A stretch of DNA of 64,000 nucleotides, taken from NCBI RefSeq assembly GCF_016865365.1, contig NZ_AP024469.1, positions 1,541,001-1,605,000 of the forward strand. Direction: 5' to 3'. Made by a program: the position numbers and the translations under genes. The notes under the pieces were generated by a model. The model saw nothing but the letters and a program-made list of their open reading frames with translations, was not told where the DNA came from and searched no databases. The stretch is from Geobacter sp. SVR. GTDB lineage: Bacteria; Desulfobacterota; Desulfuromonadia; Geobacterales; Pseudopelobacteraceae. Below, in pieces: positions 1-64,000 of this stretch; within the stretch, counting starts at the first letter, position 1; every line of letters begins with the position of its first letter.

Positions 1-58
1 GGATACGATCAACATAAACGACGTGGAACTCAAGGTGCAGGAGATGACCGGAATCTGA
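1..58 (+). CDS. C-terminal end of an unidentified protein (partial)
   Basis: Reading from base 2 gives an open frame ending at the TGA at 56-58. The visible residues are DTININDVELKVQEMTGI. Only 18 residues are present, too few to name a family. The tail lies 34 bases before the next gene on the same strand, so the two may be co-transcribed. That the frame is coding is inferred from its position and plausible composition. Confidence 0.4.
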   Translation, partial: DTININDVELKVQEMTGI

Positions 59-92
59 AACGCTCCTCGCAGGAAGGGACAGGAGGTGCGAC

Positions 93-452
93 ATGAGGGA
101 GTCCGAGATAATCAAGCAGTTGGATGAACGGAGAGACGAAAGTCACCGTTTCGTGAAGTGGTGGCGCAAGGAGCAGGATTTCCTGGATATCGACCTGATA
201 GAGAGATTCGAAGAAAACGCGAGCGGATATGCCGAGATGGCCGGTTTCGAGTTGCTGACCCTGGACGATATGTGGAAGGAACTGAAGCGCCTGGGGGGTA
301 AACGGGTGAATCTGTTGCACGATGCATCGGGTGACCGGATCGAGTGGGTGTATCGTGGCAAGAGCGGCGAGCGGGTACAGGTGTGCGATTACAGCCCCGC
401 CAGCCTGATGACTATTTTCGATGTGGAAACCAAGGGTAATCCCGTGGATTAG
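93..452 (+). CDS. Hypothetical protein, 119 aa, charged, soluble
   Basis: The start ATG follows a good ribosome binding site (GGAGGTG, about 5 bases upstream). The product has a lysine/glutamate-rich helical N-terminal half containing KWWRKEQDFLD, then a shorter beta-prone C-terminal half with RIEWVYRGKSGERVQVCDYSP. There is no signal peptide or membrane segment. I do not recognise the family. It lies 34 bases downstream of the partial gene at the window edge and may share its operon. A dispersed intergenic repeat begins about 20 bases after its stop codon. Confidence 0.6.
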   Translation: MRESEIIKQLDERRDESHRFVKWWRKEQDFLDIDLIERFEENASGYAEMAGFELLTLDDMWKELKRLGGKRVNLLHDASGDRIEWVYRGKSGERVQVCDYSPASLMTIFDVETKGNPVD

Positions 453-471
453 CCGGCTGTTGAAATCCCCA

Positions 472-607
472 GGTTTTTCAAAAATGGGGTAGGTCGTCGC
501 ACCCGCAGGAAGCCCTGCGGAGGCGTAGCACCCAAGGGTATAAACAGCGCTACGCCGCACAAGAGGACTGATGAGGGCGGCGGCGAGATGCCTGTTCTTC
601 AACAACC
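472..607. repeat. Dispersed intergenic repeat, family A, copy 1
   Basis: About 136 bp that closely match 27241-27375. The shared core includes GCACCCGCAG, GGAGGCGTAG, ATAAACAGCGCTACGCC, CGCACAAG and GGCGAGATG. The inner part can fold, because GGCGTAG pairs with CTACGCC about 20 bases later. The right end (TTCAACAACC) is the approximate inverse of the left end (GGTTTTTCAAAA). It has no plausible coding capacity. It looks like a REP or MITE-like element. Confidence 0.8.
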
Positions 608-640
608 TTATGGGATTGCGGCGTTTCCCACTGGGACTCG

Positions 641-677
641 CCCCACAAAGGCCGCCGGATCGACGGCCTTTGTTGTG
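641..677 (+). terminator. Stem-loop, possible terminator upstream of merA
   Basis: ACAAAGGCCG (645-654) pairs perfectly with CGGCCTTTGT (664-673) around a 9-base loop. The run of T after the stem is weak. It lies between repeat A and merA and probably separates merA from upstream transcription. Confidence 0.45.
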
Positions 678-731
678 TGAGAGCGATTGGCAGGCCGGGC
701 GGTTTGCGCTAGACTGTGACAGAGAGGAATT

Positions 732-2144
732 ATGAAGAGCGCGCCCGACCTGATCATCCTCGGCTCCGGTTCAACCGCCTTTGCAGCGGCTTTACGAGCT
801 TCGTCCTACGGGGCCCGGGTGCTGATGTGCGAGAAGAGCGTCCTGGGAGGGACCTGCATCAACTGGGGCTGCATTCCCAGCAAGACGCTGATCCATGCTG
901 CGCTGTTCAATTACGAGGCCCATCTGGGGGCCGGACTCGGACTCCCGATCAGTGAGGCGAGCGGCGGACTCGATTATGAACGGCTTGCAGTTCATCGGGA
1001 TGAAGTGGTATTAAAGCTCCGGCAGGAGCGCTATCTCGATGTGCTCAAGCAAATGCCGGGGCTGGAAGTGGTCAAAGGGACGGCCCGTTTCGAGGACCTC
1101 CACACGATCAGGGTCGACGAGCGCCGGTTTCGCGCCGACCGCTTTCTGGTGGCGGTGGGGGGAGTGCCGCGCGTTCCTGCTATCCCCGGCCTTGACCAGT
1201 GCGGCTATCTGACCAGCCGCAGCGCTCTTTTGACCAACAAGATCCCCGCCTCGCTGGTGATGATCGGGGGGGGAGTGATTGCGGTGGAACTGGGCCAGAT
1301 GTACCACCGCCTGGGATGCCGGCTGACCATCCTCGAGCACGGACCGCGGCTGCTGCCTGCAGTCGAGCGGGAACCGGCCGAAGCCATCCAGGATATACTC
1401 GCGCGGGAAGGGCTGGCAATCGTGCCGGATGCGACGGTGTGCTCGGTGGGGCAGGCGGATGGCCAGAGCGTGGTGGAGGTCGAGGTGCGCGGAGAGCGCC
1501 TGAGGTTTTCGGGTGAGAAACTCTTGCTGGCTCTGGGAACCACCCCTGCCACGGCCGATATCGGCCTGAACAATGCCGGCGTGGAAATGGACGGTAAGGG
1601 CTTTATCAAGACCGACAGCTCCATGCGTACAAGCGCCGCCGGAATCTGGGCTGCCGGCGATGTCACCGGCGGGATGATGATTGCCACGGTGGGAGCCCGG
1701 GAGGGCATCGTGGCGGTGGACGACATGTTCAATCCCGGCTGTGGCTGCACCATGGATTATCTGACCGCTCCCATGGCCATTTTTACCGATCCCGAGGTGG
1801 GAATGGTCGGCCATGGGGAGGAGAGCGCCCGGCAGGCGGGCTACGATGTGATGGTCAACACCATCCCGGCCAGCGCCATTCCCAAGGCCCATGTAACCGG
1901 TGCCACAGCGGGCGTGATCAAGATGGTCGCCGACCGCGCCACCGGCAGACTGCTCGGCGTGCACCTGGCGTGTCACCGCGGTGCGGAAATGATTAACGAG
2001 GCCGCTCTGGCCCTGCACCTGAAGGCAACGGTGGAAGATCTTGCCACGACCATGCATGTCTATCCTTCCATCGGGGAAGGGCTGAAGCTTTGTGCCCAGG
2101 GTTTCAGCCGGGACCTCAGCAAGCTTTCCTGCTGCGCCGAATGA
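732..2144 (+). CDS. merA: Mercuric reductase (MerA), short form without N-terminal metal-binding domain
   Basis: Cytoplasmic flavoprotein disulfide reductase of 470 aa that would reduce Hg(II) to Hg(0) with NADPH. Visible features are the N-terminal FAD motif (GSGSTAFAAALRA), the redox-active disulfide GGTCINWGCIPSKT near residues 38-51, a second nucleotide-binding motif (GGGVIAVELGQ) and the FAD-contacting AAGDVTGG. The C-terminus KLSCCAE carries the vicinal cysteine pair that separates mercuric reductases from dihydrolipoamide dehydrogenases. The NmerA domain (about 70-80 residues with GMTC) present in many MerA proteins is absent. No merR, merT or merP lies nearby, so regulation and Hg uptake must come from elsewhere. 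The start has GAGAGGAAT just upstream. Confidence 0.88.
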   Translation: MKSAPDLIILGSGSTAFAAALRASSYGARVLMCEKSVLGGTCINWGCIPSKTLIHAALFNYEAHLGAGLGLPISEASGGLDYERLAVHRDEVVLKLRQERYLDVLKQMPGLEVVKGTARFEDLHTIRVDERRFRADRFLVAVGGVPRVPAIPGLDQCGYLTSRSALLTNKIPASLVMIGGGVIAVELGQMYHRLGCRLTILEHGPRLLPAVEREPAEAIQDILAREGLAIVPDATVCSVGQADGQSVVEVEVRGERLRFSGEKLLLALGTTPATADIGLNNAGVEMDGKGFIKTDSSMRTSAAGIWAAGDVTGGMMIATVGAREGIVAVDDMFNPGCGCTMDYLTAPMAIFTDPEVGMVGHGEESARQAGYDVMVNTIPASAIPKAHVTGATAGVIKMVADRATGRLLGVHLACHRGAEMINEAALALHLKATVEDLATTMHVYPSIGEGLKLCAQGFSRDLSKLSCCAE

Positions 2145-2318
2145 CAGGTTGACTCGGAGAAGAGCCTGAATAATGGTTAAACACGGAGACGCGAAAATAC
2201 AGAGAGAAATCCTGGCTGCCTGAAACCGAAGAATCAGACTCTCCCCCGGAAAAAATCCGGGTTTCCAGGTATCTCGTGTCTTGTGCTTTCAATGCTTTTC
2301 ACGTTAAGAGGGATATTC

Positions 2319-3134
2319 ATGACGCAACGTGCAGTCTTATGTCCGCGGTGCCGGCGGCTGATCGGAAGCGACGAATCGGTCTGCTCCTGGTGCGGCACCT
2401 CCCGCACGGCACCCTGGTGGCAACTGCTGTCCTGGTCGCGCGGCGCACTGGGTGGCGAGGGCTTGGTCAAGGCGATCATCACCGCCAATATCATATGGTA
2501 TGCCGTGTCGCTGATATACTCCCGGGGCAGCGCCGGAGGAGGAGTGCTGGGACTGCTGGCGCCGGACAAGACCAGCCTGCTGGTGCTGGGAGCGACCGGT
2601 ACGGTTCCGATTGACCATTTCGGACGGGTCTGGACCCTGTTAAGTGCGAATTACCTGCATGGCGGGATTTTCCATATCATCTTCAACATGATGGCCATGC
2701 GCCAGATAGCGCCATGGGTTTCCAGCGAGTTCGGCCCCAGCAGGATGTTCACCATCTATACCCTGGGTGGCGTGTTCGGATTCTGGGTCTCCTATCTGGC
2801 CGGCGTGGCATTTACCATCGGGGCCTCGGCCGGGGTGTGCAGCCTGATCGGCGCTTTGCTGTACTTCGGCAAAAGCAGGGGAGGAGCCTACGGCAATTCG
2901 GTGTACCGGGAAGTGAGCGGCTGGGTGATCAGCCTGGCGATCTTCGGTCTGATCATCCCGGGCATCAACAACTGGGGCCATGGCGGAGGCGTTGTCGCCG
3001 GCATCATCCTGGGCAGGCTATTGGGCTACGATCAGCGCCGAGCCGAATCTGCCGCCTATCGCGCAATTGCGGTTCTGTGCGCCGTTGCAACGATCGCTGT
3101 CCTTGGCTGGGCACTGGTGGGGGCTTTCTTCTGA
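2319..3134 (+). CDS. Rhomboid-family intramembrane serine protease with N-terminal zinc ribbon
   Basis: Inner-membrane protease of about 271 aa. The first 25 residues contain CPRC and CSWCG, a four-cysteine zinc ribbon expected in the cytoplasm. The rhomboid core follows: the HGGIFHIIFNMMAM segment, the catalytic serine in GASAGV and the catalytic histidine in NNWGHGGGVVAG, with about six or seven hydrophobic segments. The ATG at 2319 is preferred over upstream candidates because AAGAGGGA lies 6-8 bases before it. The substrate is unknown. The next gene starts 22 bases after the stop and may be co-transcribed. Confidence 0.85.
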   Translation: MTQRAVLCPRCRRLIGSDESVCSWCGTSRTAPWWQLLSWSRGALGGEGLVKAIITANIIWYAVSLIYSRGSAGGGVLGLLAPDKTSLLVLGATGTVPIDHFGRVWTLLSANYLHGGIFHIIFNMMAMRQIAPWVSSEFGPSRMFTIYTLGGVFGFWVSYLAGVAFTIGASAGVCSLIGALLYFGKSRGGAYGNSVYREVSGWVISLAIFGLIIPGINNWGHGGGVVAGIILGRLLGYDQRRAESAAYRAIAVLCAVATIAVLGWALVGAFF

Positions 3135-3156
3135 TCGAAATCCGCTGGAGGTCGTG

Positions 3157-3675
3157 ATGAGAAAATTATTTCTGCTGTTGCTGTTGACCGGTACCTATGC
3201 CCATGCCGATATCTATACCTGGACCGATGCCGAAAATACCGTGCATTACGCCAACCAGTTGGAGGATGTGCCGGTCCGCTATCGGGACAGGGCCAAGGTA
3301 GTTGTTCCCACGGCCACAACAGCCCCTGCGGCCTCTCCGCCGCCGACAGGCTCCCCGGCACCGACGGCTGCCCCGGCACCGGCAGCCACACCGGTGACCC
3401 GGGCCGCACCATCGCCGTCAGCCACCCCGCGGCCGACGCCGGCACCGACACCGGCATCGACACCAACAGCCACGCCGGTACCGAGAGCCACACCGGCCCC
3501 GACAGCCACGCCGGTCCCCTTGCCGGTATTCACGCCTGTGCCCACTCCGGGGCCGACTCCCGGGATCACCCCGGCTCCCGGACAAATAACGCCGGCACCG
3601 GCGCCCACCCCGGCCCCGGGGAACCCGCCGATCCAGGTGGTGCCTCCCCCCCCTTCCGCCAGGCCGGGCCAGTAG
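3157..3675 (+). CDS. Exported DUF4124-type protein with long Pro/Thr/Ala repeat tail
   Basis: A 172-aa protein with a signal peptide (MRKLFLLLLLTGTYAHA) and a short DUF4124-like domain (DIYTWTDAENTVHYANQ), a fold seen in many exported proteobacterial proteins. About 110 residues of PTPAPTPA-like low-complexity sequence follow. The tail is probably extended and may span the periplasm or bind peptidoglycan; this is inference. A GGAGG ribosome binding site lies 5-9 bases before the ATG. It is closely spaced behind the rhomboid gene. Confidence 0.75.
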   Translation: MRKLFLLLLLTGTYAHADIYTWTDAENTVHYANQLEDVPVRYRDRAKVVVPTATTAPAASPPPTGSPAPTAAPAPAATPVTRAAPSPSATPRPTPAPTPASTPTATPVPRATPAPTATPVPLPVFTPVPTPGPTPGITPAPGQITPAPAPTPAPGNPPIQVVPPPPSARPGQ

Positions 3676-3756
3676 ATACGAAGAGGGGAGTAACGGTGGA
3701 TGCGGCACGGACGGCCCTTTGTGATGCACTACCTACTTTGATTGGAGAGATGGAAC

Positions 3757-4020
3757 ATGATGAATAACCACGATTTGGGAGCTGCTCTCTATAAAACCTG
3801 GAGTCCGGCACAGCGTCGCGATGAGATTGCCAGGCTTGTTGAGGGATTCCGTTCCGGGCTGCCGGTAGGGATTCTGTGCAAGATGGCTGAGACGATTGCC
3901 GGCAGTCGCAAAGCGGCACGTAAATATTTGCAGGACATGCTGACTCCTCTCGAACGGCAGTCGGCCGTCGACCGGGAGACCGGCGGCATGCAGACCATCG
4001 CGAAACAGTTTCTGCTGTAG
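3757..4020 (+). CDS. Hypothetical protein, 87 aa
   Basis: Small helical protein starting MMNNHDLGAALYKTWSP, with KMAETIAGSRKAARKYLQDML in the middle. It has no signal peptide, cysteine motif or recognised domain. GGAGAG lies 7 bases before the ATG at 3757. The helix-rich, basic centre could contact RNA or a protein partner, but nothing in the sequence proves that. Function unknown. Confidence 0.55.
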   Translation: MMNNHDLGAALYKTWSPAQRRDEIARLVEGFRSGLPVGILCKMAETIAGSRKAARKYLQDMLTPLERQSAVDRETGGMQTIAKQFLL

Positions 4021-4123
4021 CGCCGCCCCTCCGGCCCCCACTCGGGACGGTACCGGATGTGTTTGCCGGACATACCTGCTATACTGAAAAGGAGAGTGTC
4101 GGGCAAAGAAGGAGGTGTCGACA

Positions 4124-4615
4124 ATGGGAGACTCTCTATACGAAAAGGTATGCTACAGGACCGAGCAACAGGAGGAACACGTACCGGTAAGAAATGTCAG
4201 GACCGGCGAGATCGGTTACTCCTATCTCTGTACCGAGGCGGGCGCCACTATTCAGGTGCGGCTCGAAAACGGAGAACTCGATTCCTGGGAAAAAGAGGAT
4301 TGCGCGCCGGTCACCGATGAAGAAGCGGCCAGGATTGGTGCATCCGGCAAGTGGACCGGGTGGGACAAGAACGACGTGTCCCCCAGCACACCCCAGCAGA
4401 AGGAGGAACCTGTAACGTGCACCGATGAGGGGCACGAGATGCATATGTGCGAACTCAAGAGAAGAGGTGAGTTCGATCGCATGAAGGTCCTTTCAGCCAA
4501 TCCGATGGCGAAATGCCGCAGGTGCGGAGCCCTTGCGCGAAACCTCGAAAACCTCTGCGAACCGGATCAGTTCCCCGATGTAAAGGATGTGGGGGATGCC
4601 TACGAAGTGAAATGA
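4124..4615 (+). CDS. Hypothetical protein with C-terminal CxxC zinc-finger-like motif, 163 aa
   Basis: The start ATG lies 7 bases after a strong AAGGAGGT site. The N-terminal half (HVPVRNVRTGEIGYSYLCTEAG) resembles a small beta-barrel module, and repeated WEKED and WTGWDK segments follow. The C-terminal part has CTDEGHEMHMCELK and CRRCGALARNLENLC, enough Cys/His residues for one or two zinc sites. I do not recognise the family. It is followed by a terminator at 4704-4733, so it probably ends a transcription unit. Confidence 0.6.
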   Translation: MGDSLYEKVCYRTEQQEEHVPVRNVRTGEIGYSYLCTEAGATIQVRLENGELDSWEKEDCAPVTDEEAARIGASGKWTGWDKNDVSPSTPQQKEEPVTCTDEGHEMHMCELKRRGEFDRMKVLSANPMAKCRRCGALARNLENLCEPDQFPDVKDVGDAYEVK

Positions 4616-4703
4616 TCGATCACGTGCAGTGATCGGTCGTTTTGTTGCGATTTTTATTAAAATTGCGTCTGTTCTCTCCGATTCCGTCCGAAGTGCTTTC
4701 CCC

Positions 4704-4733
4704 TGAGCCGCCTTTTCCAAGGCGGCTTTTTTT
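4704..4733 (+). terminator. Rho-independent terminator
   Basis: GCCGCCTT (4707-4714) pairs with AAGGCGGC (4719-4726) and is followed by a run of seven T. It is well placed to terminate the hypothetical gene ending at 4615. Confidence 0.8.
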
Positions 4734-4845
4734 ATCCCGTTCGTCCGGTTATTCCCACCCCCTTCCCGGAATCAACGAAGCCGTTCGTCCGATAGTTTTC
4801 CTTAGGACGATTGCTGGGGTCCCACCTGCTTTCGAAAACAGACAT

Positions 4846-4915
4846 TGTAAAAGGCAAATGTAAAACAGTTTTCCTTACTGTAAAACCGATCAGTCTTTTG
4901 TCGGAACGATTTACA
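4846..4915 (+). promoter_or_regulatory. TGTAAAA repeat cluster upstream of the sigma-54 promoter (possible activator site)
   Basis: Three direct copies of TGTAAAA lie at 4846, 4859 and 4879, and an inverted TTTACA at 4910-4915. The cluster sits 53-122 bases upstream of the -24 element at 4968, the usual zone for an enhancer-binding protein. The activator is not identifiable from sequence. Confidence 0.45.
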
Positions 4916-4967
4916 TTTTTGAAAGCTCGAAACGCTAAATATTGTTAAATATCAGTAACTTGTTTTG

Positions 4968-4983
4968 TGGCACCTAAATTGCT
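4968..4983 (+). promoter_or_regulatory. Sigma-54 (RpoN) promoter, -24/-12 type
   Basis: The bases TGGCAC-CTAAA-TTGCT match the sigma-54 consensus TGGCAC-N5-TTGC(A/T) with no mismatch. The expected transcription start is near 4995, leaving a leader of about 290 bases before the gene at 5283. The rest of the 4734-5282 gap is AT-richer than its surroundings, and I found no credible gene or riboswitch in it. Confidence 0.8.
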
Positions 4984-5282
4984 CAGCCGTTTCAGGCGTT
5001 GGCCCTAGTCCATCCGCTGGTTTTCCCATCCGAAAAATACTGAACACTCAGGCAGACTGAACCGAGGCTTTCTCGGGCATCTTCACTTCAGACGTACGTA
5101 TCCGACTTCGAGCTATTTCAAGCCCGGCAGAAGTCTGATGGCAGGCCAGTCGGCTTATCTTTTTTCACGTGCACAACCATCATGAAATCAAAGGAGGTGA
5201 CAGGCGGAACAGCCACGGCAATTGGCAGGACAGCACAAGGATCAAAGACGCTCATTCCACAGTCTCGAAAGGAGGTATCGGT

Positions 5283-5549
5283 ATGGAGTGGCACAAGCAT
5301 CTGAAGCTGATGTGCCTGATGTTGGCGGTTCTGGTCCTGGCCTGGGAGGCTCCGGGCCGTGCCCAGCCGGTGAAAGATGTACAAACCGGCATTCAGGGGG
5401 ACGCAGCCACGGAAACGAAAAAGCCGGCTCGCCAGCGGAGGCAGGAGGCCCAAAAGCGTTTTCAGGATGCGCTGGAAGCACGAAACGCCAGCATCGCAGC
5501 CGGAGACGCCGCAGCGCCCGATAAAGGCGGCAAGGGGGTGAAAAAATGA
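5283..5549 (+). CDS. Small exported protein preceding the multicopper oxidase, 88 aa
   Basis: The ATG at 5283 follows AAAGGAGGT by a few bases. The product has a signal peptide (KLMCLMLAVLVLAWEAPGRAQ) and a short, very charged mature part (KKPARQRRQEAQKRFQDALEARN), predicted helical. Its TGA overlaps the ATG of the multicopper oxidase (ATGA), so the two are probably translationally coupled. A role as chaperone, anchor or partner of the oxidase is inference from this coupling. I do not recognise a family. Confidence 0.7.
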   Translation: MEWHKHLKLMCLMLAVLVLAWEAPGRAQPVKDVQTGIQGDAATETKKPARQRRQEAQKRFQDALEARNASIAAGDAAAPDKGGKGVKK

Positions 5550-8500
5550 GTACCCCCAATCTTCTGTCCAAGGTTCTTTCTGTTGCAGCCTTGATTACGC
5601 TTACCGCTCCCCCGGTTCAGGCGGCAACCCCGACCGGCATCAATCCTGCTGTGGACATCAGCCTGCCCAACTATACCAACAGCCCGAATATCAGAAAGTT
5701 TGTCGATTCATTGCCAGGGCTGGGATATGCCAACCGGAACAATCTGGGACAATACATTCCCATAGCGGTTCCGGACAAAAATACCTATTCCGGTTCCGAT
5801 TATTACGAAATCGGGCTCAAGGACCACACCGAGCAGATGAACTCGGACCTGCCCTCCACAACGATCAGGGGCTATTACCAGATCAACGCCGGTGATCCCA
5901 ATGTATCGGCTCCCCATTACTTGGGCCCGCTGATCATCGCCAACCGCAACCGGCCGGTGCGGCTCAAGTTTTTCAACCAGCTTCCCACCGGCGCAGCCGG
6001 CAATCTGTCATTGCCGGTCGACACCACCGTCATGGGCACCGGCACCGGACCGCTGGGCGGTGCCGAAAAATATACCCAGAACCGGGCCACCATCCATCTC
6101 CACGGTGGCTTCACCCCCTGGATCAGCGACGGTACCCCCCATCAGTGGATTACACCCGCCAATGATTCTACCTCCTATAAAAAAGGGGCCAGCTTCCAGA
6201 ACGTGCCCGACATGATCAACGGTTCCGGCATTCCCTGCAAAGGGGGAGCAACCTGCTACACACCGAGCCCGGGCGACGGGATCGGAACATTCTACTATCC
6301 CAATCAGCAGAGTGGCCGGCTGATGTTCTACCACGACCACGCTTACGGCATTACACGATTGAACGTCTATGCCGGCGAGGCGGCCGGCTACCTGCTGACG
6401 GACCAGGTCGAGGAAGACCTGATCGCCGGCACCAACGTCTCCGGCGGAAACCCGGCCAGTGCCAGGATTCTGCCCGATCTGGGCATAGCCGAATACCGCT
6501 ACGGTATTCCGTTGATCATCCAGGACAAGACTTTTGTCAATGATAACACCACCAATCCCCACCCCAGTTTTGCGAATACCGGTGCAACCCCCACAGCCAA
6601 GACCTCGCTCGTGGACCCGCTCTGGTACACCCATGTGCCCGGCAGCCCCGGCGGAAGTCTCTGGCTGCCGCACGAGTATCTGCCCAACGAGAACATCTAT
6701 GACCCGAGCGGATTCAACGTCATGGGCAGGTGGGACTACGGCCCCTGGATGATCCCGCCCATGCTGGCGCTGAACAACACCCTGCCCAGCCCGACCATCG
6801 TGCCGGAAGCCTTCATGGATACTCCGGTCGTCAACGGTACCGCCTATCCGTACCTGGAACTGCCGTCGACAGCGGTGCGTTTCCGCATCCTGAATGCCTG
6901 CAACGACAGGATGCTGAACCTGCAGCTGTACAAGGCGGAACCGCTGACGGTGGTTGTCGGTAACGGTGGCTCCGGGTACACCGCTCCGACAGTTACCTTT
7001 TCCGCCCCTGCGAGCGGTGTAACGGCCACCGGAACCGCAGTGCTGTCCAACGGTATCATTACCGGGATCACGGTTACCAACCCCGGCGCCGGGTATACCT
7101 CTGCCCCGACAATAACCATCACGGATACCGGCAGCGGCAGCGGCGCCACCGCGTATGCCACACTCGGCACGGAACTCAGGATGGTACCCGCCAGCCCGAA
7201 TCCCGCCTATCCGACCTGGCCGGTGGACGGCAGACCGGGCGGTGTGCCCGATCCGACCACCGCCGGTCCCACTATGTACCAGATCGGCAATGAAACCGGC
7301 TTTCTGGCCAAGGTTGCGGTTGTTCCGCCGCAGCCGGTGGATTTCGACTACAACCGCAGAAGCGTTACCTTCGGCGGCGTCACCAGCAAGGCATTGCTTC
7401 TGCCGCCTGCCGTACGTGCGGATGTGGTCGTCGATCTTTCCGGTTACAACGACGGCGACACGCTGATTCTCTACAATGATGCACCGGCACCGATGCCGTT
7501 GTACGACACGCGCTACGATTACTTCACCGGTGCCCCGGATCAGACAGGTATCGGCGGCGCACCGTCAACGCCGCCCGGTTTCGGTCCAAACACCCGCACC
7601 ATCATGCAGATCCGCATCAAAGGTGCCAAGGGAACCCCCTATGACGTGGCCGCCCTGCAAACCGCCCTGCCAAAGGCCTTTGCCGTCGGCCAGGAACATC
7701 CCCTGGTACCGGCAGCAGCTTACAACGACGCCTATGGCACCACCTATCAGAACATCTTCGCCAACAGCGTCGATGAAACCTTGAACACAACCGGCACAGC
7801 CCAATCGGTATCCAGGGTAATGACGGAGCTGCCCGGCTTCGGCTACACTACGCCCCCCACCGTCTCGTTCTACGGCGGTTTCCCTGTCGGCTGCGTGGCT
7901 CCCGCCTGCACCCCCGCTACCGCCACCGCAACCCTGAACGGCGTAACCGGCATTACGCTGGTGACTCCCGGCAGCGGCTGTACCGCGCCTCCGACCGTTA
8001 CCATCACCCCGGCAGCCGGTGGTGGAGGGACCGGCGCCACCGCTGCGGCCACCGTGTCGGGAGGTGTGGTCACTACCGTTACGATTACCAATCCCGGCTC
8101 CAATTACCTCCAGGCACCGACGATCAGCTTCACCGGCGGCTGTACCGTGACTCCCACGGCAGTGAGCAATGTGACCGTCGGATCAGTGGGCACGATCAAT
8201 CTGACCAATGCCGGCTCGGGCTACATCTCTGCTCCCCGCGTTTATATTACCGGCGGTGGCGGCACCGGCGCCATGGCGGCAGCCCTGTTGAACGGCGCCA
8301 TGATCATGACCGGCAAGAATCTGGTGGAGGGCCTGGATATGGAGTTCGGGCGCATGAATGCCGTACTCGGCTCCACCCCCAATCCCCTGGCCCCGACCGT
8401 CGGAGCCGGACCGGTTATCGGCGCCAGCTTCTATGTCGACCCCCCCACCGAGATCATGAATGCGGGCGAAACGGTGCTGTGGCGCCTGAATCACCTGGGA

Positions 8501-11182
8501 GTCGATTCCCATGCCATCCATTTCCACCTCTTCGAGGTGCAGGTGGTCAACCGGGTCGACTGGACCAACACCATCAAACCTCCCTACGATGACGAGATCG
8601 GCTGGAAGGAAACCATCCGGACCAACCCCTTCGAAGACATCATCCTGGCGATACGTCCCAAGGCGATGCATCTTCCCTTTACCATTCCCGACAGTGTCCG
8701 CCTGCTGGACGTTACCTCGCCGGCCGGCTCCACCACCATGTTCCAGCCGGTACTGCCCCCGCCGGGAATGCCGGCAGTGGCCCAGATCACCAATGTCATG
8801 ACCAACTTCGGCTGGGAGTACGTCTGGCATTGCCACTTGCTGGGGCATGAGGAAAACGACATGATGCGCCCGGTGGTCCTGCTGCCCGGCACCCCTGTGG
8901 CTAACGTAAGCCCGGCCTCGCGGGCCTTTGCCGCACAACTGGTCGGCACGAGCAGTCCGGCCCAGGCCGTGACGCTGAGCGACAACGGGTTGCCCGGCAC
9001 CCAGTCGCTGGTCATCAGGAGCATCACGATTACCGGCACCAATGCCGGTGACTTCGCCCAGAACAATGCCTGCGACGCCAGCCTTGCACCGGGTACCAAT
9101 TGCGCGATCAATGTCACGTTCACCCCGACAGCCGTAGGCAACCGGAGTGCATCGCTGGTGATAGCCAGTAACGATCCGGCCCGTCCGACGGTCACGGTTC
9201 CGCTGACCGGCACCGGTTCCGTGGCAGCCGCGGCCCCGACCAACCTGACGGCCAAGATCACATCAACCACGGGCATTACCCTGAGCTGGACCGACAACTC
9301 CAACAACGAAACCAGCTTCGCGATCTGGAGCTCCATCGATGGCGGGGCCTTTGCGCAGATCGGCACGGTTACCCGGACCGGCACCGGTACGACCGGTACC
9401 GGGGGCACGGTTACCTTCGTTCACAACGGCCTGACAAGCGGCAGCACCTATGCCTACTACGTTACCGCCGTTAGTGCGACCGGGGCATCTCCGCCGTCCA
9501 ATACCGTCTCGCTGGTGATGGGGCTGGGCATCGATGCCGCGGTGTGGCGCGATGCTTCCGCGATCAGTACCATCACCACCCCGGCTTTCAGCACCATTGC
9601 GCCGAACGAACTGCTGCTGGCGTTCATTTCGGCAGGCAACCAGACCGCCACCTCTCCGGCAGCAACCGCCAGCGGGGTAACGATCAGCGGCGGCGGACTA
9701 ACCTGGACACTGGTCCAGCGTACCAATACCCAGCGGGGCACCGCCGAGATCTGGCGCGCTTTAGCCCCAGCCGCCCTTACCAACCGGACAGTGACCGCAA
9801 CCTTCAACCAGACCATGTCATCGGCTTCGATTACCCTGGTAAGCTTCATCGGGGCCGATGCAACCGGCACCAACGGTTCGGGAGCCATCGGAGCGACCGG
9901 TACTGCCAACGCCGCAACAGGCGCACCATCAGCCTCCCTGGTCACCACCCGTAATAACTCCTGGATTTTCGGGGTCGGCAATGACTGGGACGGCGCCACC
10001 GCCCGCACTCTCGGAGCCAACCAGACCATGGTGCATGAGTGGCTGGCCGCGACGGGGGACACCTACTGGACTCAGCGGCTGACCACTCCCACGGCAGCGG
10101 CCGGCACCACGGTGACCATCAACGACACTGCGCCGACCAACCACCGCTACAACCTGAGCACCGTGGAAATCAGGACGCCGCAGCCCCCGGGTCCACCGGT
10201 AGCGGGCGTATCGACCGCGGCGCTGACCTTTGCCAATCAGTCTCTGACAACAACCAGCACTCCCCAGATGGTGACGCTGCTCAACAAGGGAGGGGCCGCT
10301 CTGACCATCAACAGCATTGCCCTCAGCGGCACCAACGCCGCCGATTTTACCCAATCCAACACCTGCGGCACCAGTCTGGCCGCAGGAACCAGTTGCACCA
10401 TCAACGTCAGTTTCAAACCGACCATACTGGGCAATCTCGCGGCATCACTCAACATCAGCAGCAGTGATCCTGCCACGCCGCTGCTGACCGTATCCTTGAG
10501 CGGCACAGCCGTAGCAGTCGGCTCCATGCTGGCCATCGATGTCAATACCTCCACCGATGCCACCGCCATCCAGGCCATGACCAGCCCAGCATTTTCCACT
10601 ACCGCTGGCAACGAACTGCTGCTGGCTTTCGTCTCGGCCAGCAATCCGACCGCCACGACACCCGCGACTACCGTTAACAGTGTCACCGGCGGAGGGCTGA
10701 CCTGGGTGCTGGTAGCCCGGACCAATACCCAGCGCGGTACCGCCGAGATCTGGCGGGCCTTCACCCCCACCGTGCTGACCAACGCGCGGGTAACCGCAAC
10801 CTTGAATCAGAATGTGCCGTCAGGTGCTATCACCGTCGTGTCCTTCACCGGGGTCGACACCACCGGCACCAACGGTTCCGGGGCCATCGGCGCGACAGCC
10901 AGCGCCAACGCTCCGAGCGGCGCTCCCACGGCCTCCCTGGTCACCACCCGCAACAACTCCTGGGTGTTCGGGGTCGGCAATGACTGGACTTTCAACGTAG
11001 CCCGCACGCTGGGGCCGAACCAGGCCATGGTGCACGAGTATGTCTGTCCCACCTGGGATACCTATTGGGTGCAGCGGCAAAACAGCACCACGCCGCTGGC
11101 TGGCACCACGGTCACCATCAACGATACGGCACCGACCACCGACATGTACAACCTGACCCTGGTGGAAGTCAGAACGCCGTAG
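5546..11182 (+). CDS. Giant secreted multicopper oxidase (OmpB-like) with Ig-like C-terminal modules, 1878 aa
   Basis: A signal peptide ending near VQAA precedes a laccase/manganese-oxidase-type core. All four copper-binding motifs are visible: HLH at 184-186, HDH at 263-265, HxxHxH at 989-994, and HCHLLGHEENDMM starting at 1095, which supplies the type 1 Cys, His and Met. The core is interrupted by two blocks of Gly-rich beta repeats of the type GSGYTAPTVT (about 466-541 and 757-915). The C-terminal half holds an ASH/choice-of-anchor-D-like domain (1117-1227), a fibronectin III domain (about 1228-1322) and a module of about 220 aa (1326-1548). A second ASH-like domain (1550-1657) and a second copy of the module (1659-1878) follow. 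Geobacter OmpB/OmpC are outer-surface multicopper oxidases linked to Fe(III) and Mn(IV) oxide reduction; a similar role here is inference. No sorting signal is seen at the C-terminus. Confidence 0.88.
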   Translation: MSTPNLLSKVLSVAALITLTAPPVQAATPTGINPAVDISLPNYTNSPNIRKFVDSLPGLGYANRNNLGQYIPIAVPDKNTYSGSDYYEIGLKDHTEQMNSDLPSTTIRGYYQINAGDPNVSAPHYLGPLIIANRNRPVRLKFFNQLPTGAAGNLSLPVDTTVMGTGTGPLGGAEKYTQNRATIHLHGGFTPWISDGTPHQWITPANDSTSYKKGASFQNVPDMINGSGIPCKGGATCYTPSPGDGIGTFYYPNQQSGRLMFYHDHAYGITRLNVYAGEAAGYLLTDQVEEDLIAGTNVSGGNPASARILPDLGIAEYRYGIPLIIQDKTFVNDNTTNPHPSFANTGATPTAKTSLVDPLWYTHVPGSPGGSLWLPHEYLPNENIYDPSGFNVMGRWDYGPWMIPPMLALNNTLPSPTIVPEAFMDTPVVNGTAYPYLELPSTAVRFRILNACNDRMLNLQLYKAEPLTVVVGNGGSGYTAPTVTFSAPASGVTATGTAVLSNGIITGITVTNPGAGYTSAPTITITDTGSGSGATAYATLGTELRMVPASPNPAYPTWPVDGRPGGVPDPTTAGPTMYQIGNETGFLAKVAVVPPQPVDFDYNRRSVTFGGVTSKALLLPPAVRADVVVDLSGYNDGDTLILYNDAPAPMPLYDTRYDYFTGAPDQTGIGGAPSTPPGFGPNTRTIMQIRIKGAKGTPYDVAALQTALPKAFAVGQEHPLVPAAAYNDAYGTTYQNIFANSVDETLNTTGTAQSVSRVMTELPGFGYTTPPTVSFYGGFPVGCVAPACTPATATATLNGVTGITLVTPGSGCTAPPTVTITPAAGGGGTGATAAATVSGGVVTTVTITNPGSNYLQAPTISFTGGCTVTPTAVSNVTVGSVGTINLTNAGSGYISAPRVYITGGGGTGAMAAALLNGAMIMTGKNLVEGLDMEFGRMNAVLGSTPNPLAPTVGAGPVIGASFYVDPPTEIMNAGETVLWRLNHLGVDSHAIHFHLFEVQVVNRVDWTNTIKPPYDDEIGWKETIRTNPFEDIILAIRPKAMHLPFTIPDSVRLLDVTSPAGSTTMFQPVLPPPGMPAVAQITNVMTNFGWEYVWHCHLLGHEENDMMRPVVLLPGTPVANVSPASRAFAAQLVGTSSPAQAVTLSDNGLPGTQSLVIRSITITGTNAGDFAQNNACDASLAPGTNCAINVTFTPTAVGNRSASLVIASNDPARPTVTVPLTGTGSVAAAAPTNLTAKITSTTGITLSWTDNSNNETSFAIWSSIDGGAFAQIGTVTRTGTGTTGTGGTVTFVHNGLTSGSTYAYYVTAVSATGASPPSNTVSLVMGLGIDAAVWRDASAISTITTPAFSTIAPNELLLAFISAGNQTATSPAATASGVTISGGGLTWTLVQRTNTQRGTAEIWRALAPAALTNRTVTATFNQTMSSASITLVSFIGADATGTNGSGAIGATGTANAATGAPSASLVTTRNNSWIFGVGNDWDGATARTLGANQTMVHEWLAATGDTYWTQRLTTPTAAAGTTVTINDTAPTNHRYNLSTVEIRTPQPPGPPVAGVSTAALTFANQSLTTTSTPQMVTLLNKGGAALTINSIALSGTNAADFTQSNTCGTSLAAGTSCTINVSFKPTILGNLAASLNISSSDPATPLLTVSLSGTAVAVGSMLAIDVNTSTDATAIQAMTSPAFSTTAGNELLLAFVSASNPTATTPATTVNSVTGGGLTWVLVARTNTQRGTAEIWRAFTPTVLTNARVTATLNQNVPSGAITVVSFTGVDTTGTNGSGAIGATASANAPSGAPTASLVTTRNNSWVFGVGNDWTFNVARTLGPNQAMVHEYVCPTWDTYWVQRQNSTTPLAGTTVTINDTAPTTDMYNLTLVEVRTP

Positions 11183-11249
11183 TGATATGTGTGCAGGCGG
11201 GGAGGGTGCTTTCTCTCCCCGTCTCTTTTCGCAGTTTTCGGTCAAGATG

Positions 11250-11292
11250 CGTCAAAAGGGCCTCCCGAGCAACCAGGGAGGCCCTTTTGACG
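11250..11292. terminator. Bidirectional terminator, perfect 17-bp stem
   Basis: Bases 11250-11266 are perfectly complementary to 11276-11292 around a 9-base loop, with A and T tracts inside the stem. It lies between the convergent ends of the multicopper oxidase gene and the gapN-like gene and can serve both. Confidence 0.85.
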
Positions 11293-11347
11293 TGGTGAAG
11301 GAGTCTGTTCGCAAGCAATCAGCAGTCGGCGCTGAAAACCAGGATCG

Positions 11348-12973
11348 TCAGAGGATGAAATCGGTGGAGAGGAAGTTGGAGCGGCGCTCGCGGACGATTG
11401 TGCTGATCAGGGCCTTGTTCTCGGGCAAGTCCCGGGCCGCAACCAGCGTGCGGATCGAGAAGGTACGCAATGCGTCGCTGACCGAGAGGGTGCCTACGGC
11501 CGAATCCTTTCTGCCGGTAAAGGGAAAGATGTCGGGACCCCGCTGGCATTGGCTGTTGATGTTGACCCGGCAGACCTGGTTGACAAGCGGATCGATCAGG
11601 GCGGACAGCGAGGCCGGATCCTGTCCGAATACGCTGACCTGCTGGCCATAGGGAGAATCCACGATATAGCGGATCGGCGTGTCGGTGGTGCTGAAGGGAA
11701 GCACCGGCACCACCGGTCCGAACTGTTCCTCGTGGTACAGGCGCATCTGCGGGCTGACCGGGTAGACCAGCGTGGGGTGGAAAAAGCTGGCCAGGTTCGC
11801 TCCTCCCCCCTCGTTGACGATCTCTGCTCCATGCTGCAGCGCATCTGCAACCAGACCGGACAGATATTCCGGCTTTTCCGGTTCGGGCAGCGGCGTGATC
11901 TTAACGTCCGGCTCCCATGGCATGCCGCATTTCAGTTTCCCCATGGCGGCGGAGAAACGTTGCAGGAACTCGCCGGCTATCGAATCGTGTACGAAAATGA
12001 TCTTGATGGCGGTGCAGCGCTGGCCGTTGAACGACAGGCTTCCGGCGATGCATTCCGACACGGCCGTTTCCAGATCTGCATCAGGCAGAATGATTGCCGG
12101 ATTTTTGGCCTCCAGCCCCAGGACGACACGCAGGCGGTGCGGACGGGGATGGGCCTTCTGCAGGGCATTGACCGCCTTGCTGCTGCCGATGAAGGCCAGC
12201 GCATCCACCCTGCCCGAGGCCATCAGCGGCGGAGTGACGGTCCGGCCGGCACCGTAGAGCACATTCACCACGCCGGCAGGGAAGCAATCGCGGAAGGCTT
12301 TCAACAGGGGGGCGAACAGCAGGATACCGTGGCGGGGAGGCTTGACCACCACGGTATTGCCCATGATCAGCGCCGGAATCAGGGTCGTGAAGGTTTCGTT
12401 CAGCGGATAGTTGTACGGGCCCATGCTGAGCGTCACCCCCAGCGGTGCCCTCCTGACCTGGCCAATGATGCCCTGGGCGATGACGAAACGGGACGAGGCC
12501 CGGTCCAGTTCCTTGAGCGCATCGATCGTGTCGGCAATGTACTCCAATGTCCGGTCGAACTCCTTGCGTGACTCGGCCAGCGATTTGCCGATTTCCCACA
12601 TCAGCAGGTTTACGACCGCGTCCCGCTGCTGCTTCATCCGCCAGGCAAAGTCCTGCACATGTCCGATCCTGCCCGATACCGCCAGGGTCGGCCAGTATCC
12701 CCGCCCATGGTCGAAGGCCCGCTCTGCGGCCTCCAGGGCTGCCAGAGCCTCCGGCTCCCCCATCAACGGAAAGCTGCCGATGTGCTGGCGACTTTCCTGG
12801 CCGTTCGCAACGACACAGACCGGAGAATACACCTGCTGCACCGGACCGTCCCAGCGCCGCAGCTCCCCATCGAGCAGATATTCGGTGTGGTGGAGCGGTT
12901 CGGTCATCCTGAATTCGGCGGGAATGTTTTCCGGGGAGGGGAACAGCGTGGCGAGCAGGTCGATTTCCGGCAT
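11348..12973 (-). CDS. gapN: NADP-dependent glyceraldehyde-3-phosphate dehydrogenase-like aldehyde dehydrogenase (GapN family)
   Basis: Cytoplasmic aldehyde dehydrogenase superfamily protein of 541 aa. It has the catalytic cysteine in FNGQRC (C320), the general-base glutamate in LGLEAKNPA (E288) and the substrate-pocket asparagine in GPYNYPLNE (N188). Overall pattern and length fit the non-phosphorylating GAPDH group, which oxidises glyceraldehyde-3-phosphate to 3-phosphoglycerate and makes NADPH without ATP. A related aldehyde as true substrate cannot be excluded. The start is set by AAGGAAGGAG just upstream. The gene is apparently monocistronic and shares the terminator at 11250-11292. Confidence 0.75.
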   Translation of the reverse strand: MPEIDLLATLFPSPENIPAEFRMTEPLHHTEYLLDGELRRWDGPVQQVYSPVCVVANGQESRQHIGSFPLMGEPEALAALEAAERAFDHGRGYWPTLAVSGRIGHVQDFAWRMKQQRDAVVNLLMWEIGKSLAESRKEFDRTLEYIADTIDALKELDRASSRFVIAQGIIGQVRRAPLGVTLSMGPYNYPLNETFTTLIPALIMGNTVVVKPPRHGILLFAPLLKAFRDCFPAGVVNVLYGAGRTVTPPLMASGRVDALAFIGSSKAVNALQKAHPRPHRLRVVLGLEAKNPAIILPDADLETAVSECIAGSLSFNGQRCTAIKIIFVHDSIAGEFLQRFSAAMGKLKCGMPWEPDVKITPLPEPEKPEYLSGLVADALQHGAEIVNEGGGANLASFFHPTLVYPVSPQMRLYHEEQFGPVVPVLPFSTTDTPIRYIVDSPYGQQVSVFGQDPASLSALIDPLVNQVCRVNINSQCQRGPDIFPFTGRKDSAVGTLSVSDALRTFSIRTLVAARDLPENKALISTIVRERRSNFLSTDFIL

Positions 12974-13187
12974 GGGCAGCTCCTTCCTTTGGTGTCGGAG
13001 GTCCGCACCCGAACGGGTTACGATGAGACTGAATCCGTGGATTCCATGCCTCTCCCGGGTGTTTTACTCCCGGCATTTTGCAGGCATTTCACGGCATGAT
13101 GTCACGGATTCAAGAAAAAGTCTAACAGCTCCAAGGCGGCAGTCAACGCGGGGAGAGGCTTCCGGAGCGGGCAGGCACCGGCTGGCG

Positions 13188-13724
13188 TTACGTTGCTGCG
13201 GCATCCCCGGAGGAGCAGCGGGCGTTCCAGATCTCTACGATCCTGTCCGCCACCTGTCGCGGAGTCAGGAGGTCGGTCTCGATTTCATGGTCGGCAGCCG
13301 ATCGGTAGAGCGGGGTGCGGCGCGACAACACCTCTGCCACCTCTTCGGTGAAGCTTTTTCCTTCAGTCAGCGCAGGCCTCTGGTCGTCTCTCCGGATGCG
13401 TGAGACGATCGTCTCGACCGACGCCTTCAACCAGAAGATACAGGCGTTTTCCCGCAGCACCTCGATATTCTGCGGGCGCTCGATCACACCCCCGCCGGTA
13501 TCGATGACGAGGTTGTCGCGTCCCCCCAGTTCCTGTGCCTCCCGGGATTCCAGGTCGCGAAAGCCTGCCCATCCGTGGCGCTCCACGATTTCCGGTATGG
13601 AAAGACCGGCCCGTTCGACGATGGCAGCGTCCATGGCAATGTACGGCATCCGCAGGCATGCTGACAGAAGCATGCCCACCCTGCTTTTTCCGGTTCCGCG
13701 GTATCCGATCAACACGAGGTTCAT
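13188..13724 (-). CDS. aroK: Shikimate kinase
   Basis: Cytoplasmic enzyme (178 aa) that phosphorylates shikimate with ATP in aromatic amino acid synthesis. The Walker A motif GYRGTGKS is at residues 7-14. The shikimate-binding DTGGGVIERP and the lid arginines (RRDDQRPAL, SRRTPLYR) are present. It overlaps the end of aroE by 4 bases (ATGA), so the two consecutive pathway genes are translationally coupled. Confidence 0.93.
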   Translation of the reverse strand: MNLVLIGYRGTGKSRVGMLLSACLRMPYIAMDAAIVERAGLSIPEIVERHGWAGFRDLESREAQELGGRDNLVIDTGGGVIERPQNIEVLRENACIFWLKASVETIVSRIRRDDQRPALTEGKSFTEEVAEVLSRRTPLYRSAADHEIETDLLTPRQVADRIVEIWNARCSSGDAAAT

Positions 13725-14590
13725 AGCCCGAGCCTTTCCATCACCACCCGCCGCATGACCTGGACCGGCGCATCGACGCCGGTGAACCGTTCGAACTGCA
13801 GCACCGCTTGATTAATGAACATCTCGACCCCCGAAACCACCGTGAGGCCACGCGATCTGGCATCGGCCAGCAACCGGGTTTCGAGGGGGGTATAGACGAC
13901 ATCGAACACCACCTGCCCCGGTCGGAACAGTCCGACCGGCACCAGGGTGGCGTCCCTCTGCGGATGCATGCCGACCGGGGTGCAGTTGATGATCACGTCG
14001 GCCTGTGCCATGGCCCGCGCCACGGAGCTGTCCGACAGCAGTTCGGATTCGATGCGTGAGCTTGTGCCGGCTTGCAGGTCCGCCGCCAGTCCGCCGAGCC
14101 GGGACTCGTTGGTGCCCAGGATCACCAATCTGTCCAGCCGGGCGGAACGGGCCAGGGTAAAGGCGATGGCGCGCGCCGACCCTCCCGCGCCCAGCATCAG
14201 GACATTGGCGCCCTCGAGAGTTACCCCCGCATCCAGCAGGGCTTTCAGAGCACCGGGACCGTCGGTGCCGAAGCCGATCAGCCTGCCGTTTTCATTGATG
14301 ACGGTGTTGATAGAACCGATCGAGCGGTCCAGCTCCAGGATTTCGTCCACATGTTTCATGATCTCGATCTTGTGCGGAATGGTGACGCTCATGCCGCGGA
14401 AGTTTTCCAGGGCACGCATGCCGGCCAGGGCTGCCCCGGCATCCTCGACCCGGAAGGCCACGTAAACGAAATCCAGCCCCAGTTCGTTGAAGGCGGCGTT
14501 ATGCAGGGCAGGCGAAAGGCTGTGTCCGACCGGGTTGCCGATGACGGCGCACAGGCGGGTGGCGGGGGATATGGACAGGTCCTTTTTCAC
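13721..14590 (-). CDS. aroE: Shikimate dehydrogenase (NADP+)
   Basis: Reduces 3-dehydroshikimate to shikimate. The N-terminal substrate motif VIGNPVGHSLSPALHN is present, as are the catalytic lysine in SVTIPHK, the Rossmann motif GAGGSARAI, and NCTPVGMHP and the GVEMFINQA motif near the C-terminus. I place the start at the GTG at 14590 because GGAGGAA lies 5 bases before it. The frame stays open 27 bases further to another GTG, but no ribosome binding site serves that one. Length is about 289 aa, normal for the family. Confidence 0.92.
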   Translation of the reverse strand: MKKDLSISPATRLCAVIGNPVGHSLSPALHNAAFNELGLDFVYVAFRVEDAGAALAGMRALENFRGMSVTIPHKIEIMKHVDEILELDRSIGSINTVINENGRLIGFGTDGPGALKALLDAGVTLEGANVLMLGAGGSARAIAFTLARSARLDRLVILGTNESRLGGLAADLQAGTSSRIESELLSDSSVARAMAQADVIINCTPVGMHPQRDATLVPVGLFRPGQVVFDVVYTPLETRLLADARSRGLTVVSGVEMFINQAVLQFERFTGVDAPVQVMRRVVMERLGL

Positions 14591-14740
14591 ATGTTCCTCC
14601 AGAGTGGATGCACACACGGCAGACGGCCGAAGCAGCCTTGTGCGGTGCCGTCACTTTATCCGACCGCCGAACGGCAGTCAACCTTGTGTCTGCGGTGGAG
14701 CCGGCCGGGCTGGATTTACCGGATGGCCGCACTGCGGCGG

Positions 14741-14752
14741 GAGTGATATAAT
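14741..14752 (+). promoter_or_regulatory. Possible extended -10 promoter for the beta-barrel gene
   Basis: TGATATAAT (14744-14752) is an extended -10 element (TGn followed by TATAAT). No clear -35 element is seen 17 bases upstream. It would start transcription about 40 bases before the ATG at 14796. Confidence 0.35.
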
Positions 14753-14795
14753 TATTTAAGTTCGATGTAGTTATTATTTACGAGGAGGTGTGTCA

Positions 14796-15479
14796 ATGAA
14801 CAGGCAGGGGATCGTACTTGCGGCATTGTTGCTCGGCGCAGTGCCTGCGGTGTGCTTTGCGGCGCCCGCCGAACCGGGGGCCTATGTTTCCGGCTTCATC
14901 GGCGCGACTATTCCGAGGGATTCCGATGCATCCAGTACCGATTTCGTCACGGGTCTGAATTTTGACGACCGCGTGGAATTCGATCCTGGTATCTATATCG
15001 GCGGTACCGGCGGATACGATTTCGGTTTTCTGCGGCTGGAGGGGGAGATGTCCTACCGTCATACCGAGTTGAAGGCGGTCAGGGACAGGATCTCCGGCGT
15101 CAATTATCGCAGCGTGGACGGCAGCCTGGACATCTTTTCCATGATGGCCAACGCTTACATCGATCTGCACAACGCTACCCCGGTGACCCCCTACCTGGGA
15201 GGGGGGATCGGTTTTGCCGCGATGAATCTCAGTGACACCTCCGGCATCAATACTGTCAGTGGTGTCCGGACGAACCTGTATGGCGACGGAGATGACACCG
15301 AGTTTGCCTATCAGGCCGGAGGCGGGTTCGAGATCGCCTTGAACCGGCACTCGTCCCTTGATGTGGGGTACCGCTATTTCAGGACAAACCGGGCGAATTT
15401 CGAGTCAGACCGAGGGATCGACACCAGTTTGCGATTCGAAAGTCATAATGCCACCATCGGATTCAGGTACAGATTTTAA
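14796..15479 (+). CDS. Outer-membrane beta-barrel protein (OmpA/opacity-like), 227 aa
   Basis: The start ATG follows GAGGAGGTG. A signal peptide (LLGAVPAVCFAAPAEP) leads to about 200 residues of alternating beta strands, such as YVSGFIGATIP, YIGGTGGYDFGFLRLEGEMSYR, TPYLGGGIGFAAMNL and SSLDVGYRYFRT. The C-terminal phenylalanine (IGFRYRF) is the usual signal for barrel insertion by the BAM complex. The pattern fits an eight-stranded barrel of the surface-antigen type. Its specific role, porin-like or structural, cannot be read from sequence. Confidence 0.82.
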   Translation: MNRQGIVLAALLLGAVPAVCFAAPAEPGAYVSGFIGATIPRDSDASSTDFVTGLNFDDRVEFDPGIYIGGTGGYDFGFLRLEGEMSYRHTELKAVRDRISGVNYRSVDGSLDIFSMMANAYIDLHNATPVTPYLGGGIGFAAMNLSDTSGINTVSGVRTNLYGDGDDTEFAYQAGGGFEIALNRHSSLDVGYRYFRTNRANFESDRGIDTSLRFESHNATIGFRYRF

Positions 15480-15595
15480 GCAGGGCCAGGCAGAACGATT
15501 GCCATAAAAACTTTGGCAGCCCGCCTGGCGATCAGTGATCACCGAAGGCTGTCGAAAACCTGAAAGGTCTTCGCAGCTCCACAAGGAGCGACGCA

Positions 15596-16705
15596 ATGAG
15601 ACGTTTCACAATGGCAATGATACAGGTTGCAGCGGTAATGCTCCTGCTGGTCGTGCCGGGGATGATCCGGGCCCAATCGCAGCCACCCGCCTCTGCTCCA
15701 CCGATAGGGCAGCAAATGCTTCGGGAGGGCACTCTGGCAGTGGAGCTGCAGAAAGCCTTGGAGCTTGGCACGGATGATGATGAAGTCGAAGCGGAAAGCC
15801 GGCTGGGAGCGGTCGGGATTACCCCGCGCAACGGCTGGATAGCCGATTATCCGGTAACGCCGGATATCGTGGGCGAGCTTCTTAAATCGGTGCGTGATTC
15901 GGCGGCTGGCAACAGGCTCCCGATGGATGCCGACGAGGCGCAAAGGCGCTTGAGCGCGGTTCTGGATGCGCAAGGACTGGCGCTCAAGCCGGCCGAAGGC
16001 CCCACCAGTGTTCAGGCGCCTGTGCCCGGGCAGGTTACGGCCCCGGCTCCTCCCGGCGATCTGGGCAATTATTACGTGGACCAGGGACCGCCGATTGTGA
16101 CGTATTATGCCCCCCCAGTCACCTATTATCCCTTGTACAGCTGGGTTCCCTACCCATTCTGGTGCGGCGGGTTCTGGTTCTCCGGATTTTTCGTGCTCAA
16201 CGATTTTCACCGGCCGGTTTTCGTGCATAACCGGAACGTCTTCGTTTCGAATCATTTCAGGGATATCGACAGAAACCGCGTTTTTCGGGTCGATCCGTAC
16301 CAGCGGTACAAAGGGCGTACCTACTCCGGTATCGGCGTCCGGAGCAGAACCGGTTTGCCGACCGGCGTTCGGCACAGTGAACAGACCATCTTCAATCGGA
16401 GCATCAATCGCGGAGGTGCGGGCACGCCTCGCACCCCTCATGCCGTGACGCCCGGAACCCGCATGCAGAGCATACCCCGCGGCGGATCACCCAGCGGTGC
16501 GGTCCAGACGTCCCCCCGTGGAGGTGCGGCACCCGGTGTCCGTATGGAATCGGTCCCGCGCTGGGGAGATAGTGGCGGATTCGGCAGCAGTCCTGGCGGC
16601 GGCGGCTTCAGCCGCGGCGGTGGAGGGGGCGGTGGCGGTGGTGGTGGTGGTCGTGGCGGCGGCGGAGGGGGTGCAGGAGGCGGTGGGGGAGGGAGAGGGC
16701 GGTAG
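15596..16705 (+). CDS. Exported protein with aromatic centre and poly-glycine tail, unknown function, 369 aa
   Basis: A signal peptide (MLLLVVPGMIRAQS) is followed by a helical acidic region (about 40-135), a Pro-rich linker and a Tyr/Trp/Phe-rich core (YYAPPVTYYPLYSWVPYPFWCGGFWFSGFF, about 175-205, given here in full only to show its character as fragments PLYSWVPYPFWCGG). A basic Arg/Asn/His stretch follows, then Ser/Arg/Gly repeats, and the protein ends in an almost pure glycine tract. AAGGAG lies 9 bases before the ATG. The composition suggests a surface or matrix protein. I do not recognise a characterised family. Confidence 0.72.
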   Translation: MRRFTMAMIQVAAVMLLLVVPGMIRAQSQPPASAPPIGQQMLREGTLAVELQKALELGTDDDEVEAESRLGAVGITPRNGWIADYPVTPDIVGELLKSVRDSAAGNRLPMDADEAQRRLSAVLDAQGLALKPAEGPTSVQAPVPGQVTAPAPPGDLGNYYVDQGPPIVTYYAPPVTYYPLYSWVPYPFWCGGFWFSGFFVLNDFHRPVFVHNRNVFVSNHFRDIDRNRVFRVDPYQRYKGRTYSGIGVRSRTGLPTGVRHSEQTIFNRSINRGGAGTPRTPHAVTPGTRMQSIPRGGSPSGAVQTSPRGGAAPGVRMESVPRWGDSGGFGSSPGGGGFSRGGGGGGGGGGGGRGGGGGGAGGGGGGRGR

Positions 16706-16725
16706 CGAACTTTGGGGTACTAAAA

Positions 16726-16751
16726 AAGGGGAGGCGTGTCTGCCTCCCCTT
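16726..16751. terminator. Bidirectional terminator
   Basis: AAGGGGAGGC (16726-16735) pairs with GCCTCCCCTT (16742-16751). A run of A precedes the stem, giving a T run on the minus strand, so it best serves the convergent S1-domain gene ending at 16766. It can also stop the plus-strand gene. Confidence 0.8.
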
Positions 16752-16765
16752 GTAATGCAGGGATC

Positions 16766-17977
16766 CTATTTCCTGTTTTTTTGCGCTTTGGCCAGCAGGT
16801 CTCCCAGAGTTCCCATGCCGGCAGGTTTTCCCGTTGACTGCTGCCGGAATTCCGCCAGCGACGCTTCCTCCTCTGCGGCTGCGCGGGCGACCCCGCCCAG
16901 GGAGAGGGAGATACGCCGCTCCGCCCTGTCGATGCTCTCCACCTTTACCTCGACGCTCTCCCCTTCTTTCAGCACTTCGCGTGGATGGTTGATGCGCTTC
17001 CCGGCGCCGAGCTTCGATATGTGGATCAGCCCGTCCACTCCCGGCGCCAGGGTGACGAAGGCTCCGAAAGCAGCCAGCCGTGCCACGCTGCCGGTATGGA
17101 AGGAACCTTCCGGAAACTGCAGTGTCACCTGATCCCAGGGATCGGCCAGGGTATCCTTGAGACTCAGGGTAATTTTCTCCTTGTCACGGTCGATGGCTTT
17201 GATCGACACCTGCACCTGCTGACCGACACTCAGCACCTCCGCAGCATCCTTCACCCGGGCCCATGCGAGTTCGGAAAGGGGAACAAGCCCTTCCAGCCCC
17301 CCGATATCGACAAAGGCGCCGAAGGGCTGTAGAGAGGTGACCGTGCCGTTGACCCTCATTCCCTCGGAGATGCCGGCCTGAGCCTCTTCCCTGAGCCGTT
17401 GCTGTTCCTCCTCCAGGAGCACCCGGCGCGAGACGATGATGTTGCGGCCATGTTCGCCGTACTCCATGATCCGGAAGGACAGCCGGGTGCCGATCAGCGA
17501 GGCCGGGTCATCGATGCGCCGCAGCGCAATCTGAGAAAACGGGCAAAAGGCGCGTGCCGTACCCCCCAGTTTTACTTCGTAGCCCCCCTTGATCTCCTTT
17601 TCGACCAGCCCTTCCACCGGAATGCCCGACTGCCAGGCCCCCTCCAACTGAGCGCTGCCGGATGCGCCTCCGCCGACCTTGGTGGTGAAACGCATCTCGC
17701 CATGGCTCGATGACAGGAAATAGACCGAAATTCGATCACCTTCCCCGACGGTGACCTTGCCGTCAAGATCGAGAAATTCCTTACTGTCGATGATGCCTTC
17801 GCCTTTTTGGCCGATGTCGATGAAGATCCATTCGCCGGTAACCTTCAGAATCTGAGCCGTTACCTTTTGGCCCGGCTCATGCCAGCGGCTCCCCTTGCTG
17901 TCGAGGCTCTTTTCGAACAGATCGGCAAAATCTTCCTCTTCCTGCGTTTTGTCTCTGTTGTTTTCCGCGTCTGTCAT
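16766..17977 (-). CDS. S1 RNA-binding-domain protein, ribosomal protein S1-like, 403 aa
   Basis: Four S1-type OB-fold repeats are visible, at roughly residues 38-105, 115-185, 205-275 and 290-365. Hallmarks are GEWIFIDIGQKGEG, GTVTSLQPFGAFVDIGGLEGLVPLSEL and ARLAAFGAFVTLAPGVDGLIHISKL. The acidic N-terminus and basic C-terminus (LLAKAQKNRK) flank them. Canonical S1 has six repeats, so this is probably a shorter paralogue that binds mRNA or assists translation rather than the main S1; that is inference. I prefer the ATG at 17977, with GGAAGAG upstream, over a longer frame starting at 18034. Confidence 0.82.
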   Translation of the reverse strand: MTDAENNRDKTQEEEDFADLFEKSLDSKGSRWHEPGQKVTAQILKVTGEWIFIDIGQKGEGIIDSKEFLDLDGKVTVGEGDRISVYFLSSSHGEMRFTTKVGGGASGSAQLEGAWQSGIPVEGLVEKEIKGGYEVKLGGTARAFCPFSQIALRRIDDPASLIGTRLSFRIMEYGEHGRNIIVSRRVLLEEEQQRLREEAQAGISEGMRVNGTVTSLQPFGAFVDIGGLEGLVPLSELAWARVKDAAEVLSVGQQVQVSIKAIDRDKEKITLSLKDTLADPWDQVTLQFPEGSFHTGSVARLAAFGAFVTLAPGVDGLIHISKLGAGKRINHPREVLKEGESVEVKVESIDRAERRISLSLGGVARAAAEEEASLAEFRQQSTGKPAGMGTLGDLLAKAQKNRK

Positions 17978-18100
17978 GACTCTTCCGCTCCTGTTCCCGA
18001 AGTGCGTTTTTTTGCCGGGGGCGCCTTCTGGCATTCCCCACGGAAACGCCCCGCAGGCATGTGCCGGCGGGGCGCGATTGCCAGGAAGGCGCTGCGGACG

Positions 18101-18604
18101 CTATTCCTTGAAGGCCCGCATCATCAGCTCATAATCCTCCAGAAGAGACTGAAGGTCTTCCTCGTGCTCAACCTCCTGCTCCAGAATCTGCAGCACCATG
18201 TTGTAGGTGACCGGATCCTTGTCCCGCGTCAGATCCATCAGCCGCTTATAGACCCCGATGGCACACTGTTCGCCCTTGATATTCTGTACCAGCAGGGTTT
18301 TTACAAAGGGATCGTCCGGCGCGTCATACCCGCAGTTGGAGAGCTGATACCAATCGGCCGGCGTGGTCACCGGTGTGCCCCCCAGTTGGATGATTCGCAT
18401 GGCCACCATGTCGGCATGCAGCAGCTCCTCGGTGGCGTGCTGCAGCAGCTCGGCCCCTACGGCATCTTTCATGGGGCCCTTGACCAGCTTTGCACCCAGC
18501 CAGTACTGGTAATACGCCAGCCACTCGTCGCAATATGCCCGCCGGAGCAGGTCCAGCAGTTCATCCACGTTCATGCCGATTATTTCGCGTCCTTTGGATC
18601 CCAT
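18101..18604 (-). CDS. Ferritin-like (Dps/bacterioferritin-like) diiron protein, 167 aa
   Basis: Predicted four-helix bundle with glutamate and histidine ligands in the expected places: CDEWLAYYQYW, HATEELLHADM, KGEQCAIGVYK and LEQEVEHEEDL. This is the ferritin-like diiron pattern, probably for iron storage or peroxide detoxification in the cytoplasm. The C-terminal rubredoxin domain of rubrerythrin is absent. GGAGGCAAGC precedes the ATG. It is followed on the same strand by no gene before 17977, but the Sec-thioredoxin gene lies just upstream, so a redox-stress grouping is possible. Confidence 0.78.
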   Translation of the reverse strand: MGSKGREIIGMNVDELLDLLRRAYCDEWLAYYQYWLGAKLVKGPMKDAVGAELLQHATEELLHADMVAMRIIQLGGTPVTTPADWYQLSNCGYDAPDDPFVKTLLVQNIKGEQCAIGVYKRLMDLTRDKDPVTYNMVLQILEQEVEHEEDLQSLLEDYELMMRAFKE

Positions 18605-18687
18605 GCTTGCCTCCTGAGTGTGGTTCTCGAGCTGCGATCAGGCCAGTATAACCAAAAATCGCCAATGTTCAATACAAACCCGATCTC

Positions 18688-19143
18688 CTATGGCGTCCCG
18701 GACTGCCGCTGGTGCTGATGTATCCACGACAGGATTGATTCCGTACTCCTCGTCCCGGATATCTGGGCGATGATGTGCCCGTTTTTCAACAGGAAAAGGG
18801 CGGGAATGCCCTTCACACCAAACCTGGCTGCCAGCGCCCGGTTTTCCTCGGTATTCACCGTTACCACCGCACCCGCGCCGGCCAGACTTTCGGCCACCTG
18901 TCGCACCACCGGTGCGAACGAGACGCAGTGGGGTCACCAGGGAGCCCAGAATTCCGCCAGGATGAAGCCCTGGCAGTTTCGGACAAAGGCATCGAAGGTT
19001 GTATCACTGAGCGGAACCGGATGAATATACAGTACGGGCAAGGCTGACCCGCAGCTGCCGCATCGCCCCGATATCCCTTCACGGGCGTCCGGGACCCGGT
19101 TTGCCGTTCCACAGGATGTGCACGTTATCACATGACCGGACAT
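18688..19143 (-). CDS. trxC: Thioredoxin 2-like selenoprotein, in-frame TGA (Sec) at the active site
   Basis: A 151-residue reading frame when the TGA at 18936-18934 is read as selenocysteine (U70). The N-terminal zinc ribbon has C8, C11, C28 and C31 (ITCTSCG and RCGSCG), the mark of thioredoxin 2. The thioredoxin fold follows: FILAEFWAPW, then U-P-H-C in place of the usual CGPC, then VSFAPVVRQVAESL and the cis-proline segment FGVKGIPALFLLKNG. The frame stays open and conserved on both sides of the TGA, and the stop replaces exactly the catalytic cysteine. GAGGAGGTGAC lies before the ATG at 19143. A perfect hairpin sits at SECIS distance. An automatic annotation would split this into two fragments. 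A nonsense mutation is the alternative. Confidence 0.85.
18901..18936 (-). promoter_or_regulatory. Candidate bacterial SECIS element after the Sec codon
   Basis: Counting from the base after TGA, positions 17-23 (TCGCACC) pair perfectly with 27-33 (GGTGCGA) around a GGT apical loop. The loop starts about 23 bases from the TGA and offers the G and U expected for SelB binding. CCAC at positions 3-6 can also pair with GTGG at 37-40 to extend the stem. Confidence 0.7.
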
Positions 19144-19234
19144 CAGTGTCACCTCCTCAATACGGCTTGTATTTTTCAAAGTATAGAAGAAAAACGGAAA
19201 GGAATCAAAAGGGGGGGCAGGGTCAAGATGTGAA

Positions 19235-19260
19235 AAGCCCCGGTCGGATGACCGGGGCTT
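19235..19260 (-). terminator. Rho-independent terminator of the fumarase gene
   Basis: AAGCCCCGGT (19235-19244) pairs with ACCGGGGCTT (19251-19260). On the minus strand the stem is followed by TTTT. It lies 26 bases beyond the fumarase stop. Confidence 0.8.
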
Positions 19261-19285
19261 GGTGATGCGGCCGTATCGGGAACGG

Positions 19286-20911
19286 TTACAGGCCCAACTG
19301 CTTGAAGAAGTCATTGCCTTTGTCATCGACCAGGATGAAGGCCGGGAAGTTCTCCACCTCGATCATCCAGACCGCCTCCATTCCCAATTCGGGGAAATCG
19401 ATGCATTCCACCCTCTTGATGTTCTCTTCGGCCAGCACGGCGGCCGGGCCGCCGATAGAGCCGAGGTAGAACCCGCCGTATTTCTTGCAGGCATCGGTCA
19501 CCTGCTGGCTGCGGTTGCCCTTGGCGATCATGATCAGCGAGCCCCCTTTGGACTGCAGCTCGTCCACATAGCTGTCCATGCGGCCGGCGGTGGTGGGGCC
19601 GAAGGAGCCGGAGGGTTTGCCCTTGGGAGTTTTTGCCGGGCCGGCGTAATAGATGGGATGGTTGAGCAGGTACTCCGGCAGCGGCTTGCCGCTGTCCATG
19701 ATCTCCTTGAATTTGGCGTGGGCGATATCGCGGCCGACCACGATCGTACCCGAAAGCAGGAGCGGGGTGGATACCGGGTGCTTGGTCAGCTCGGCCAGGA
19801 CCTCTTGGATGGGGCGGTTCAGGTTAACCTTGACGCCATGTTCATGTTTTCCGCGGTACTGCTCGGGGATCAGCCGGCCGGGATTGCGGTCGAGTTCTTC
19901 CACGAACAGGCCGTCCCTGGTGATCTTGGCCTTGATGTTGCGGTCGGCCGAGCAGGAAACCGCCATGCCGACGGGGCAGGAGGCGCCGTGGCGCGGCAGG
20001 CGGATCACCCGCACGTCGTGGGCAAAGTACTTGCCGCCGAACTGGGCGCCGATGCCGAGCTTCTGTGCCGCTGCCAGGAGCCGGTTTTCCAGCTCGATAT
20101 CGCGGAAGGCCTGACCATGCGCGTTGCCCTTGGTGGGCAGCCCGTCCAGTTCCCTGGCAGTGGCGAGCTTGACGGTCTTCATGCAGGCGTCGGCCGAGGT
20201 GCCGCCGATCACGAAGGCGATGTGGTAGGGGGGGCAGGCGGCTGTGCCGAGATATTTCATCTTCTCGACCAGAAACTTCTCCAATTTTTCGGGGGTCAGA
20301 AGCGCCTTGGTTTCCTGGAAGAGCATGGTCTTGTTGGCTGAACCGCCCCCTTTGGCCATGAACAGGAACTTGTAGTAGTCGCCATCGGTTGCCATGATGT
20401 CGATCTGGGCCGGCAAATTGGTGCCGGTGTTTTTCTCTTCGTACATGTCGAGCGCAACGGTCTGGGAGTAGCGCAGGTTCTCCTCGGTGTAGGTCTTGTA
20501 GACCCCCTTGGAGAGCCATTCCTCATCCTTGACGCCGGTCCAGATCTGCTGCCCCTTCTTGGCGACAACAGTGGCGGTGCCGGTATCCTGGCAAACGGGC
20601 AGTTCCAGGTTTGCGGCAATTTCCGCATTGCGCAGAAACGCCATGGCAACACCCTTGTCGTTCATGGATGCTTCGGGATCGCTCAGGATCTTGGCAACCT
20701 GCTCATTGTGCGACGGGCGCAACAGGAACGAAACGTCCCGCATGGCTTCGTTGGCCAGAATGGAGAGCGCTTCCGGACAGACCCTCACAACATCCTTATC
20801 GGCGAATTTCTCGACGGTCACATATTTCTCTGAGCCCTCGATCTTGCGGTAGCTGGTTTCGTCCTTGCCCAAAGGAAACGGGTCCTGGTAGGTGAATTCG
20901 GGGGTTGCCAT
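19286..20911 (-). CDS. fum: Fumarate hydratase, class I (iron-sulfur, one-chain type)
   Basis: Interconverts fumarate and malate in the TCA cycle. The protein has 541 aa, the length of FumA/FumB-type enzymes that join the alpha and beta parts in one chain. Cysteines suited to ligate the 4Fe-4S cluster occur in [17 protein letters not shown] and [14 protein letters not shown]. The beta-domain signatures [18 protein letters not shown] and [16 protein letters not shown] are present. The ATG at 20911 is favoured because AGGAG lies 8 bases upstream. The enzyme class is oxygen-sensitive and suits an anaerobe. Confidence 0.93.
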
Positions 20912-21008
20912 CGGTAGTACTCCTTTCATGGGGTATGATGCAGGCCTTGAAGAGGCGGATAGATTGGTACGACTCGGGAAAACGACTGTGCAGCACTACA
21001 GTCCAACA

Positions 21009-21037
21009 ATAGTAGCAGTATATTGTATACAGTTCAA
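21009..21037 (-). promoter_or_regulatory. Sigma-70-type promoter of fum with embedded palindrome
   Basis: On the minus strand TTGAAC (21037-21032) and TACTAT (21014-21009) are separated by 17 bases. The spacer contains the perfect palindrome TGTATACA, of the kind bound by GntR-type repressors. Occupancy there would block transcription of fum. The regulator is not known. Confidence 0.5.
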
Positions 21038-21107
21038 CTTCACGGCATACTAGATAAAAAAGCCTCTTTTGTCGAGAGGGAAGTTCCGGCGGAAAAAAGG
21101 ATTAAAT

Positions 21108-21136
21108 TTGACAGTTTTCCTGGGGGTGTGATAGGT
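21108..21136 (+). promoter_or_regulatory. Possible promoter of cysE
   Basis: A perfect TTGACA (21108-21113) is followed 16 bases later by the weak -10 match GATAGG (21130-21135). It is divergent from the fum promoter and about 40 bases before cysE. Confidence 0.35.
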
Positions 21137-21174
21137 ATGACCTGCTTTGACACTGAAAGTACGAGGGCTTTTTC

Positions 21175-21849
21175 ATGTTTAAAAATCTCCGCGAGGATAT
21201 AAATTCGGTTTTCGAGCGTGATCCCGCTGCGCGTAATGCGCTGGAGATCATCTTCTGCTATCCCGGTCTACATGCCCTCTGGATCTACCGTATTGCCCAC
21301 TGGTTCTGGACCAGGGAGTTCTTCTTTCTTGGCCGCTTCATCTCCCATGTCGGACGATTCCTGACCGGTGTCGAGATCCATCCCGGCGCCAGGATCGGCC
21401 GCAAGTTCTTCATCGACCACGGCATGGGGGTGGTCATCGGCGAGACGGCAGAAATCGGCGACAATGTGACCCTGTACCATGGCGTGACTCTGGGAGGGGT
21501 GACCTGGGACAAGATCAAGCGTCATCCGACCTTGGACGACAACGTCGTCATCGGCTCCGGCGCCAAGATATTGGGACCCTTCACGGTCGGCAAGGGGGCC
21601 AAGATCGGCTCGAATTCGGTGGTGGTCAAGGCTGTGCCGGAGAACGCCACCGTGGTCGGTATTCCGGGCCGGGCGGTCCTGGCCCAGGAGAAAAAGGAGG
21701 ATCAGGGCAAAGCCGATCTGCAGCACGGGCAACTGCCTGATCCGGAAGCCAAGGCCATCGCCTGCCTGTTCGACCAACTGCGCGATTTGGAGAAGAAATA
21801 CGATGCCTTGGCAAAGGAGCATGAAGAACTGAAGAAACGGCTGGGTTAG
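21175..21849 (+). CDS. cysE: Serine O-acetyltransferase
   Basis: Makes O-acetylserine from serine and acetyl-CoA, the first step of cysteine synthesis. The N-terminal helical domain ([22 protein letters not shown]) is followed by a left-handed beta helix of hexapeptide repeats from [19 protein letters not shown] to [15 protein letters not shown]. The catalytic histidines lie in [11 protein letters not shown] and [10 protein letters not shown]. The 224-aa chain ends in a charged helix ([19 protein letters not shown]) longer than in short-form enzymes. No cysK or iscR homologue lies beside it. Confidence 0.93.
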
Positions 21850-21867
21850 TCAGCCAGGAACTGCTTT

Positions 21868-21905
21868 GCAACGCGTCAGGGATTTGAAAGTCCTTGACGC
21901 GTTGC
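21868..21905 (+). terminator. Stem-loop after cysE, probable terminator
   Basis: GCAACGCGTCA (21868-21878) is perfectly complementary to TGACGCGTTGC (21895-21905). The T tract after the stem is poor, so termination may be weak or the hairpin may protect the mRNA 3' end. Confidence 0.5.
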
Positions 21906-22048
21906 TGTATTCACCATATGCGCGCACAATCCCCATCTTTCGTCCCACCTTCCGGCACCTGCCAAACAATGTATCACTCGGATTTGTCATGCGAATCGTA
22001 CGTGTAATTTGTCTAAATTATTGCGCTTATATTTTAATTTAAAATTTA

Positions 22049-22211
22049 TTGACATGATCCTGAATGTGTGGTGAAGTTCGTGCCCTAAAATAATTTTATA
22101 AGGGCATGCCAATGATGTTGCAGCACATACTGCACGTAATCCGCCCGTTGCGACGACCTTCGGGATTTTACAAAACCGCTCTTCCGGTTTGATGCCGGAG
22201 AGCGGTTTTTG
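22049..22211 (+). ncRNA. Candidate small transcript: promoter-like element, hairpin and terminator without a gene
   Basis: The 514-base gap 21850-22363 contains an AT-rich stretch with TTGACA at 22049-22054. A hairpin at 22081-22106 (TGCCCT pairing with AGGGCA, inner TAAAAT with ATTTTA) follows, then a strong terminator at 22171-22211. No convincing ORF lies between them. This is the layout of a small RNA or of a leader with an attenuator for the cassette beginning at 22364. The -10 element is not clear. The call is inference. Confidence 0.3.
22171..22211 (+). terminator. Rho-independent terminator or attenuator upstream of the five-gene cassette
   Basis: AAAACCGCTCT pairs with AGAGCGGTTTT, an inner CCGG pairs with CCGG, and the stem ends in a T run. 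It lies about 150 bases before the first gene of the cassette and about 320 bases after cysE. Confidence 0.75.
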
Positions 22212-22363
22212 CGTTCCAGGAGAGCTGGGGATGTCCCCTGAGCAGAAATAGCCAGCTAGACAGGCCCTGGAAAAGGGGAAAGTGAGGCAGAAACAGGTAT
22301 CTTCTCGTCTCTGCAGAGCGTACCGGAATGATGAATGGCAATGCCAGCATGAAAGGAGGGTAT

Positions 22364-23125
22364 ATGACATATCCCTGGCTCCAACGTGAAATCACCTGTG
22401 TCGGCAAAGGCTTAAAGCGTGGCGATCACGTGCCTGACGTCAGGAAAGTGCAGGAATGGCTGACCCTGCACGACTTTGGCGTCGCCATCGACGGCGACTT
22501 CGGACCGGCCACGGAACGGGCGGTAATGGCGTTCCAGCAGAAAAATGATCTTTCCGGGAATGGTGTCGTGGATCAGGGTACGTTTGCTGCTCTGACAGCC
22601 CCTTTGCAGCGCGTGTTATCTCCTCCCTCTGCCGCGCCGACCTTGGGTGCGATGATGCTTGCCTGCGCCGGTCAGCATCTGGAAGAACACCCCCGCGAAG
22701 TAGGAGGTCAGAATCGGGGGCCATGGGTACGGCTCTACATGGAGGGGAACGAGGGGCAGGAATGGGCTTGGTGCGCCGGATTCACCTGTTTCATCATGCG
22801 CCAGGCTGCCGATGCCCTCCCGGCGAAGCTTCCCGTCAAACCTACCTTTTCCTGCGATGAGCTGGCTGCGCGAGCGCGGGCAGCAGGGATCTTCGTCTCA
22901 GGGATGCATCTCACCGATCCGGTCAGCCAACTCACCCCCGGCTCCATATTTCTCAATCGGAAAAGCGTTACAGACTGGACCCATGCTGGCCTCGTCACCG
23001 CCGTCCACAATGATACCTTCGAGAGCATCGAAGGGAACACCAACGACGCCGGTGATCGGGAAGGTTATGAAGTCTGCCGCCGCATTCGAGGGTATGACAA
23101 CAAGGATTTCGTCCGTATCCAATAG
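22364..23125 (+). CDS. Peptidoglycan-binding domain plus CHAP/NlpC-like amidase domain, 253 aa
   Basis: ATG at 22364 follows AAAGGAGGG. Residues about 20-80 form a PG_binding_1 domain (GDHVPDVRKVQEWL, GDFGPATERAVMAFQ). Residues about 100-250 resemble a CHAP-type cysteine hydrolase: WAWCAGFTCFIMRQA would hold the catalytic Cys and THAGLVTAVHNDTFESIEGNTN the catalytic His and Asn/Glu. There is no signal peptide, so export would need another route. It heads a same-strand run of five genes. The predicted activity is cleavage of peptide bonds in peptidoglycan; the biological role, cell-wall remodelling or interbacterial attack, is open. Confidence 0.75.
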   Translation: MTYPWLQREITCVGKGLKRGDHVPDVRKVQEWLTLHDFGVAIDGDFGPATERAVMAFQQKNDLSGNGVVDQGTFAALTAPLQRVLSPPSAAPTLGAMMLACAGQHLEEHPREVGGQNRGPWVRLYMEGNEGQEWAWCAGFTCFIMRQAADALPAKLPVKPTFSCDELAARARAAGIFVSGMHLTDPVSQLTPGSIFLNRKSVTDWTHAGLVTAVHNDTFESIEGNTNDAGDREGYEVCRRIRGYDNKDFVRIQ

Positions 23126-23139
23126 AAAGAGGACCTGCC

Positions 23140-24126
23140 ATGTTCTTTGTCACCAACAAGGCCATCAACGAACCGCTGCTCAGCAAGATTGAAGTACCGC
23201 GCCGCATTACCTTCAACACCGAAAACAACCAGGCCGGCCAATCCATCTACTTCTGCCGCCGTAACGGGGCCAACGACTATACCGAGATCGGCAGTGCCAA
23301 CCTGCTTGAGGAGCTGCGCGTCTCTCCGGCGGAGCAGATCCTTGTCTATATTCACGGCTTCAACAATCAGCCGGAAAGTGACATCTTTCCCCGTGCCCAG
23401 GAACTGCAACGGCTTTTCGATGCCGTGAAGCAGAACCTGGTGCTCGTGCTTCCCATCATCTGGCCTTGCAGCGACCATATTGGCATCATTCGCGACTATT
23501 ACTACGACGAGGATGCCGCCGATGCCAGCGCCTTTGCCTTTGCCCGGCTACTGGAGAAGTTTCTGAACTGGCAGAAAGTCAACTGCACCGATGGCGTGCC
23601 GTCATGTCTCAAAAGGATCAATATGCTGGCCCATTCCATGGGCAATCGTGTGCTGCGCGGCACATTGCAGCGTTGGCGTGAATACGGGGAAACTTCATCA
23701 CCGCTGCTGCTGTTCCGCAATACATTTCTCGTGGCAGCCGACATCGAGGACGAATCGCTCCAGAAGAACGGCAAAGGTACCCAAATCTGCGAATTGTCCC
23801 GGAATGTCACGGTTTATTATGCCAATGACGACCTTGCCTTGCGTACAAGCAAAGTGGCCAATGACGGCAATATGATCAACGGCCGGAGAAAGCGCCGTCT
23901 CGGCCATTCAGGTGCGGAAGATACCGAGCTTCTTCCGCGGAATGTCTACCTGGTGGATTGCGACGAAATCAATAACCTCTATGACAAACCCAAAGGACAC
24001 GCCTATTTCCTCAATGACGACAAAGGCCAGCCAGGGCTGGTGTTCCAGCATATTTTGCACTCGGTGCAGTGCGGGCGGGTAGATATTGATGCGGCCACGC
24101 GGATGAAGATTCTCGGGTGTACGTGA
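23140..24126 (+). CDS. Alpha/beta hydrolase of the DUF900 type, 328 aa
   Basis: Starts 14 bases after the preceding stop. The core has the strand-turn ILVYIHGFNNQ (oxyanion-hole region), the nucleophile elbow LAHSMGNRV with the catalytic serine, and a later DGNMINGRRKRRLGHSG region; the catalytic Asp and His cannot be fixed by eye. This matches the DUF900/lipase-like hydrolases often found without a known substrate. No signal peptide is present. Co-location with a peptidoglycan hydrolase and a lipoprotein suggests an envelope substrate, which is inference. Confidence 0.72.
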   Translation: MFFVTNKAINEPLLSKIEVPRRITFNTENNQAGQSIYFCRRNGANDYTEIGSANLLEELRVSPAEQILVYIHGFNNQPESDIFPRAQELQRLFDAVKQNLVLVLPIIWPCSDHIGIIRDYYYDEDAADASAFAFARLLEKFLNWQKVNCTDGVPSCLKRINMLAHSMGNRVLRGTLQRWREYGETSSPLLLFRNTFLVAADIEDESLQKNGKGTQICELSRNVTVYYANDDLALRTSKVANDGNMINGRRKRRLGHSGAEDTELLPRNVYLVDCDEINNLYDKPKGHAYFLNDDKGQPGLVFQHILHSVQCGRVDIDAATRMKILGCT

Positions 24127-24220
24127 GAGTGATTCAATGACCCTTTTTGTGTATGGAATCGCCGCTCGTGTGCGGTTTTGAATCCGATCCTGTATTCCCC
24201 TGAAATCGGAGGGCAACGAA

Positions 24221-25309
24221 ATGGAGACACGATCACTTCTGGGAATCAACCCGAGCCGTCAGTATCTGCTCGGCAAGCTGATCGATTATCGTGAGCGTTT
24301 GAAACGCTATAAATCAGCCGAAGCTGCCCCCGGACCCGAACGTGCCCAAGTACTGGCAAGCTGCGAGGCATACCTGCTGGACATTGAAAAGGCCCTGACC
24401 GCGCCGGGGCCGTTCTGGCGGAAAGAGACCTTCACGGCATGGCATCTTTTTCATCGCTTTGACGAAACGCTCTTTCTCCTCATGGAGCGGGCCGAACTGA
24501 AAGCCCAGGGATGGGAACTGATCCAGGGGCTGAAAAATTCCTCCCTGCCAGCGCAGAGTTGCGCCGAATGGACTGTCAAGCTCCAGGACAGTCTCAAAAA
24601 GCTCGAAGGCACACCTGCGCCTGAAGAGGTGCGGGAAGCAGCCTTCATGATCAACTCGGCCACCTATGTTCATAACGACTTCGCAGACAACCTTTTCTGG
24701 GACATCTGGTGCAAGAAGTTCATTGCGCTCATCCACGTAATATGCCTTGTGGTTCTGCTGGCAGCATTCATCTGGTGCTGCCATGGCAGTGGCATTGTCC
24801 TTACCTTTTGCTCCGTGCTCCTGCTCGGTGCCATCGGGGGGCTCGGAAGCGGTATCCTCACGTTTCAGCCGGTCAGTATGGCGTACGGGCACTTCTGGGT
24901 AACCACGCTGTATCATGCCCTGGTGCGGCCAGTTCAGGGGGCCATGGCTGCCCTTATGGCCTTCTGGCTGATTCAGAGCGGCTACCTGATCAGGATTGAT
25001 CCTCCTCTGGCCTCCTGTACGGCAATCGTATCCTCATGCACGAACATACAAGGAGAACTGCCGGTGATAGGACATTTACCGTCAGGTGTTGTGCCGGCAT
25101 TCAGTCTGTGTTCTTCGGCAAAGCAACCAGTCAAGGAAACCGCTTCGTTCATCAACCTGACCGCCACGTGCGGCATGCAGATCTACCTGTATCTGCTGGT
25201 TCTTCTTGTGGCGGGTTTCTCCGGTGACAAGGTGCTGAAGACCGTTTCAGACAGGATGATGAACCAGCTCTTCAACGACGCCGAGAAGACGAAGGAGGGG
25301 GGGAAGTGA
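24221..25309 (+). CDS. Multi-spanning membrane protein of unknown function, 362 aa
   Basis: A cytoplasmic, helical N-terminal region of about 165 residues precedes four hydrophobic segments: about 168-190 (ALIHVICLVVLLAAFIWCC), 192-216 (LTFCSVLLLGAIGGLGSGI), 235-255 and 318-335 (YLYLLVLLVAGFSG). A loop rich in cysteines (CTAIVSSCTNIQ, SLCSS, TATCGMQ) lies between the last two and would be periplasmic. GGAGGG occurs 9 bases before the ATG. I do not recognise a named family. It is the third gene of the cassette and the likely membrane anchor of any complex. Confidence 0.65.
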   Translation: METRSLLGINPSRQYLLGKLIDYRERLKRYKSAEAAPGPERAQVLASCEAYLLDIEKALTAPGPFWRKETFTAWHLFHRFDETLFLLMERAELKAQGWELIQGLKNSSLPAQSCAEWTVKLQDSLKKLEGTPAPEEVREAAFMINSATYVHNDFADNLFWDIWCKKFIALIHVICLVVLLAAFIWCCHGSGIVLTFCSVLLLGAIGGLGSGILTFQPVSMAYGHFWVTTLYHALVRPVQGAMAALMAFWLIQSGYLIRIDPPLASCTAIVSSCTNIQGELPVIGHLPSGVVPAFSLCSSAKQPVKETASFINLTATCGMQIYLYLLVLLVAGFSGDKVLKTVSDRMMNQLFNDAEKTKEGGK

Positions 25310-25379
25310 GGTTGAAAGCCTGCAGATGAGCTGATGACGATTGAACTGAACAGCTAACCGGGATAAAGGGAGAATTGCT

Positions 25380-25973
25380 ATGCAAAAAGTGATGATAGTG
25401 ATATTCGGCGGTCTGCTGGTAGCAATGAGTGGCTGTGCAATACCACAAACCAAAGCTCTGACATTGAACATCGACACTACCAAAAGTTCCGTTCTTACCT
25501 ATCCGGCTCAGATACGAGGAGCCTACTTTTTCAGACCTGAGGACCATGTGAAGATGTGTTCCGAGCCGGTACCCGACGTGGCGATGGAGTCGCTCGAAAA
25601 ATTGGCGGCCAGCCTGAAAGCGAAGACTGCGGCAGACCTGACAATTGAACCATCATTGGCTTATGAGCTGAATTCCAAGGCTGTCGAGCTTGCCGGCAGA
25701 ACGCAACTCGTTTTGCTGGCAAGGGAGATGCTTTTTCGTGCCTGCGAGCTCTCGATTAATGGGAGTGGCAGCTCCGAACTCTCAAAACAGATATTCGAGA
25801 AGGTTGTCGATGTCATAGGCGAAATCGCCAAAACCGATCAAACAAAGGCAGATACAGCCAAGGTCAAGGCAGAGAAGGAAAAGGCCGAAGCAGAGGCAGA
25901 GCTTGTCAAAGCTAAAAAGGCGTTGGGTGTTGTCCTTGATGGTGACAAGAAAAAGAAGGGAGAGGATAAATGA
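25380..25973 (+). CDS. Lipoprotein with C-terminal coiled coil, 197 aa
   Basis: The signal peptide ends in the lipobox VAMSGC, so the mature protein should be lipid-anchored at cysteine 19. The middle region is mixed and unassigned. From about residue 145 the chain becomes a highly charged helix rich in Lys, Glu and Ala (KVKAEKEKAEAEAELVKAKK), a likely coiled coil that could cross the periplasm. Its TGA overlaps the ATG of the next gene (ATGA). Family unknown. Confidence 0.7.
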   Translation: MQKVMIVIFGGLLVAMSGCAIPQTKALTLNIDTTKSSVLTYPAQIRGAYFFRPEDHVKMCSEPVPDVAMESLEKLAASLKAKTAADLTIEPSLAYELNSKAVELAGRTQLVLLAREMLFRACELSINGSGSSELSKQIFEKVVDVIGEIAKTDQTKADTAKVKAEKEKAEAEAELVKAKKALGVVLDGDKKKKGEDK

Positions 25974-26170
25974 ACAAATATCTCGATGTAATAAAGGCCC
26001 TGAAAGACCAGAATACAACGGTGTCGCTGTACTATCCAGGGAAAGGTTTTTGCCGTGGTACTATAGAAGATGTAAGAGACGACTTTCTAACTGCCAAGGT
26101 TGATCAGGGAAACGGCGGCAATGACAAACTGGTCATGCATTATACTCAATTCATTATGCAGAGAGACTGA
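25970..26170 (+). CDS. Small beta-rich protein, 66 aa, last gene of the cassette
   Basis: Translationally coupled to the lipoprotein gene by a 4-base overlap. The short sequence (TTVSLYYPGKGFCRGTIEDVRDDFLTAKV) has the strand pattern of a small SH3- or Sm-like barrel. There is no export signal, so it is probably cytoplasmic. The overlap argues that it works with the lipoprotein or regulates it. No family is recognised. Confidence 0.6.
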   Translation: MNKYLDVIKALKDQNTTVSLYYPGKGFCRGTIEDVRDDFLTAKVDQGNGGNDKLVMHYTQFIMQRD

Positions 26171-26270
26171 ACGGACGTTCAAGTAGTTCGATCCGATCCA
26201 CGGAAAAGGGCGATCAGAGAAGCTGAATCGTCGCGAGACATCTCACACTCGATGGATATCATCGATCATC

Positions 26271-26299
26271 TTGACGCCTAAAATCAATTCTGCCATATT
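26271..26299 (+). promoter_or_regulatory. Promoter of lpxC
   Basis: TTGACG (26271-26276) and CATATT (26294-26299) are 17 bases apart. Transcription would begin near 26305-26306, at or next to the lpxC start codon, and no ribosome binding site lies before that ATG. Confidence 0.55.
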
Positions 26300-26305
26300 C
26301 GGACA

Positions 26306-27133
26306 ATGATAAAGCGACAAACCACCATCAATCGCATCTTTAAGGTCTCAGGCATCGGGTTGCATACCGGCCGCGAAGTAACCCTGGAGTTCCTGCCCCG
26401 CCGCGAACCCGGCATCGCCTTTGTTCACAACGGTACCATCATCCCGGCCCGCTACGACATGGTGGCCGACACCCGGCTCTCCACCCAGATCGCCAGCAAT
26501 GGCGCCTCGGTAGCCACTATCGAGCATCTGATGGCGGCCTTCTATTTCTCCGGCATCACCAACTGCCTGGTTTATATCGATGGGCCGGAAGTTCCGATTC
26601 TGGACGGTTCGGCCTGGGAGTTCTACCAGGGTATGTGGAAGGCCGGCGTTTACGAATTTCCCGAGAACGGTGTCTATCTCAAGGTGCAGCGCCCCGTGGA
26701 GGTCAGTCATAACGATGCCTGGGTGCGCATCAAGCCGCTCAACACCCTCGATATCACCATGTCGATCGAATTCCGCCAGCCGGTGGGCAAGCAGCGAAAG
26801 CGGGTCACCGATGTAGAGAATGCCTTCTCGATCGTCAACTCCCGTACCTTTACCTTGCTGGAAGAAATCGAGGCCATCAAGAAGGCGGGGTTGGCCAAGG
26901 GGGGATCGCTGGACAATGCGGTGGTGATCGGCGAAGACGATGTGATCAACCCGCAGGGGCTGCGTTACCGCAAGGAACTGGTCAACCACAAGATCCTCGA
27001 TCTGATCGGCGACTTCTACACCAGCGGCTACCGCATCCTCGGCAAGGTCGAAGCCAACAAGACCGGCCATTATCTCAACAACAAGCTCCTGAGGGAGCTG
27101 TTCTCCGACCCCACCAATTACGCCATCTATTGA
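26306..27133 (+). CDS. lpxC: UDP-3-O-acyl-N-acetylglucosamine deacetylase
   Basis: Zinc-dependent cytoplasmic enzyme for the committed step of lipid A synthesis. Motifs visible are GIGLHTGREVTL at the N-terminus, the zinc histidine in TIEHLMAA, the second zinc site HKILDLIGD and the catalytic KTGHYLNNKLL. Length is 275 aa, shorter than the usual 300 or so because the C-terminal tail is trimmed. The N-terminus MIKRQTTINRIFKVSGIGLHTG aligns with known starts, so the ATG at 26306 is probably right although it lacks a ribosome binding site. Confidence 0.93.
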   Translation: MIKRQTTINRIFKVSGIGLHTGREVTLEFLPRREPGIAFVHNGTIIPARYDMVADTRLSTQIASNGASVATIEHLMAAFYFSGITNCLVYIDGPEVPILDGSAWEFYQGMWKAGVYEFPENGVYLKVQRPVEVSHNDAWVRIKPLNTLDITMSIEFRQPVGKQRKRVTDVENAFSIVNSRTFTLLEEIEAIKKAGLAKGGSLDNAVVIGEDDVINPQGLRYRKELVNHKILDLIGDFYTSGYRILGKVEANKTGHYLNNKLLRELFSDPTNYAIY

Positions 27134-27167
27134 AAAACTGCAGCAGGTCCGATCTGTTGCGTTGCCA

Positions 27168-27207
27168 CAAAAAAAGCCGCCCCGGGATTTTGGGGGCGGC
27201 TTTTTTA
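27168..27207 (+). terminator. Rho-independent terminator of lpxC
   Basis: AAAAAAGCCGCCCC pairs with GGGGCGGCTTTTTT around a short loop, ending in a T tract. It lies about 35 bases after the lpxC stop. Confidence 0.9.
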
Positions 27208-27240
27208 CATGTTTGATTGGCTGGGTATTGAATAATCTCA

Positions 27241-27375
27241 GGTTGCTCAAAACTAGTCAGATCGTTGCACCCGCAGAAAGGCCCGCGGAGGCGTAGTACC
27301 CAAGGGCATAAACAGCGCTACGCCGCACAAGGATGGCTTTCGAGGACGCGGCGAGATGGCTGTTTTTCAGCAACC
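27241..27375. repeat. Dispersed intergenic repeat, family A, copy 2
   Basis: About 135 bp closely matching 472-607. Here the terminal inverted repeat is clearer: GGTTGCTCAAAA at the left against TTTTTCAGCAACC at the right. The internal GGCGTAG and CTACGCC arms are also conserved. It lies between the lpxC terminator and the stop codon of ychF. Confidence 0.8.
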
Positions 27376-27378
27376 CGT

Positions 27379-28473
27379 CTAGACGTTGAAGCGGAAGTGC
27401 ATTACGTCGCCGTCTTTGACCACATACTCCTTACCTTCCAGGCGCATCAGCCCCTTTTCCTTGGCCCCGGTTTCGCCGTTGCAGGCAATGAAATCGTTGA
27501 AAGCGATCACTTCGGCGCGGATGAAGCCCTTTTCGAAGTCGGAGTGGATTACGCCGGCCGCCTGGGGAGCCTTGGTGCCGTTGACGATCGTCCAGGCGCG
27601 TACCTCCTTGACCCCGGCGGTGAAATAGGTGATCAGCCCCAACAGCTCGTATCCGCTGCGGATCAGGCGGTCCAGGCCCGATTCGGCCAAGCCCATGTCC
27701 TGCAGGAAGGCCTGTTTCTCTTCCCCCCCCAGTTCCGAGATCTCCGCCTCCAGCTGTCCGCAGATCGTGACGACCCGGGCCCCTTCCTGGGTGGCGATCT
27801 CACGCACCATGGCCACATTGGGATGGTTGCCGTCCAGATCGTCCTCGGCCACGTTGGCCACGTACAGAACCGGTTTGTCTGACAGCAGGTGCAGTTCCCG
27901 CATCCACAGCCGCTCGTCCTCGTTCTCCACGATTCCCTTCAGCTTCTGGACCTGCTCCAGCCGAGCCTTGACCCGCAGGTAGAACTCGACCTCTTCCTTG
28001 GCCTTCTTGTCCCCGCTGCGGGCCATCTTCTCGGCGCGCTGGATCTTCTTTTCAACTGTATCCAGGTCGGCCAGAGCCAGCTCGGTATTGATCACCTCGA
28101 TGTCATCGGCCGGGGAGACCCGTCCGCTGACGTGCACCACGTTCTCGTCGTCGAAGCAGCGCACCACGTGCACGATGGCGTCGGTGCTGCGGATGTGGCC
28201 GAGGAACTGGTTGCCGAGTCCTTCGCCCGAGCTGGCACCTTTGACCAGGCCGGCGATATCCACGAACTCGATGGTGGTGGGCTGGATCTTCTGGGGATTG
28301 ACAATGGCCGAGAGCTGGTCCATGCGGGGATCCGGCACCTGCACGATGCCCACGTTGGGATCGATGGTGCAGAAGGGGTAGTTGGCCGATTCGGCGCCGG
28401 CCGAGGTGAGAGCGTTGAAGATGGTGGACTTGCCCACATTGGGGAGTCCGACAATGCCGCAGTTGAAACCCAT
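27379..28473 (-). CDS. ychF: YchF/OLA1-family ATPase
   Basis: Conserved cytoplasmic P-loop protein of 364 aa, of the Obg-related family that binds ribosomes and prefers ATP. The P-loop is [15 protein letters not shown] at residues 8-22. The [20 protein letters not shown] switch region and a C-terminal TGS domain ending in [17 protein letters not shown] are present. It is the last gene of the ispE-to-ychF cluster. The stop falls 3 bases beside repeat A copy 2. Confidence 0.95.
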
Positions 28474-28505
28474 GTTAAAAACCTTTCGCTACAGGCAGAG
28501 TGTAG

Positions 28506-29087
28506 TTATGTTTCCAGGAAATTGCGATTGTTGAACAGGCTCATGGTCTTGGGCAGCCCCTCATCCAGCAGCATCTCCAGCATGTCGAGCCCTCCGTCCA
28601 GCACGCGCGACAATGCTTCCATCTGGTCAGGGGGGATGGTGCCGAGTACGTAGCCGGTCGTGTCCCCCCGGGGAGGCCTGCCGATGCCGATGCGCAGCCG
28701 CAGAAAGTCGCCCCGTCCTAGCTGCTCCATGATCGAGCGCAGGCCGTTGTGGCCGCCATGCCCCCCTCCCTGCTTGAGCCGTACCGTGCCGAAGGGGAGA
28801 TCCAGTTCGTCGTGGACCACGATCAATTGTGACAGCGGCAACTTGTAGAATTGGAGAGCCTGCATGACCGACCGTCCCGAAAGGTTCATGAAGGTCTGTG
28901 GCTTGAGAAGAATCTGGCGGTTTCCGCGGTAGCTCCATTCCCCGGTTAACCCCGAAAAGGCCTTGCGGGTGATGGGAAACTGCTCCAGATTCGACAGGCG
29001 GTCCAAAAAAAGGAAACCCGCATTATGGCGGGTCCATTGATATTGGGGGCCGGGATTGCCCAGCCCCGCGATGACAAATGTACTCAT
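28506..29087 (-). CDS. pth: Peptidyl-tRNA hydrolase
   Basis: Releases peptidyl-tRNA that drops off ribosomes. The 193-aa protein begins VIAGLGNPGPQYQWTRHNAGF, including the catalytic histidine and the key asparagine. VHDELDLPFGTVRLKQGGGHGGHNGLRS is also visible. No strong ribosome binding site precedes the ATG. It lies between rplY and ychF with short gaps, consistent with one operon. Confidence 0.95.
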   Translation of the reverse strand: MSTFVIAGLGNPGPQYQWTRHNAGFLFLDRLSNLEQFPITRKAFSGLTGEWSYRGNRQILLKPQTFMNLSGRSVMQALQFYKLPLSQLIVVHDELDLPFGTVRLKQGGGHGGHNGLRSIMEQLGRGDFLRLRIGIGRPPRGDTTGYVLGTIPPDQMEALSRVLDGGLDMLEMLLDEGLPKTMSLFNNRNFLET

Positions 29088-29113
29088 GAATAGTAATCGT
29101 GCTCTGTGCGCCT

Positions 29114-29698
29114 TTAGGCCTCAGCAGCCGCTTCTTCCTTGGCCCTGCCGAGTATGCTGACTACCGGCGTGCCGGGGTTGTCGAGAACTTTTACGCCATC
29201 CGGAAGCGGAATTTCATTTACGTGGATGGAGTGAGCGATCTTGAGATCGGTGATGTCGATTTCAATGCGGTCGGGGATGTTGCCCGGCAGGCATTCCACA
29301 TGCAGCTCGTGGTGCGCCAGATCCAGCAGCCCACCCTCCTTGACGCCGACGGCAGCACCTTTCAGAACGACCGGCACCGTGAGGCGCAGCTTCTCGTTCA
29401 TATTGATGCGGTGCAGGTCGACATGCCGGTAGGTGCCCTTGACGGCATCGCGCTGCAGGTCGGCGATGATGGCCATGCACTGGTCCAGGCTGCCGCCTCC
29501 GATCAGCGTGATCAGGTTGTTCTGGCCGCCATCGCCGGTCAGGACACCCTGCAGATCCCGGTATTTTATGCTGACTGCAATCGGGTCCATACCTTTGCCG
29601 TAGACGACGGCCGGAACCATGTCGGAGCCCCGCAACTGGCGGCTGATGCTCTTACCGGTCTTCGATCTCAGTTCGACGTTCATCTGTTTCTGTTGCAT
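29114..29698 (-). CDS. rplY: Ribosomal protein L25/Ctc (long form)
   Basis: A 194-aa protein of the large subunit that binds 5S rRNA. The N-terminal L25 domain (about 1-95) begins [17 protein letters not shown] and includes VPAVVYGKG and [12 protein letters not shown]. The C-terminal TL5/Ctc-type beta domain ([28 protein letters not shown]) follows and an acidic AEEAAAEA-like tail ends it. GGGGAGGACACC precedes the ATG. It sits between prs and pth, the usual order in this group. Confidence 0.95.
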
Positions 29699-29745
29699 GG
29701 TGTCCTCCCCTGGTAGTGGTGGGTAGTGGCCCTCTTCAACGTGTA

Positions 29746-30690
29746 TTAAACGAACAAAGAACTTACCGATTCATCTTCGTGAATGCGTTTGATAGCCTCG
29801 GCCAGCAGGTCAGCCGACGAAAGGACCTGTATCTTGGAGGTCTGCTCTGCCTTGTCTCCCAGCGGGATGGTATCGGTCAGCACGATCTCCTCGATAACGG
29901 AATTGTTGATGCGCTCGATGGCCGGACCGGACAGCACGCCGTGGGTGGCACAGGCGTAGATGGCCTTGGCACCGTTGTCCTTGAGTGCCTTGGCTCCGTG
30001 AGTCAGTGTGCCGGCAGTATCGATCATGTCGTCCAGCAGGATGGCGATCTTGCCGCGCACATCGCCGATCAGGTGCATGACTTCGGCCACGTTGGGAGAG
30101 GTACGGCGCTTGTCGATCACGGCCAGAGTGCAGCCCAAACGTTTGGCGAAGGCCCTGGCGCGCTCGGTGCCGCCTGCGTCCGGGCTGACCATTACCACAT
30201 CCTGGCCGTCGAAACGTTCCTTCAGGTAGTTGAGGATGACCGGAGCGGCATAGAGATTGTCGACCGGAATGTTGAAGAAACCCTGGATCTGACCGGCATG
30301 CAGGTCGATGGTTACGACCCGGTCGACACCGGCGGTGGTGATCAGATCGGCCACCAGCTTGGCGGTAATCGGCGTGCGGGGTGCGGCTTTGCGGTCCTGG
30401 CGGGCATAGCCGTAGTAGGGGATGACGGCGGTGATGGTGGCTGCCGAGGCGCGCTTCAGAGCGTCGGCCATGACCAGCAGTTCCATCAGGTTATTGTTGG
30501 TGGGCGCACAGGTGGATTGAATGACATAGACATCGCGGCCACGCACGTTTTCACCGATTTCGATCATGATCTCGCCGTCGGAGAAGGTGCGGACGCGGGC
30601 GGCGCCGAGCGGAACGCCGAGGCTTGCGCAGATCTTCTCTGCCAGTGGAGAGTTGGAGTTGCCGGTGAAAATTCGTATCTTGTTCTGCAT
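29746..30690 (-). CDS. prs: Ribose-phosphate pyrophosphokinase
   Basis: Makes PRPP from ribose-5-phosphate and ATP for nucleotide, histidine and tryptophan synthesis. The 314-aa protein has the flexible-loop [22 protein letters not shown], the PRPP-binding [10 protein letters not shown] and [19 protein letters not shown]. The start is supported by AAAGG about 12 bases upstream. It is 48 bases before rplY on the same strand. Confidence 0.96.
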
Positions 30691-30911
30691 GGCTTTGATT
30701 ACCTTTCGGCCCCCGAAAAATCTGAAAAAAACCGCTCAAAAGTAACTGCAAGGTATACTAAAAGGACAGCCAAAAAGCAACTTCTTTCGACAACGGACAA
30801 CCGGGATCTTCGGAGGGATTTCCCGGATAGTATACCAGATTAACAAGGCCCTGCAGGGGGCCTGGAAACCCGCCTCTGATTCGATTCGTCGCCCCTGTCG
30901 CGGGAGTCCCG

Positions 30912-32807
30912 TCATCTAAACGGCGGACGCCTGGGGCTGTCGTATCGTTTCGGCATGCTGATCAGCCCTTCGGTCAGGGCGAATTCCACAAACGATTGTG
31001 CTTCATCCGCAGGGATGCCCAATTCTTCGGCGATCCGGCCGCAGGAGGTGTTGCCGTCCAGCCGGTCGAGCAGGCGGTAATACGGCTCCGCAAGAGATTC
31101 CGTCAGTATTCCGTCCCGGTGCGGGTAGATCACCGCCCAGGAGCCGGTCGGCGCGTGCCGGCCGGTGAAGGAAATCAGATCCGGCTCGCCTGCCGCCAGG
31201 ATGTCCAGAATTTCGTAGTGGAAGCTGACCAGGCGCGTTGAGGGTGCAAGCCGGGCAGTACACCCGAGCAGTGCCCCGTGTTTCGGTCGGTGCCGGCCGG
31301 TCGGCGGCGGAGTAAGCAGGGCTGCGGCGTAATGATAATGGTAGTCAACTAGGTCGAGAGCCAGGGGCAGTACCCGTTTCCAGCGCCCGGCCCCGAACGC
31401 CCCGCTCAGAAAAGTGCGCTGAATCTGCCAGATTTGCTCATCGCTCAGCTGATCCTCGCTGATATCCGCTCCCCTGGCGGCGGCCAGCCAGTCCGCGAAC
31501 CGGTGGAGCAGTTCCGAAGGGCGCAGCTTGAGTGCCGCACAGACGCTGTTGAACCAGGCGACCGCTTTGCCGCGGGTATAGAATATGTCGCAGGCAGCGG
31601 CCAGGGCATGTGCGCGCGACATGTCACCGGGGCTGAAGCTGGGGGAGGAAATCAGCGTGTAGGGCGGGGCAGGGAGATGCTCAAGGCCGATGGCGCCGGC
31701 GCGCTCCGCCAAGGCGGTGCCGGGCAGAATCGCCAGAGGAAAGATGTCCAGGTGATTTGGATAGAGGGTGAGCGCAAAGTCGATGCTGGCGGAGAAGCCG
31801 GTGAAGCTGTCTCCGGGCAGTCCGTAGATCAGATCGAAGCCGAAGACGGCCCCGGATTCGTTGAGCAGGCTTGCCTTGGCCCTGAAATCGCGGGGATCGA
31901 ACCTGCGGCCGACCCCCTGCATCACCTGCGGATCGGCGCTTTGCAAGCCGATCTGCAGCGAGCAGCTGATCGCCGCGAACAGATGTGACATTTCCCGGTC
32001 GATGAATTCGCTGCGCACCTCGAAATGAAAATGGATCCCGGGTGCGATCCTGGCGATCATCTTCAGGATGGTCTTGGCCCGCACCCGGTCCTGGTTGAAG
32101 GTGGAGTCGAGTACGAACACCTGGCTAACTCCCTCTTTTGCGAAGTGCCGCAGCTCCGCCTCGATCCGCTTGAGCGAGAACCTGCGTACACCATGCGCGC
32201 CGCGTGCATCGTAGCAGAAGTCGCACTTGAAGCCGCATCCGCGTGAGAGTTGCCAAAGAATGCCGCCGAGGCGGCTGCTGTCGATGATCGAGTTCAGCCA
32301 GGGCGAGGGAATGACATCCAGATCGGGCAGAGGGGAGGCGGATATTGTCGATATCGTGCCATCCCTCCCTTGGAGGGCAATGCCCGGTATGCCGGCGACA
32401 GCGTCGCCGGTTGCCAGCCTGTTGCAGGCGGCTGTAAAGGGACGTTCTCCTTCGCCCAGGATCAGGAACTCGAAGGGTGCCTCGGCCAGTATGCCGGCTG
32501 GATCGGCGGTCGCCTCAGGGCCTCCGGCGAACAGTCGCACTCCCGGCTGGCGGATTGCCAGCTCACGGGCGATCTCCCGGCACATCGTACGGTTCCAGAC
32601 ATACATCGAAAAACCGATTGCATCGGGTTCGAGGGCGAGCAGTTCACGGGTGCAGTTGACGATGTCCTGTCCGGCATAAAAATCCAGCTGCTCGATCTGT
32701 GGAAGCGGACCGGGGCTTGCGGCAAGGAAGCCGCGCAGAAAAGCAGTACCCAGTGGTACCGCCTGTGGCGAAGGGTAGGGATGGATGGCGACGAGAATAA
32801 TGCGCAC
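30912..32807 (-). CDS. B12-binding-domain radical SAM protein, 631 aa
   Basis: The N-terminal 130 residues look like a cobalamin-binding domain (IILVAIHPYPSPQAVPLGTAFLRG, GGPEATADP, ILGEGERPF). The radical SAM cluster motif CGFKCDFC (CxxxCxxC) is at about 191-198, followed by a TIM-barrel core (SLQIGLQSADPQVMQGVGR, GFDLIYGLPGD). The C-terminal part resembles the DUF4080 region of similar proteins, and the last 60 residues form a small winged-helix-like domain. I place the start at GTG 32807, with AGGA upstream. A longer frame begins at a TTG at 32837. The reaction is unknown. It sits between tRNA-Gln and prs. Confidence 0.8.
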   Translation of the reverse strand: MRIILVAIHPYPSPQAVPLGTAFLRGFLAASPGPLPQIEQLDFYAGQDIVNCTRELLALEPDAIGFSMYVWNRTMCREIARELAIRQPGVRLFAGGPEATADPAGILAEAPFEFLILGEGERPFTAACNRLATGDAVAGIPGIALQGRDGTISTISASPLPDLDVIPSPWLNSIIDSSRLGGILWQLSRGCGFKCDFCYDARGAHGVRRFSLKRIEAELRHFAKEGVSQVFVLDSTFNQDRVRAKTILKMIARIAPGIHFHFEVRSEFIDREMSHLFAAISCSLQIGLQSADPQVMQGVGRRFDPRDFRAKASLLNESGAVFGFDLIYGLPGDSFTGFSASIDFALTLYPNHLDIFPLAILPGTALAERAGAIGLEHLPAPPYTLISSPSFSPGDMSRAHALAAACDIFYTRGKAVAWFNSVCAALKLRPSELLHRFADWLAAARGADISEDQLSDEQIWQIQRTFLSGAFGAGRWKRVLPLALDLVDYHYHYAAALLTPPPTGRHRPKHGALLGCTARLAPSTRLVSFHYEILDILAAGEPDLISFTGRHAPTGSWAVIYPHRDGILTESLAEPYYRLLDRLDGNTSCGRIAEELGIPADEAQSFVEFALTEGLISMPKRYDSPRRPPFR

Positions 32808-32893
32808 GGTCAGTCCTGCGGCTGATCTCTGAAGCAAGAGGTGGACGGCAACAAAAAAGGGACAGCCACGTATGGGCTATCCCTGTTTAATAG

Positions 32894-32968
32894 TGGCTGG
32901 GGCGCCAGGGATCGAACCTGGGAATGCCGGAATCAAAATCCGGTGCCTTACCGCTTGGCGACGCCCCA
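32894..32968 (-). tRNA. tRNA-Gln (anticodon TTG)
   Basis: The minus strand folds into a complete cloverleaf. The acceptor TGGGGCG pairs with CGCCCCA, the T arm contains GGTTCGATCC and the anticodon loop is TTTTGAT with TTG. The 3' CCA is encoded. It lies between ispE and the radical SAM gene. Confidence 0.97.
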
Positions 32969-32994
32969 TCATACATTACATAGATACTATGGAT

Positions 32995-33837
32995 TCATAA
33001 GGTTTCAACTGCCGCGGCGAACCAGTCTCCACGTTCCGACAGGGTAGCGCATGCCGCTTCCGCGGTCGATTGATCCCTGAAAAGGCCAAAGACGGTGGGC
33101 CCGCTGCCTGACATCATCGCGCCGAGCGCCCCCATCCGCAACAGCGTCGTTTTGATCTCCTCTATGACCGGAAAAGAAGGGATGGTCACATCTTCCAGAT
33201 CGTTGGAGAGGATCGCGCAGACATCCTCGATGCTGCTGAAAAACTCCGGGAGCTTAGCCAACTGCCGCCGGTTTGTCAACTGCAAATTTTGGTAGACCCA
33301 GGCCGTCGAGACGTGTACGCCGGGGTTCACCAGTACCACCCAGGCCGGCGGCATGGTAGGCATGGCCCGGAGCTGTTCGCCGATGCCCTCGGCCAGTGCG
33401 GTCTGCTTGAAGACGAAGAAGGGGACGTCGGCGCCGAGGGTCACGCCGATCTCCATCAGGCGCCGGTCCGAAAGGCCGAGCTCCAGCAACTGGTTCATGC
33501 CCATCAGTACGCTGGCGGCGTCGCTGCTGCCGCCACCCAGTCCGGCAGCAACCGGGATGTTCTTGGCGATCGTAATGGAGGCACCCTGCCCGGTGCCGGC
33601 CAGGTCCAACAGCGTGCGCGCCGCCTTCCAGGCGATGTTGCCGGGGCCGTCGGGCACGCCGTTCTTGCCGCAGGTCACGACCAGTTCGGCGGTGTCGTTG
33701 AGCGTGATCTCTATCCGGTCGCACAGGTTGATCCGCTGCATGACCATGCGCAGGTCGTGATAGCCGTCAGGTCGACGACGGATGACGTCCAGCAGATAAT
33801 TGATCTTGGCCGGCGCCAGGATGGTCAGGTGATTCAC
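32995..33837 (-). CDS. ispE: 4-diphosphocytidyl-2-C-methyl-D-erythritol kinase
   Basis: GHMP kinase of the non-mevalonate isoprenoid pathway, 280 aa. Hallmarks are [11 protein letters not shown] at the N-terminus, the ATP loop [17 protein letters not shown] and the C-terminal [12 protein letters not shown]. The start is a GTG with GGAGGATT directly upstream, a strong signal. tRNA-Gln follows after 26 bases. Confidence 0.95.
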
Positions 33838-34086
33838 TGCAATCCTCCGAAAATATGGTCATGTCCGGATGCGTGAGCATCCCGGACGCATGTTCAAAGC
33901 TCACTGATTACTAGAGCAAAGACCTCTTGAAATCAAGTCAAAACTGGCCGTGACCGGGTTCGGGTACTTGCAAGCATCTTTCGCTCACGATATACTGCCC
34001 CCGCAGGTGGCCCTGCGCCATCGATGCCGGAACCGGGAAGGACGGCTCCCGTTACAAATTCAATCGAAGCTGAAAGGATAGTGGCT

Positions 34087-35112
34087 ATGAACCCGAGATT
34101 GCCCGCCGAATGGGAAGCGCAGGATGGAGTCCTGCTGGCGTGGCCCCATGAAGGCACCGACTGGGCCTATATGCTGGGCGACGTGCGTCCGGTCTTTGTG
34201 GAGATCATCCGTCAGATCACTCGCTTCGAGCGGGTTGTGTTGACGTCGCCTCGAACCGCCGAAACGCAGGCCTACCTTGCGGAGCAGGGCATTGATACGC
34301 GGCTGGTCACCATCTGCGAGATGCCCAACAACGACACCTGGGCCCGCGACTTCGGTCCCATAACCGTCGAGTACAACGGCCAGCCGGTGCTGCTCGATTT
34401 CGCCTTCAACGGCTGGGGGCTCAAGTTTCCCGCCAACCACGATAATCTTATCACGAGGCAGCTCAAACAGCAGGGGGTGCTGGCCCCCGGCCTCAAGACG
34501 ATCGGGCTGGTGATGGAAGGGGGCAGCATCGAGAGCGACGGTCTCGGCACCATTCTGACCACTGCCGCCTGCCTGATGTCCGGCAACCGCAATCCCCAGT
34601 TGGATCAGAACGAAATCGAGCAGGCCCTGGCCTCGCTCCTGGGAGCGCGGCGGGTGCACTGGCTCAACCATGGGTTTCTGGCCGGGGATGATACCGACAG
34701 TCATATCGATACCCTGGCCCGGATCTGCCCCGATAACGTAATTGTCTATCAGGCCTGCGACGACGAGCGCGACGAGCATTACCGGGAGCTGAAGCTGATG
34801 GAACAGGAGCTGTCCGCCTTCAAGGCTCCGGACGGTTCCCCCTATCGGCTGATTCCACTCCCCTGGCCCAAGGCGCGCTTCGATGAAGATGCTCACCGTC
34901 TGCCGGCCACCTACGCCAATTTCCTGGTGATCAACGGCGCGGTGCTGGTGCCGACCTATCGGGATGAGGCGAAGGATCATCTGGCCCTGGAGCGGATCGG
35001 ACAGGTTTTTCCCGGCCGCGAGATCATCGGTATCGACTGTCTGCCGCTGGTGGAACAGCACGGGTCGCTGCACTGCGTGACCATGCAACTGCCCCGGGGG
35101 GTGTTGTCATGA
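34087..35112 (+). CDS. aguA: Agmatine deiminase
   Basis: Hydrolyses agmatine to N-carbamoylputrescine and ammonia. The 341-aa protein has the family's N-terminal RLPAEWEAQDGVLLAWPHEGTDW, the guanidine-binding NNDTWARDFGP, the catalytic HxD region LAGDDTDSHIDTLAR and the nucleophile cysteine in GSLHCVTMQLPRG near the C-terminus. The ATG at 34087 follows AAAGGA. Its last 4 bases overlap aguB, so the two enzymes are made together. Arginine decarboxylase is not in the window. Confidence 0.93.
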   Translation: MNPRLPAEWEAQDGVLLAWPHEGTDWAYMLGDVRPVFVEIIRQITRFERVVLTSPRTAETQAYLAEQGIDTRLVTICEMPNNDTWARDFGPITVEYNGQPVLLDFAFNGWGLKFPANHDNLITRQLKQQGVLAPGLKTIGLVMEGGSIESDGLGTILTTAACLMSGNRNPQLDQNEIEQALASLLGARRVHWLNHGFLAGDDTDSHIDTLARICPDNVIVYQACDDERDEHYRELKLMEQELSAFKAPDGSPYRLIPLPWPKARFDEDAHRLPATYANFLVINGAVLVPTYRDEAKDHLALERIGQVFPGREIIGIDCLPLVEQHGSLHCVTMQLPRGVLS

Positions 35113-35990
35113 CGATCAAGATTGCCCTGATTCAGCAGTCCTGCGGCGAAGACCGCCAGGCCAACCTGGACAAAAGTGTCGAGATGATTACCCGTGCCGC
35201 TGCTGCCGGTGCGGCCCTGGTGGTCCTGCAGGAGCTGCACGCCGGACCCTACTTCTGCCAGGTGGAGCATCCGGACCTGTTCGATCTGGCAGAGTCGATC
35301 CCAGGCCCTTCATCCACCCGCCTGGGCGACCTGGCCCGTACACTGGGCATCGTGCTGGTTGCCTCGCTCTTCGAGCGACGTGCCGCCGGCCTGTACCACA
35401 ATACGGCCGTGGTATTCGAGAAGGACGGCTCCATTGCCGGCACCTACCGAAAGATGCATATCCCCGATGATCCCGGCTTTTACGAGAAGTTCTACTTCAC
35501 GCCGGGGGACCTGGGCTTCAATCCCGTCAAGACTTCTCTTGGCAAACTGGGGGTGCTGGTCTGCTGGGATCAGTGGTATCCGGAGGGGGCACGCCTGATG
35601 GCGTTGGCCGGAGCGGATCTGCTGATCTACCCGACTGCCATCGGTTGGGACCCCTTGGACAGCGAGGCTGAAAAGGAGCGCCAGCGCGAAGCCTGGATCA
35701 TCAGCCAGCGCGGCCATGCCGTTGCCAACGGCCTGCCGGTGCTGGCGGTCAACCGGGTCGGCTTCGAAGCCTCCAGCGACAAGCCCGAAACCGGTATCCG
35801 CTTCTGGGGCAGCAGCTTTGTGGCCGGTCCCCAGGGTGAGGTCCTGGCCGAGGCGACCAGGGATAAAGAGGAAATCCTCATGGCGGAGATCGATCTGCGG
35901 AGGAGCGAGACCGTGCGGCGGATCTGGCCTTTCCTGCGCGATCGTCGCATCGATGCCTACGGGGATATTCTCAAGCGTTATCGGGATTAG
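35109..35990 (+). CDS. aguB: N-carbamoylputrescine amidase
   Basis: Nitrilase-superfamily enzyme (293 aa) that completes putrescine synthesis from agmatine. The Glu-Lys-Cys triad is visible in VLQELHAGPYF, YRKMHIPDDPGFYEKFYF and GVLVCWDQWYPEGAR. The start ATG overlaps the aguA stop (ATGA). The coupling and pathway match support polyamine synthesis as the role of this pair. Confidence 0.94.
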   Translation: MTIKIALIQQSCGEDRQANLDKSVEMITRAAAAGAALVVLQELHAGPYFCQVEHPDLFDLAESIPGPSSTRLGDLARTLGIVLVASLFERRAAGLYHNTAVVFEKDGSIAGTYRKMHIPDDPGFYEKFYFTPGDLGFNPVKTSLGKLGVLVCWDQWYPEGARLMALAGADLLIYPTAIGWDPLDSEAEKERQREAWIISQRGHAVANGLPVLAVNRVGFEASSDKPETGIRFWGSSFVAGPQGEVLAEATRDKEEILMAEIDLRRSETVRRIWPFLRDRRIDAYGDILKRYRD

Positions 35991-36002
35991 TCGATTATTT
36001 AT

Positions 36003-36130
36003 TGTTGCCACAGAGGATACAGAGAGCACAGAGAACGTCAGAACAAACTGCCTGCTGTGAATTTGAACGGTTGGCATTTGTAAATTGGGTTCGGCTTTCC
36101 TCTGCGATCTCTGTGCCCTCTGAGGCAAAA
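36003..36130. repeat. Dispersed palindromic intergenic repeat, family B, copy 1
   Basis: The left arm contains GCCACAGAGG and CAGAGAGCACAGAGAA. The right arm, about 90 bases later, contains TTCCTCTGCG and TCTCTGTGCCCTCTGAGGC. The arms are approximate inverse complements. A second copy lies at 53049-53117. Confidence 0.65.
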
Positions 36131-36140
36131 GAGGTTTTAC

Positions 36141-36731
36141 ATGGCTCTGCTCGAAAAAGAACTGCTCGATGCACTCTCCAGCTCCCGCATCCTGTCTTCG
36201 ATGATCACCCCTGCGGTGCTGATCTCGGCCTGCGGCACCCTGATCTTTTCCACTTCGGCCCGTTTGGGACGCATTTTCGACCGGGTCAATGTGATGAAGG
36301 GCGAGGTCGAGGCAGTCGTGGACGGTAAGATATCCTATCCTGCCGAGCGTTTGCTGCATCTGAAGGGACAGGTCAACCTGCAGAAGCGGCGGGCCTTTCT
36401 GCTGCAGAAATCCATGGCCGCCCTGTACACCGCTACCTCGCTGTTCGTGGCCTCCAGTCTGGCCATTGCCATCAACGTGGCCTATGGCGGGCCGGAGTAC
36501 AACTGGATAGCGACCGCCATCGCCCTGGGAGGCGGCCTGTTTCTGTTCGCTGCCAGCGCCCTGCTGCTATATGAGAGCCGCTTCAATCTGCGCTTCGTCA
36601 CCCGTCATATCGACTTCATCGAGTTTTTGGAGGATAAGGCGACCCGATCGGGCGTTGTCACGCCATCAAATAGTATAAGTGCAATTCCGGATGGCAAAGA
36701 GGTAGAACCCTTGGTGCTGAAAGTTCAGTGA
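36141..36731 (+). CDS. DUF2721-family inner-membrane protein, 196 aa
   Basis: It has a hydrophobic N-terminal segment (SSMITPAVLISACGTLIFSTSARLGRI), a soluble charged part, and two more hydrophobic segments (AALYTATSLFVASSLAIAINV and WIATAIALGGGLFLFAASALLLY). The SARLGRIFDRV signature and overall pattern match DUF2721 proteins, whose function is unknown. An AAGAGG site precedes the ATG. It is followed after 44 bases by a chemoreceptor gene and may be co-transcribed with it. Confidence 0.75.
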   Translation: MALLEKELLDALSSSRILSSMITPAVLISACGTLIFSTSARLGRIFDRVNVMKGEVEAVVDGKISYPAERLLHLKGQVNLQKRRAFLLQKSMAALYTATSLFVASSLAIAINVAYGGPEYNWIATAIALGGGLFLFAASALLLYESRFNLRFVTRHIDFIEFLEDKATRSGVVTPSNSISAIPDGKEVEPLVLKVQ

Positions 36732-36775
36732 TCCATTCTTCCCGCTCGGTGTGCTTAGCGTAGAAGGAGAGAGTA

Positions 36776-38404
36776 ATGAAGAGCTCAAATGTGAAGATAG
36801 GAATCAGACTTGGTGCAGGTTTCGGTATAGTACTTCTCTTTATGGTCACCATGGGGATCTATTCCATCCTGCGCCTCTCCTCCATCAATCAAGAGATCCA
36901 GAAGGTGACGGACGACCGTTGGCCCAAGGTGCGTGCCCTGGCTGAACTCAAGGACAACGCCAATATAATTGCCCGGGCGATGCGGAATATGGTGCTTTTG
37001 AGTGATCCTGCCGAAGATCAGAAAGAGAAAAAAAGGATACTGGAAGCACGCGACGTGATCGGAAAGAGGATTGAAGACCTGGGCAAAACGGTCGAGTCCA
37101 CCGAAGGCAAGGCCATGATGGCCAAGCTTCAGGAGAAACGAGTCGAGTATATCAAGTCTCAAAACCTGGTGATCGAGCTCACCGAAAAGAATAAGGACGA
37201 TGAAGCCAAAATTGAGCTTTTCGGAAGCGTACGCAAATCTCAGGGGGAATATTTCGCCGCCATCGATGAACTCATAGCATATCAGGGTAAATCGATGGAT
37301 AAGGCGGGCGACGTGGTTGAAGCATCGGTCAGGTCGACGCGTACGATCACCATAATTATTCTTGTTGTTTCGATTGTGATGTCGTTTGTTATCGCGACGG
37401 TCATCGTCCGAAGTATTACCAGACCGGTTGCGGCCCTGGTCGAAATGAACAGGAAGTTTGCTGCAGGAGACCTGACGATAGCTATCGATGTGACCGGTGA
37501 GGACGAAATAGGACTTCTGGCAGCATCCTCCCGCACGGTTGTGGCAAATCTCAGGAATATACTGAATCAGGTGTCCGATACATCCAGCCAGGTCGCATCG
37601 GCGTCGAACCAGCTCCAATCCACCGCCGAACAGATTGCCACGGGTGCCGAAGAAGTCGCCTCGCAGACCAGCACGGTGGCGACCGCCAGCGAGGAGATGG
37701 CTGCCACCAGCAGCGACATTGCCCGCAATTGCAGTATGGCGGCGGAAAGTTCCCGGGAGACGAGTGCTTCGGCCACCAAGGGAAGCGCCGTCGTCCAGGA
37801 AACGATCACCGGAATGACGAGAATTTCCGAGCGGGTCAAACAAACCGCTAAAACGGTTGAAAATCTAGGAGCACGGTCGGAGCAGATAGGCCAGATTGTC
37901 GGCACGATCGAAGACATAGCGGACCAGACCAATCTGCTGGCGCTCAATGCCGCCATAGAAGCGGCACGCGCAGGTGAACAGGGCAGGGGATTTGCGGTGG
38001 TTGCGGATGAGGTCAGGGCGCTGGCTGAACGTACGACGCGGGCAACCAAAGAGATATCCGACATGATCAAGACCATCCAGAGCGAGACCAGATCGGCTGT
38101 TCGCGCCATGGAAGAAGGCGTGGAGGAGGTCGAAAGAGGGAGTGCAAGTTCCGAAAAATCAGGTCAGGCGCTTGAAGAAATACTCGCCCAGATCAATGAA
38201 GTTACCATGCAGATCAATCAGATAGCCACAGCAGCAGAGGAACAGACTGCCACGACAGGCGAGATTACAACCAATGTGCAGCAGGTCACGGAGGTGGTTC
38301 AGCAGACAGCCCGCGGGGCAGGTGAAACGGCGACCGCCGCTGCCCAACTGTCATCGAATGCCCAGAGACTGCAGGAATTGGTAAACAGGTTCAGGTTGGC
38401 GTAG
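36776..38404 (+). CDS. Methyl-accepting chemotaxis protein
   Basis: Inner-membrane chemoreceptor of 542 aa. The first membrane helix is about 12-31, then a periplasmic four-helix-bundle domain (about 32-187), a second membrane helix (about 190-210), HAMP (about 211-264) and a cytoplasmic signalling coiled coil. The CheA/CheW-binding tip reads [20 protein letters not shown] and is followed by [21 protein letters not shown]. The ligand is unknown. GAAGGAGAGAG lies before the ATG. No che genes are nearby, so it must signal to an array encoded elsewhere. Confidence 0.93.
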
Positions 38405-38488
38405 TCGCGATGCGTGCCCAAGATTCCTCAGGAGGGGCAGGGAAACCGGTTCAAATTGCGGGAAAGCGGTAAACCAGAATTGACCATG

Positions 38489-38544
38489 TTTTCTATTCAA
38501 CTGTAAAAGCCGGGATTTCCCGGCTTTTACAGTTGAATAGAAAA
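38489..38544. terminator. Bidirectional terminator, 27-bp perfect inverted repeat
   Basis: Bases 38489-38515 are perfectly complementary to 38518-38544 with almost no loop, with T and A tracts at the outer ends. It separates the convergent chemoreceptor and NHL-repeat genes. The stem is unusually long. Confidence 0.85.
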
Positions 38545-38563
38545 ATTCTGTCAAAGATTCCGA

Positions 38564-40501
38564 TCAGGTTGGGCAAGCGAAGCTAGGTGGGCTCGGATTC
38601 AAGGTACCATACATGCCCCATTGACCCAGGTATTCACCGTTGCTGCTGAATTTCTGGATGCGATAGTTATAGTCATCCACAACATATATGTTTCCATTCT
38701 TATCTATGGCTGCAGCGGACGGATATTTGAACTGGCCATTATCGCTTCCATATGATCCCCATCCCATGATGAATTCGCCGCTGCTGCTGAACTTCTGGAT
38801 ACGGTTGTTATGCCGGTCGACCACATATACATTGTCATCCCTGTCTACAGCTATCGCAGACGGGGTCGAGAATTGGCCATCGCCGGTTCCTGGCGTTCCC
38901 CATTGGCTTAAATATTGACCGTTGCTGTTGAATTTTTGGATCGTCTTGTTGCGGTTGTTCGCCATGTAAAGGCTGCCGCTGTCGCCTACAGCCAATGCCG
39001 TGTAAAAATTGTATAGAAGGCTGCCGTTGTCCGGCATGCTCCATTGTGACAGATATTCGCCGTTACTGTTGAATTTCTGAAGGCGAGGGTTATCTATGAT
39101 ATTGTCGAGAGCGTAGAGGATATTGTTTTTGTCTATGGTGAATGCCGAAAGATAGCTGAACTCCCCATCGCCGGTTCCCCGTCGACCCCATTGTGCTATG
39201 AGCCTACCGTCATTGCTGAACTTCTGAATACTGATATCATTGTCGTAATAGTTGCTACCTGCATATATATTTCCGGATGTATCCGTGCCTAATAAGGTTG
39301 TGTACGTGAATTGCCCTCCATTTGTGCCATATTTTCCCCATTGCCCCAGGTAGGTACCGTCGCTGCTGAACTTCTGGATGTTGCTATTGAGCACATCTGC
39401 TACGTAAATAGTATCGTTCTTATCGATAGTTATTGCGGAAGGATAAGCGAACATCCCCTTGCCGCCATAATCGGCCGTGAAATCCTTTCCCGTGACGTTG
39501 GTTGTGTCAATAACCACTTCAATAAAGTCCTGTGTCAATCCGTAACCGGCCAGAGAGGAGACTATCCAGTATCTTCCGCGCTGGACATATAAGGTGTAAT
39601 TTCCAGCCGAATCGGTCTTTACATGTGGCAAGATCTGGAGTGAAGGCGATTGCACATTTTTATCGGTGGATTTACTGCTTGGTGGAGGCTGAATAGGTAT
39701 TGCAATTGGGCCGCCGCAGCCCAGAAACGGATAAGCGGTCACGACCACTCCGGGTATGCCTGCGCCGGACAATGTTTTTACGTTTCCTGTTATGGTGCGG
39801 AGTCCCAGCTTGCCGGAGTCCGGACTTCCCGTAAGCAGGCCTGAAGTAATAGGGGTGGAGGGAAGAATCTCCTCGCCCCCCTGTTTGTCGATAATGCTCA
39901 CGCTGCCGTTACTGACATTGATCGAAGCAATGTCGAACAACATGTCCAGTCCCTGTCTGTCGGCCGTGTACTTATCGTTGATTATGTTGTGGGGCGATGC
40001 TCCGACCGACTCGAAAAGCGGAGTCAACGTTGTCTGCAGGCTGGTTAGCGAGGTTGGAAGGGTGGAGGCGAGATTTCGCATCGTGGACAGAGAAGGATTG
40101 GCAAAAAGATCAGCCGGTGTCTGTCCACCATTCGCCATGGTCACTGCCAAATCAGTCAAGGGGTTGATATTGCACGTTCCGGGATTTGAGCTCAGCGAGT
40201 GAAGCGTATAGTTGACTCCAGCGGCACTTCCGGTGGCCTGCAAAAGAAACGGCGGAGCCAGGCCGGTGACGTCGAAGCTGAAAGATCCATCTTCCGCAAT
40301 AGTAGATGATAACTGTTTGGTTGGGGTTGAGGAATCTTTAATGGTAACGGTGCCTGCGAGCGGTAATCCCGCCGCCGCAACACCCGTTATCTGAGGGGGC
40401 GAACCACCATCTCCTCCGCTTCCGGCACAGCCGGTAAGGCAGATGAGCAGAAATGCCAGGTGCACCATCATCATCCACAAATTTGTCGGTTTCACTTCCA
40501 T
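38564..40501 (-). CDS. NHL-repeat lipoprotein, 645 aa
   Basis: The signal peptide ends in a lipobox (ICLTGC), so the protein is probably lipid-anchored in the envelope. Residues about 35-95 and 235-345 contain carboxypeptidase-regulatory or Ig-like beta domains (GVAAAGLPLAGTVTIKD, GNVKTLSGAGIPGVVVTAYP). From about 350 to the end there are six NHL repeats of 45-48 residues, with cores such as YPSAITIDKNDTIYVAD, NIQKFSSDG and QFSTPSAIAVDRDDNVYVVD, which should form a beta-propeller. AAGGAGGGG lies before the ATG. The ligand is unknown. Confidence 0.88.
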   Translation of the reverse strand: MEVKPTNLWMMMVHLAFLLICLTGCAGSGGDGGSPPQITGVAAAGLPLAGTVTIKDSSTPTKQLSSTIAEDGSFSFDVTGLAPPFLLQATGSAAGVNYTLHSLSSNPGTCNINPLTDLAVTMANGGQTPADLFANPSLSTMRNLASTLPTSLTSLQTTLTPLFESVGASPHNIINDKYTADRQGLDMLFDIASINVSNGSVSIIDKQGGEEILPSTPITSGLLTGSPDSGKLGLRTITGNVKTLSGAGIPGVVVTAYPFLGCGGPIAIPIQPPPSSKSTDKNVQSPSLQILPHVKTDSAGNYTLYVQRGRYWIVSSLAGYGLTQDFIEVVIDTTNVTGKDFTADYGGKGMFAYPSAITIDKNDTIYVADVLNSNIQKFSSDGTYLGQWGKYGTNGGQFTYTTLLGTDTSGNIYAGSNYYDNDISIQKFSNDGRLIAQWGRRGTGDGEFSYLSAFTIDKNNILYALDNIIDNPRLQKFNSNGEYLSQWSMPDNGSLLYNFYTALAVGDSGSLYMANNRNKTIQKFNSNGQYLSQWGTPGTGDGQFSTPSAIAVDRDDNVYVVDRHNNRIQKFSSSGEFIMGWGSYGSDNGQFKYPSAAAIDKNGNIYVVDDYNYRIQKFSSNGEYLGQWGMYGTLNPSPPSFACPT

Positions 40502-40553
40502 GGTCCCCTCCTTGTCTATCCCGTGATTTCAGCCAGAACAAATACTGCCGCAG

Positions 40554-40787
40554 TTAGCTTCTTTCATTTTCTGTTCCTTCTAAACAGACGATCCTCCTCC
40601 TTGTCCTTTCCGTCAGGTGTGTCACTTCCCGACGGTTGATGCCGGTGGCGGTGCTGATACGGCTGATCGTGCCGTGGCTGTATGAGACCTGCAGCAGTGC
40701 GGCCGCCTCCTCAACAAAGGCCCGTTTTGGATCTCTTCGACTGCCGAGCCGGGTAAGGTGTGTCAGCGGTGCCAGCAGGTGGCTCAA
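40554..40787 (-). pseudogene. Remnant of a DUF6502-like helix-turn-helix gene
   Basis: The 77-aa frame (FVEEAAALLQVSYSHGTISRISTATGINRREVTHLTE) resembles the N-terminal winged-helix part of DUF6502 proteins, in which a phrase like SRVSVLTGLxRKEV recurs. Full-length members are about 250-280 aa, so this looks truncated. The start would be a TTG with no ribosome binding site. The family match is from memory and moderate. Function, if any, unknown. Confidence 0.4.
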
Positions 40788-40819
40788 TGATCCATGGTTT
40801 TCTGTAATGAGTTGATTTT

Positions 40820-40850
40820 ATAAATGTGCAATTTACACATTTATTGTCAA
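40820..40850 (-). promoter_or_regulatory. Palindromic operator and -35-like element
   Basis: ATAAATGTG (40820-40828) and CACATTTAT (40836-40844) form a perfect 9-7-9 palindrome. TTGACA on the minus strand (40850-40845) abuts it. The site faces the NHL lipoprotein gene and the DUF6502 remnant and looks like an operator overlapping a promoter. A well-spaced -10 is not evident. Confidence 0.45.
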
Positions 40851-40914
40851 AAGACAAGATTTTTTTAGAGGGCATTACAAGTTTGATGCTGGCAAAAGGG
40901 AGAGCAGAGAGAAT

Positions 40915-40950
40915 AAAAAAGGCGGAATCCCTTTCGGAATTCCGCCTTTC
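40915..40950 (-). terminator. Rho-independent terminator of the aminotransferase gene
   Basis: AAAGGCGGAAT pairs with ATTCCGCCTTT. On the minus strand the stem is followed by a T run. It is 28 bases beyond the stop codon at 40978. Confidence 0.85.
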
Positions 40951-40977
40951 CAGCAACTATCAATGATTGTGTGAGTG

Positions 40978-42171
40978 TTATCCCCTGAGCCCCGCTTCTT
41001 TGGCCAGACTGCTCCAGGCCGGCAGGCTGCGCTCGATCACTCCCTGGTCCACGCAGTAGGCGATCCGGAAAAAACCGGGTGCGCCGAAGCCGGCTCCCGG
41101 CACCAGCAGGATATGGTGCTTCTGGGCCAGTTTTACGAAGTCCACATCGTCAGTAAGGGGCGATTTGGGGAAGAGGTAGAAGGCGCCATCCGGCATGACC
41201 ATCTCGAATCCCATGGCCGACAGGCTGGAGCACAATAGATCACGTTTGGCCTGGTAGCTGGCGATATCTACGGACGAGTTCTGCAGTTTCGCCACCAGCC
41301 GCTGCATCAGGGCCGGCGCATTGACGAATCCCAGCACGCGGTTACTGAAGATCGCCCCTTCCATGAACTGCTGCACCGTGTCCATGCGCGGGTTGGCAGC
41401 CAGATAGCCGATTCGCTCGCCCGGCAGAGCCAGGTCCTTGCTGTGGGAGGTAACGATGATCGAGCTTTCCACCAGCGGAAAGATGTTGGGTACCTGCTTG
41501 CCGTCATAAGCGATGCGGGCGTAGGGTTCGTCGGAGATGACATAGATCAGGTGGCCGTTACGCTGGTGGACCTTTTTGACAAGCTCTCCCAGTTGCCGCA
41601 GGTTCTCTTCGGGGTAGATCACGCCGGTCGGGTTGTTGGGAGAACAGATCAGGATCGCCCGTGTCTTGGGAGTCAGGGCCTTTTCAATGGCTTCGATGTC
41701 CAACTGGAAGGTTGTGCGGTCGGTCCATACTTCTACTGGCACACCACCATGGTTATCGATGTAGAATTTGTATTCCACAAAGTAGGGGGCCAGGATGATG
41801 ACCTCCTCCCCGGGATTCAGGATCGTCTTGAGAACCACATTCAGCGCTCCGCCGGCGCCGCAGGTCATGATAACCTGATCGGCGGTGACCCCCAGGCCCG
41901 ATTCGCGGGCCAGTTTTTCTGCCACGGCAGTGCGCGTTTCCGCATAGCCGGCATTGTTCATGTAGCGGTGCATGCCGGGCAGCGGCTGTCCTGCCAGTGT
42001 CATCAGTTCGCGACGAAATGCCTCGGGGGGCTCCACATCCGGGTTGCCCAGGGTGAAGTCGTGCACGTTGTCGACGCCGAATTCCTGGCGCAGGCGTTCC
42101 CCTTCCTCGAACATTTTGCGGATCCAGGACGATTTCGAGATGTGGCTGGCGATCTTGTTGGCTATGGCCAT
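40978..42171 (-). CDS. Pyridoxal-phosphate aminotransferase, class I/II (aspartate aminotransferase-like)
   Basis: Cytoplasmic transaminase of 397 aa. The PLP lysine lies in TSHSKDLALPGERIGY, the cofactor pocket includes ICSPNNPTGVIY and YVISDEPYARI, and the C-terminal arginine is in GFFRIAYCV. The N-terminal FTLGNPDVEPP is typical of the aspartate/aromatic branch. Substrate specificity, aspartate, alanine or aromatic, cannot be decided by eye. It is flanked by its own terminator and looks monocistronic. Confidence 0.87.
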   Translation of the reverse strand: MAIANKIASHISKSSWIRKMFEEGERLRQEFGVDNVHDFTLGNPDVEPPEAFRRELMTLAGQPLPGMHRYMNNAGYAETRTAVAEKLARESGLGVTADQVIMTCGAGGALNVVLKTILNPGEEVIILAPYFVEYKFYIDNHGGVPVEVWTDRTTFQLDIEAIEKALTPKTRAILICSPNNPTGVIYPEENLRQLGELVKKVHQRNGHLIYVISDEPYARIAYDGKQVPNIFPLVESSIIVTSHSKDLALPGERIGYLAANPRMDTVQQFMEGAIFSNRVLGFVNAPALMQRLVAKLQNSSVDIASYQAKRDLLCSSLSAMGFEMVMPDGAFYLFPKSPLTDDVDFVKLAQKHHILLVPGAGFGAPGFFRIAYCVDQGVIERSLPAWSSLAKEAGLRG

Positions 42172-42364
42172 GGTGGTCTCCTAGAGCGGGAAGAGATGAA
42201 GAATGCGCTGATTCTGAAAGCCCCGGCTTCAGCAGAGGGGCTTTGCCCCGTGGACTTTTCGGCACTCTTCATGGCACCTGTCCGGGGTATTGACATAAAT
42301 GAAGGCATGTGCTGGATTGTGCCGGTGAACTATGGAATACTACAAACTATTGCCGGAGAACTCA

Positions 42365-43249
42365 ATGCAAATTCCTGTCTATCCCGATTCACGGGCGCTG
42401 GCTCTCGACGATAAGGTCTTGCTGGACCCTCTCCTGGGGTCGCTCCAGCCGCAGGTTTCGGAACTGACTTTTGCCGGTCTGTATCTATTCATGTCGGCCC
42501 ACCGTTACCGTTTGGCCCGCATTGACGAATCACTGATCATACTGGGAAGAGGCTATGACGGCAGGGAGTATTTCCTGCCGCCGCTCGGTGGGGATATTTC
42601 CGCAGCCCTGCAGGTGCTGTTCGCCGACGGACGTGAGCTTTACGGAGCCGACGATGCCTTTGCGGTCAACTATCTGACAGGCGAAGATCTGCAGGTGTCG
42701 GAGGACAGGGATAGCTTCGACTATGTCTATCTGCGGGATGAGCTGGCCAGCCTGCCGGGCAACCGCTTTCACAAGAAGAAGAACCGCATCAGCTATTTTT
42801 CCCGGCGGTATGACTATCGGACGGAGCAGTACCAGGACCGGCACCGGGATGGTTGCCTGGTGCTTTTGGAAGAATGGCGCAGATCGGTTGTGGAAGCGGA
42901 CAACCCCTCCCTGGAAGCCGAGGTGGAGGCAACCGCCATGGCACTGAAGCTGTCCGGCGAACTGGGACTGGAAGGGGTGGTCGTGCTGGTGGCGGATTCG
43001 GTCAAGGCCTTTTCGCTGGGAGAACGGCTCAGAAACGATACCGCCGTATGCCATTTCGAGAAAGCCGACCCTTTCATGGAGGGGCTTTCGCAGCTGGTCA
43101 ACCGAGAATTCAGCCGGATGTTGTTTCAGGACTGCCGCTATATCAATCGTGAGCAGGATCTGGGGGATCAGGGGCTGCGCAGCGCCAAGCTCTCCTATCA
43201 TCCGGTGGAGATGATCAGGAAGTACAGGGCATCGCGCCTGGTTGAATGA
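42365..43249 (+). CDS. DUF2156 (phosphatidylglycerol lysyltransferase C-domain-like) protein, 294 aa
   Basis: The C-terminal NREQDLGDQGLRSAKLSYHP is the signature of the DUF2156/GNAT-like family, which includes the transferase domain of MprF-type lysyltransferases. A tandem GNAT fold would cover the whole protein. It has no membrane helices, unlike MprF. Some stand-alone members are cytoplasmic acyl- or aminoacyl-transferases; the substrate here is unknown. ATG 42365 with GGAG 7 bases upstream is preferred over a slightly earlier ATG at 42332. Confidence 0.75.
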   Translation: MQIPVYPDSRALALDDKVLLDPLLGSLQPQVSELTFAGLYLFMSAHRYRLARIDESLIILGRGYDGREYFLPPLGGDISAALQVLFADGRELYGADDAFAVNYLTGEDLQVSEDRDSFDYVYLRDELASLPGNRFHKKKNRISYFSRRYDYRTEQYQDRHRDGCLVLLEEWRRSVVEADNPSLEAEVEATAMALKLSGELGLEGVVVLVADSVKAFSLGERLRNDTAVCHFEKADPFMEGLSQLVNREFSRMLFQDCRYINREQDLGDQGLRSAKLSYHPVEMIRKYRASRLVE

Positions 43250-43309
43250 AGATGAGAATGAGTATGACCTTTGCTGTGACAAGTATCGAAACCAGCGGGA
43301 AAATTACTG

Positions 43310-43338
43310 TTGCGCTCAGTGCGGAAACGTAGTATAAG
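43310..43338 (+). promoter_or_regulatory. Sigma-70 promoter of the rpsF operon
   Basis: TTGCGC (43310-43315) and TATAAG (43333-43338) are exactly 17 bases apart, about 80 bases before rpsF. Confidence 0.6.
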
Positions 43339-43421
43339 ATCTGTTCTTTAAAAACGGCTTCGGCCGAATCTCCTTGCTCCGGGTTGGACCGGGGCTCGAA
43401 AACCGTGAGGAGGAAGCACAC

Positions 43422-43811
43422 ATGAGGAAGTACGAAACGATTTACATCCTCCAGCCGGACCTGAACGAAGATGAAATCAAAGTCATCGCCGACAAGGTCC
43501 AAGACGTCATTGCATCCTACAAGGGCAATTTTCAGCGACTGGAAGACTGGGGCATCAGGAAGCTGGCCTACCCCATCAGGAAAAGCGCCAGGGGACGCTA
43601 CCTGTACCTGCGTTTTGATGGCGGCGCCGAGATGATCGCCGAATTGGAGCGTCGTCTCAGGCTTGACGAGAAGGTGCTCAGATACCAGACCGTTAACATC
43701 ACCGATCAGCCCGAAAAGCCCGTCGCCGAGAAAAAGGCGCCGCTGGCGGAGCCTGAGGCTGCTGAGGCTGTCGAAGCCGGCGCACCTGCTGCAGAAACGG
43801 CAACTGAATAA
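43422..43811 (+). CDS. rpsF: Ribosomal protein S6
   Basis: Small-subunit protein of 129 aa. The S6 core runs from MRKYETIYILQPDL to RYQTVNITDQ, with DWGIRKLAYPIRKSARGRYLYLRF. An acidic Ala/Glu-rich tail follows. The ATG at 43422 is preceded by GAGGAGGAAG. It heads the classic rpsF-rpsR-rplI group, here with a DUF2232 gene between rpsR and rplI. Confidence 0.96.
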   Translation: MRKYETIYILQPDLNEDEIKVIADKVQDVIASYKGNFQRLEDWGIRKLAYPIRKSARGRYLYLRFDGGAEMIAELERRLRLDEKVLRYQTVNITDQPEKPVAEKKAPLAEPEAAEAVEAGAPAAETATE

Positions 43812-43832
43812 TTCCCTGGAGGATAGAATACC

Positions 43833-44126
43833 ATGAGCAATGAGAGACCCGCATCCCAGCAGAGACCCGCAGGCGGCCCCGGCGGCCCCCGCAAGAAGCG
43901 TCCGTTCCAGCGTAGGAAGGTGTGCCGCTTCTGCGCCGAGAAGAACCTGACCATCGACTACAAAGAGCCCCGCACGCTCCGCTACTTCATCTCCGAGCGC
44001 GGCAAGATCATTCCGCGCCGCATCTCCGGCAATTGCTCGATGCACCAGAGGGAGATCACCGAGGCTATCAAGCGCGCCCGCAACCTGGCGCTGCTGCCGG
44101 TTGCCTCGACTCACGTGCTCCCCTAA
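43833..44126 (+). CDS. rpsR: Ribosomal protein S18
   Basis: Partner of S6 on the 30S platform, 97 aa. The core [38 protein letters not shown] and the C-terminal [19 protein letters not shown] are typical. A basic, Pro/Gly-rich N-terminal extension of about 25 residues makes it longer than the 75-aa E. coli form. CTGGAGGATAG precedes the ATG. The gene begins 21 bases after rpsF. Confidence 0.96.
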
Positions 44127-44135
44127 ACCGGCTGC

Positions 44136-45092
44136 ATGAGTCCGCAACCACAAGGCACAGCAGGGGTACGGCTGGCTGCCGCCGTTCTTGGCGTGCTCGG
44201 ATCGTTCGCTCTGTTTGCCGCGTATATCGCAGTTCCGCCGGCAGGCCTGATATCGGGCCTGCTGGCGCCTTTTCCAGCCGCATTTTCACGATTCAAATTC
44301 GGCCGGGGCACGGCAGTAACCATCATTCTGGGGACCATAGCCCTGCTGACCAGCCTTTTCGGGGTTCAAACCGCCATCCTGTATTTGCTCCAGTGCGGGA
44401 TGGTCGCCCTGATAATGCCGGAACTGCTGGTACGGGGGCTGGGAGCTTCCCGCTCCATCGCCTGGGCCACGGCGGCCGGTTTGGGCATTTGCAGTATGGC
44501 AGCTCTGGCAGTAGCCGTTACCAGCGGCCAGAACCCCCATCTTCTGGCGGTCAAGGAGATCAACGACAGTATCACCCACGCCATAAGCCTTTATGAAAAG
44601 GCCGGCATCAAGGGTGAAGAACTCGACTTGGTCAAGCAGTCGATGGCCATGGCTGCCGGCTTGATCGTCAAGATCTACCCGGCCCTGATCACCATTGCCC
44701 TGATCGCCATAAGCGGTCTGAATCTGGCCCTGCTCAAACGCTCCTCTTCGCGCTGGAATTTTGAGCTGCGAATCGGTGATTTCAAGGATTTCAGAAATGC
44801 GCAGTTACTGGTGTGGCTGCTGATAGTCGCAGGATTTGCCATGCTGGCCGATACTCCGGTCATCACCGTACCTGCTCTGAACGTACTGGCAGTTTTGGCG
44901 GTGCTTTATTTCCTGCAGGGACTGGCGGTCATTACGGCAGTCCTCGCCCGCCAGGCCTTTTCCGGGATCCTGAAAGCCGCATTGTACCTGATGTTGCTGT
45001 TTCAGCCGTATCTTTCCGCCCTGGTGGCGATCATAGGAATATTCGACCTGTGGGGTGACTTCCGCACTCCCAGAAATCAGGAAAACCTGTAA
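44136..45092 (+). CDS. DUF2232 (YybS-like) membrane protein
   Basis: A 318-aa inner-membrane protein with about eight hydrophobic segments, for example LAAAVLGVLGSFALFAAYIAV, AVTIILGTIALLTSLFGVQTAIL and ALYLMLLFQPYLSALVAIIGIF. DUF2232 genes are often found between rpsR and rplI in this and related groups, and the function is unknown. It starts 9 bases after rpsR and lies 23 bases before rplI, so it is in the ribosomal operon. Confidence 0.8.
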   Translation: MSPQPQGTAGVRLAAAVLGVLGSFALFAAYIAVPPAGLISGLLAPFPAAFSRFKFGRGTAVTIILGTIALLTSLFGVQTAILYLLQCGMVALIMPELLVRGLGASRSIAWATAAGLGICSMAALAVAVTSGQNPHLLAVKEINDSITHAISLYEKAGIKGEELDLVKQSMAMAAGLIVKIYPALITIALIAISGLNLALLKRSSSRWNFELRIGDFKDFRNAQLLVWLLIVAGFAMLADTPVITVPALNVLAVLAVLYFLQGLAVITAVLARQAFSGILKAALYLMLLFQPYLSALVAIIGIFDLWGDFRTPRNQENL

Positions 45093-45115
45093 TACAGGCT
45101 TGAAAGGAGAAGAAA

Positions 45116-45559
45116 ATGAAGGTAATTCTGCAGGAGAACATCGACACCCTCGGCCACATCGGCGATATCGTCAAGGTTGCACCCGGTTATGCGCGCAACT
45201 ACCTGCTCCCCAAAGGACTGGCTGTCGTGGCCACCGAGAAGAACGCCAAGGCCCTCGAACATGTCAAGCGCCAGATGGCCTACAAGAAGGACAAGGCCCT
45301 CGAATCCGCACGTTTGCTGGCTGCCAAGCTGGGCGAACTGGTAATCGAGCTGACGCATCAGGCCGGTGAAGAAGGTAAACTGTTCGGCTCCGTTACCAAC
45401 ATGGAAATCGCCGCCTCCCTCAAGGAGAAAGGCTTTGATATCGACCGCAAAACCATCGTGCTGGCCGACCCCATCAAAAACGTCGGCGAGTACACCGTGC
45501 CGGTCAAGATCAATCCTGAAGTCTCCGCTTCGCTCAAGGTTACGGTCAAAGCGGCCTAA
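45116..45559 (+). CDS. rplI: Ribosomal protein L9
   Basis: A 147-aa large-subunit protein. The N-terminal rRNA-binding domain (VILQENIDTLGHIGDIVKVAPGYARNYLLPKG) leads to a long connecting helix and the C-terminal domain (GKLFGSVTNMEIAASLKEKGF, DRKTIVL). GAAAGGAGAAG precedes the ATG. It is the last gene of the rpsF operon, closed by the terminator at 45589-45622. Confidence 0.96.
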   Translation: MKVILQENIDTLGHIGDIVKVAPGYARNYLLPKGLAVVATEKNAKALEHVKRQMAYKKDKALESARLLAAKLGELVIELTHQAGEEGKLFGSVTNMEIAASLKEKGFDIDRKTIVLADPIKNVGEYTVPVKINPEVSASLKVTVKAA

Positions 45560-45588
45560 TAACACTTTACGCCAATTTTAATTGTACT

Positions 45589-45622
45589 CAAAGAGCCTGC
45601 CGGTCACCCGGCAGGCTCTTTG
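45589..45622 (+). terminator. Rho-independent terminator of the rpsF-rplI operon
   Basis: CAAAGAGCCTGCCGG pairs with CCGGCAGGCTCTTTG and is followed by TTTT. Confidence 0.9.
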
Positions 45623-45730
45623 TTTTAGGACACTGTTTCTCCGGTGCGTGACGTATATCACGAACTGATGCAGTCCCCGTTGACAATATTTGCCGCGCAG
45701 GCGACAATGACAGTTTATCGGGAGGGTAGC

Positions 45731-47032
45731 GTGGATACCATGTTGCTTGAAATGCTGGTTATTTGCCTGATGGTCGTGCTGAACGGCTTTTTTTCCTGTT
45801 CTGAATTCGCCATCATCTCTGTTCGAAAAAGCCGGATCGCACAACTGCAGACCGAAGGAGACGAGCGGGCGCGCATTATCGACGGTCTGCAGCAGGACCC
45901 CCATCGCCTGCTGGCAATCGTTCAGATCGGCGTCACCGTGACAGGTTCCACCGCATCGACCGTCGGCGGCATCATCGCCATCGAAAAGATACGTCCGATC
46001 CTGCTCGATCTCCCTTGGCCGGTCATACAGCATGCCGCCGAACCCCTGGCGGTCATGTCGGTCGTCGTTGTGGTCTCTTACTTTTCCCTGATTATCGGTG
46101 AACTGGTACCCAAAGCCATCGGCCTGCAATACGCCGATACGATCGCGCTCTGGGTCGCCAAGCCGATCGATTCTCTGGCGCGTGTGGGGTCGATCGGAGT
46201 CAGTCTCCTGACCGCTTCCAGCAAGGCCGTCATGCAACTGATTGGCGTAAAAGACGACCGCTCCACCTTCATCACGCGGGAAGAGGTTCAGCACATCGTG
46301 GCCGAGGGGCACGAGAGCGGCGTGTTCAGCACCACTGAGCACGAGTACATCCAGAACGTATTCGAATTTACGCATACCTGCGTCCGTGAAGTCATGGTGC
46401 CTCGTACCCGCATCGTCGGTCTTGAGCTGTCCGCCTCGCGCGACGAGGTCGTCAGGGTGGTGCTGGAGAATATGTATTCCCGCTATCCGGTCTACCGGGG
46501 AACCATCGAGGACATAGCCGGTGTGGTGCACGGCAAGGACCTGCTGGGAAGGCTGGTGGCTGGGGAGCCTTTCGATCTGCTGGCCATCATGAGGCCGCCG
46601 GTCTTCGTGCCGGAAAGCATGATGGTCAACGATCTGCTCAAACAGATGCAGCGCAGCAGGAATCAGATGGCGCTGGTGGTGGACGAGTATGGCGGACTGA
46701 GCGGGCTGGCGACCTCCGAGGACCTGATCGAAGAATTGCTGGGAGAGATCGAGGACGAGCACGATGCCGGAGAAACGGGTGCTGTTCAGAGCCTGCCGGA
46801 TGGACAGCTCCTGGTGGCCGGCTACCTGTCGGTGTTCGACCTGGACGAGACGATCGACATCAACCCCGAGGATGATCTGCCCTACGACACGGTAGCCGGG
46901 TTGATCCTTCACGAGCTGGGCCGGTTTCCGTTGCGCGGTGAGGCAGTGGAGTGGCACGGGTACCGCTTCATCTGTGAAGAGGTGACCCGCACCTCCATTC
47001 TCAAGGTGCGCATCGTTCCGGTCAAAGGATGA
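45731..47032 (+). CDS. CNNM/CorC-HlyC-like membrane protein with CBS domains, 433 aa
   Basis: An N-terminal DUF21 transmembrane domain has about four helices (LVICLMVVLNGFFSCSEFAIISV and others). A CBS pair (about 215-335, REVMVPRTRIVGL and QMALVVDEYGGLSGLATSEDL) and a C-terminal CorC_HlyC domain ending KVRIVPVKG follow. The family is linked to Mg2+ or Co2+ efflux or tolerance; the substrate is not provable here. The GTG at 45731 with GGAGGG upstream is the likely start. Its stop overlaps the next ATG (ATGA). Confidence 0.85.
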   Translation: MDTMLLEMLVICLMVVLNGFFSCSEFAIISVRKSRIAQLQTEGDERARIIDGLQQDPHRLLAIVQIGVTVTGSTASTVGGIIAIEKIRPILLDLPWPVIQHAAEPLAVMSVVVVVSYFSLIIGELVPKAIGLQYADTIALWVAKPIDSLARVGSIGVSLLTASSKAVMQLIGVKDDRSTFITREEVQHIVAEGHESGVFSTTEHEYIQNVFEFTHTCVREVMVPRTRIVGLELSASRDEVVRVVLENMYSRYPVYRGTIEDIAGVVHGKDLLGRLVAGEPFDLLAIMRPPVFVPESMMVNDLLKQMQRSRNQMALVVDEYGGLSGLATSEDLIEELLGEIEDEHDAGETGAVQSLPDGQLLVAGYLSVFDLDETIDINPEDDLPYDTVAGLILHELGRFPLRGEAVEWHGYRFICEEVTRTSILKVRIVPVKG

Positions 47033-50000
47033 ACGTGCCGAAACTGAAGCCTTCCTACATCAAAATTCCCGGTCTGATCCTCCTCGCCCTGAGTACCCTC
47101 ATGATCAGCCTGGCGTTTTTCCTGCCGCGCCTGATCGATGTCAATGCCTATCGCAACGAGATAATCGACGTTCTGCAGAAAACCCTCAATCGCAAGGTCA
47201 GCTTCTCGCGCGGCGAATTTTCGATGCATATCGGTCCGACCTTTACCTTCGACGACGTCACGGTAAAGGAGCCGGACGGCGTTTCGGATTTCCTGTCGGC
47301 CAGACGCATCACATTCCACCTGGCGCTGCTCCCGCTGCTCGAAAAAAAGGTCGTGCTGAACGACGTAACCCTGGATGGTGCAGGGCTGCGCCTCAAGCGG
47401 GGAAGTGACGGCACCTTGAATATCGAGGACCTGCTCAAGCCGGGGAGCGAGTCATATCAGATTCATCTGAAGCGGGTGCAGGTCAGGAATGGTTCTCTGG
47501 AATGGCGTGACATGTTCATAGGCAAAGGGGAATTTTCTGCACGTGCCGAACATGTCAACCTGTCGATGGAAAATCTTTCCCGTGGACGCAAGGGGAGCTT
47601 CAAATTGTCCTGCGAGCTGCCGGGACAGGCTTCCGGCCCCGCCCTGGTGTCTTTGTCAGGAACGGCCCGTCTGCCGGCCGGCACCACCCCCCTGACGGAA
47701 ACGGAGCTGAATGCGAACCTCGACCTCAGACAGGCTGATCCGGGACATTTCTGGCCCTACTACGGCAGGTACATTCCCTTCGACAATCCCGGCGGCCGGA
47801 TTGACCTGGCAACCAGCTTCAAGGGCCGCATGCGCGAGTTCAGTGCCAAGGGAAAGCTGAAACTGGCCGGGGTTACGGTTCACTGGCCCACGGTTTTCCA
47901 CCATCCGGTCAACCCGCGCCTTGCGCAGCTGGATTACGAACTCAGGCTCAATAAAAACGCCATCGACATGCCTTCGCTCCAGTTCTCCGCCGATGGCTTC
48001 AGGATCAAGGGGAGCTGCAGGCTTCAGGATATCACCTCATCCGATCTGCGGATTACCGCGCGAGCGACCTCCGAACCCTTCCGTCTCGAGGGACTGCGCC
48101 AATGGATTCCCTACGGCATCATTGCCAAGGACGCCTCGGAATACATAGAGGAACATATCACCGGAGGCACGTACAAACTCGATGAAGGCTCGCTCGATGG
48201 CCGCATCAGCCAGATCGTGCACATGGAAAAGGGCACCAACTACAACGTGCTCCATATCAAGGGCAGGGTCGAAAACGGCATTGTCAGCTACGGTCCCAAG
48301 GTGCCAACTTTTACCAACATACGGGCCGGGCTGGAAATGCTGGGCAAGGACTTCATCGTCAGCCATGCCACCGGTACGTTCGGCAATTCTCCCTTCAAGG
48401 TGGAGGGGCGCATAACCGACTATCCCCTCGACAGCCCCTGCAGCTATCCCTTTCAGATGGAGATAACCCCGCATCCGGGCGATGTGGCGTGGCTCTCCCG
48501 TCTGGCGGGTGCCGACCGGCTGAATTTTGCAGGCACCTCCACGTTGCAGCTGCGGGGAAGCGGCCTCGTCTCCTCCTATCGTCTCGCGGGGGAGTGGGAG
48601 CTGAAGCAGGCCAATTACGCATTTCCCGGGATCATCCGCAAGCCGTCGGGCATGCCCAATCATATGAGCTTCAGTTCCATTCTCGGTCCCAGCGATACCC
48701 GCCTGACCAGTCTGTCCTACACTCTGCCGCCGATGGCCCTGTCCGGAACGGCACACTTGAAATACGCGAAAGAACCGCATCTCGATTTTGAACTGCAGAC
48801 CAACCAGTTTCTCTTGAGCGAGTCGCTTCCGATTCTCTCGCAGTGGCAGACCTATCGGCCGCACGGCAAGGTCCAGGCTCACATCACCGGCAGCGGCAAT
48901 CCGTCCGATTTTGCCGCCATGGACTACAACGGCACTGTCGGGCTCACTTCGTTTGCCTTTCTACCCGGACAAAATCTCAAGCCGATCAGCAATGTCAACG
49001 GTTTGATCACCTTCAAGGGAAACAGTCTGGAAACATCCAGTATCAGCGTGCGTTACGGCAGTTCGCTTATCAGTGCCAAGGGCAGGATCAGGGATTTCAA
49101 GAACCCCGAAGCTGAAATCACCCTCGCGTCACCTGAGCTTTTCCTCAAGGATATCGCCGATGCCGCGCCCAAAAACAATGTCGCCATCCGCAGGCTCCAG
49201 GCCTCGCTTGCCATCAGGAGCAACAGCTATGTTGTCCGCAGTTTGTCCGGGCAGCTCAACTCCTCCAATTTCAACATCAGCGGTACCTATACCGGCGGCA
49301 GCGCCCCCCAGGCCAACCTGTCGCTCGGCTCTTCCCAGCTCGATATCGAGGATCTGCTGCTGCTGACCAAGCTGACAGGGCAGGGTGCGGGGCCATCCAG
49401 TGCATCCGACGGGGAATTCAAGATCACCCTGGCTGCCGATGCCGGCAAATACGGCAAGCTGCCATTTACCGCCCTGAACGCCAGCCTTTCCAGGGATGAA
49501 GGCATTGTGTATCTGCAGAAGCTTGAGGCCGGCATATACGGGGGCAAGCTGTCGGCCAAGGGCAGAATCGGGCCCAATACCGCCGGTCCGGGCAGCCGCT
49601 ACGATCTGAAGTTCAATCTCGAGCGGGTCAATGCCGAACGCCTCCTGCATGCCCTGGACGCCTCCCGCGAAGTTACCGGCACGCTCAATCTGGAAGGGGA
49701 GGTCACGGCCCGTGGCGACAGTCTGGCGGAGATCAAGAAGACCGCCCTGGGCAATCTGCGACTGCGTCTGGAAAAGGGGAGCCTGCGTAAATTCAGCGTG
49801 CTTTCCAAAATTTTTTCCATCCTCAATCTCTCGCAGTTGCTGAAATTTCAGCTCCCGGACATGGTGGCGGGTGGCATGCCGTACAATACCATCAAAGGCA
49901 GCTTCGCCGTCCGTGACGGGCTCCTTTCCACCCAGGATCTGTTCATCCGTGGCGATGCCCTCAATATTTCGCTGGTCGGTAACGCAGACGTGGTCAGGGA

Positions 50001-50268
50001 GGAGCTGAAATTCACCATCGGAGTGCAACCGCTGCAGACCGTGGACAAAGTGGTGAACCGCATCCCTGTGGTGGGCTGGTTGCTCACCGGCAAAGACAAG
50101 GCTTTCCTGACCGCCTATTTCGAGGCAAAAGGGCCGTGGTCCAACCCCCGTGTGGAGGCCATTCCGGTCAAATCGATGGCAAAAGGGGTCCTCAATATTT
50201 TCAGGAGGGTATTCGAGTTGCCCGTGCGCCTGTTCACCGATACCGGTGAGGTCATCCTGGGGAAATGA
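47029..50268 (+). CDS. Large AsmA/YhdP-like envelope protein, 1079 aa
   Basis: One N-terminal membrane helix (IPGLILLALSTLMISLAFFLP) is followed by an AsmA-type chorein-like start (IDVNAYRNEIIDVLQKTLNRKVSFSRGEF). About 1000 residues of beta-strand repeats and a C-terminal AsmA_2-like region (GSFAVRDGLLSTQDLFIRGDALNISLVGNADV, then NRIPVVGWLLTGKDKAF) complete it. Proteins of this group form long grooves in the periplasm and carry phospholipids to the outer membrane. That role is inferred from the family. Overlap with the CorC-like gene suggests co-expression. Confidence 0.8.
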   Translation: MNVPKLKPSYIKIPGLILLALSTLMISLAFFLPRLIDVNAYRNEIIDVLQKTLNRKVSFSRGEFSMHIGPTFTFDDVTVKEPDGVSDFLSARRITFHLALLPLLEKKVVLNDVTLDGAGLRLKRGSDGTLNIEDLLKPGSESYQIHLKRVQVRNGSLEWRDMFIGKGEFSARAEHVNLSMENLSRGRKGSFKLSCELPGQASGPALVSLSGTARLPAGTTPLTETELNANLDLRQADPGHFWPYYGRYIPFDNPGGRIDLATSFKGRMREFSAKGKLKLAGVTVHWPTVFHHPVNPRLAQLDYELRLNKNAIDMPSLQFSADGFRIKGSCRLQDITSSDLRITARATSEPFRLEGLRQWIPYGIIAKDASEYIEEHITGGTYKLDEGSLDGRISQIVHMEKGTNYNVLHIKGRVENGIVSYGPKVPTFTNIRAGLEMLGKDFIVSHATGTFGNSPFKVEGRITDYPLDSPCSYPFQMEITPHPGDVAWLSRLAGADRLNFAGTSTLQLRGSGLVSSYRLAGEWELKQANYAFPGIIRKPSGMPNHMSFSSILGPSDTRLTSLSYTLPPMALSGTAHLKYAKEPHLDFELQTNQFLLSESLPILSQWQTYRPHGKVQAHITGSGNPSDFAAMDYNGTVGLTSFAFLPGQNLKPISNVNGLITFKGNSLETSSISVRYGSSLISAKGRIRDFKNPEAEITLASPELFLKDIADAAPKNNVAIRRLQASLAIRSNSYVVRSLSGQLNSSNFNISGTYTGGSAPQANLSLGSSQLDIEDLLLLTKLTGQGAGPSSASDGEFKITLAADAGKYGKLPFTALNASLSRDEGIVYLQKLEAGIYGGKLSAKGRIGPNTAGPGSRYDLKFNLERVNAERLLHALDASREVTGTLNLEGEVTARGDSLAEIKKTALGNLRLRLEKGSLRKFSVLSKIFSILNLSQLLKFQLPDMVAGGMPYNTIKGSFAVRDGLLSTQDLFIRGDALNISLVGNADVVREELKFTIGVQPLQTVDKVVNRIPVVGWLLTGKDKAFLTAYFEAKGPWSNPRVEAIPVKSMAKGVLNIFRRVFELPVRLFTDTGEVILGK

Positions 50269-50367
50269 ATCGTTCCTGCATCCTCTCGTACAGCCTGACT
50301 GAACGGACCTCAGGCGGGGGATCTTTGGGGCGGCACATAAAATTACTGAATAAAAAACGACAAACTG

Positions 50368-50413
50368 TTGACAGACAGGCCTGATTTCCCCTATTATTGA
50401 AAATCAAGTTCAA
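50368..50413 (+). promoter_or_regulatory. fur promoter with overlapping Fur-box-like palindrome
   Basis: TTGACA (50368-50373) and TATTAT (50392-50397) are 18 bases apart. Overlapping the -10 is the inverted repeat ATTGAA-N7-TTCAAT, inside wider CCCCTATT and AATAGGGG arms. This resembles a Fur-type operator and suggests autoregulation. Confidence 0.6.
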
Positions 50414-50424
50414 TAGGGGGCGCG

Positions 50425-50856
50425 ATGGACCTGGAAAAGAAAAAGACGTTCAACAATTTTGCTGCACGCAAAGGGCTGCGCTCCACGCGCCAGCGCGACA
50501 TCATCCTGGACGCCTTCCTGTCCACCCACCAGCATGTCAGTGTCGAAGAACTGTACCTCAAAATCAAAACCACCCATCCCGGGATCGGTAACGCCACGGT
50601 ATACCGTACACTCAAGCTGTTCGTCGAGGCCGGCCTGGCCCGCGAGATGCTGCTGCACGACGGCCAGACCCGTTATGAGCACATAACCGCCGGCGAACAC
50701 CACGACCACCTGGTGTGCACCGGATGCAACAGCATCATCGAATTCGAGAACGAGACCATCGAACAGTTGCAGAACGAAATCGCCATGCGTCACGGATTTC
50801 TGATCCGGAGCCACAAGCTGGAGATATACGGCCTGTGCTCCGCGTGTCGTGGATAA
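50425..50856 (+). CDS. fur: Fur-family ferric uptake regulator
   Basis: A 143-aa iron-responsive repressor. The winged helix (about 15-85) includes LRSTRQRDIILDAFL and GIGNATVYRTLKLFVEAGLA. The metal region has HDHLVCTGCNSIIEFEN and a second pair in LCSACRG, together forming the CxxC...CxxC structural zinc site. GGGGG lies 4 bases before the ATG. It is directly upstream of feoB, which supports an iron rather than zinc or peroxide role. Confidence 0.92.
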   Translation: MDLEKKKTFNNFAARKGLRSTRQRDIILDAFLSTHQHVSVEELYLKIKTTHPGIGNATVYRTLKLFVEAGLAREMLLHDGQTRYEHITAGEHHDHLVCTGCNSIIEFENETIEQLQNEIAMRHGFLIRSHKLEIYGLCSACRG

Positions 50857-51022
50857 GGTTTCCGCTGGATCCTGCAGCATAAAAAACCGATCCACACGAT
50901 ACTTACACTGAAACGAACCGGCGAAGGCTTCGGGCATTCAAGCTCAGCTTGTGATGCGGCCCGGAGCCTTTTTGGCGACCGGATGAATATGGATTCCAAA
51001 GGCAGAAAAGGGAGCGGTGTAT

Positions 51023-53011
51023 ATGGCAACATGCTGTGGCAAGCAATCTGAAGTGAAGAGCGGCCATGCCGTCAGACGGGTTGCGCTGGTCGGCAATCCC
51101 AATGTGGGCAAGAGCGTTCTCTTCAACGCCCTGACTGGAGCTTATGTCACGGTGTCCAACTATCCGGGGACCTCGGTGGAGGTATCGCGGGGCACGGCTG
51201 CCATCGAGGGGCAGGAATGGCAGGTCATCGACACTCCCGGCATGTATTCGATTCACACCATCACCGAAGAGGAGCGGGTTGCCCGGGAGATCCTGCTGCA
51301 CGAGACCCCCGACGTGGTGCTGCATGTACTGGACGCACGCAACCTGGAGCGGATGCTGGCCATGACGATCCAGCTGATCGAAGCCGAATTGCCGGTGATC
51401 CTGGTAGTCAATATCATGGACGAGGCCGAGCGCATGGGGCTCAAGATCGACCTGGCCCTGCTGCGCGAGCGTCTGGGAATTCCGGTGATCGGGGCTGCCA
51501 CGGCGCATAAGCGTGGCATGGACGAGATCCGCAGCGCCATTGCCGGCTACTGCCGCACTGATGGCGCAGAGGGGCGGTTTCCCTACAGTCGCCTGCTGGA
51601 GCATGACATCAGGGAGGTAGCCGCTCTCATGGAGGGGGACTACATCCTTTCCCGCCGTTCCCTGGCGCTGCTTCTCCTGCAGCAGGACGAGGAGATCATC
51701 GGAATGGTGCGCCAGCGTGAGGGGGAACGGTATGCAGTGCTGGCAGAAAAGGTGCGCGAAATCGCCTTTGAGCGCCGTGAATCGTTTCACCTCGACCTGT
51801 CGCTAGAGCGCAAGGAGATCGTCAAGAAGGTGGTCCGCGATGCCTTCATCATACCCGACAAGCGGGTGGTGACCTGGCCCGACCGCCTTGCCCGTCTTGC
51901 GGTGCAGCCCCTGACCGGCGTACCGCTGTTGTTGATCGTGGTCTATTTCGGCCTTTACAAGTTCGTCGGTGAGTTCGGCGCCGGTACTCTCGTCGATCTG
52001 CTGGAAGGCAAGCTGTTTGAAGAGCTGTTCAACCCCTGGGTCACCAGTGTCGTGAAGGGGCTCATCCCCTGGGAGATCATCCAGGAGCTGTTCGTGGGGG
52101 AGTACGGCATCATCACTCTGGGGATCCGCTATGCCGTCGGCATCATTCTGCCGATCGTGGCCACCTTCTTCGTCTTTTTCTCGTTTCTGGAAGATACCGG
52201 CTATTTTCCGCGCCTGGCGCTCCTGGTGGATCGCATCTTCAAACGGTTCGGCATGAGCGGGCGGGCGGTGATCCCGATCGTGCTCGGCCTGGGCTGCGAT
52301 ACCATGGCCACCATGGTGACCCGTACCCTGGAGACGGTGCGTGAACGGATCATTGCGACTCTGCTGCTGGCCCTGGCCATCCCCTGTTCGGCCCAGATCG
52401 GCGTCATCATGGCGCTGCTCTCCAAGACCCCCGGCGCCTTGGCTGTCTGGGGTGCGAGCATACTGCTGCTGTTCATCGCGGTCGGTCTGCTGTCGGCCAG
52501 GCTTCTGCCGGGCGATGCCCCCATGTTCTACATGGAACTGCCTCCCATGCGGCTGCCGCAGTTCAGCAACGTGCTGACCAAGACCTATACCCGTATGCAG
52601 TGGTATTTCCTGGAGATCCTGCCGCTCTTCATCCTGGCGTCAGTGCTGCTCTGGCTGGGCAAGATCACCCACTTCTTCGAAAAGATGGTGGAGGCCATGA
52701 CGCCGGTCATGGGGGCCATTGGTCTGCCCAAGGAGGCTGCGGTTGCCTTTATCTTCGGTTTTTTCCGCCGCGATTACGGTGCTGCCGGGCTCTATGACCT
52801 GCAGACCAAGGGGTTGATGAGTGCCCGCCAGCTGACAGTGGCGGCCGTGACCCTGACGATCTTCATTCCCTGCGTGGCCCAATTCCTGATCATGAAGAAG
52901 GAGCGCGGCTGGAAGGTGGCCTCCGTCATCGGCCTGTTCGTCAGCTTCCTGGCGTTCGGCAGCGGCTACGCCCTGAACCAGTTGCTGCTGGCAACCGGAA
53001 TTCTCACGTAG
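51023..53011 (+). CDS. feoB: Ferrous iron transporter FeoB
   Basis: Inner-membrane Fe2+ uptake protein of 662 aa. The N-terminal G domain has GNPNVGKSVLFNALTG (P-loop), NYPGTSVEV (switch I) and DTPGMYS, followed by the GDI-like helical region. The membrane part has two Gate motifs, including VIPIVLGLGCDTMATM and LALAIPCSAQIGV. The start is the ATG at 51023, with GGGAGCGGTG upstream, and the protein begins ATCCGKQ with adjacent cysteines. It is 166 bases after fur. FeoA is not separate here; a FeoA domain occurs in the regulator two genes downstream. Confidence 0.94.
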   Translation: MATCCGKQSEVKSGHAVRRVALVGNPNVGKSVLFNALTGAYVTVSNYPGTSVEVSRGTAAIEGQEWQVIDTPGMYSIHTITEEERVAREILLHETPDVVLHVLDARNLERMLAMTIQLIEAELPVILVVNIMDEAERMGLKIDLALLRERLGIPVIGAATAHKRGMDEIRSAIAGYCRTDGAEGRFPYSRLLEHDIREVAALMEGDYILSRRSLALLLLQQDEEIIGMVRQREGERYAVLAEKVREIAFERRESFHLDLSLERKEIVKKVVRDAFIIPDKRVVTWPDRLARLAVQPLTGVPLLLIVVYFGLYKFVGEFGAGTLVDLLEGKLFEELFNPWVTSVVKGLIPWEIIQELFVGEYGIITLGIRYAVGIILPIVATFFVFFSFLEDTGYFPRLALLVDRIFKRFGMSGRAVIPIVLGLGCDTMATMVTRTLETVRERIIATLLLALAIPCSAQIGVIMALLSKTPGALAVWGASILLLFIAVGLLSARLLPGDAPMFYMELPPMRLPQFSNVLTKTYTRMQWYFLEILPLFILASVLLWLGKITHFFEKMVEAMTPVMGAIGLPKEAAVAFIFGFFRRDYGAAGLYDLQTKGLMSARQLTVAAVTLTIFIPCVAQFLIMKKERGWKVASVIGLFVSFLAFGSGYALNQLLLATGILT

Positions 53012-53048
53012 GGCAAGGGGGAATCCCCGGAGCATTCGCCTGAAAGCT

Positions 53049-53117
53049 TTTTGCCACAGAGGACACAGAGAAATTATGAAGGTCTTTTCCTGTGTCCTCT
53101 GTGTTCTCTGTGGCTAA
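53049..53117. repeat. Dispersed palindromic intergenic repeat, family B, copy 2
   Basis: GCCACAGAGGACACAGAGAA at the left matches, in inverse complement, the right part CCTGTGTCCTCTGTG and TTCTCTGTGGC. A single-stranded copy could fold into a long hairpin. It resembles 36003-36130. It lies between feoB and the zinc-ribbon gene. Confidence 0.7.
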
Positions 53118-53185
53118 GACAGTTTTTATGGTTTAATAACGATTCAACAGGGGCGCATGCATATTCCCCGGTATGGTGGCATACG

Positions 53186-53359
53186 ATGATATGCGGTTTT
53201 TGCGGGTACGAGTTCGATGAGAGCGAAGGCAAACGCGGCTGCGGCGGCTGCGGCGGCGGGTGCCATTCTGTCCACTGCCCGCGCTGCAACTACAAAAATC
53301 CGGCGGAACCGAAATTCATCGGCACACTCAAAGGCATATTGAAACGCAAAGGAGATTGA
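53186..53359 (+). CDS. Small zinc-ribbon protein, 57 aa
   Basis: Starts MICGFCGYEFDE and contains CGGCGGGCHSVHCPRCNY. The CxxC pairs and further Cys/His residues make one or two metal sites likely. The tail is GTLKGILKRKGD. It sits between feoB and the DtxR-like regulator with only one base before the latter, so it is probably part of the iron operon. A metal-sensing or Fe-delivery role is inference. A longer upstream frame runs through repeat B and is not credible. Confidence 0.7.
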   Translation: MICGFCGYEFDESEGKRGCGGCGGGCHSVHCPRCNYKNPAEPKFIGTLKGILKRKGD

Positions 53360-53360
53360 C

Positions 53361-54005
53361 ATGAAGCTGTCCGACAAGGCGGAAGAGATCCTGGAAGCGC
53401 TGTGGATCGCAGTGGAGGAAGAGGGGGCAGCGTTTCTGGACCCGGAGAAGTCGGGCATCGCGATACAGGATCCGGCATACGCCGAACTGACCGGTCATAC
53501 CCTGGTGGAGATCCGCCAGGGCATGGTCTACTTCCGACCGGAAGGGAAGGAGGAGGGGCGCATGACCATCCGGCGCCACCGCCTGGCTGAACGCCTGATG
53601 ATGGACGTGCTCAATATCCGCGGCGAGGACGGCGATTACAAGGCCTGTCAGTTCGAGCACCTGCTCAACGAAGGGGTGGACACCAAGGTCTGCACCATGC
53701 TCAATCATCCCGTCACCTGTCCCCACGGCAAACCGATTCCTCCCGGTGAATGCTGCGCCGCAGCCCGCGCCCAGGGGGATCTGGGGGTCGTGCCACTGAC
53801 CGAGTTCAAGGCGGGCCAGGAGGGGGAGATCGCCTACATCCAGACCGAGGACAACAAGAAGATGCAGAAACTGATGGCCATGGGGGTGCTGCCAGGCAAC
53901 AAGATCGCCCTGGTGCAGTCATTCCCCTCCTACATCTTCAGGGTGGGCTTTTCGGAATTTGCCATTGATACGAATCTCGCCAAGGAGATTTTCGTCAGGA
54001 AATAG
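53361..54005 (+). CDS. ideR: DtxR/IdeR-family metal-dependent regulator with C-terminal FeoA domain
   Basis: A 214-aa regulator. The N-terminal winged helix is degenerate in appearance (residues about 1-70). The dimerisation/metal region contains RRHRLAERLMMDVL, CQFEHLLNEGVD and CPHGKPIPPGECC, typical of DtxR/MntR proteins. The C-terminal 75 residues form an SH3-like FeoA domain (AGQEGEIAYIQTEDNKKMQKLMAMGVLPGN). The order fur-feoB-small gene-IdeR matches what I recall from Geobacter sulfurreducens, where IdeR is an iron regulator. The symbol is given on that basis. AAAGGAG precedes the ATG. Confidence 0.8.
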   Translation: MKLSDKAEEILEALWIAVEEEGAAFLDPEKSGIAIQDPAYAELTGHTLVEIRQGMVYFRPEGKEEGRMTIRRHRLAERLMMDVLNIRGEDGDYKACQFEHLLNEGVDTKVCTMLNHPVTCPHGKPIPPGECCAAARAQGDLGVVPLTEFKAGQEGEIAYIQTEDNKKMQKLMAMGVLPGNKIALVQSFPSYIFRVGFSEFAIDTNLAKEIFVRK

Positions 54006-54088
54006 GGCCCTGGCGAGCCGGGAAGGTTGACAAGCGGCTGACCGGGAACTTAATATAACCGCACCGCTTCCAATTCAGAAAGGCTTCT

Positions 54089-55285
54089 ATGAAGGTTATC
54101 ATTCTTCTCGGCGACGGCATGTCGGACGAGACATACGAACAACTGGGCAACAAGTCGCCGCTTCAGGCGGCCCAGACACCAAATATGGATTTCATGGCTC
54201 GCCATGGCCAGGTGGGACTGGCCAGCACGGTTCCCGCCGGACTGCCTCCCGGCAGTGACGTTGCCAATCTTTCGGTCTTCGGTTACGACCCGCGCAGCTG
54301 CTATACCGGCCGCTCGCCGCTGGAGGCTGTCAGCATGGGGGTCGAGCTCGGTCCCGAGGACGTCGCCTTCCGCATGAACCTGGTGACGCTCAAGCCCCAC
54401 GGCACCAAACTCTACATGGAGGATTTCTCCGCCGGCCATATCTCCACCGCCGAAGGGCGTGAACTGGTGGAGACGCTTCAGAAAGAGATCGGCAGCAAGG
54501 AGATCGAATTCCACGCCGGGGTCGGCTACCGCCATTTGATGGTCTGGCGTGGGGGCAAGGACGGTATGAAATCCACACCTCCCCACGACATCACCGGTAA
54601 GTCGGTGCTGGAATATCTTCCCAGCGGGGAGGGTGCCGAACGGCTGAACGAGATCATGAACCATGCCCAGATGGTGTTGCATGGTCACCCCCTCAACAAA
54701 CAGCGCAAGGACGCACATAAGCTGCCGGCCAACTCGGTCTGGCTGTGGGGGCACGGCAAAACGCCCCGCATCGACAGCTATCAGGAGAAATTCGGGCTCA
54801 AGGGCGCCGTCATTTCAGCGGTTGACCTGATCAAGGGCATCGGCCTCTGCGCCGGCCTGGACAGCATCGCGGTCGTGGGAGCCACCGGCTACATCGATAC
54901 CAACTACCTGGGCAAGGCCCAGGCTGCCCTGGCTGCGCTCGAAACGCACGACTTCGTCTACGTGCATGTGGAGGCACCGGACGAAGCGTCCCATTCCGGC
55001 AGAATGGACCATAAGCTGCAGGCCATCGAGGATTTCGACCGGCAGGTGGTCGGCACGGTACTGGAAGGCATCAAGCGCTTCGGTGACTATGCCATTCTCT
55101 GCACGCCGGACCATCCGACGCCGGTACGCCTGATGACTCACACCGCCGAAGCGGTGCCTTTCGTCATCTACCGCGGCGGCAGCGGTGCGGGCAACGGTGC
55201 AGCTTCCTACGACGAGCAACAGGCCCACGCTACCGGACTGGCGGTGGAGGGGCACACGCTGATGGAGATGCTGCTGAAGAATTAG
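54089..55285 (+). CDS. apgM: Cofactor-independent phosphoglycerate mutase, archaeal type
   Basis: Interconverts 3- and 2-phosphoglycerate in glycolysis and gluconeogenesis with metal ions. The 398-aa protein begins MKVIILLGDGMSDE (metal Asp), has the phosphoserine region PPGSDVANLSVFGYDP, the metal sites HVEAPDEASHSG and CTPDHPTPVRLMTH, and the central LWLWGHGK-like segment WLWGHGKTPR. This is the short ApgM form, not the 510-aa GpmI. It is followed by a terminator. Confidence 0.92.
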   Translation: MKVIILLGDGMSDETYEQLGNKSPLQAAQTPNMDFMARHGQVGLASTVPAGLPPGSDVANLSVFGYDPRSCYTGRSPLEAVSMGVELGPEDVAFRMNLVTLKPHGTKLYMEDFSAGHISTAEGRELVETLQKEIGSKEIEFHAGVGYRHLMVWRGGKDGMKSTPPHDITGKSVLEYLPSGEGAERLNEIMNHAQMVLHGHPLNKQRKDAHKLPANSVWLWGHGKTPRIDSYQEKFGLKGAVISAVDLIKGIGLCAGLDSIAVVGATGYIDTNYLGKAQAALAALETHDFVYVHVEAPDEASHSGRMDHKLQAIEDFDRQVVGTVLEGIKRFGDYAILCTPDHPTPVRLMTHTAEAVPFVIYRGGSGAGNGAASYDEQQAHATGLAVEGHTLMEMLLKN

Positions 55286-55315
55286 CCATTGCCGGTTTCA
55301 GGCGTGGAAACACAA

Positions 55316-55348
55316 GAAAGGGCACCGTAACGGGTGCCCTCTTTGCGT
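55316..55348. terminator. Terminator between apgM and nudC
   Basis: AAAGGGCACC pairs with GGGTGCCCTCTTT, and T residues follow on the plus strand. It can serve apgM and, more weakly, the convergent nudC. Confidence 0.75.
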
Positions 55349-55393
55349 TTGCAGCAGCGGAAGTTTGGACGCCGCCCTGCCCTATAAGGGATG

Positions 55394-56251
55394 TCAGCGT
55401 GCGAATGTATCGATGATCCAGCGTGCGATGCTCCGGCTGGGGGGCAGGATCGGCAGGGCGTCAACCGGAAACCAGCGGGCATCCTCCAGCTCGTTTTTGT
55501 CCACCTGGATATCGCCGCCGGCATAATCGGCCACGAACCCGGCCATGAGCTGGGCCGGGAAGGGCCAGTTCTGACTGCCGACATAGCGGATGTTCTCGGC
55601 GATAATGCCGGTTTCCTCGCGGATCTCGCGCAGGGCGCATTCCTCGAGCGATTCCCCGAAGTCGAGGAATCCCGCCACCAGGCTGTAGCGTCCGGCGGGC
55701 CACTCGGCCTTGCGGGTCAGCAGCACCTGGTTGCCCCGTTTTACCAGGACGATGGCGCAGGGGTGGATGTGAGGGTAGTGCTCTGCGCCGCACTCGCGGC
55801 AGCGTCTGCCCCAGGTGCCGGAAATGTTGTCGGTCTCAGCTCCGCAGCGGGAACAGTGCCGGCCATTACTTTCCCAGTGCAGGATCTGTTTGGCAAGTCC
55901 GGAGATGGTCAGGGTGCTTATATCGAGCCGGTTTTCGCTGGCGTTGAATGCTTCGGCAGTGAGAGGGGCCTGCAGTTCGAGGCTGCTGCTGACGGTAAAG
56001 CCCCGCAGCGGTTTACCCCGCCACAATCCGATGTACAGCGGCGCCTGATCCGATTCCAGCCAGGAGGGCAGTTCCCCTTCGGGCAGGCTCGGTGCTCCTC
56101 CCGGTTGTTCCTGTACGATGATGCCGCCACCCCGGATGATCGCCCAGTAGCCCGGTTCGCGCGGTTGCTGCGGCAATGGCGTGCATGGCTGGAATTCACT
56201 CCTGATGGAGGAATAATTGAAAGGAAGATTGATCTGTTCGGGATAGGGCAT
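55394..56251 (-). CDS. nudC: NAD+ diphosphatase (NADH pyrophosphatase), Nudix family
   Basis: Hydrolyses NAD(H), and possibly NAD-capped RNA, to NMN and AMP. The zinc ribbon is CSRCGAETDNISG followed by CRECGAEHYP. The Nudix box FGESLEECALREIREETGI and a downstream SQNWPFPAQLMAGFVADY, the NudC-specific SQPWPFPxSLM motif, are clear. ATG 56251 gives 285 aa, and the frame is open further upstream to a TTG at 56311. The gene is divergent from mltG. Confidence 0.92.
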   Translation of the reverse strand: MPYPEQINLPFNYSSIRSEFQPCTPLPQQPREPGYWAIIRGGGIIVQEQPGGAPSLPEGELPSWLESDQAPLYIGLWRGKPLRGFTVSSSLELQAPLTAEAFNASENRLDISTLTISGLAKQILHWESNGRHCSRCGAETDNISGTWGRRCRECGAEHYPHIHPCAIVLVKRGNQVLLTRKAEWPAGRYSLVAGFLDFGESLEECALREIREETGIIAENIRYVGSQNWPFPAQLMAGFVADYAGGDIQVDKNELEDARWFPVDALPILPPSRSIARWIIDTFAR

Positions 56252-56380
56252 GGGGGCCTCGTGCGCCCGGCTGAAATGCCGGCTCGAAATGTGTATCTCC
56301 TTGTCTAGCAACTTCGGTCAGGGCTGTCAACCCTTGCGGACCAGCTCCTGTGCTTGACTGTACGGATAAAAACCGGGATA

Positions 56381-57388
56381 ATGCTCCCGATGCCTGCTCT
56401 GAAACCCACACCTAAAATCCTCACGACACTTCTCGTTCGCGTCTGTCTCTCGATTCTACTGGTCTGGTACCTTTACTGCCTGCTGGTGCCGGCCGGGAAG
56501 GGCGCCGTAACTCGCGACGTTTCATTTCCCGCGGGCAGCGGTATTCGCAAACTGGCTGCGGACTTGAAATCGGGCGGCATCATCCGCAGCACCTGGCACT
56601 TTGTCCTGGTCAGCCGGCTGAGGGGGCAGGCCCAGCGGCTCAAGGCAGGTGACTATCGCTTCAACGACGGTATGAGCACGGCTGAGATTCTGCGCAAGGT
56701 TGCTGCGGGTGAGGTGGATTTCAGGCGTTTTGCGCTGCCGGAAGGCTACTCGATCTATCAGGCAGCGGAGCTGCTGGAACAGCAGGGTATTTTCAAAAAA
56801 GATGTCTTCCTGGAGAAGTGCCGCGACAGCGCTCTTCTGGCGCGATTGGGTGTTCCGGGTTCCAGCGTCGAGGGTTATCTTTTTCCTGCGACCTACAATC
56901 TGTCGCTGAACGGCACCGAGGAGCAGCTGATCAGCCAGATGGTGGCGCACTTCAACAAGATGGCCGGCAGTCTCGATCTTACCGGACGATCCGGCCTGAC
57001 GCTGCACAAGCTCGTCACCCTGGCCTCGCTGATCGAGAAGGAAGCGGTCAGCCCCGAGGAGAAGCCGCTGATATCTTCCGTATTCCACAACCGACTGCGT
57101 CTCGGCATGCCGCTGCAGAGCGACCCGACTTCGGTCTACGGTGTGCGGGCCTTTGCCGGGAAAGTCACCAAAAAAGACATCGGCCGTCAGTCAGAGTACA
57201 ACACCTATCTCAATCGGGGCTTGCCCCCCGGTCCCATCGGCAACCCCGGCGCCGATGCCCTTCAGGCCGCATTGCAGCCCGCGGATACCCCCTATCTCTA
57301 CTTTGTCGCCCGACAGAACGGAACCCACCAGTTTTCCCGCACTCTCGAAGAACACAACCGCGCTGTCAATCACTACCTCAGGCGTTGA
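56381..57388 (+). CDS. mltG: Endolytic murein transglycosylase MltG
   Basis: Inner-membrane enzyme of about 335 aa that cuts nascent peptidoglycan strands. One N-terminal membrane helix (LLVRVCLSILLVWYLYCLLV) is followed by a LysM-like domain (FPAGSGIRKLAADLKSGGII) and the YceG core. The catalytic Glu is in TLASLIEKEAVSPEEKP, with FHNRLRLGMPLQSDPTSVYG, YNTYLNRGLPPGPIGNPG and FVARQNGTHQFS. The start may be the ATG at 56381 or the one at 56390; neither has a strong ribosome binding site. Confidence 0.92.
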   Translation: MLPMPALKPTPKILTTLLVRVCLSILLVWYLYCLLVPAGKGAVTRDVSFPAGSGIRKLAADLKSGGIIRSTWHFVLVSRLRGQAQRLKAGDYRFNDGMSTAEILRKVAAGEVDFRRFALPEGYSIYQAAELLEQQGIFKKDVFLEKCRDSALLARLGVPGSSVEGYLFPATYNLSLNGTEEQLISQMVAHFNKMAGSLDLTGRSGLTLHKLVTLASLIEKEAVSPEEKPLISSVFHNRLRLGMPLQSDPTSVYGVRAFAGKVTKKDIGRQSEYNTYLNRGLPPGPIGNPGADALQAALQPADTPYLYFVARQNGTHQFSRTLEEHNRAVNHYLRR

Positions 57389-57432
57389 TCCATACATAAA
57401 CCTTATCCGTGTTTGGATTCCGCGGGTTGGCC

Positions 57433-58590
57433 TTATTTTCCTGCCGGCACGAGATCGATGACAGTAACCTCCGGCGGGGCCAGGAAGCGTATGGGAGGAC
57501 CCCAGGTGCCGCTGCCCCGGCTGACGTGCAGCAGAGAGCCGGCTTTGGTTCTCGCCGTGCCGCTCGTCTGGGGGTAGTGGAGCCGTACCAGCAGGTTGAA
57601 AGGAAATATCTGTCCCTGGTGGGTGTGTCCCGAAAGCTGAAGGTCGAACAAACCGTCGCTGGCAGGATGCACCAGCGGACGGTGCTTGAGCAGGATCTTG
57701 AAAGAATGGGGAGGCGTCTGCCGCAATAGTCCCTGTTCAGAAGCAGCCAACGCTTCCTTGCCCGCGGGGCCGGCAGGATCGTCGACCCCGGTTATTGAGA
57801 GGTACGGTGCGACCGCATATGATCCCCCCTGCAGCAACCTGAATCCCGCTGAACGGGTGAACGCCAGCGCATGCTCGGGTCCGGCATAAAATTCATGGTT
57901 GCCGGACACAGCGAATTTTCCGCGTGGCGCCTTTATATCTGCCAGCATACGCTCCATTCTGCTGTCGGCGGTGTCCCCCTCTCTGAGAGAAAGTCTGCCA
58001 TCCACCAGGTCGCCGGTGGATACCAGGATGTCCGGTCCGGCAGCCCTGACCGCAGCCAGAATGCGCTCCAGTCGTGCTTCGCGTGTGATCAGCCCCAGGT
58101 GAACATCGGATATCTGCACGATTCTGATCCGGTTTACACCGGCCGGGATCTTGGCAGAGGGGACGGAGAGATACTCCGTGCGGATTGCCCGCGCTTCGAA
58201 GAACCCGTAGATCGTGGCGCTGATAGCGGTCAGCAGCGCAATTTCGCAGGTGCAGCGGGGAGAAAGCAGAACAGGGAAGGGGAGGTTGAAGAGGCTGGTG
58301 AATCCGGATGCGGTGAGGCGAAGGATGTCCAGGGTCAGCAGGGCCGCACCCAACAGGAACAGGACGCCCATCCAGAGATAGGCGGGCCAGGCCAAAGTCG
58401 TGGCCAGGCGGTCATGGCCGTGATGCTCGGCCAGCCTGACCAGTATCGGGGCTGCGACCATCAGGAGCATCAGTCCGGCCAGAAGGACGGTTACCCCCTG
58501 CGACAGCCGGAAGGCAGTACGCAGGCTGATCAGGATGTAGGCGTGCAGGCCGCCGTAAAGGCCCAAAAAAGAGATCAGGAAGAGGGACAT
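57433..58590 (-). CDS. Membrane-anchored metallophosphoesterase, 385 aa
   Basis: Four or five N-terminal membrane helices (about 1-145) precede a calcineurin-like phosphoesterase domain. Metal motifs are IVQISDVHLGL (D-x-H), STGDLVDG (GDxxD), SGNHEFYAG (GNHE), LKHRPLV and LSGHTHQGQIFP (GHTH). This layout matches YkuE/YaeI-like phosphodiesterases that may act on lipid substrates. The ATG at 58590 overlaps the last 16 bases of rnhB. A longer frame starts inside rnhB and is rejected. Substrate unknown. Confidence 0.85.
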   Translation of the reverse strand: MSLFLISFLGLYGGLHAYILISLRTAFRLSQGVTVLLAGLMLLMVAAPILVRLAEHHGHDRLATTLAWPAYLWMGVLFLLGAALLTLDILRLTASGFTSLFNLPFPVLLSPRCTCEIALLTAISATIYGFFEARAIRTEYLSVPSAKIPAGVNRIRIVQISDVHLGLITREARLERILAAVRAAGPDILVSTGDLVDGRLSLREGDTADSRMERMLADIKAPRGKFAVSGNHEFYAGPEHALAFTRSAGFRLLQGGSYAVAPYLSITGVDDPAGPAGKEALAASEQGLLRQTPPHSFKILLKHRPLVHPASDGLFDLQLSGHTHQGQIFPFNLLVRLHYPQTSGTARTKAGSLLHVSRGSGTWGPPIRFLAPPEVTVIDLVPAGK

Positions 58591-59225
58591 GGCACATGCT
58601 CGCGGACACCACCGAAGGTCAGGCGGTGGACAATACAGGGCCCCAGTTGCCGGATGGCCTCCAGATGAGAGGCGCAGCCATAGCCCTTGTGTGCGGAAAA
58701 TCCGTATCCCGGATAGTGCAGATCCAGTTCGCACATCAGGCGGTCGCGGGTAACCTTGGCAATGATCGAGGCGGCGGCGATCGAAAGGCTGAGGGAATCC
58801 CCCTTTTTGACGGTCTTCTGGGGGATGGGGGCTTCAATGGTGCTGATGCCGTCGATCAGCAGGAAATCGGGAATGGGGGAAAGCTGCGTGACCGCCTCCA
58901 GCATGGCCTGCCGTGTGGCCTGCAGGATATTGATCCGGTCGATCACCTCGGGCCCGACGATGCCGATGCCGACCGCCGAGGCCTGCTCCATGACCAGGTC
59001 GAACAGGCGTTCCCGTGTCTCAGGGGTCAGCTTTTTGGAGTCGTCAACCTCGGCCAGGCGCAGTCCCTCCGGCAGGATGACGGCAGCCGCTACCACAGGG
59101 CCGGCCAAGGGGCCGCGGCCGGCCTCGTCGATACCGGCAATCGCCCTGTATCCACGGCGTTGGGCCTGCTGTTCGAAGGTCAGGATATCAAAGGGGGGCG
59201 AGGCGAACAGTTCAGGCTGTGTCAT
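58575..59225 (-). CDS. rnhB: Ribonuclease HII
   Basis: Removes ribonucleotides from DNA-RNA hybrids. The active-site motif GIDEAGRGPLAGPVV supplies the first Asp and Glu, DSKKLTPETRE is typical, and further acidic residues lie in LIDGISTI and ASIIAKVTRDRLM. Length 216 aa is normal. It lies downstream of rplS, separated by a terminator, and overlaps the metallophosphoesterase gene. Confidence 0.95.
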   Translation of the reverse strand: MTQPELFASPPFDILTFEQQAQRRGYRAIAGIDEAGRGPLAGPVVAAAVILPEGLRLAEVDDSKKLTPETRERLFDLVMEQASAVGIGIVGPEVIDRINILQATRQAMLEAVTQLSPIPDFLLIDGISTIEAPIPQKTVKKGDSLSLSIAAASIIAKVTRDRLMCELDLHYPGYGFSAHKGYGCASHLEAIRQLGPCIVHRLTFGGVREHVPCPSS

Positions 59226-59242
59226 TGCTGGTCCCCTAAATG

Positions 59243-59272
59243 CGAAAGGCCCCGCATATGCGGGGCCTTTCG
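59243..59272 (-). terminator. Terminator after rplS, perfect 30-bp palindrome
   Basis: CGAAAGGCCCCGCAT (59243-59257) pairs directly with ATGCGGGGCCTTTCG (59258-59272). It lies 14 bases beyond the rplS stop and may partly insulate rnhB. Confidence 0.8.
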
Positions 59273-59286
59273 GCGTGATTCAACTG

Positions 59287-59643
59287 TTACGCACCGGCCA
59301 CGTATTTCTTTTCGCGGATCCTGGCTGCCTTGCCGCGCAGCTTGCGCAGGTAGTACAGCTTGGCGCGGCGGACATGACCGCGGGTGACGACTTCGACGGC
59401 TTCGATGGAGGGTGAGTGAATCGGGAAGACCCTCTCCACGCCGATGCCGTTGGAGATCTTGCGAACCGTGAACGACTCGCGGATGCCCCCGTTCTGACGG
59501 GCGATCACCACACCCTGATACGCCTGGAGGCGACGCTTGTCCCCTTCGACGATGGCCACCTGCACCTTGACGGTATCCCCTACTTTAAAAGCCGGGATGT
59601 TCTTCTTCATCTGCTCGAATTCAAGAAAATCGATGGTGTTCAT
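59287..59643 (-). CDS. rplS: Ribosomal protein L19
   Basis: Large-subunit protein of 118 aa at the 30S-50S interface. Visible motifs are [52 protein letters not shown] and [25 protein letters not shown]. It lies 43 bases after the SPOUT methyltransferase gene. This is the expected place after trmD. Confidence 0.97.
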
Positions 59644-59685
59644 TGGTACTTCCTCCTCTATGTCTCTATTGCTGATCGAATGAAT

Positions 59686-60261
59686 CTACCGCGTTCCCCT
59701 CAGACGGTCGAGCATGATGGCAGCTGCCGAACGCACCGAGAGGTGATTATATGTGCCTGCCCCGGCAATGGGTGCCAGGATGTGGTCCGCTGACGCAAAG
59801 CACTCTTCCGTGAGACCCCAGCCGGTGCCGAGGAGCAGCAGGTAGGGCTGCCCGAGGTCAGTCTGCAGCATCTGGCGCAACTGGTCGAAACCGATGCTGC
59901 CGGAGCGTTGCGTTGCACCGGTGATTATCGTTCTGACCGGTGCCGAAAAGCCGCTTTGGAATTCTGCAACGGCTGTCTTGAGCTTATCGCAGATTCTGAC
60001 GATATCGAGCGCTGCCTTGCGGTCCTTGTTATAGTCGGCGCCCCAACCCTCCTGCCAGTGCCCGGCGATGCGCTGGGCCAAGGTACGCTGATCGGCGGAG
60101 GGTGTCACGATATAGAAGCGGTCCAGGCCGAACGTTTTCGATGCGCGGGCGATGTCATGCAGATCGAGGTTCGTCAGCGCGGTCGTCACGGTCTCGCCAT
60201 GCTTGTTGTAGACCGGGTAGTGCAGAAGCGCGATGGCCAGATTAACCGAAGGTGGTGTCAT
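59686..60261 (-). CDS. SPOUT-type RNA methyltransferase next to TrmD, 191 aa
   Basis: A small cytoplasmic protein with the deep-knot end of the SPOUT fold ([13 protein letters not shown], then [27 protein letters not shown]). The N-terminal half begins [34 protein letters not shown]. Members of this family sit beside trmD in many deltaproteobacteria and probably methylate an unidentified RNA. The gene start overlaps trmD by 20 bases, so expression is coupled. Confidence 0.85.
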
Positions 60262-60988
60262 CTTCCCTCTCCAGTTCGGCCAGCAGCTTCCGGTCTTCCT
60301 TGTTCAGTTCAAAGCCTGCCAGCAGGTCGGGGCGCAAGGCTCGCGTCCTGCGCAGAGATTCGCGCCGCCGCCACTTCCTGATCAGCGCATGATTACCGGA
60401 AAGCAGAATCTCCGGCACCTTGAGCCCGCGAAAATCGGTCGGACGGGTATACTGGGGATACTCCAGCAATCCGTCGCAAAAGGAGTCGGTCAGTGCCGAT
60501 TCTTCGCTGCCGAGTACCCCGGGGATCAGTCTGGTGACCGCATCCACGATGGTCATGGCAGCAATTTCCCCCCCGGACAGAACGAAATCACCGAGCGAGA
60601 TATCCTCCTCGATGTACAGCTCGCGTATCCTTTCGTCGATCCCCTCATACCGGCCGCAGATGATGATCAGGCCCGGCAGGACCGCCAGTTCCGATGCGAC
60701 CGCATGAGTGAGGCGCCGTCCCTGGGGGGAGGTCATGACTACCCGGGAAGCGGGCTGCAGCGTCTTGACCGCTTCGATGCAGGCAGCCATCGGCTCGACC
60801 TTCATCACCATTCCGGCGCCGCCGCCGTAGGGAGTGTCGTCGGTGACCTGGTGCTTGTCCGTGGCATAGTCACGGATGTTGTGCAGTGCTATGTCAATGA
60901 GCTGCTTGTCTCTGCCCCGCTTGATGATGCTCGCGTCGAAAGGTCCGACGAACATCTCGGGGAAAAGCGTCAGTATATCGAACTTCAT
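60242..60988 (-). CDS. trmD: tRNA (guanine-N1)-methyltransferase (m1G37)
   Basis: A 248-aa SPOUT enzyme that methylates G37 next to the anticodon and prevents frameshifting. Visible are [25 protein letters not shown], the AdoMet knot [13 protein letters not shown] and [27 protein letters not shown]. Its ATG overlaps the rimM stop (ATGA). Order rimM-trmD-SPOUT-rplS is the normal cluster. Confidence 0.97.
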
Positions 60989-61506
60989 AGGTCCAGCAGG
61001 CCTTCCAGTGGGGTGATCAGCATTCTGCCGTCGGCCAGGTCGACGCTGCTGATAACGTCGGCGATGGCAGGTATCAGATATTCCCGATCCTTGCCGGTGA
61101 CCACATATATGTCGCTGGCGCCCGACTCGAAAATGTCACTGATGGTGCCGAGTTCGATTCCATCCACCGTGGCGACGGAAAGGCCGATCAGGTCGCACCA
61201 GTAATACTCGTCCTCTTCCGTTTCAGGCAACTGGCTCCGCAGGAGGCAGATTTCACTCCCTACCAGATGGAGAACCTGGTTGATGTTCTCGAATCCCTTC
61301 AGTCCGATCAGGAACTTTCCGCCATGGGCAACCAGACTTGCAACAGCGTGCTTCTGCAACGAACCATCCGACGACTTCAGCGTTATCGTGCCGGCTGCGT
61401 TAAGGCTTTCCATGTTACCGGAAAAAGAAAAAACCTTGAGCAGCCCCCTGATACCGTGGGTTCCGATAATTTTCCCCACGGGGACCAGCGTGTCAGGAGC
61501 AGGCAT
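60985..61506 (-). CDS. rimM: 16S rRNA processing protein RimM
   Basis: 30S maturation factor (173 aa) that binds S19. The N-terminal RimM domain has [18 protein letters not shown] and the PRC-barrel domain [24 protein letters not shown]. The ATG shares one base with the KH gene's stop (TAATG), and the end overlaps trmD. Confidence 0.95.
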
Positions 61507-61736
61507 TATTCCACGATCTTGAGGATGGCTTTTTTGTTGTCCTTGGTGGAAACCGCATTGAGGATGGTACGGATAGCCTTGGCCGTACGTCCTTCCTTGC
61601 CGATGATGCGTCCCATGTCTTCTTTTGCCACGGTCAATTTTATGACCAGCGTATCCTCTTCCATCTCTTCTGCAGCTTGGACCTGTGCGGGATCATCGAC
61701 GAGTGACTTGGCAATGGTTTCAACAAGTGCTTTCAT
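61506..61736 (-). CDS. khpA: KH-domain RNA-binding protein (KhpA/YlqC)
   Basis: A 76-aa protein with one KH fold and the signature VAKEDMGRIIGKEGRTAKAIRTIL. It usually pairs with KhpB/Jag in RNA binding. It sits between rpsP and rimM, the conserved position, and is translationally coupled to rimM. Confidence 0.95.
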   Translation of the reverse strand: MKALVETIAKSLVDDPAQVQAAEEMEEDTLVIKLTVAKEDMGRIIGKEGRTAKAIRTILNAVSTKDNKKAILKIVE

Positions 61737-61801
61737 GTCGGTTTCCTCTGCTGATTAGAATATCCGGAGTACCGGAGGTGGATGACGGATACGCTTTTTC
61801 G

Positions 61802-62059
61802 TCAGGCTGCCGCCTTGTCCAAAATGCCGGCTTTTTTGAGAAGCTGACGGACAGTGTCGGTCGGCTGCGCGCCCTTGCCGAGCCAGGACAGGATTTTTTC
61901 TTCGTTCAGTTTGAAAACAGCGGGATTCTTGGTGGGATCATAGGTGCCCATGTTTTCGATGAAACGTCCATCCCTGCGGCTACGCTCGTCGGCGACTACC
62001 ACCTGGTAGAAGGGTCTCTTTTTTGCGCCTGCGCGTGCAAGCCTGATCTTTGTTGCCAT
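61802..62059 (-). CDS. rpsP: Ribosomal protein S16
   Basis: An 85-aa small-subunit protein. The start [41 protein letters not shown] and the end [19 protein letters not shown] are typical. It lies 66 bases before khpA and 88 bases after ffh. AGGAGGATAAACC precedes the ATG. Confidence 0.97.
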
Positions 62060-62147
62060 GGTTTATCCTCCTGAGTTGATTCTTTTTTTTAAAGTTGTGA
62101 GCTGCTATGTACCCGGGCAGCGTAGAACTGCCGTTCATGCATCGAAT

Positions 62148-63509
62148 CTATCCAAAGGGCAGCATACCCTTGCCCAGTCCGCCCATTCCTTTGAGCAGGC
62201 CTTTGGGGCCGAGTTTCTGCAATTGCTTCATGACCTTCTGGGCCTCGGTAAAGCGCTTGAGGAGCTGGTTGATCTCCTGAACCGTTGTACCACTTCCCTT
62301 GGCTATGCGCAGACGGCGGCTGCCGTTGATAATGTGATGATTGGCCCGCTCGCCCGGCGTCATCGAACGGATAATGGCCTCGATCCGCTTCAGCTCCTTC
62401 TCGCTCGGCTGGGCCCCCTGCATCTGCTTCATCATCTTGCCCATGCCCGGGATCATGCCCAGAATCGACTCAATCGATCCCATCTTCTTGATCTGCTGGA
62501 GCTGGGCGAGGAAATCTTCCAGGTCGAACTGGTTCTTCTTGAGCTTCTGCTGAAGACGGGCAGCTTCCTTCTCGTCAAAGACCGACTGGGCCTTTTCCAC
62601 CAGGGAGAGTACGTCACCCATTCCCAGAATGCGCGAGACAAGCCGGTCGGCGTGGAAGATCTCCAGCGCGTCCAGCTTTTCGCCCAGACCCACAAATTTG
62701 ACCGGCTTGCCGGTAACGGCCTTGATCGAGAGGGCTGCGCCCCCTTTGGCGTCGCCGTCAAGTTTGGAGAGAACCACGCCGGTGATGCCGAGGCGATCGT
62801 TGAAGCCGCTGGCAACGTTGACCGCTTCCTGCCCGGTCATGGCATCCGCCACGAACAGGATTTCCAACGGCTGAACCGCGCCCTGGATCTCGGCCAGTTC
62901 GTTCATCAGAAAATCGTCGATCTGATGACGACCGGCAGTATCAAGGATGACGGTGTCGTAGCCGTTCAGTTCGGCGAACCGCATGGCAGCGGTACAGATG
63001 TCGAGCGGCTTCTGGTCGGCCGAAGAGTCGAATACTTCGAGGCTGAGCTGTCTGCCGACAGTTTTGAGCTGCTCTATGGCAGCGGGACGGTATACGTCCG
63101 CCGGCACCAGCAGGGGACGCCGCTTCAGCCCTTTGATGTGTCGGCCGAGCTTGCCGCAGGTGGTGGTTTTTCCGGCCCCCTGCAGGCCGACCATCATGAT
63201 GGCGACCGGCGGCTTTGCCGCCAGATTGAGGCTGTTGTCCTCGTGTCCGCCCATCACGGCAATCAGCTCGTCATGGACGATCCTGACGACCTGCTGGCCG
63301 GGGGACAGACTCTGCAGCACCTCGGTGCCGACCGCCTTGGTCCGGACCGCCTCAATGAAATCCTTGACCACCTTGAAATTGACATCTGCCTCAAGGAGTG
63401 CCAAGCGCACTTCACGCAGCCCTTCCTTGATATTCTCCTCGGTCATTACCCCTTGGCCGCGGAGTTTTTTAAAAGCAGATTCCAGTTTTTCAGACAGGCT
63501 ATCAAACAT
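62148..63509 (-). CDS. ffh: Signal recognition particle protein Ffh (SRP54)
   Basis: GTPase of 453 aa that brings nascent membrane proteins to FtsY and SecYEG. The N domain is about 1-85. The G domain has GLQGAGKTTTCGKLGRHI (P-loop), DTAGRHQIDDFLMNEL and TGVVLSKLDGDAKGGAALS. The M domain has the Met-rich IPGMGKMMKQM and the RNA-binding SRRLRIAKGSGTTVQEINQLLK. A strong promoter precedes it and it heads the ffh-to-rnhB run. Confidence 0.97.
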   Translation of the reverse strand: MFDSLSEKLESAFKKLRGQGVMTEENIKEGLREVRLALLEADVNFKVVKDFIEAVRTKAVGTEVLQSLSPGQQVVRIVHDELIAVMGGHEDNSLNLAAKPPVAIMMVGLQGAGKTTTCGKLGRHIKGLKRRPLLVPADVYRPAAIEQLKTVGRQLSLEVFDSSADQKPLDICTAAMRFAELNGYDTVILDTAGRHQIDDFLMNELAEIQGAVQPLEILFVADAMTGQEAVNVASGFNDRLGITGVVLSKLDGDAKGGAALSIKAVTGKPVKFVGLGEKLDALEIFHADRLVSRILGMGDVLSLVEKAQSVFDEKEAARLQQKLKKNQFDLEDFLAQLQQIKKMGSIESILGMIPGMGKMMKQMQGAQPSEKELKRIEAIIRSMTPGERANHHIINGSRRLRIAKGSGTTVQEINQLLKRFTEAQKVMKQLQKLGPKGLLKGMGGLGKGMLPFG

Positions 63510-63552
63510 CGTTGGTACGCCACTCGATGGACTAATAATTATAAAGAGGATA

Positions 63553-63582
63553 ACTATAAAGTAGACAATTGAAAACTGTCAA
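63553..63582 (-). promoter_or_regulatory. Sigma-70 promoter of ffh operon
   Basis: On the minus strand TTGACA (63582-63577) and TATAGT (63558-63553) are 18 bases apart, about 45 bases before the ffh start. The gap 63583-63808 shows nothing else convincing. Confidence 0.75.
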
Positions 63583-63808
63583 GAAATATTTATTTTTCGG
63601 GAGTTCCGCTGGGACGCGACAGCGATCGATGAGTTGGGGGCCGAAACCAGGGCTGGAGGGCCATTGAGCGGGCAGCGCCGGCACAAGCCGGCGCATGCCG
63701 ATTACTTCGCCACCCTGTTTCCGGCTCTCTGCGTATCCCGATATTCGCGGGCATTCCGTGCGGAAGGGATAAGGGGGATGAGCGTTTTACGGCCCAGTGA
63801 ATTCGTTG

Positions 63809-64000
63809 TCAAAGTTTTACAACCCGGCCGGCCGTCAGCAGATTCTCGGCCGTGGTGAGCATGTTGGTGGTCTCTCCGACGCGCGGTTTTTCCTTCAGTC
63901 CGAAGTAATCGAGACAGAGGCCGCAGGAAAGAACCTCCACTCCCATTCCCCGCAGTTTTTCCAAGGCTTCGAACACATCCGACCCTTCGGTGCTGAGCAA
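63809..64000 (-). CDS. yedF: YedF-like selenium-metabolism protein (C-terminal part, cut by the window edge)
   Basis: The last 63 residues of a protein that enters from beyond the window. FEALEKLRGMGVEVLSCGLCLDYFGLKEKPRVGETTNM, shown in part here as GVEVLSCGLCLDYFGLKE and VGETTNM, is the C-terminal DsrE-like domain signature of YedF. YedF is a sulfurtransferase-like protein that co-occurs with selenocysteine machinery. The N-terminal TusA-like domain is not in the window. It supports reading the TGA in the thioredoxin gene as Sec. Confidence 0.78.
   Translation of the reverse strand: MLSTEGSDVFEALEKLRGMGVEVLSCGLCLDYFGLKEKPRVGETTNMLTTAENLLTAGRVVKL

Follow-up and report, generated by a model that had tools for sequence, protein, structure and literature searches.

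A zinc-ribbon (Trx2-like) thioredoxin gene of Geobacter sp. SVR with a UGA codon 70 very likely read as selenocysteine

Thioredoxins with a UxxC motif are an established family of selenoproteins (PMC9312934 and PMC13188914, in the portions of text available), and thioredoxin selenoproteins of Geobacter have been in print since 2006–2007. In the accessible part of PMC1794560, such a protein is given for G. sulfurreducens, G. metallireducens, and G. uraniireducens (one for G. uraniireducens) and, in that of PMC1914089, GSU3446 is named as a thioredoxin selenoprotein of Geobacter. As far as those parts describe them, these proteins are selenocysteine (Sec) thioredoxins encoded with TGA, as the product of the Trx2-like gene described here very probably is, and they come from similar organisms. 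In the genome labelled G126, one of the eight matches to PF00085 bears a TGA, and that one is a member of the Trx2-like family. We take G126 to be G. uraniireducens Rf4. With this single TGA-bearing thioredoxin in the Trx2-like family and the one protein given for G. uraniireducens in the accessible part of PMC1794560, the two families are very probably identical; the Trx2-like family would then very probably be that of the published Geobacter thioredoxin selenoproteins, an identity inferred from this correspondence. In the open-licence literature, within its accessible text, no mention was found of the zinc ribbon, nor of a selenoprotein motif UPHC. Another Sec-containing thioredoxin, like the Trx2-like protein in that respect, was reportedly assayed by Kim et al. 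in 2015, in work cited as reference 84 of PMC13188914; it is presumably a Treponema denticola protein.

The window (the whole stretch of 64,000 nt of Geobacter sp. SVR that was analyzed) contains the gene on its minus strand. The first-pass annotation had placed an in-frame TGA at the first active-site Cys, residue 70 of 151, and this is confirmed. The features, in positions of the window, are the following.

18688..19143, minus strand: Trx2-like gene of 151 codons with a TAG stop, predicted to encode a selenoprotein whose Sec is specified by codon 70 (translation, profile matches, orthologues)
19152..19158, minus strand: GAGGAGG, 8 nt ahead of the start codon and likely the ribosome-binding site (read from the sequence)
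19048..19125, minus strand: zinc ribbon (Pfam Zn_ribbon_Thio2) with C8, C11, C28, and C31 (Pfam match)
18718..19017, minus strand: thioredoxin domain (Pfam PF00085) (Pfam match; confident model, mean pLDDT 92.4)
18934..18936, minus strand: TGA codon 70, standing where the attacking Cys would be, in the motif U-P-H-C (translation; codon counts at 89 loci)
18901..18917, minus strand: likely bacterial SECIS hairpin, 7-bp stem UCGCACC/GGUGCGA, loop GGU, 23 nt from TGA to loop (folding, pair conservation)

The ATG (19143–19141) lies downstream of GAGGAGG, and the minus-strand translation of 18688–19143 contains a single in-frame TGA (residue 70), in the context AEFWAPW-U-PHCVSFAP. The redox pair is formed by U70 and C73 with two residues between them, which is the UxxC arrangement of thioredoxins. 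Frame 1 of the plus strand over the same interval has no thioredoxin motif and was rejected. In the window, the neighbors of the gene are a class I fumarase and a ferritin-like protein, one on each side; elsewhere in the window, an open frame of 1878 codons occupies 5546–11182 of the plus strand.

With C at residue 70 of the query, Pfam Thioredoxin matches residues 43–142 with 85.3 bits. The protein had been called thioredoxin 2 in the first-pass annotation; the zinc ribbon of Trx2 is present (Zn_ribbon_Thio2, residues 7–32, 34.0 bits for a cut-off of 27.1), but the best NCBIfam match, TrxC (NF008229), reaches 106.8 bits, likewise with C at residue 70, under the equivalog cut-off of 125, and the protein is therefore called Trx2-like here. 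In a 21-row alignment, the ribbon residues C8, C11, C28, and C31 are invariant, as are Cys73 and Pro114 (the conserved Pro of the cis-Pro loop). The AlphaFold2 model built on that alignment is confident (mean pLDDT 92.4), with a helix at 71–86 directly after residue 70; it predicts a thioredoxin fold with residue 70 at the start of the active-site helix.

Among known structures, TrxC proteins (PDB 7d6l, 3p2a, 2ppt) have the same zinc ribbon and thioredoxin domain, and the match to them covers almost the full length; multi-domain relatives of protein disulfide isomerase take the top two total scores in the PDB comparison. Compared with TrxC, Sec replaces Cys, Pro-His is found where 18 of the 27 Cys loci read outside the order have Gly-Pro, and Glu64 where five of six outside rows have Asp. 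The Pro-His dipeptide is shared with DsbA, in which the motif is CPHC and a large helical insertion is present. Unlike DsbA, the Trx2-like protein has a zinc ribbon, starting at residue 7, and is modeled without the large helical insertion; a DsbA domain is absent from the eight Pfam families matched at E 0.001.

Homologues were searched in 76 genomes of the family and in 141 genomes of the order, the latter with a threshold of E 1e-21 that would miss most ribbon-only fragments. The gene is present in 84 of the 141 genomes, with 89 loci in all. Of these, 77 have TGA as codon 70, eight have TGC, and four have TGT, with no other codon, so that TGA stands aligned with Cys at the same place, as is looked for in a bacterial selenoprotein; the alignment of homologues proposed in the first-pass annotation agrees with its reading. 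Since some rows are near-copies (identical proteins), the 77 TGA loci are not all independent. Among 12 named loci, the seven closest come from MAGs that bear the names Geobacter sp., Geobacteraceae, or Desulfuromonadaceae (51–58% identity). The UPHC motif noted at the outset occurs at all 77 TGA loci, and Pro-His is found also at 11 of the 12 Cys loci (Thr-His at the remaining one); the dipeptide does not, therefore, simply come with Sec, and its presence at the active site marks the order's version of the protein. With crude ORFs and flanks of ∼1.5 kb at some loci and 3 kb at others, the commonest neighbor cluster occurs at only 13 of the 89 loci, and the genomic context points to no partner.

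Downstream from the TGA, most loci share the sequence UUCGCACC-GGY-GGUGCG. At the 76 usable TGA loci (the decayed L083 being left out), the eight pairs of the putative hairpin are all kept in 69, seven are kept in six (the window among these), and six in one (mean 7.9); with the partner slid by 1–3 nt, the mean falls to 2.8–5.0. Pair 18–32 is C-G in 72 loci and U-A in four, pair 17–33 is U-A in 54, U-G in 20, A-U in one, and U-U in one, and the outermost pair, 16–34, is U-A in 54 and C-G in three. Both sides of a pair have changed from C-G to U-A at four loci, from U-A to A-U at one and, at the outermost pair, from U-A to C-G at three. The loop is GGC in 39, GGU in 35, GGG in one, and GUC in one. 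With the loci reduced to 20 distinct 19-mers, 153 of 160 cells are paired, a number attained by two of 2000 partner shuffles; the five double changes among these distinct hairpins are attained by 75 of 2000, which is weak support.

At +7, Ala is encoded by GCA in 74 of the 76 TGA loci (GCA makes up 20% of Ala codons in the rest of these genes) and, at +11, CGA makes up 50 of the 72 Arg codons (9% in the rest of the genes), an enrichment which argues that codon choice serves the hairpin. When codons are drawn at random for the same protein, the actual pairing is attained in a mean of 2.2% of draws (for the window, in 577 of 20000), and the energy of the window hairpin, −10.6 kcal/mol, is equalled by 10 of 3000 such recodings. 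Against dinucleotide shuffles, the 52-nt stretch folds no better (z −0.11, 83 of 200 as good); for a hairpin within a coding region, codon-preserving recoding is the better question to ask. In five of the 30 TGA loci folded (L020, L033, L034, L035, L056), a different hairpin is the structure of lowest energy. At the 12 Cys loci, eight of eight pairs are kept in L023 and L110, seven in three others, and three to five in the remaining seven. Several Cys loci fold stably in other ways, down to −23.7 kcal/mol, so that register and loop, and not stability alone, go with TGA. According to the available part of PMC13188914 (legend of Fig. 2), bacterial SECIS elements have a loop of 3–9 nt, a stem of 4–16 bp, a distance of 16–37 nt from the TGA, a G in the first two loop positions, and an energy of at most −7.5 kcal/mol; the window hairpin (3-nt loop with G first, 7 bp, 23 nt, −10.6 kcal/mol) lies within these limits as given there. 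An Rfam search of 18400–19400 at E 1 gave three matches, each scoring well below its gathering threshold and none on the hairpin.

The genome of Geobacter sp. SVR (4,717,360 bases in one contig, 99.98% complete) was searched for selA, selB, selC, and selD, as had been proposed with the first annotation, and all four are found: tRNA-Sec with 77.8 bits (cut-off 47), SelA with 602.8 (267.9), SelB with 327.9 for its main stretch (242.25), and SelD with 373 (125), at C1:3639376–3640299. SelD itself contains an in-frame TGA close to its N terminus (KAAG-stop-AAKLGPAGL) and is a likely second selenoprotein gene of this genome, hence a second sign that UGA is decoded there as Sec. Of the 12 matches to PF00085 in the genome, the Trx2-like gene is the only one with an internal stop. 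At C1:210502–231634, away from the window, lie four frames with a thioredoxin domain, all of 147 aa and with the same score of 60.1 bits; they are spaced by 6946–6948 bases, in an apparent tandem array of ∼6.95-kb units.

In the family, a SelB match is present in 26 of the 29 TGA genomes. The three others are G005 (52% complete), which has a tRNA-Sec, G017 (96%), and G040 (92%). In the drafts of G017 and G040 (about 60 and 200 contigs), there is no match for tRNA-Sec or SelB, and, in G017, no SelD over the cut-off. Missing stretches in these drafts may account for the absent matches; TGA without SelB or tRNA-Sec matches in these two genomes is, all the same, the main contrary result. The family contains also 11 genomes with Cys: G024 and G027 are without SelB and tRNA-Sec, and nine have both, so that most Cys forms occur in genomes seemingly still competent for Sec. 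Loss of the Sec machinery, considered as a cause of the Cys forms, was rejected for most of them (2 of 11 Cys genomes without SelB). Two SelB-domain matches over the cut-off occur in each of G043, G050, G052, and G053.

With TGA or Cys as the only codons at position 70, a conserved hairpin behind it, and the Sec machinery in the genome, the proposal of a probable selenoprotein is borne out: it is very likely that UGA codon 70 of this zinc-ribbon (Trx2-like) thioredoxin gene is read as selenocysteine, a reading drawn from comparative sequence data. The same codon could have arisen by a nonsense mutation, or by a sequencing error, in an ordinary CPHC thioredoxin, since a one-base change from a Cys codon suffices, Cys orthologues exist at 12 of the 89 loci, and two relatives are decayed. 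One of these, L083 (genome G096, which has SelB), is a TGA locus with further stops, including a second TGA shortly after codon 70; the other, L063 (genome G033), retains the zinc-ribbon part only, without the downstream half, and is excluded from the 89 loci. But the TGA is common to 77 of 89 loci across many genera, even if some rows are near-copies, it is accompanied by the hairpin (seven of the 12 Cys loci retain five or fewer of the eight pairs), and the genome is a nearly complete single contig. The two halves of the gene are, besides, under purifying selection: among 20 closely similar pairs, of which 18 are TGA-TGA, one is TGA-Cys, and one is Cys-Cys, dN/dS lies at 0.05–0.41 after codon 70 and 0.06–0.46 before it, so that the downstream half is kept as protein like the upstream half. 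Both sides of the TGA are, then, intact as first described, with zinc ribbon and thioredoxin domain each matched; decay of the downstream half in relatives, which was to count against the selenoprotein, is restricted to L083 and L063 and is countered by the selection seen in the 20 pairs. A chance mutation, judged unlikely from the start, or a sequencing error is on these counts hardly credible.

Since bacterial Sec insertion competes with termination, UGA 70 might also act mainly as a stop, so that the main product would be a zinc-ribbon fragment of 69 residues and full-length protein would be made only when selenium is ample. The N-terminal part does contain a complete zinc ribbon, and L063 retains just that part; the downstream half is, however, conserved as protein, with Cys73 and Pro114 invariant in 21 rows, and no other ribbon-only form appears among the 89 loci, although the threshold of E 1e-21 would miss most such fragments. 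We consider this very improbable. That UGA encodes a different residue, such as Trp under code 4, has nothing in its favor and deserves still less weight: Trp is found at codon 70 in none of the 89 orthologues and Cys in 12, TGA is also an ordinary stop (it ends eight of the 19 ORFs picked by length in the window), and tRNA-Sec, SelA, SelB, and SelD are all present.

With selenocysteine at UGA 70, the ribosome would meet the codon with the hairpin and its GGU loop 23 nt later; SelB carrying Sec-tRNA-Sec would bind the hairpin, and Sec would be inserted. By analogy with the thioredoxin family, Sec70 at the start of the active-site helix would attack a substrate disulfide, Cys73 would resolve the mixed selenide-sulfide, and the Sec70-Cys73 bond would be reduced again by the thioredoxin reductase of the cell, a presumed partner. 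The protein is presumed to be cytosolic. In DsbA, Pro-His makes the redox pair more oxidizing, whereas Sec tends to the opposite. The UPHC protein could conceivably form a class of its own, a fast selenol disulfide isomerase or a reductant for a dedicated partner and not a general thioredoxin, next to a separate UGHC Sec-Trx2 in genomes G235 and G337; we regard this combination as rather doubtful.

In a sample of the phylum, matches at E 1e-24 occur in 57 of 395 genomes, six of the 57 from the order. Of the 52 matches outside the order, 29 were read at codon 70 and the other 23 show no internal stop. Among those read, 27 have Cys (CGPC in the 18 with Gly-Pro) and two have TGA. The latter, L137 and L142, from G235 and G337 (one family, both genomes with SelB), are zinc-ribbon thioredoxins with TGA in UGHC; they stand apart from the Sec rows of the order on the tree and look like a second, separate Sec form. 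The tree is a quick protein tree of 94 rows with residue 70 masked and few columns; 37 of its 87 inner branches are open, and some of its rows are long, that of the window among these. Cys rows are nested in it among Sec rows. The Sec/Cys label requires five changes in all (at least two of these five are forced by starred branches), three of them within the order, and such counts alone cannot separate gain from loss of Sec. The simplest reading would be one gain of Sec in the order followed by three reversions to Cys (a group of 10, L023, and L110). In the accessible part of PMC1794560, no Sec/Cys change is given for its seven thioredoxins, unlike the three Sec-to-Cys reversions of this simplest reading; some reversions are described there as leaving SECIS-like structures. 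The intact hairpins of L023 and L110 resemble such fossil elements, as would be left by reversion. L023 (genome G054) has TGT at codon 70 with the hairpin intact, adjoins on the tree its TGA-bearing sister L014, and its genome has SelB and three tRNA-Sec matches; it looks like a recent reversion to Cys.

The kind of protein that the Trx2-like gene encodes is already known, and the gene, though well supported, represents no new kind. Because a gene caller that takes TGA as a stop splits or drops the gene, annotations of the enzyme may be wrong throughout the order. Sec was apparently gained in ancient times and then replaced three times by Cys, with the hairpin left over in two of the reverted genes; the 89 loci thus constitute a compact natural series, which may serve the questions of what Sec brings to a thioredoxin and of how selenoproteins are lost.
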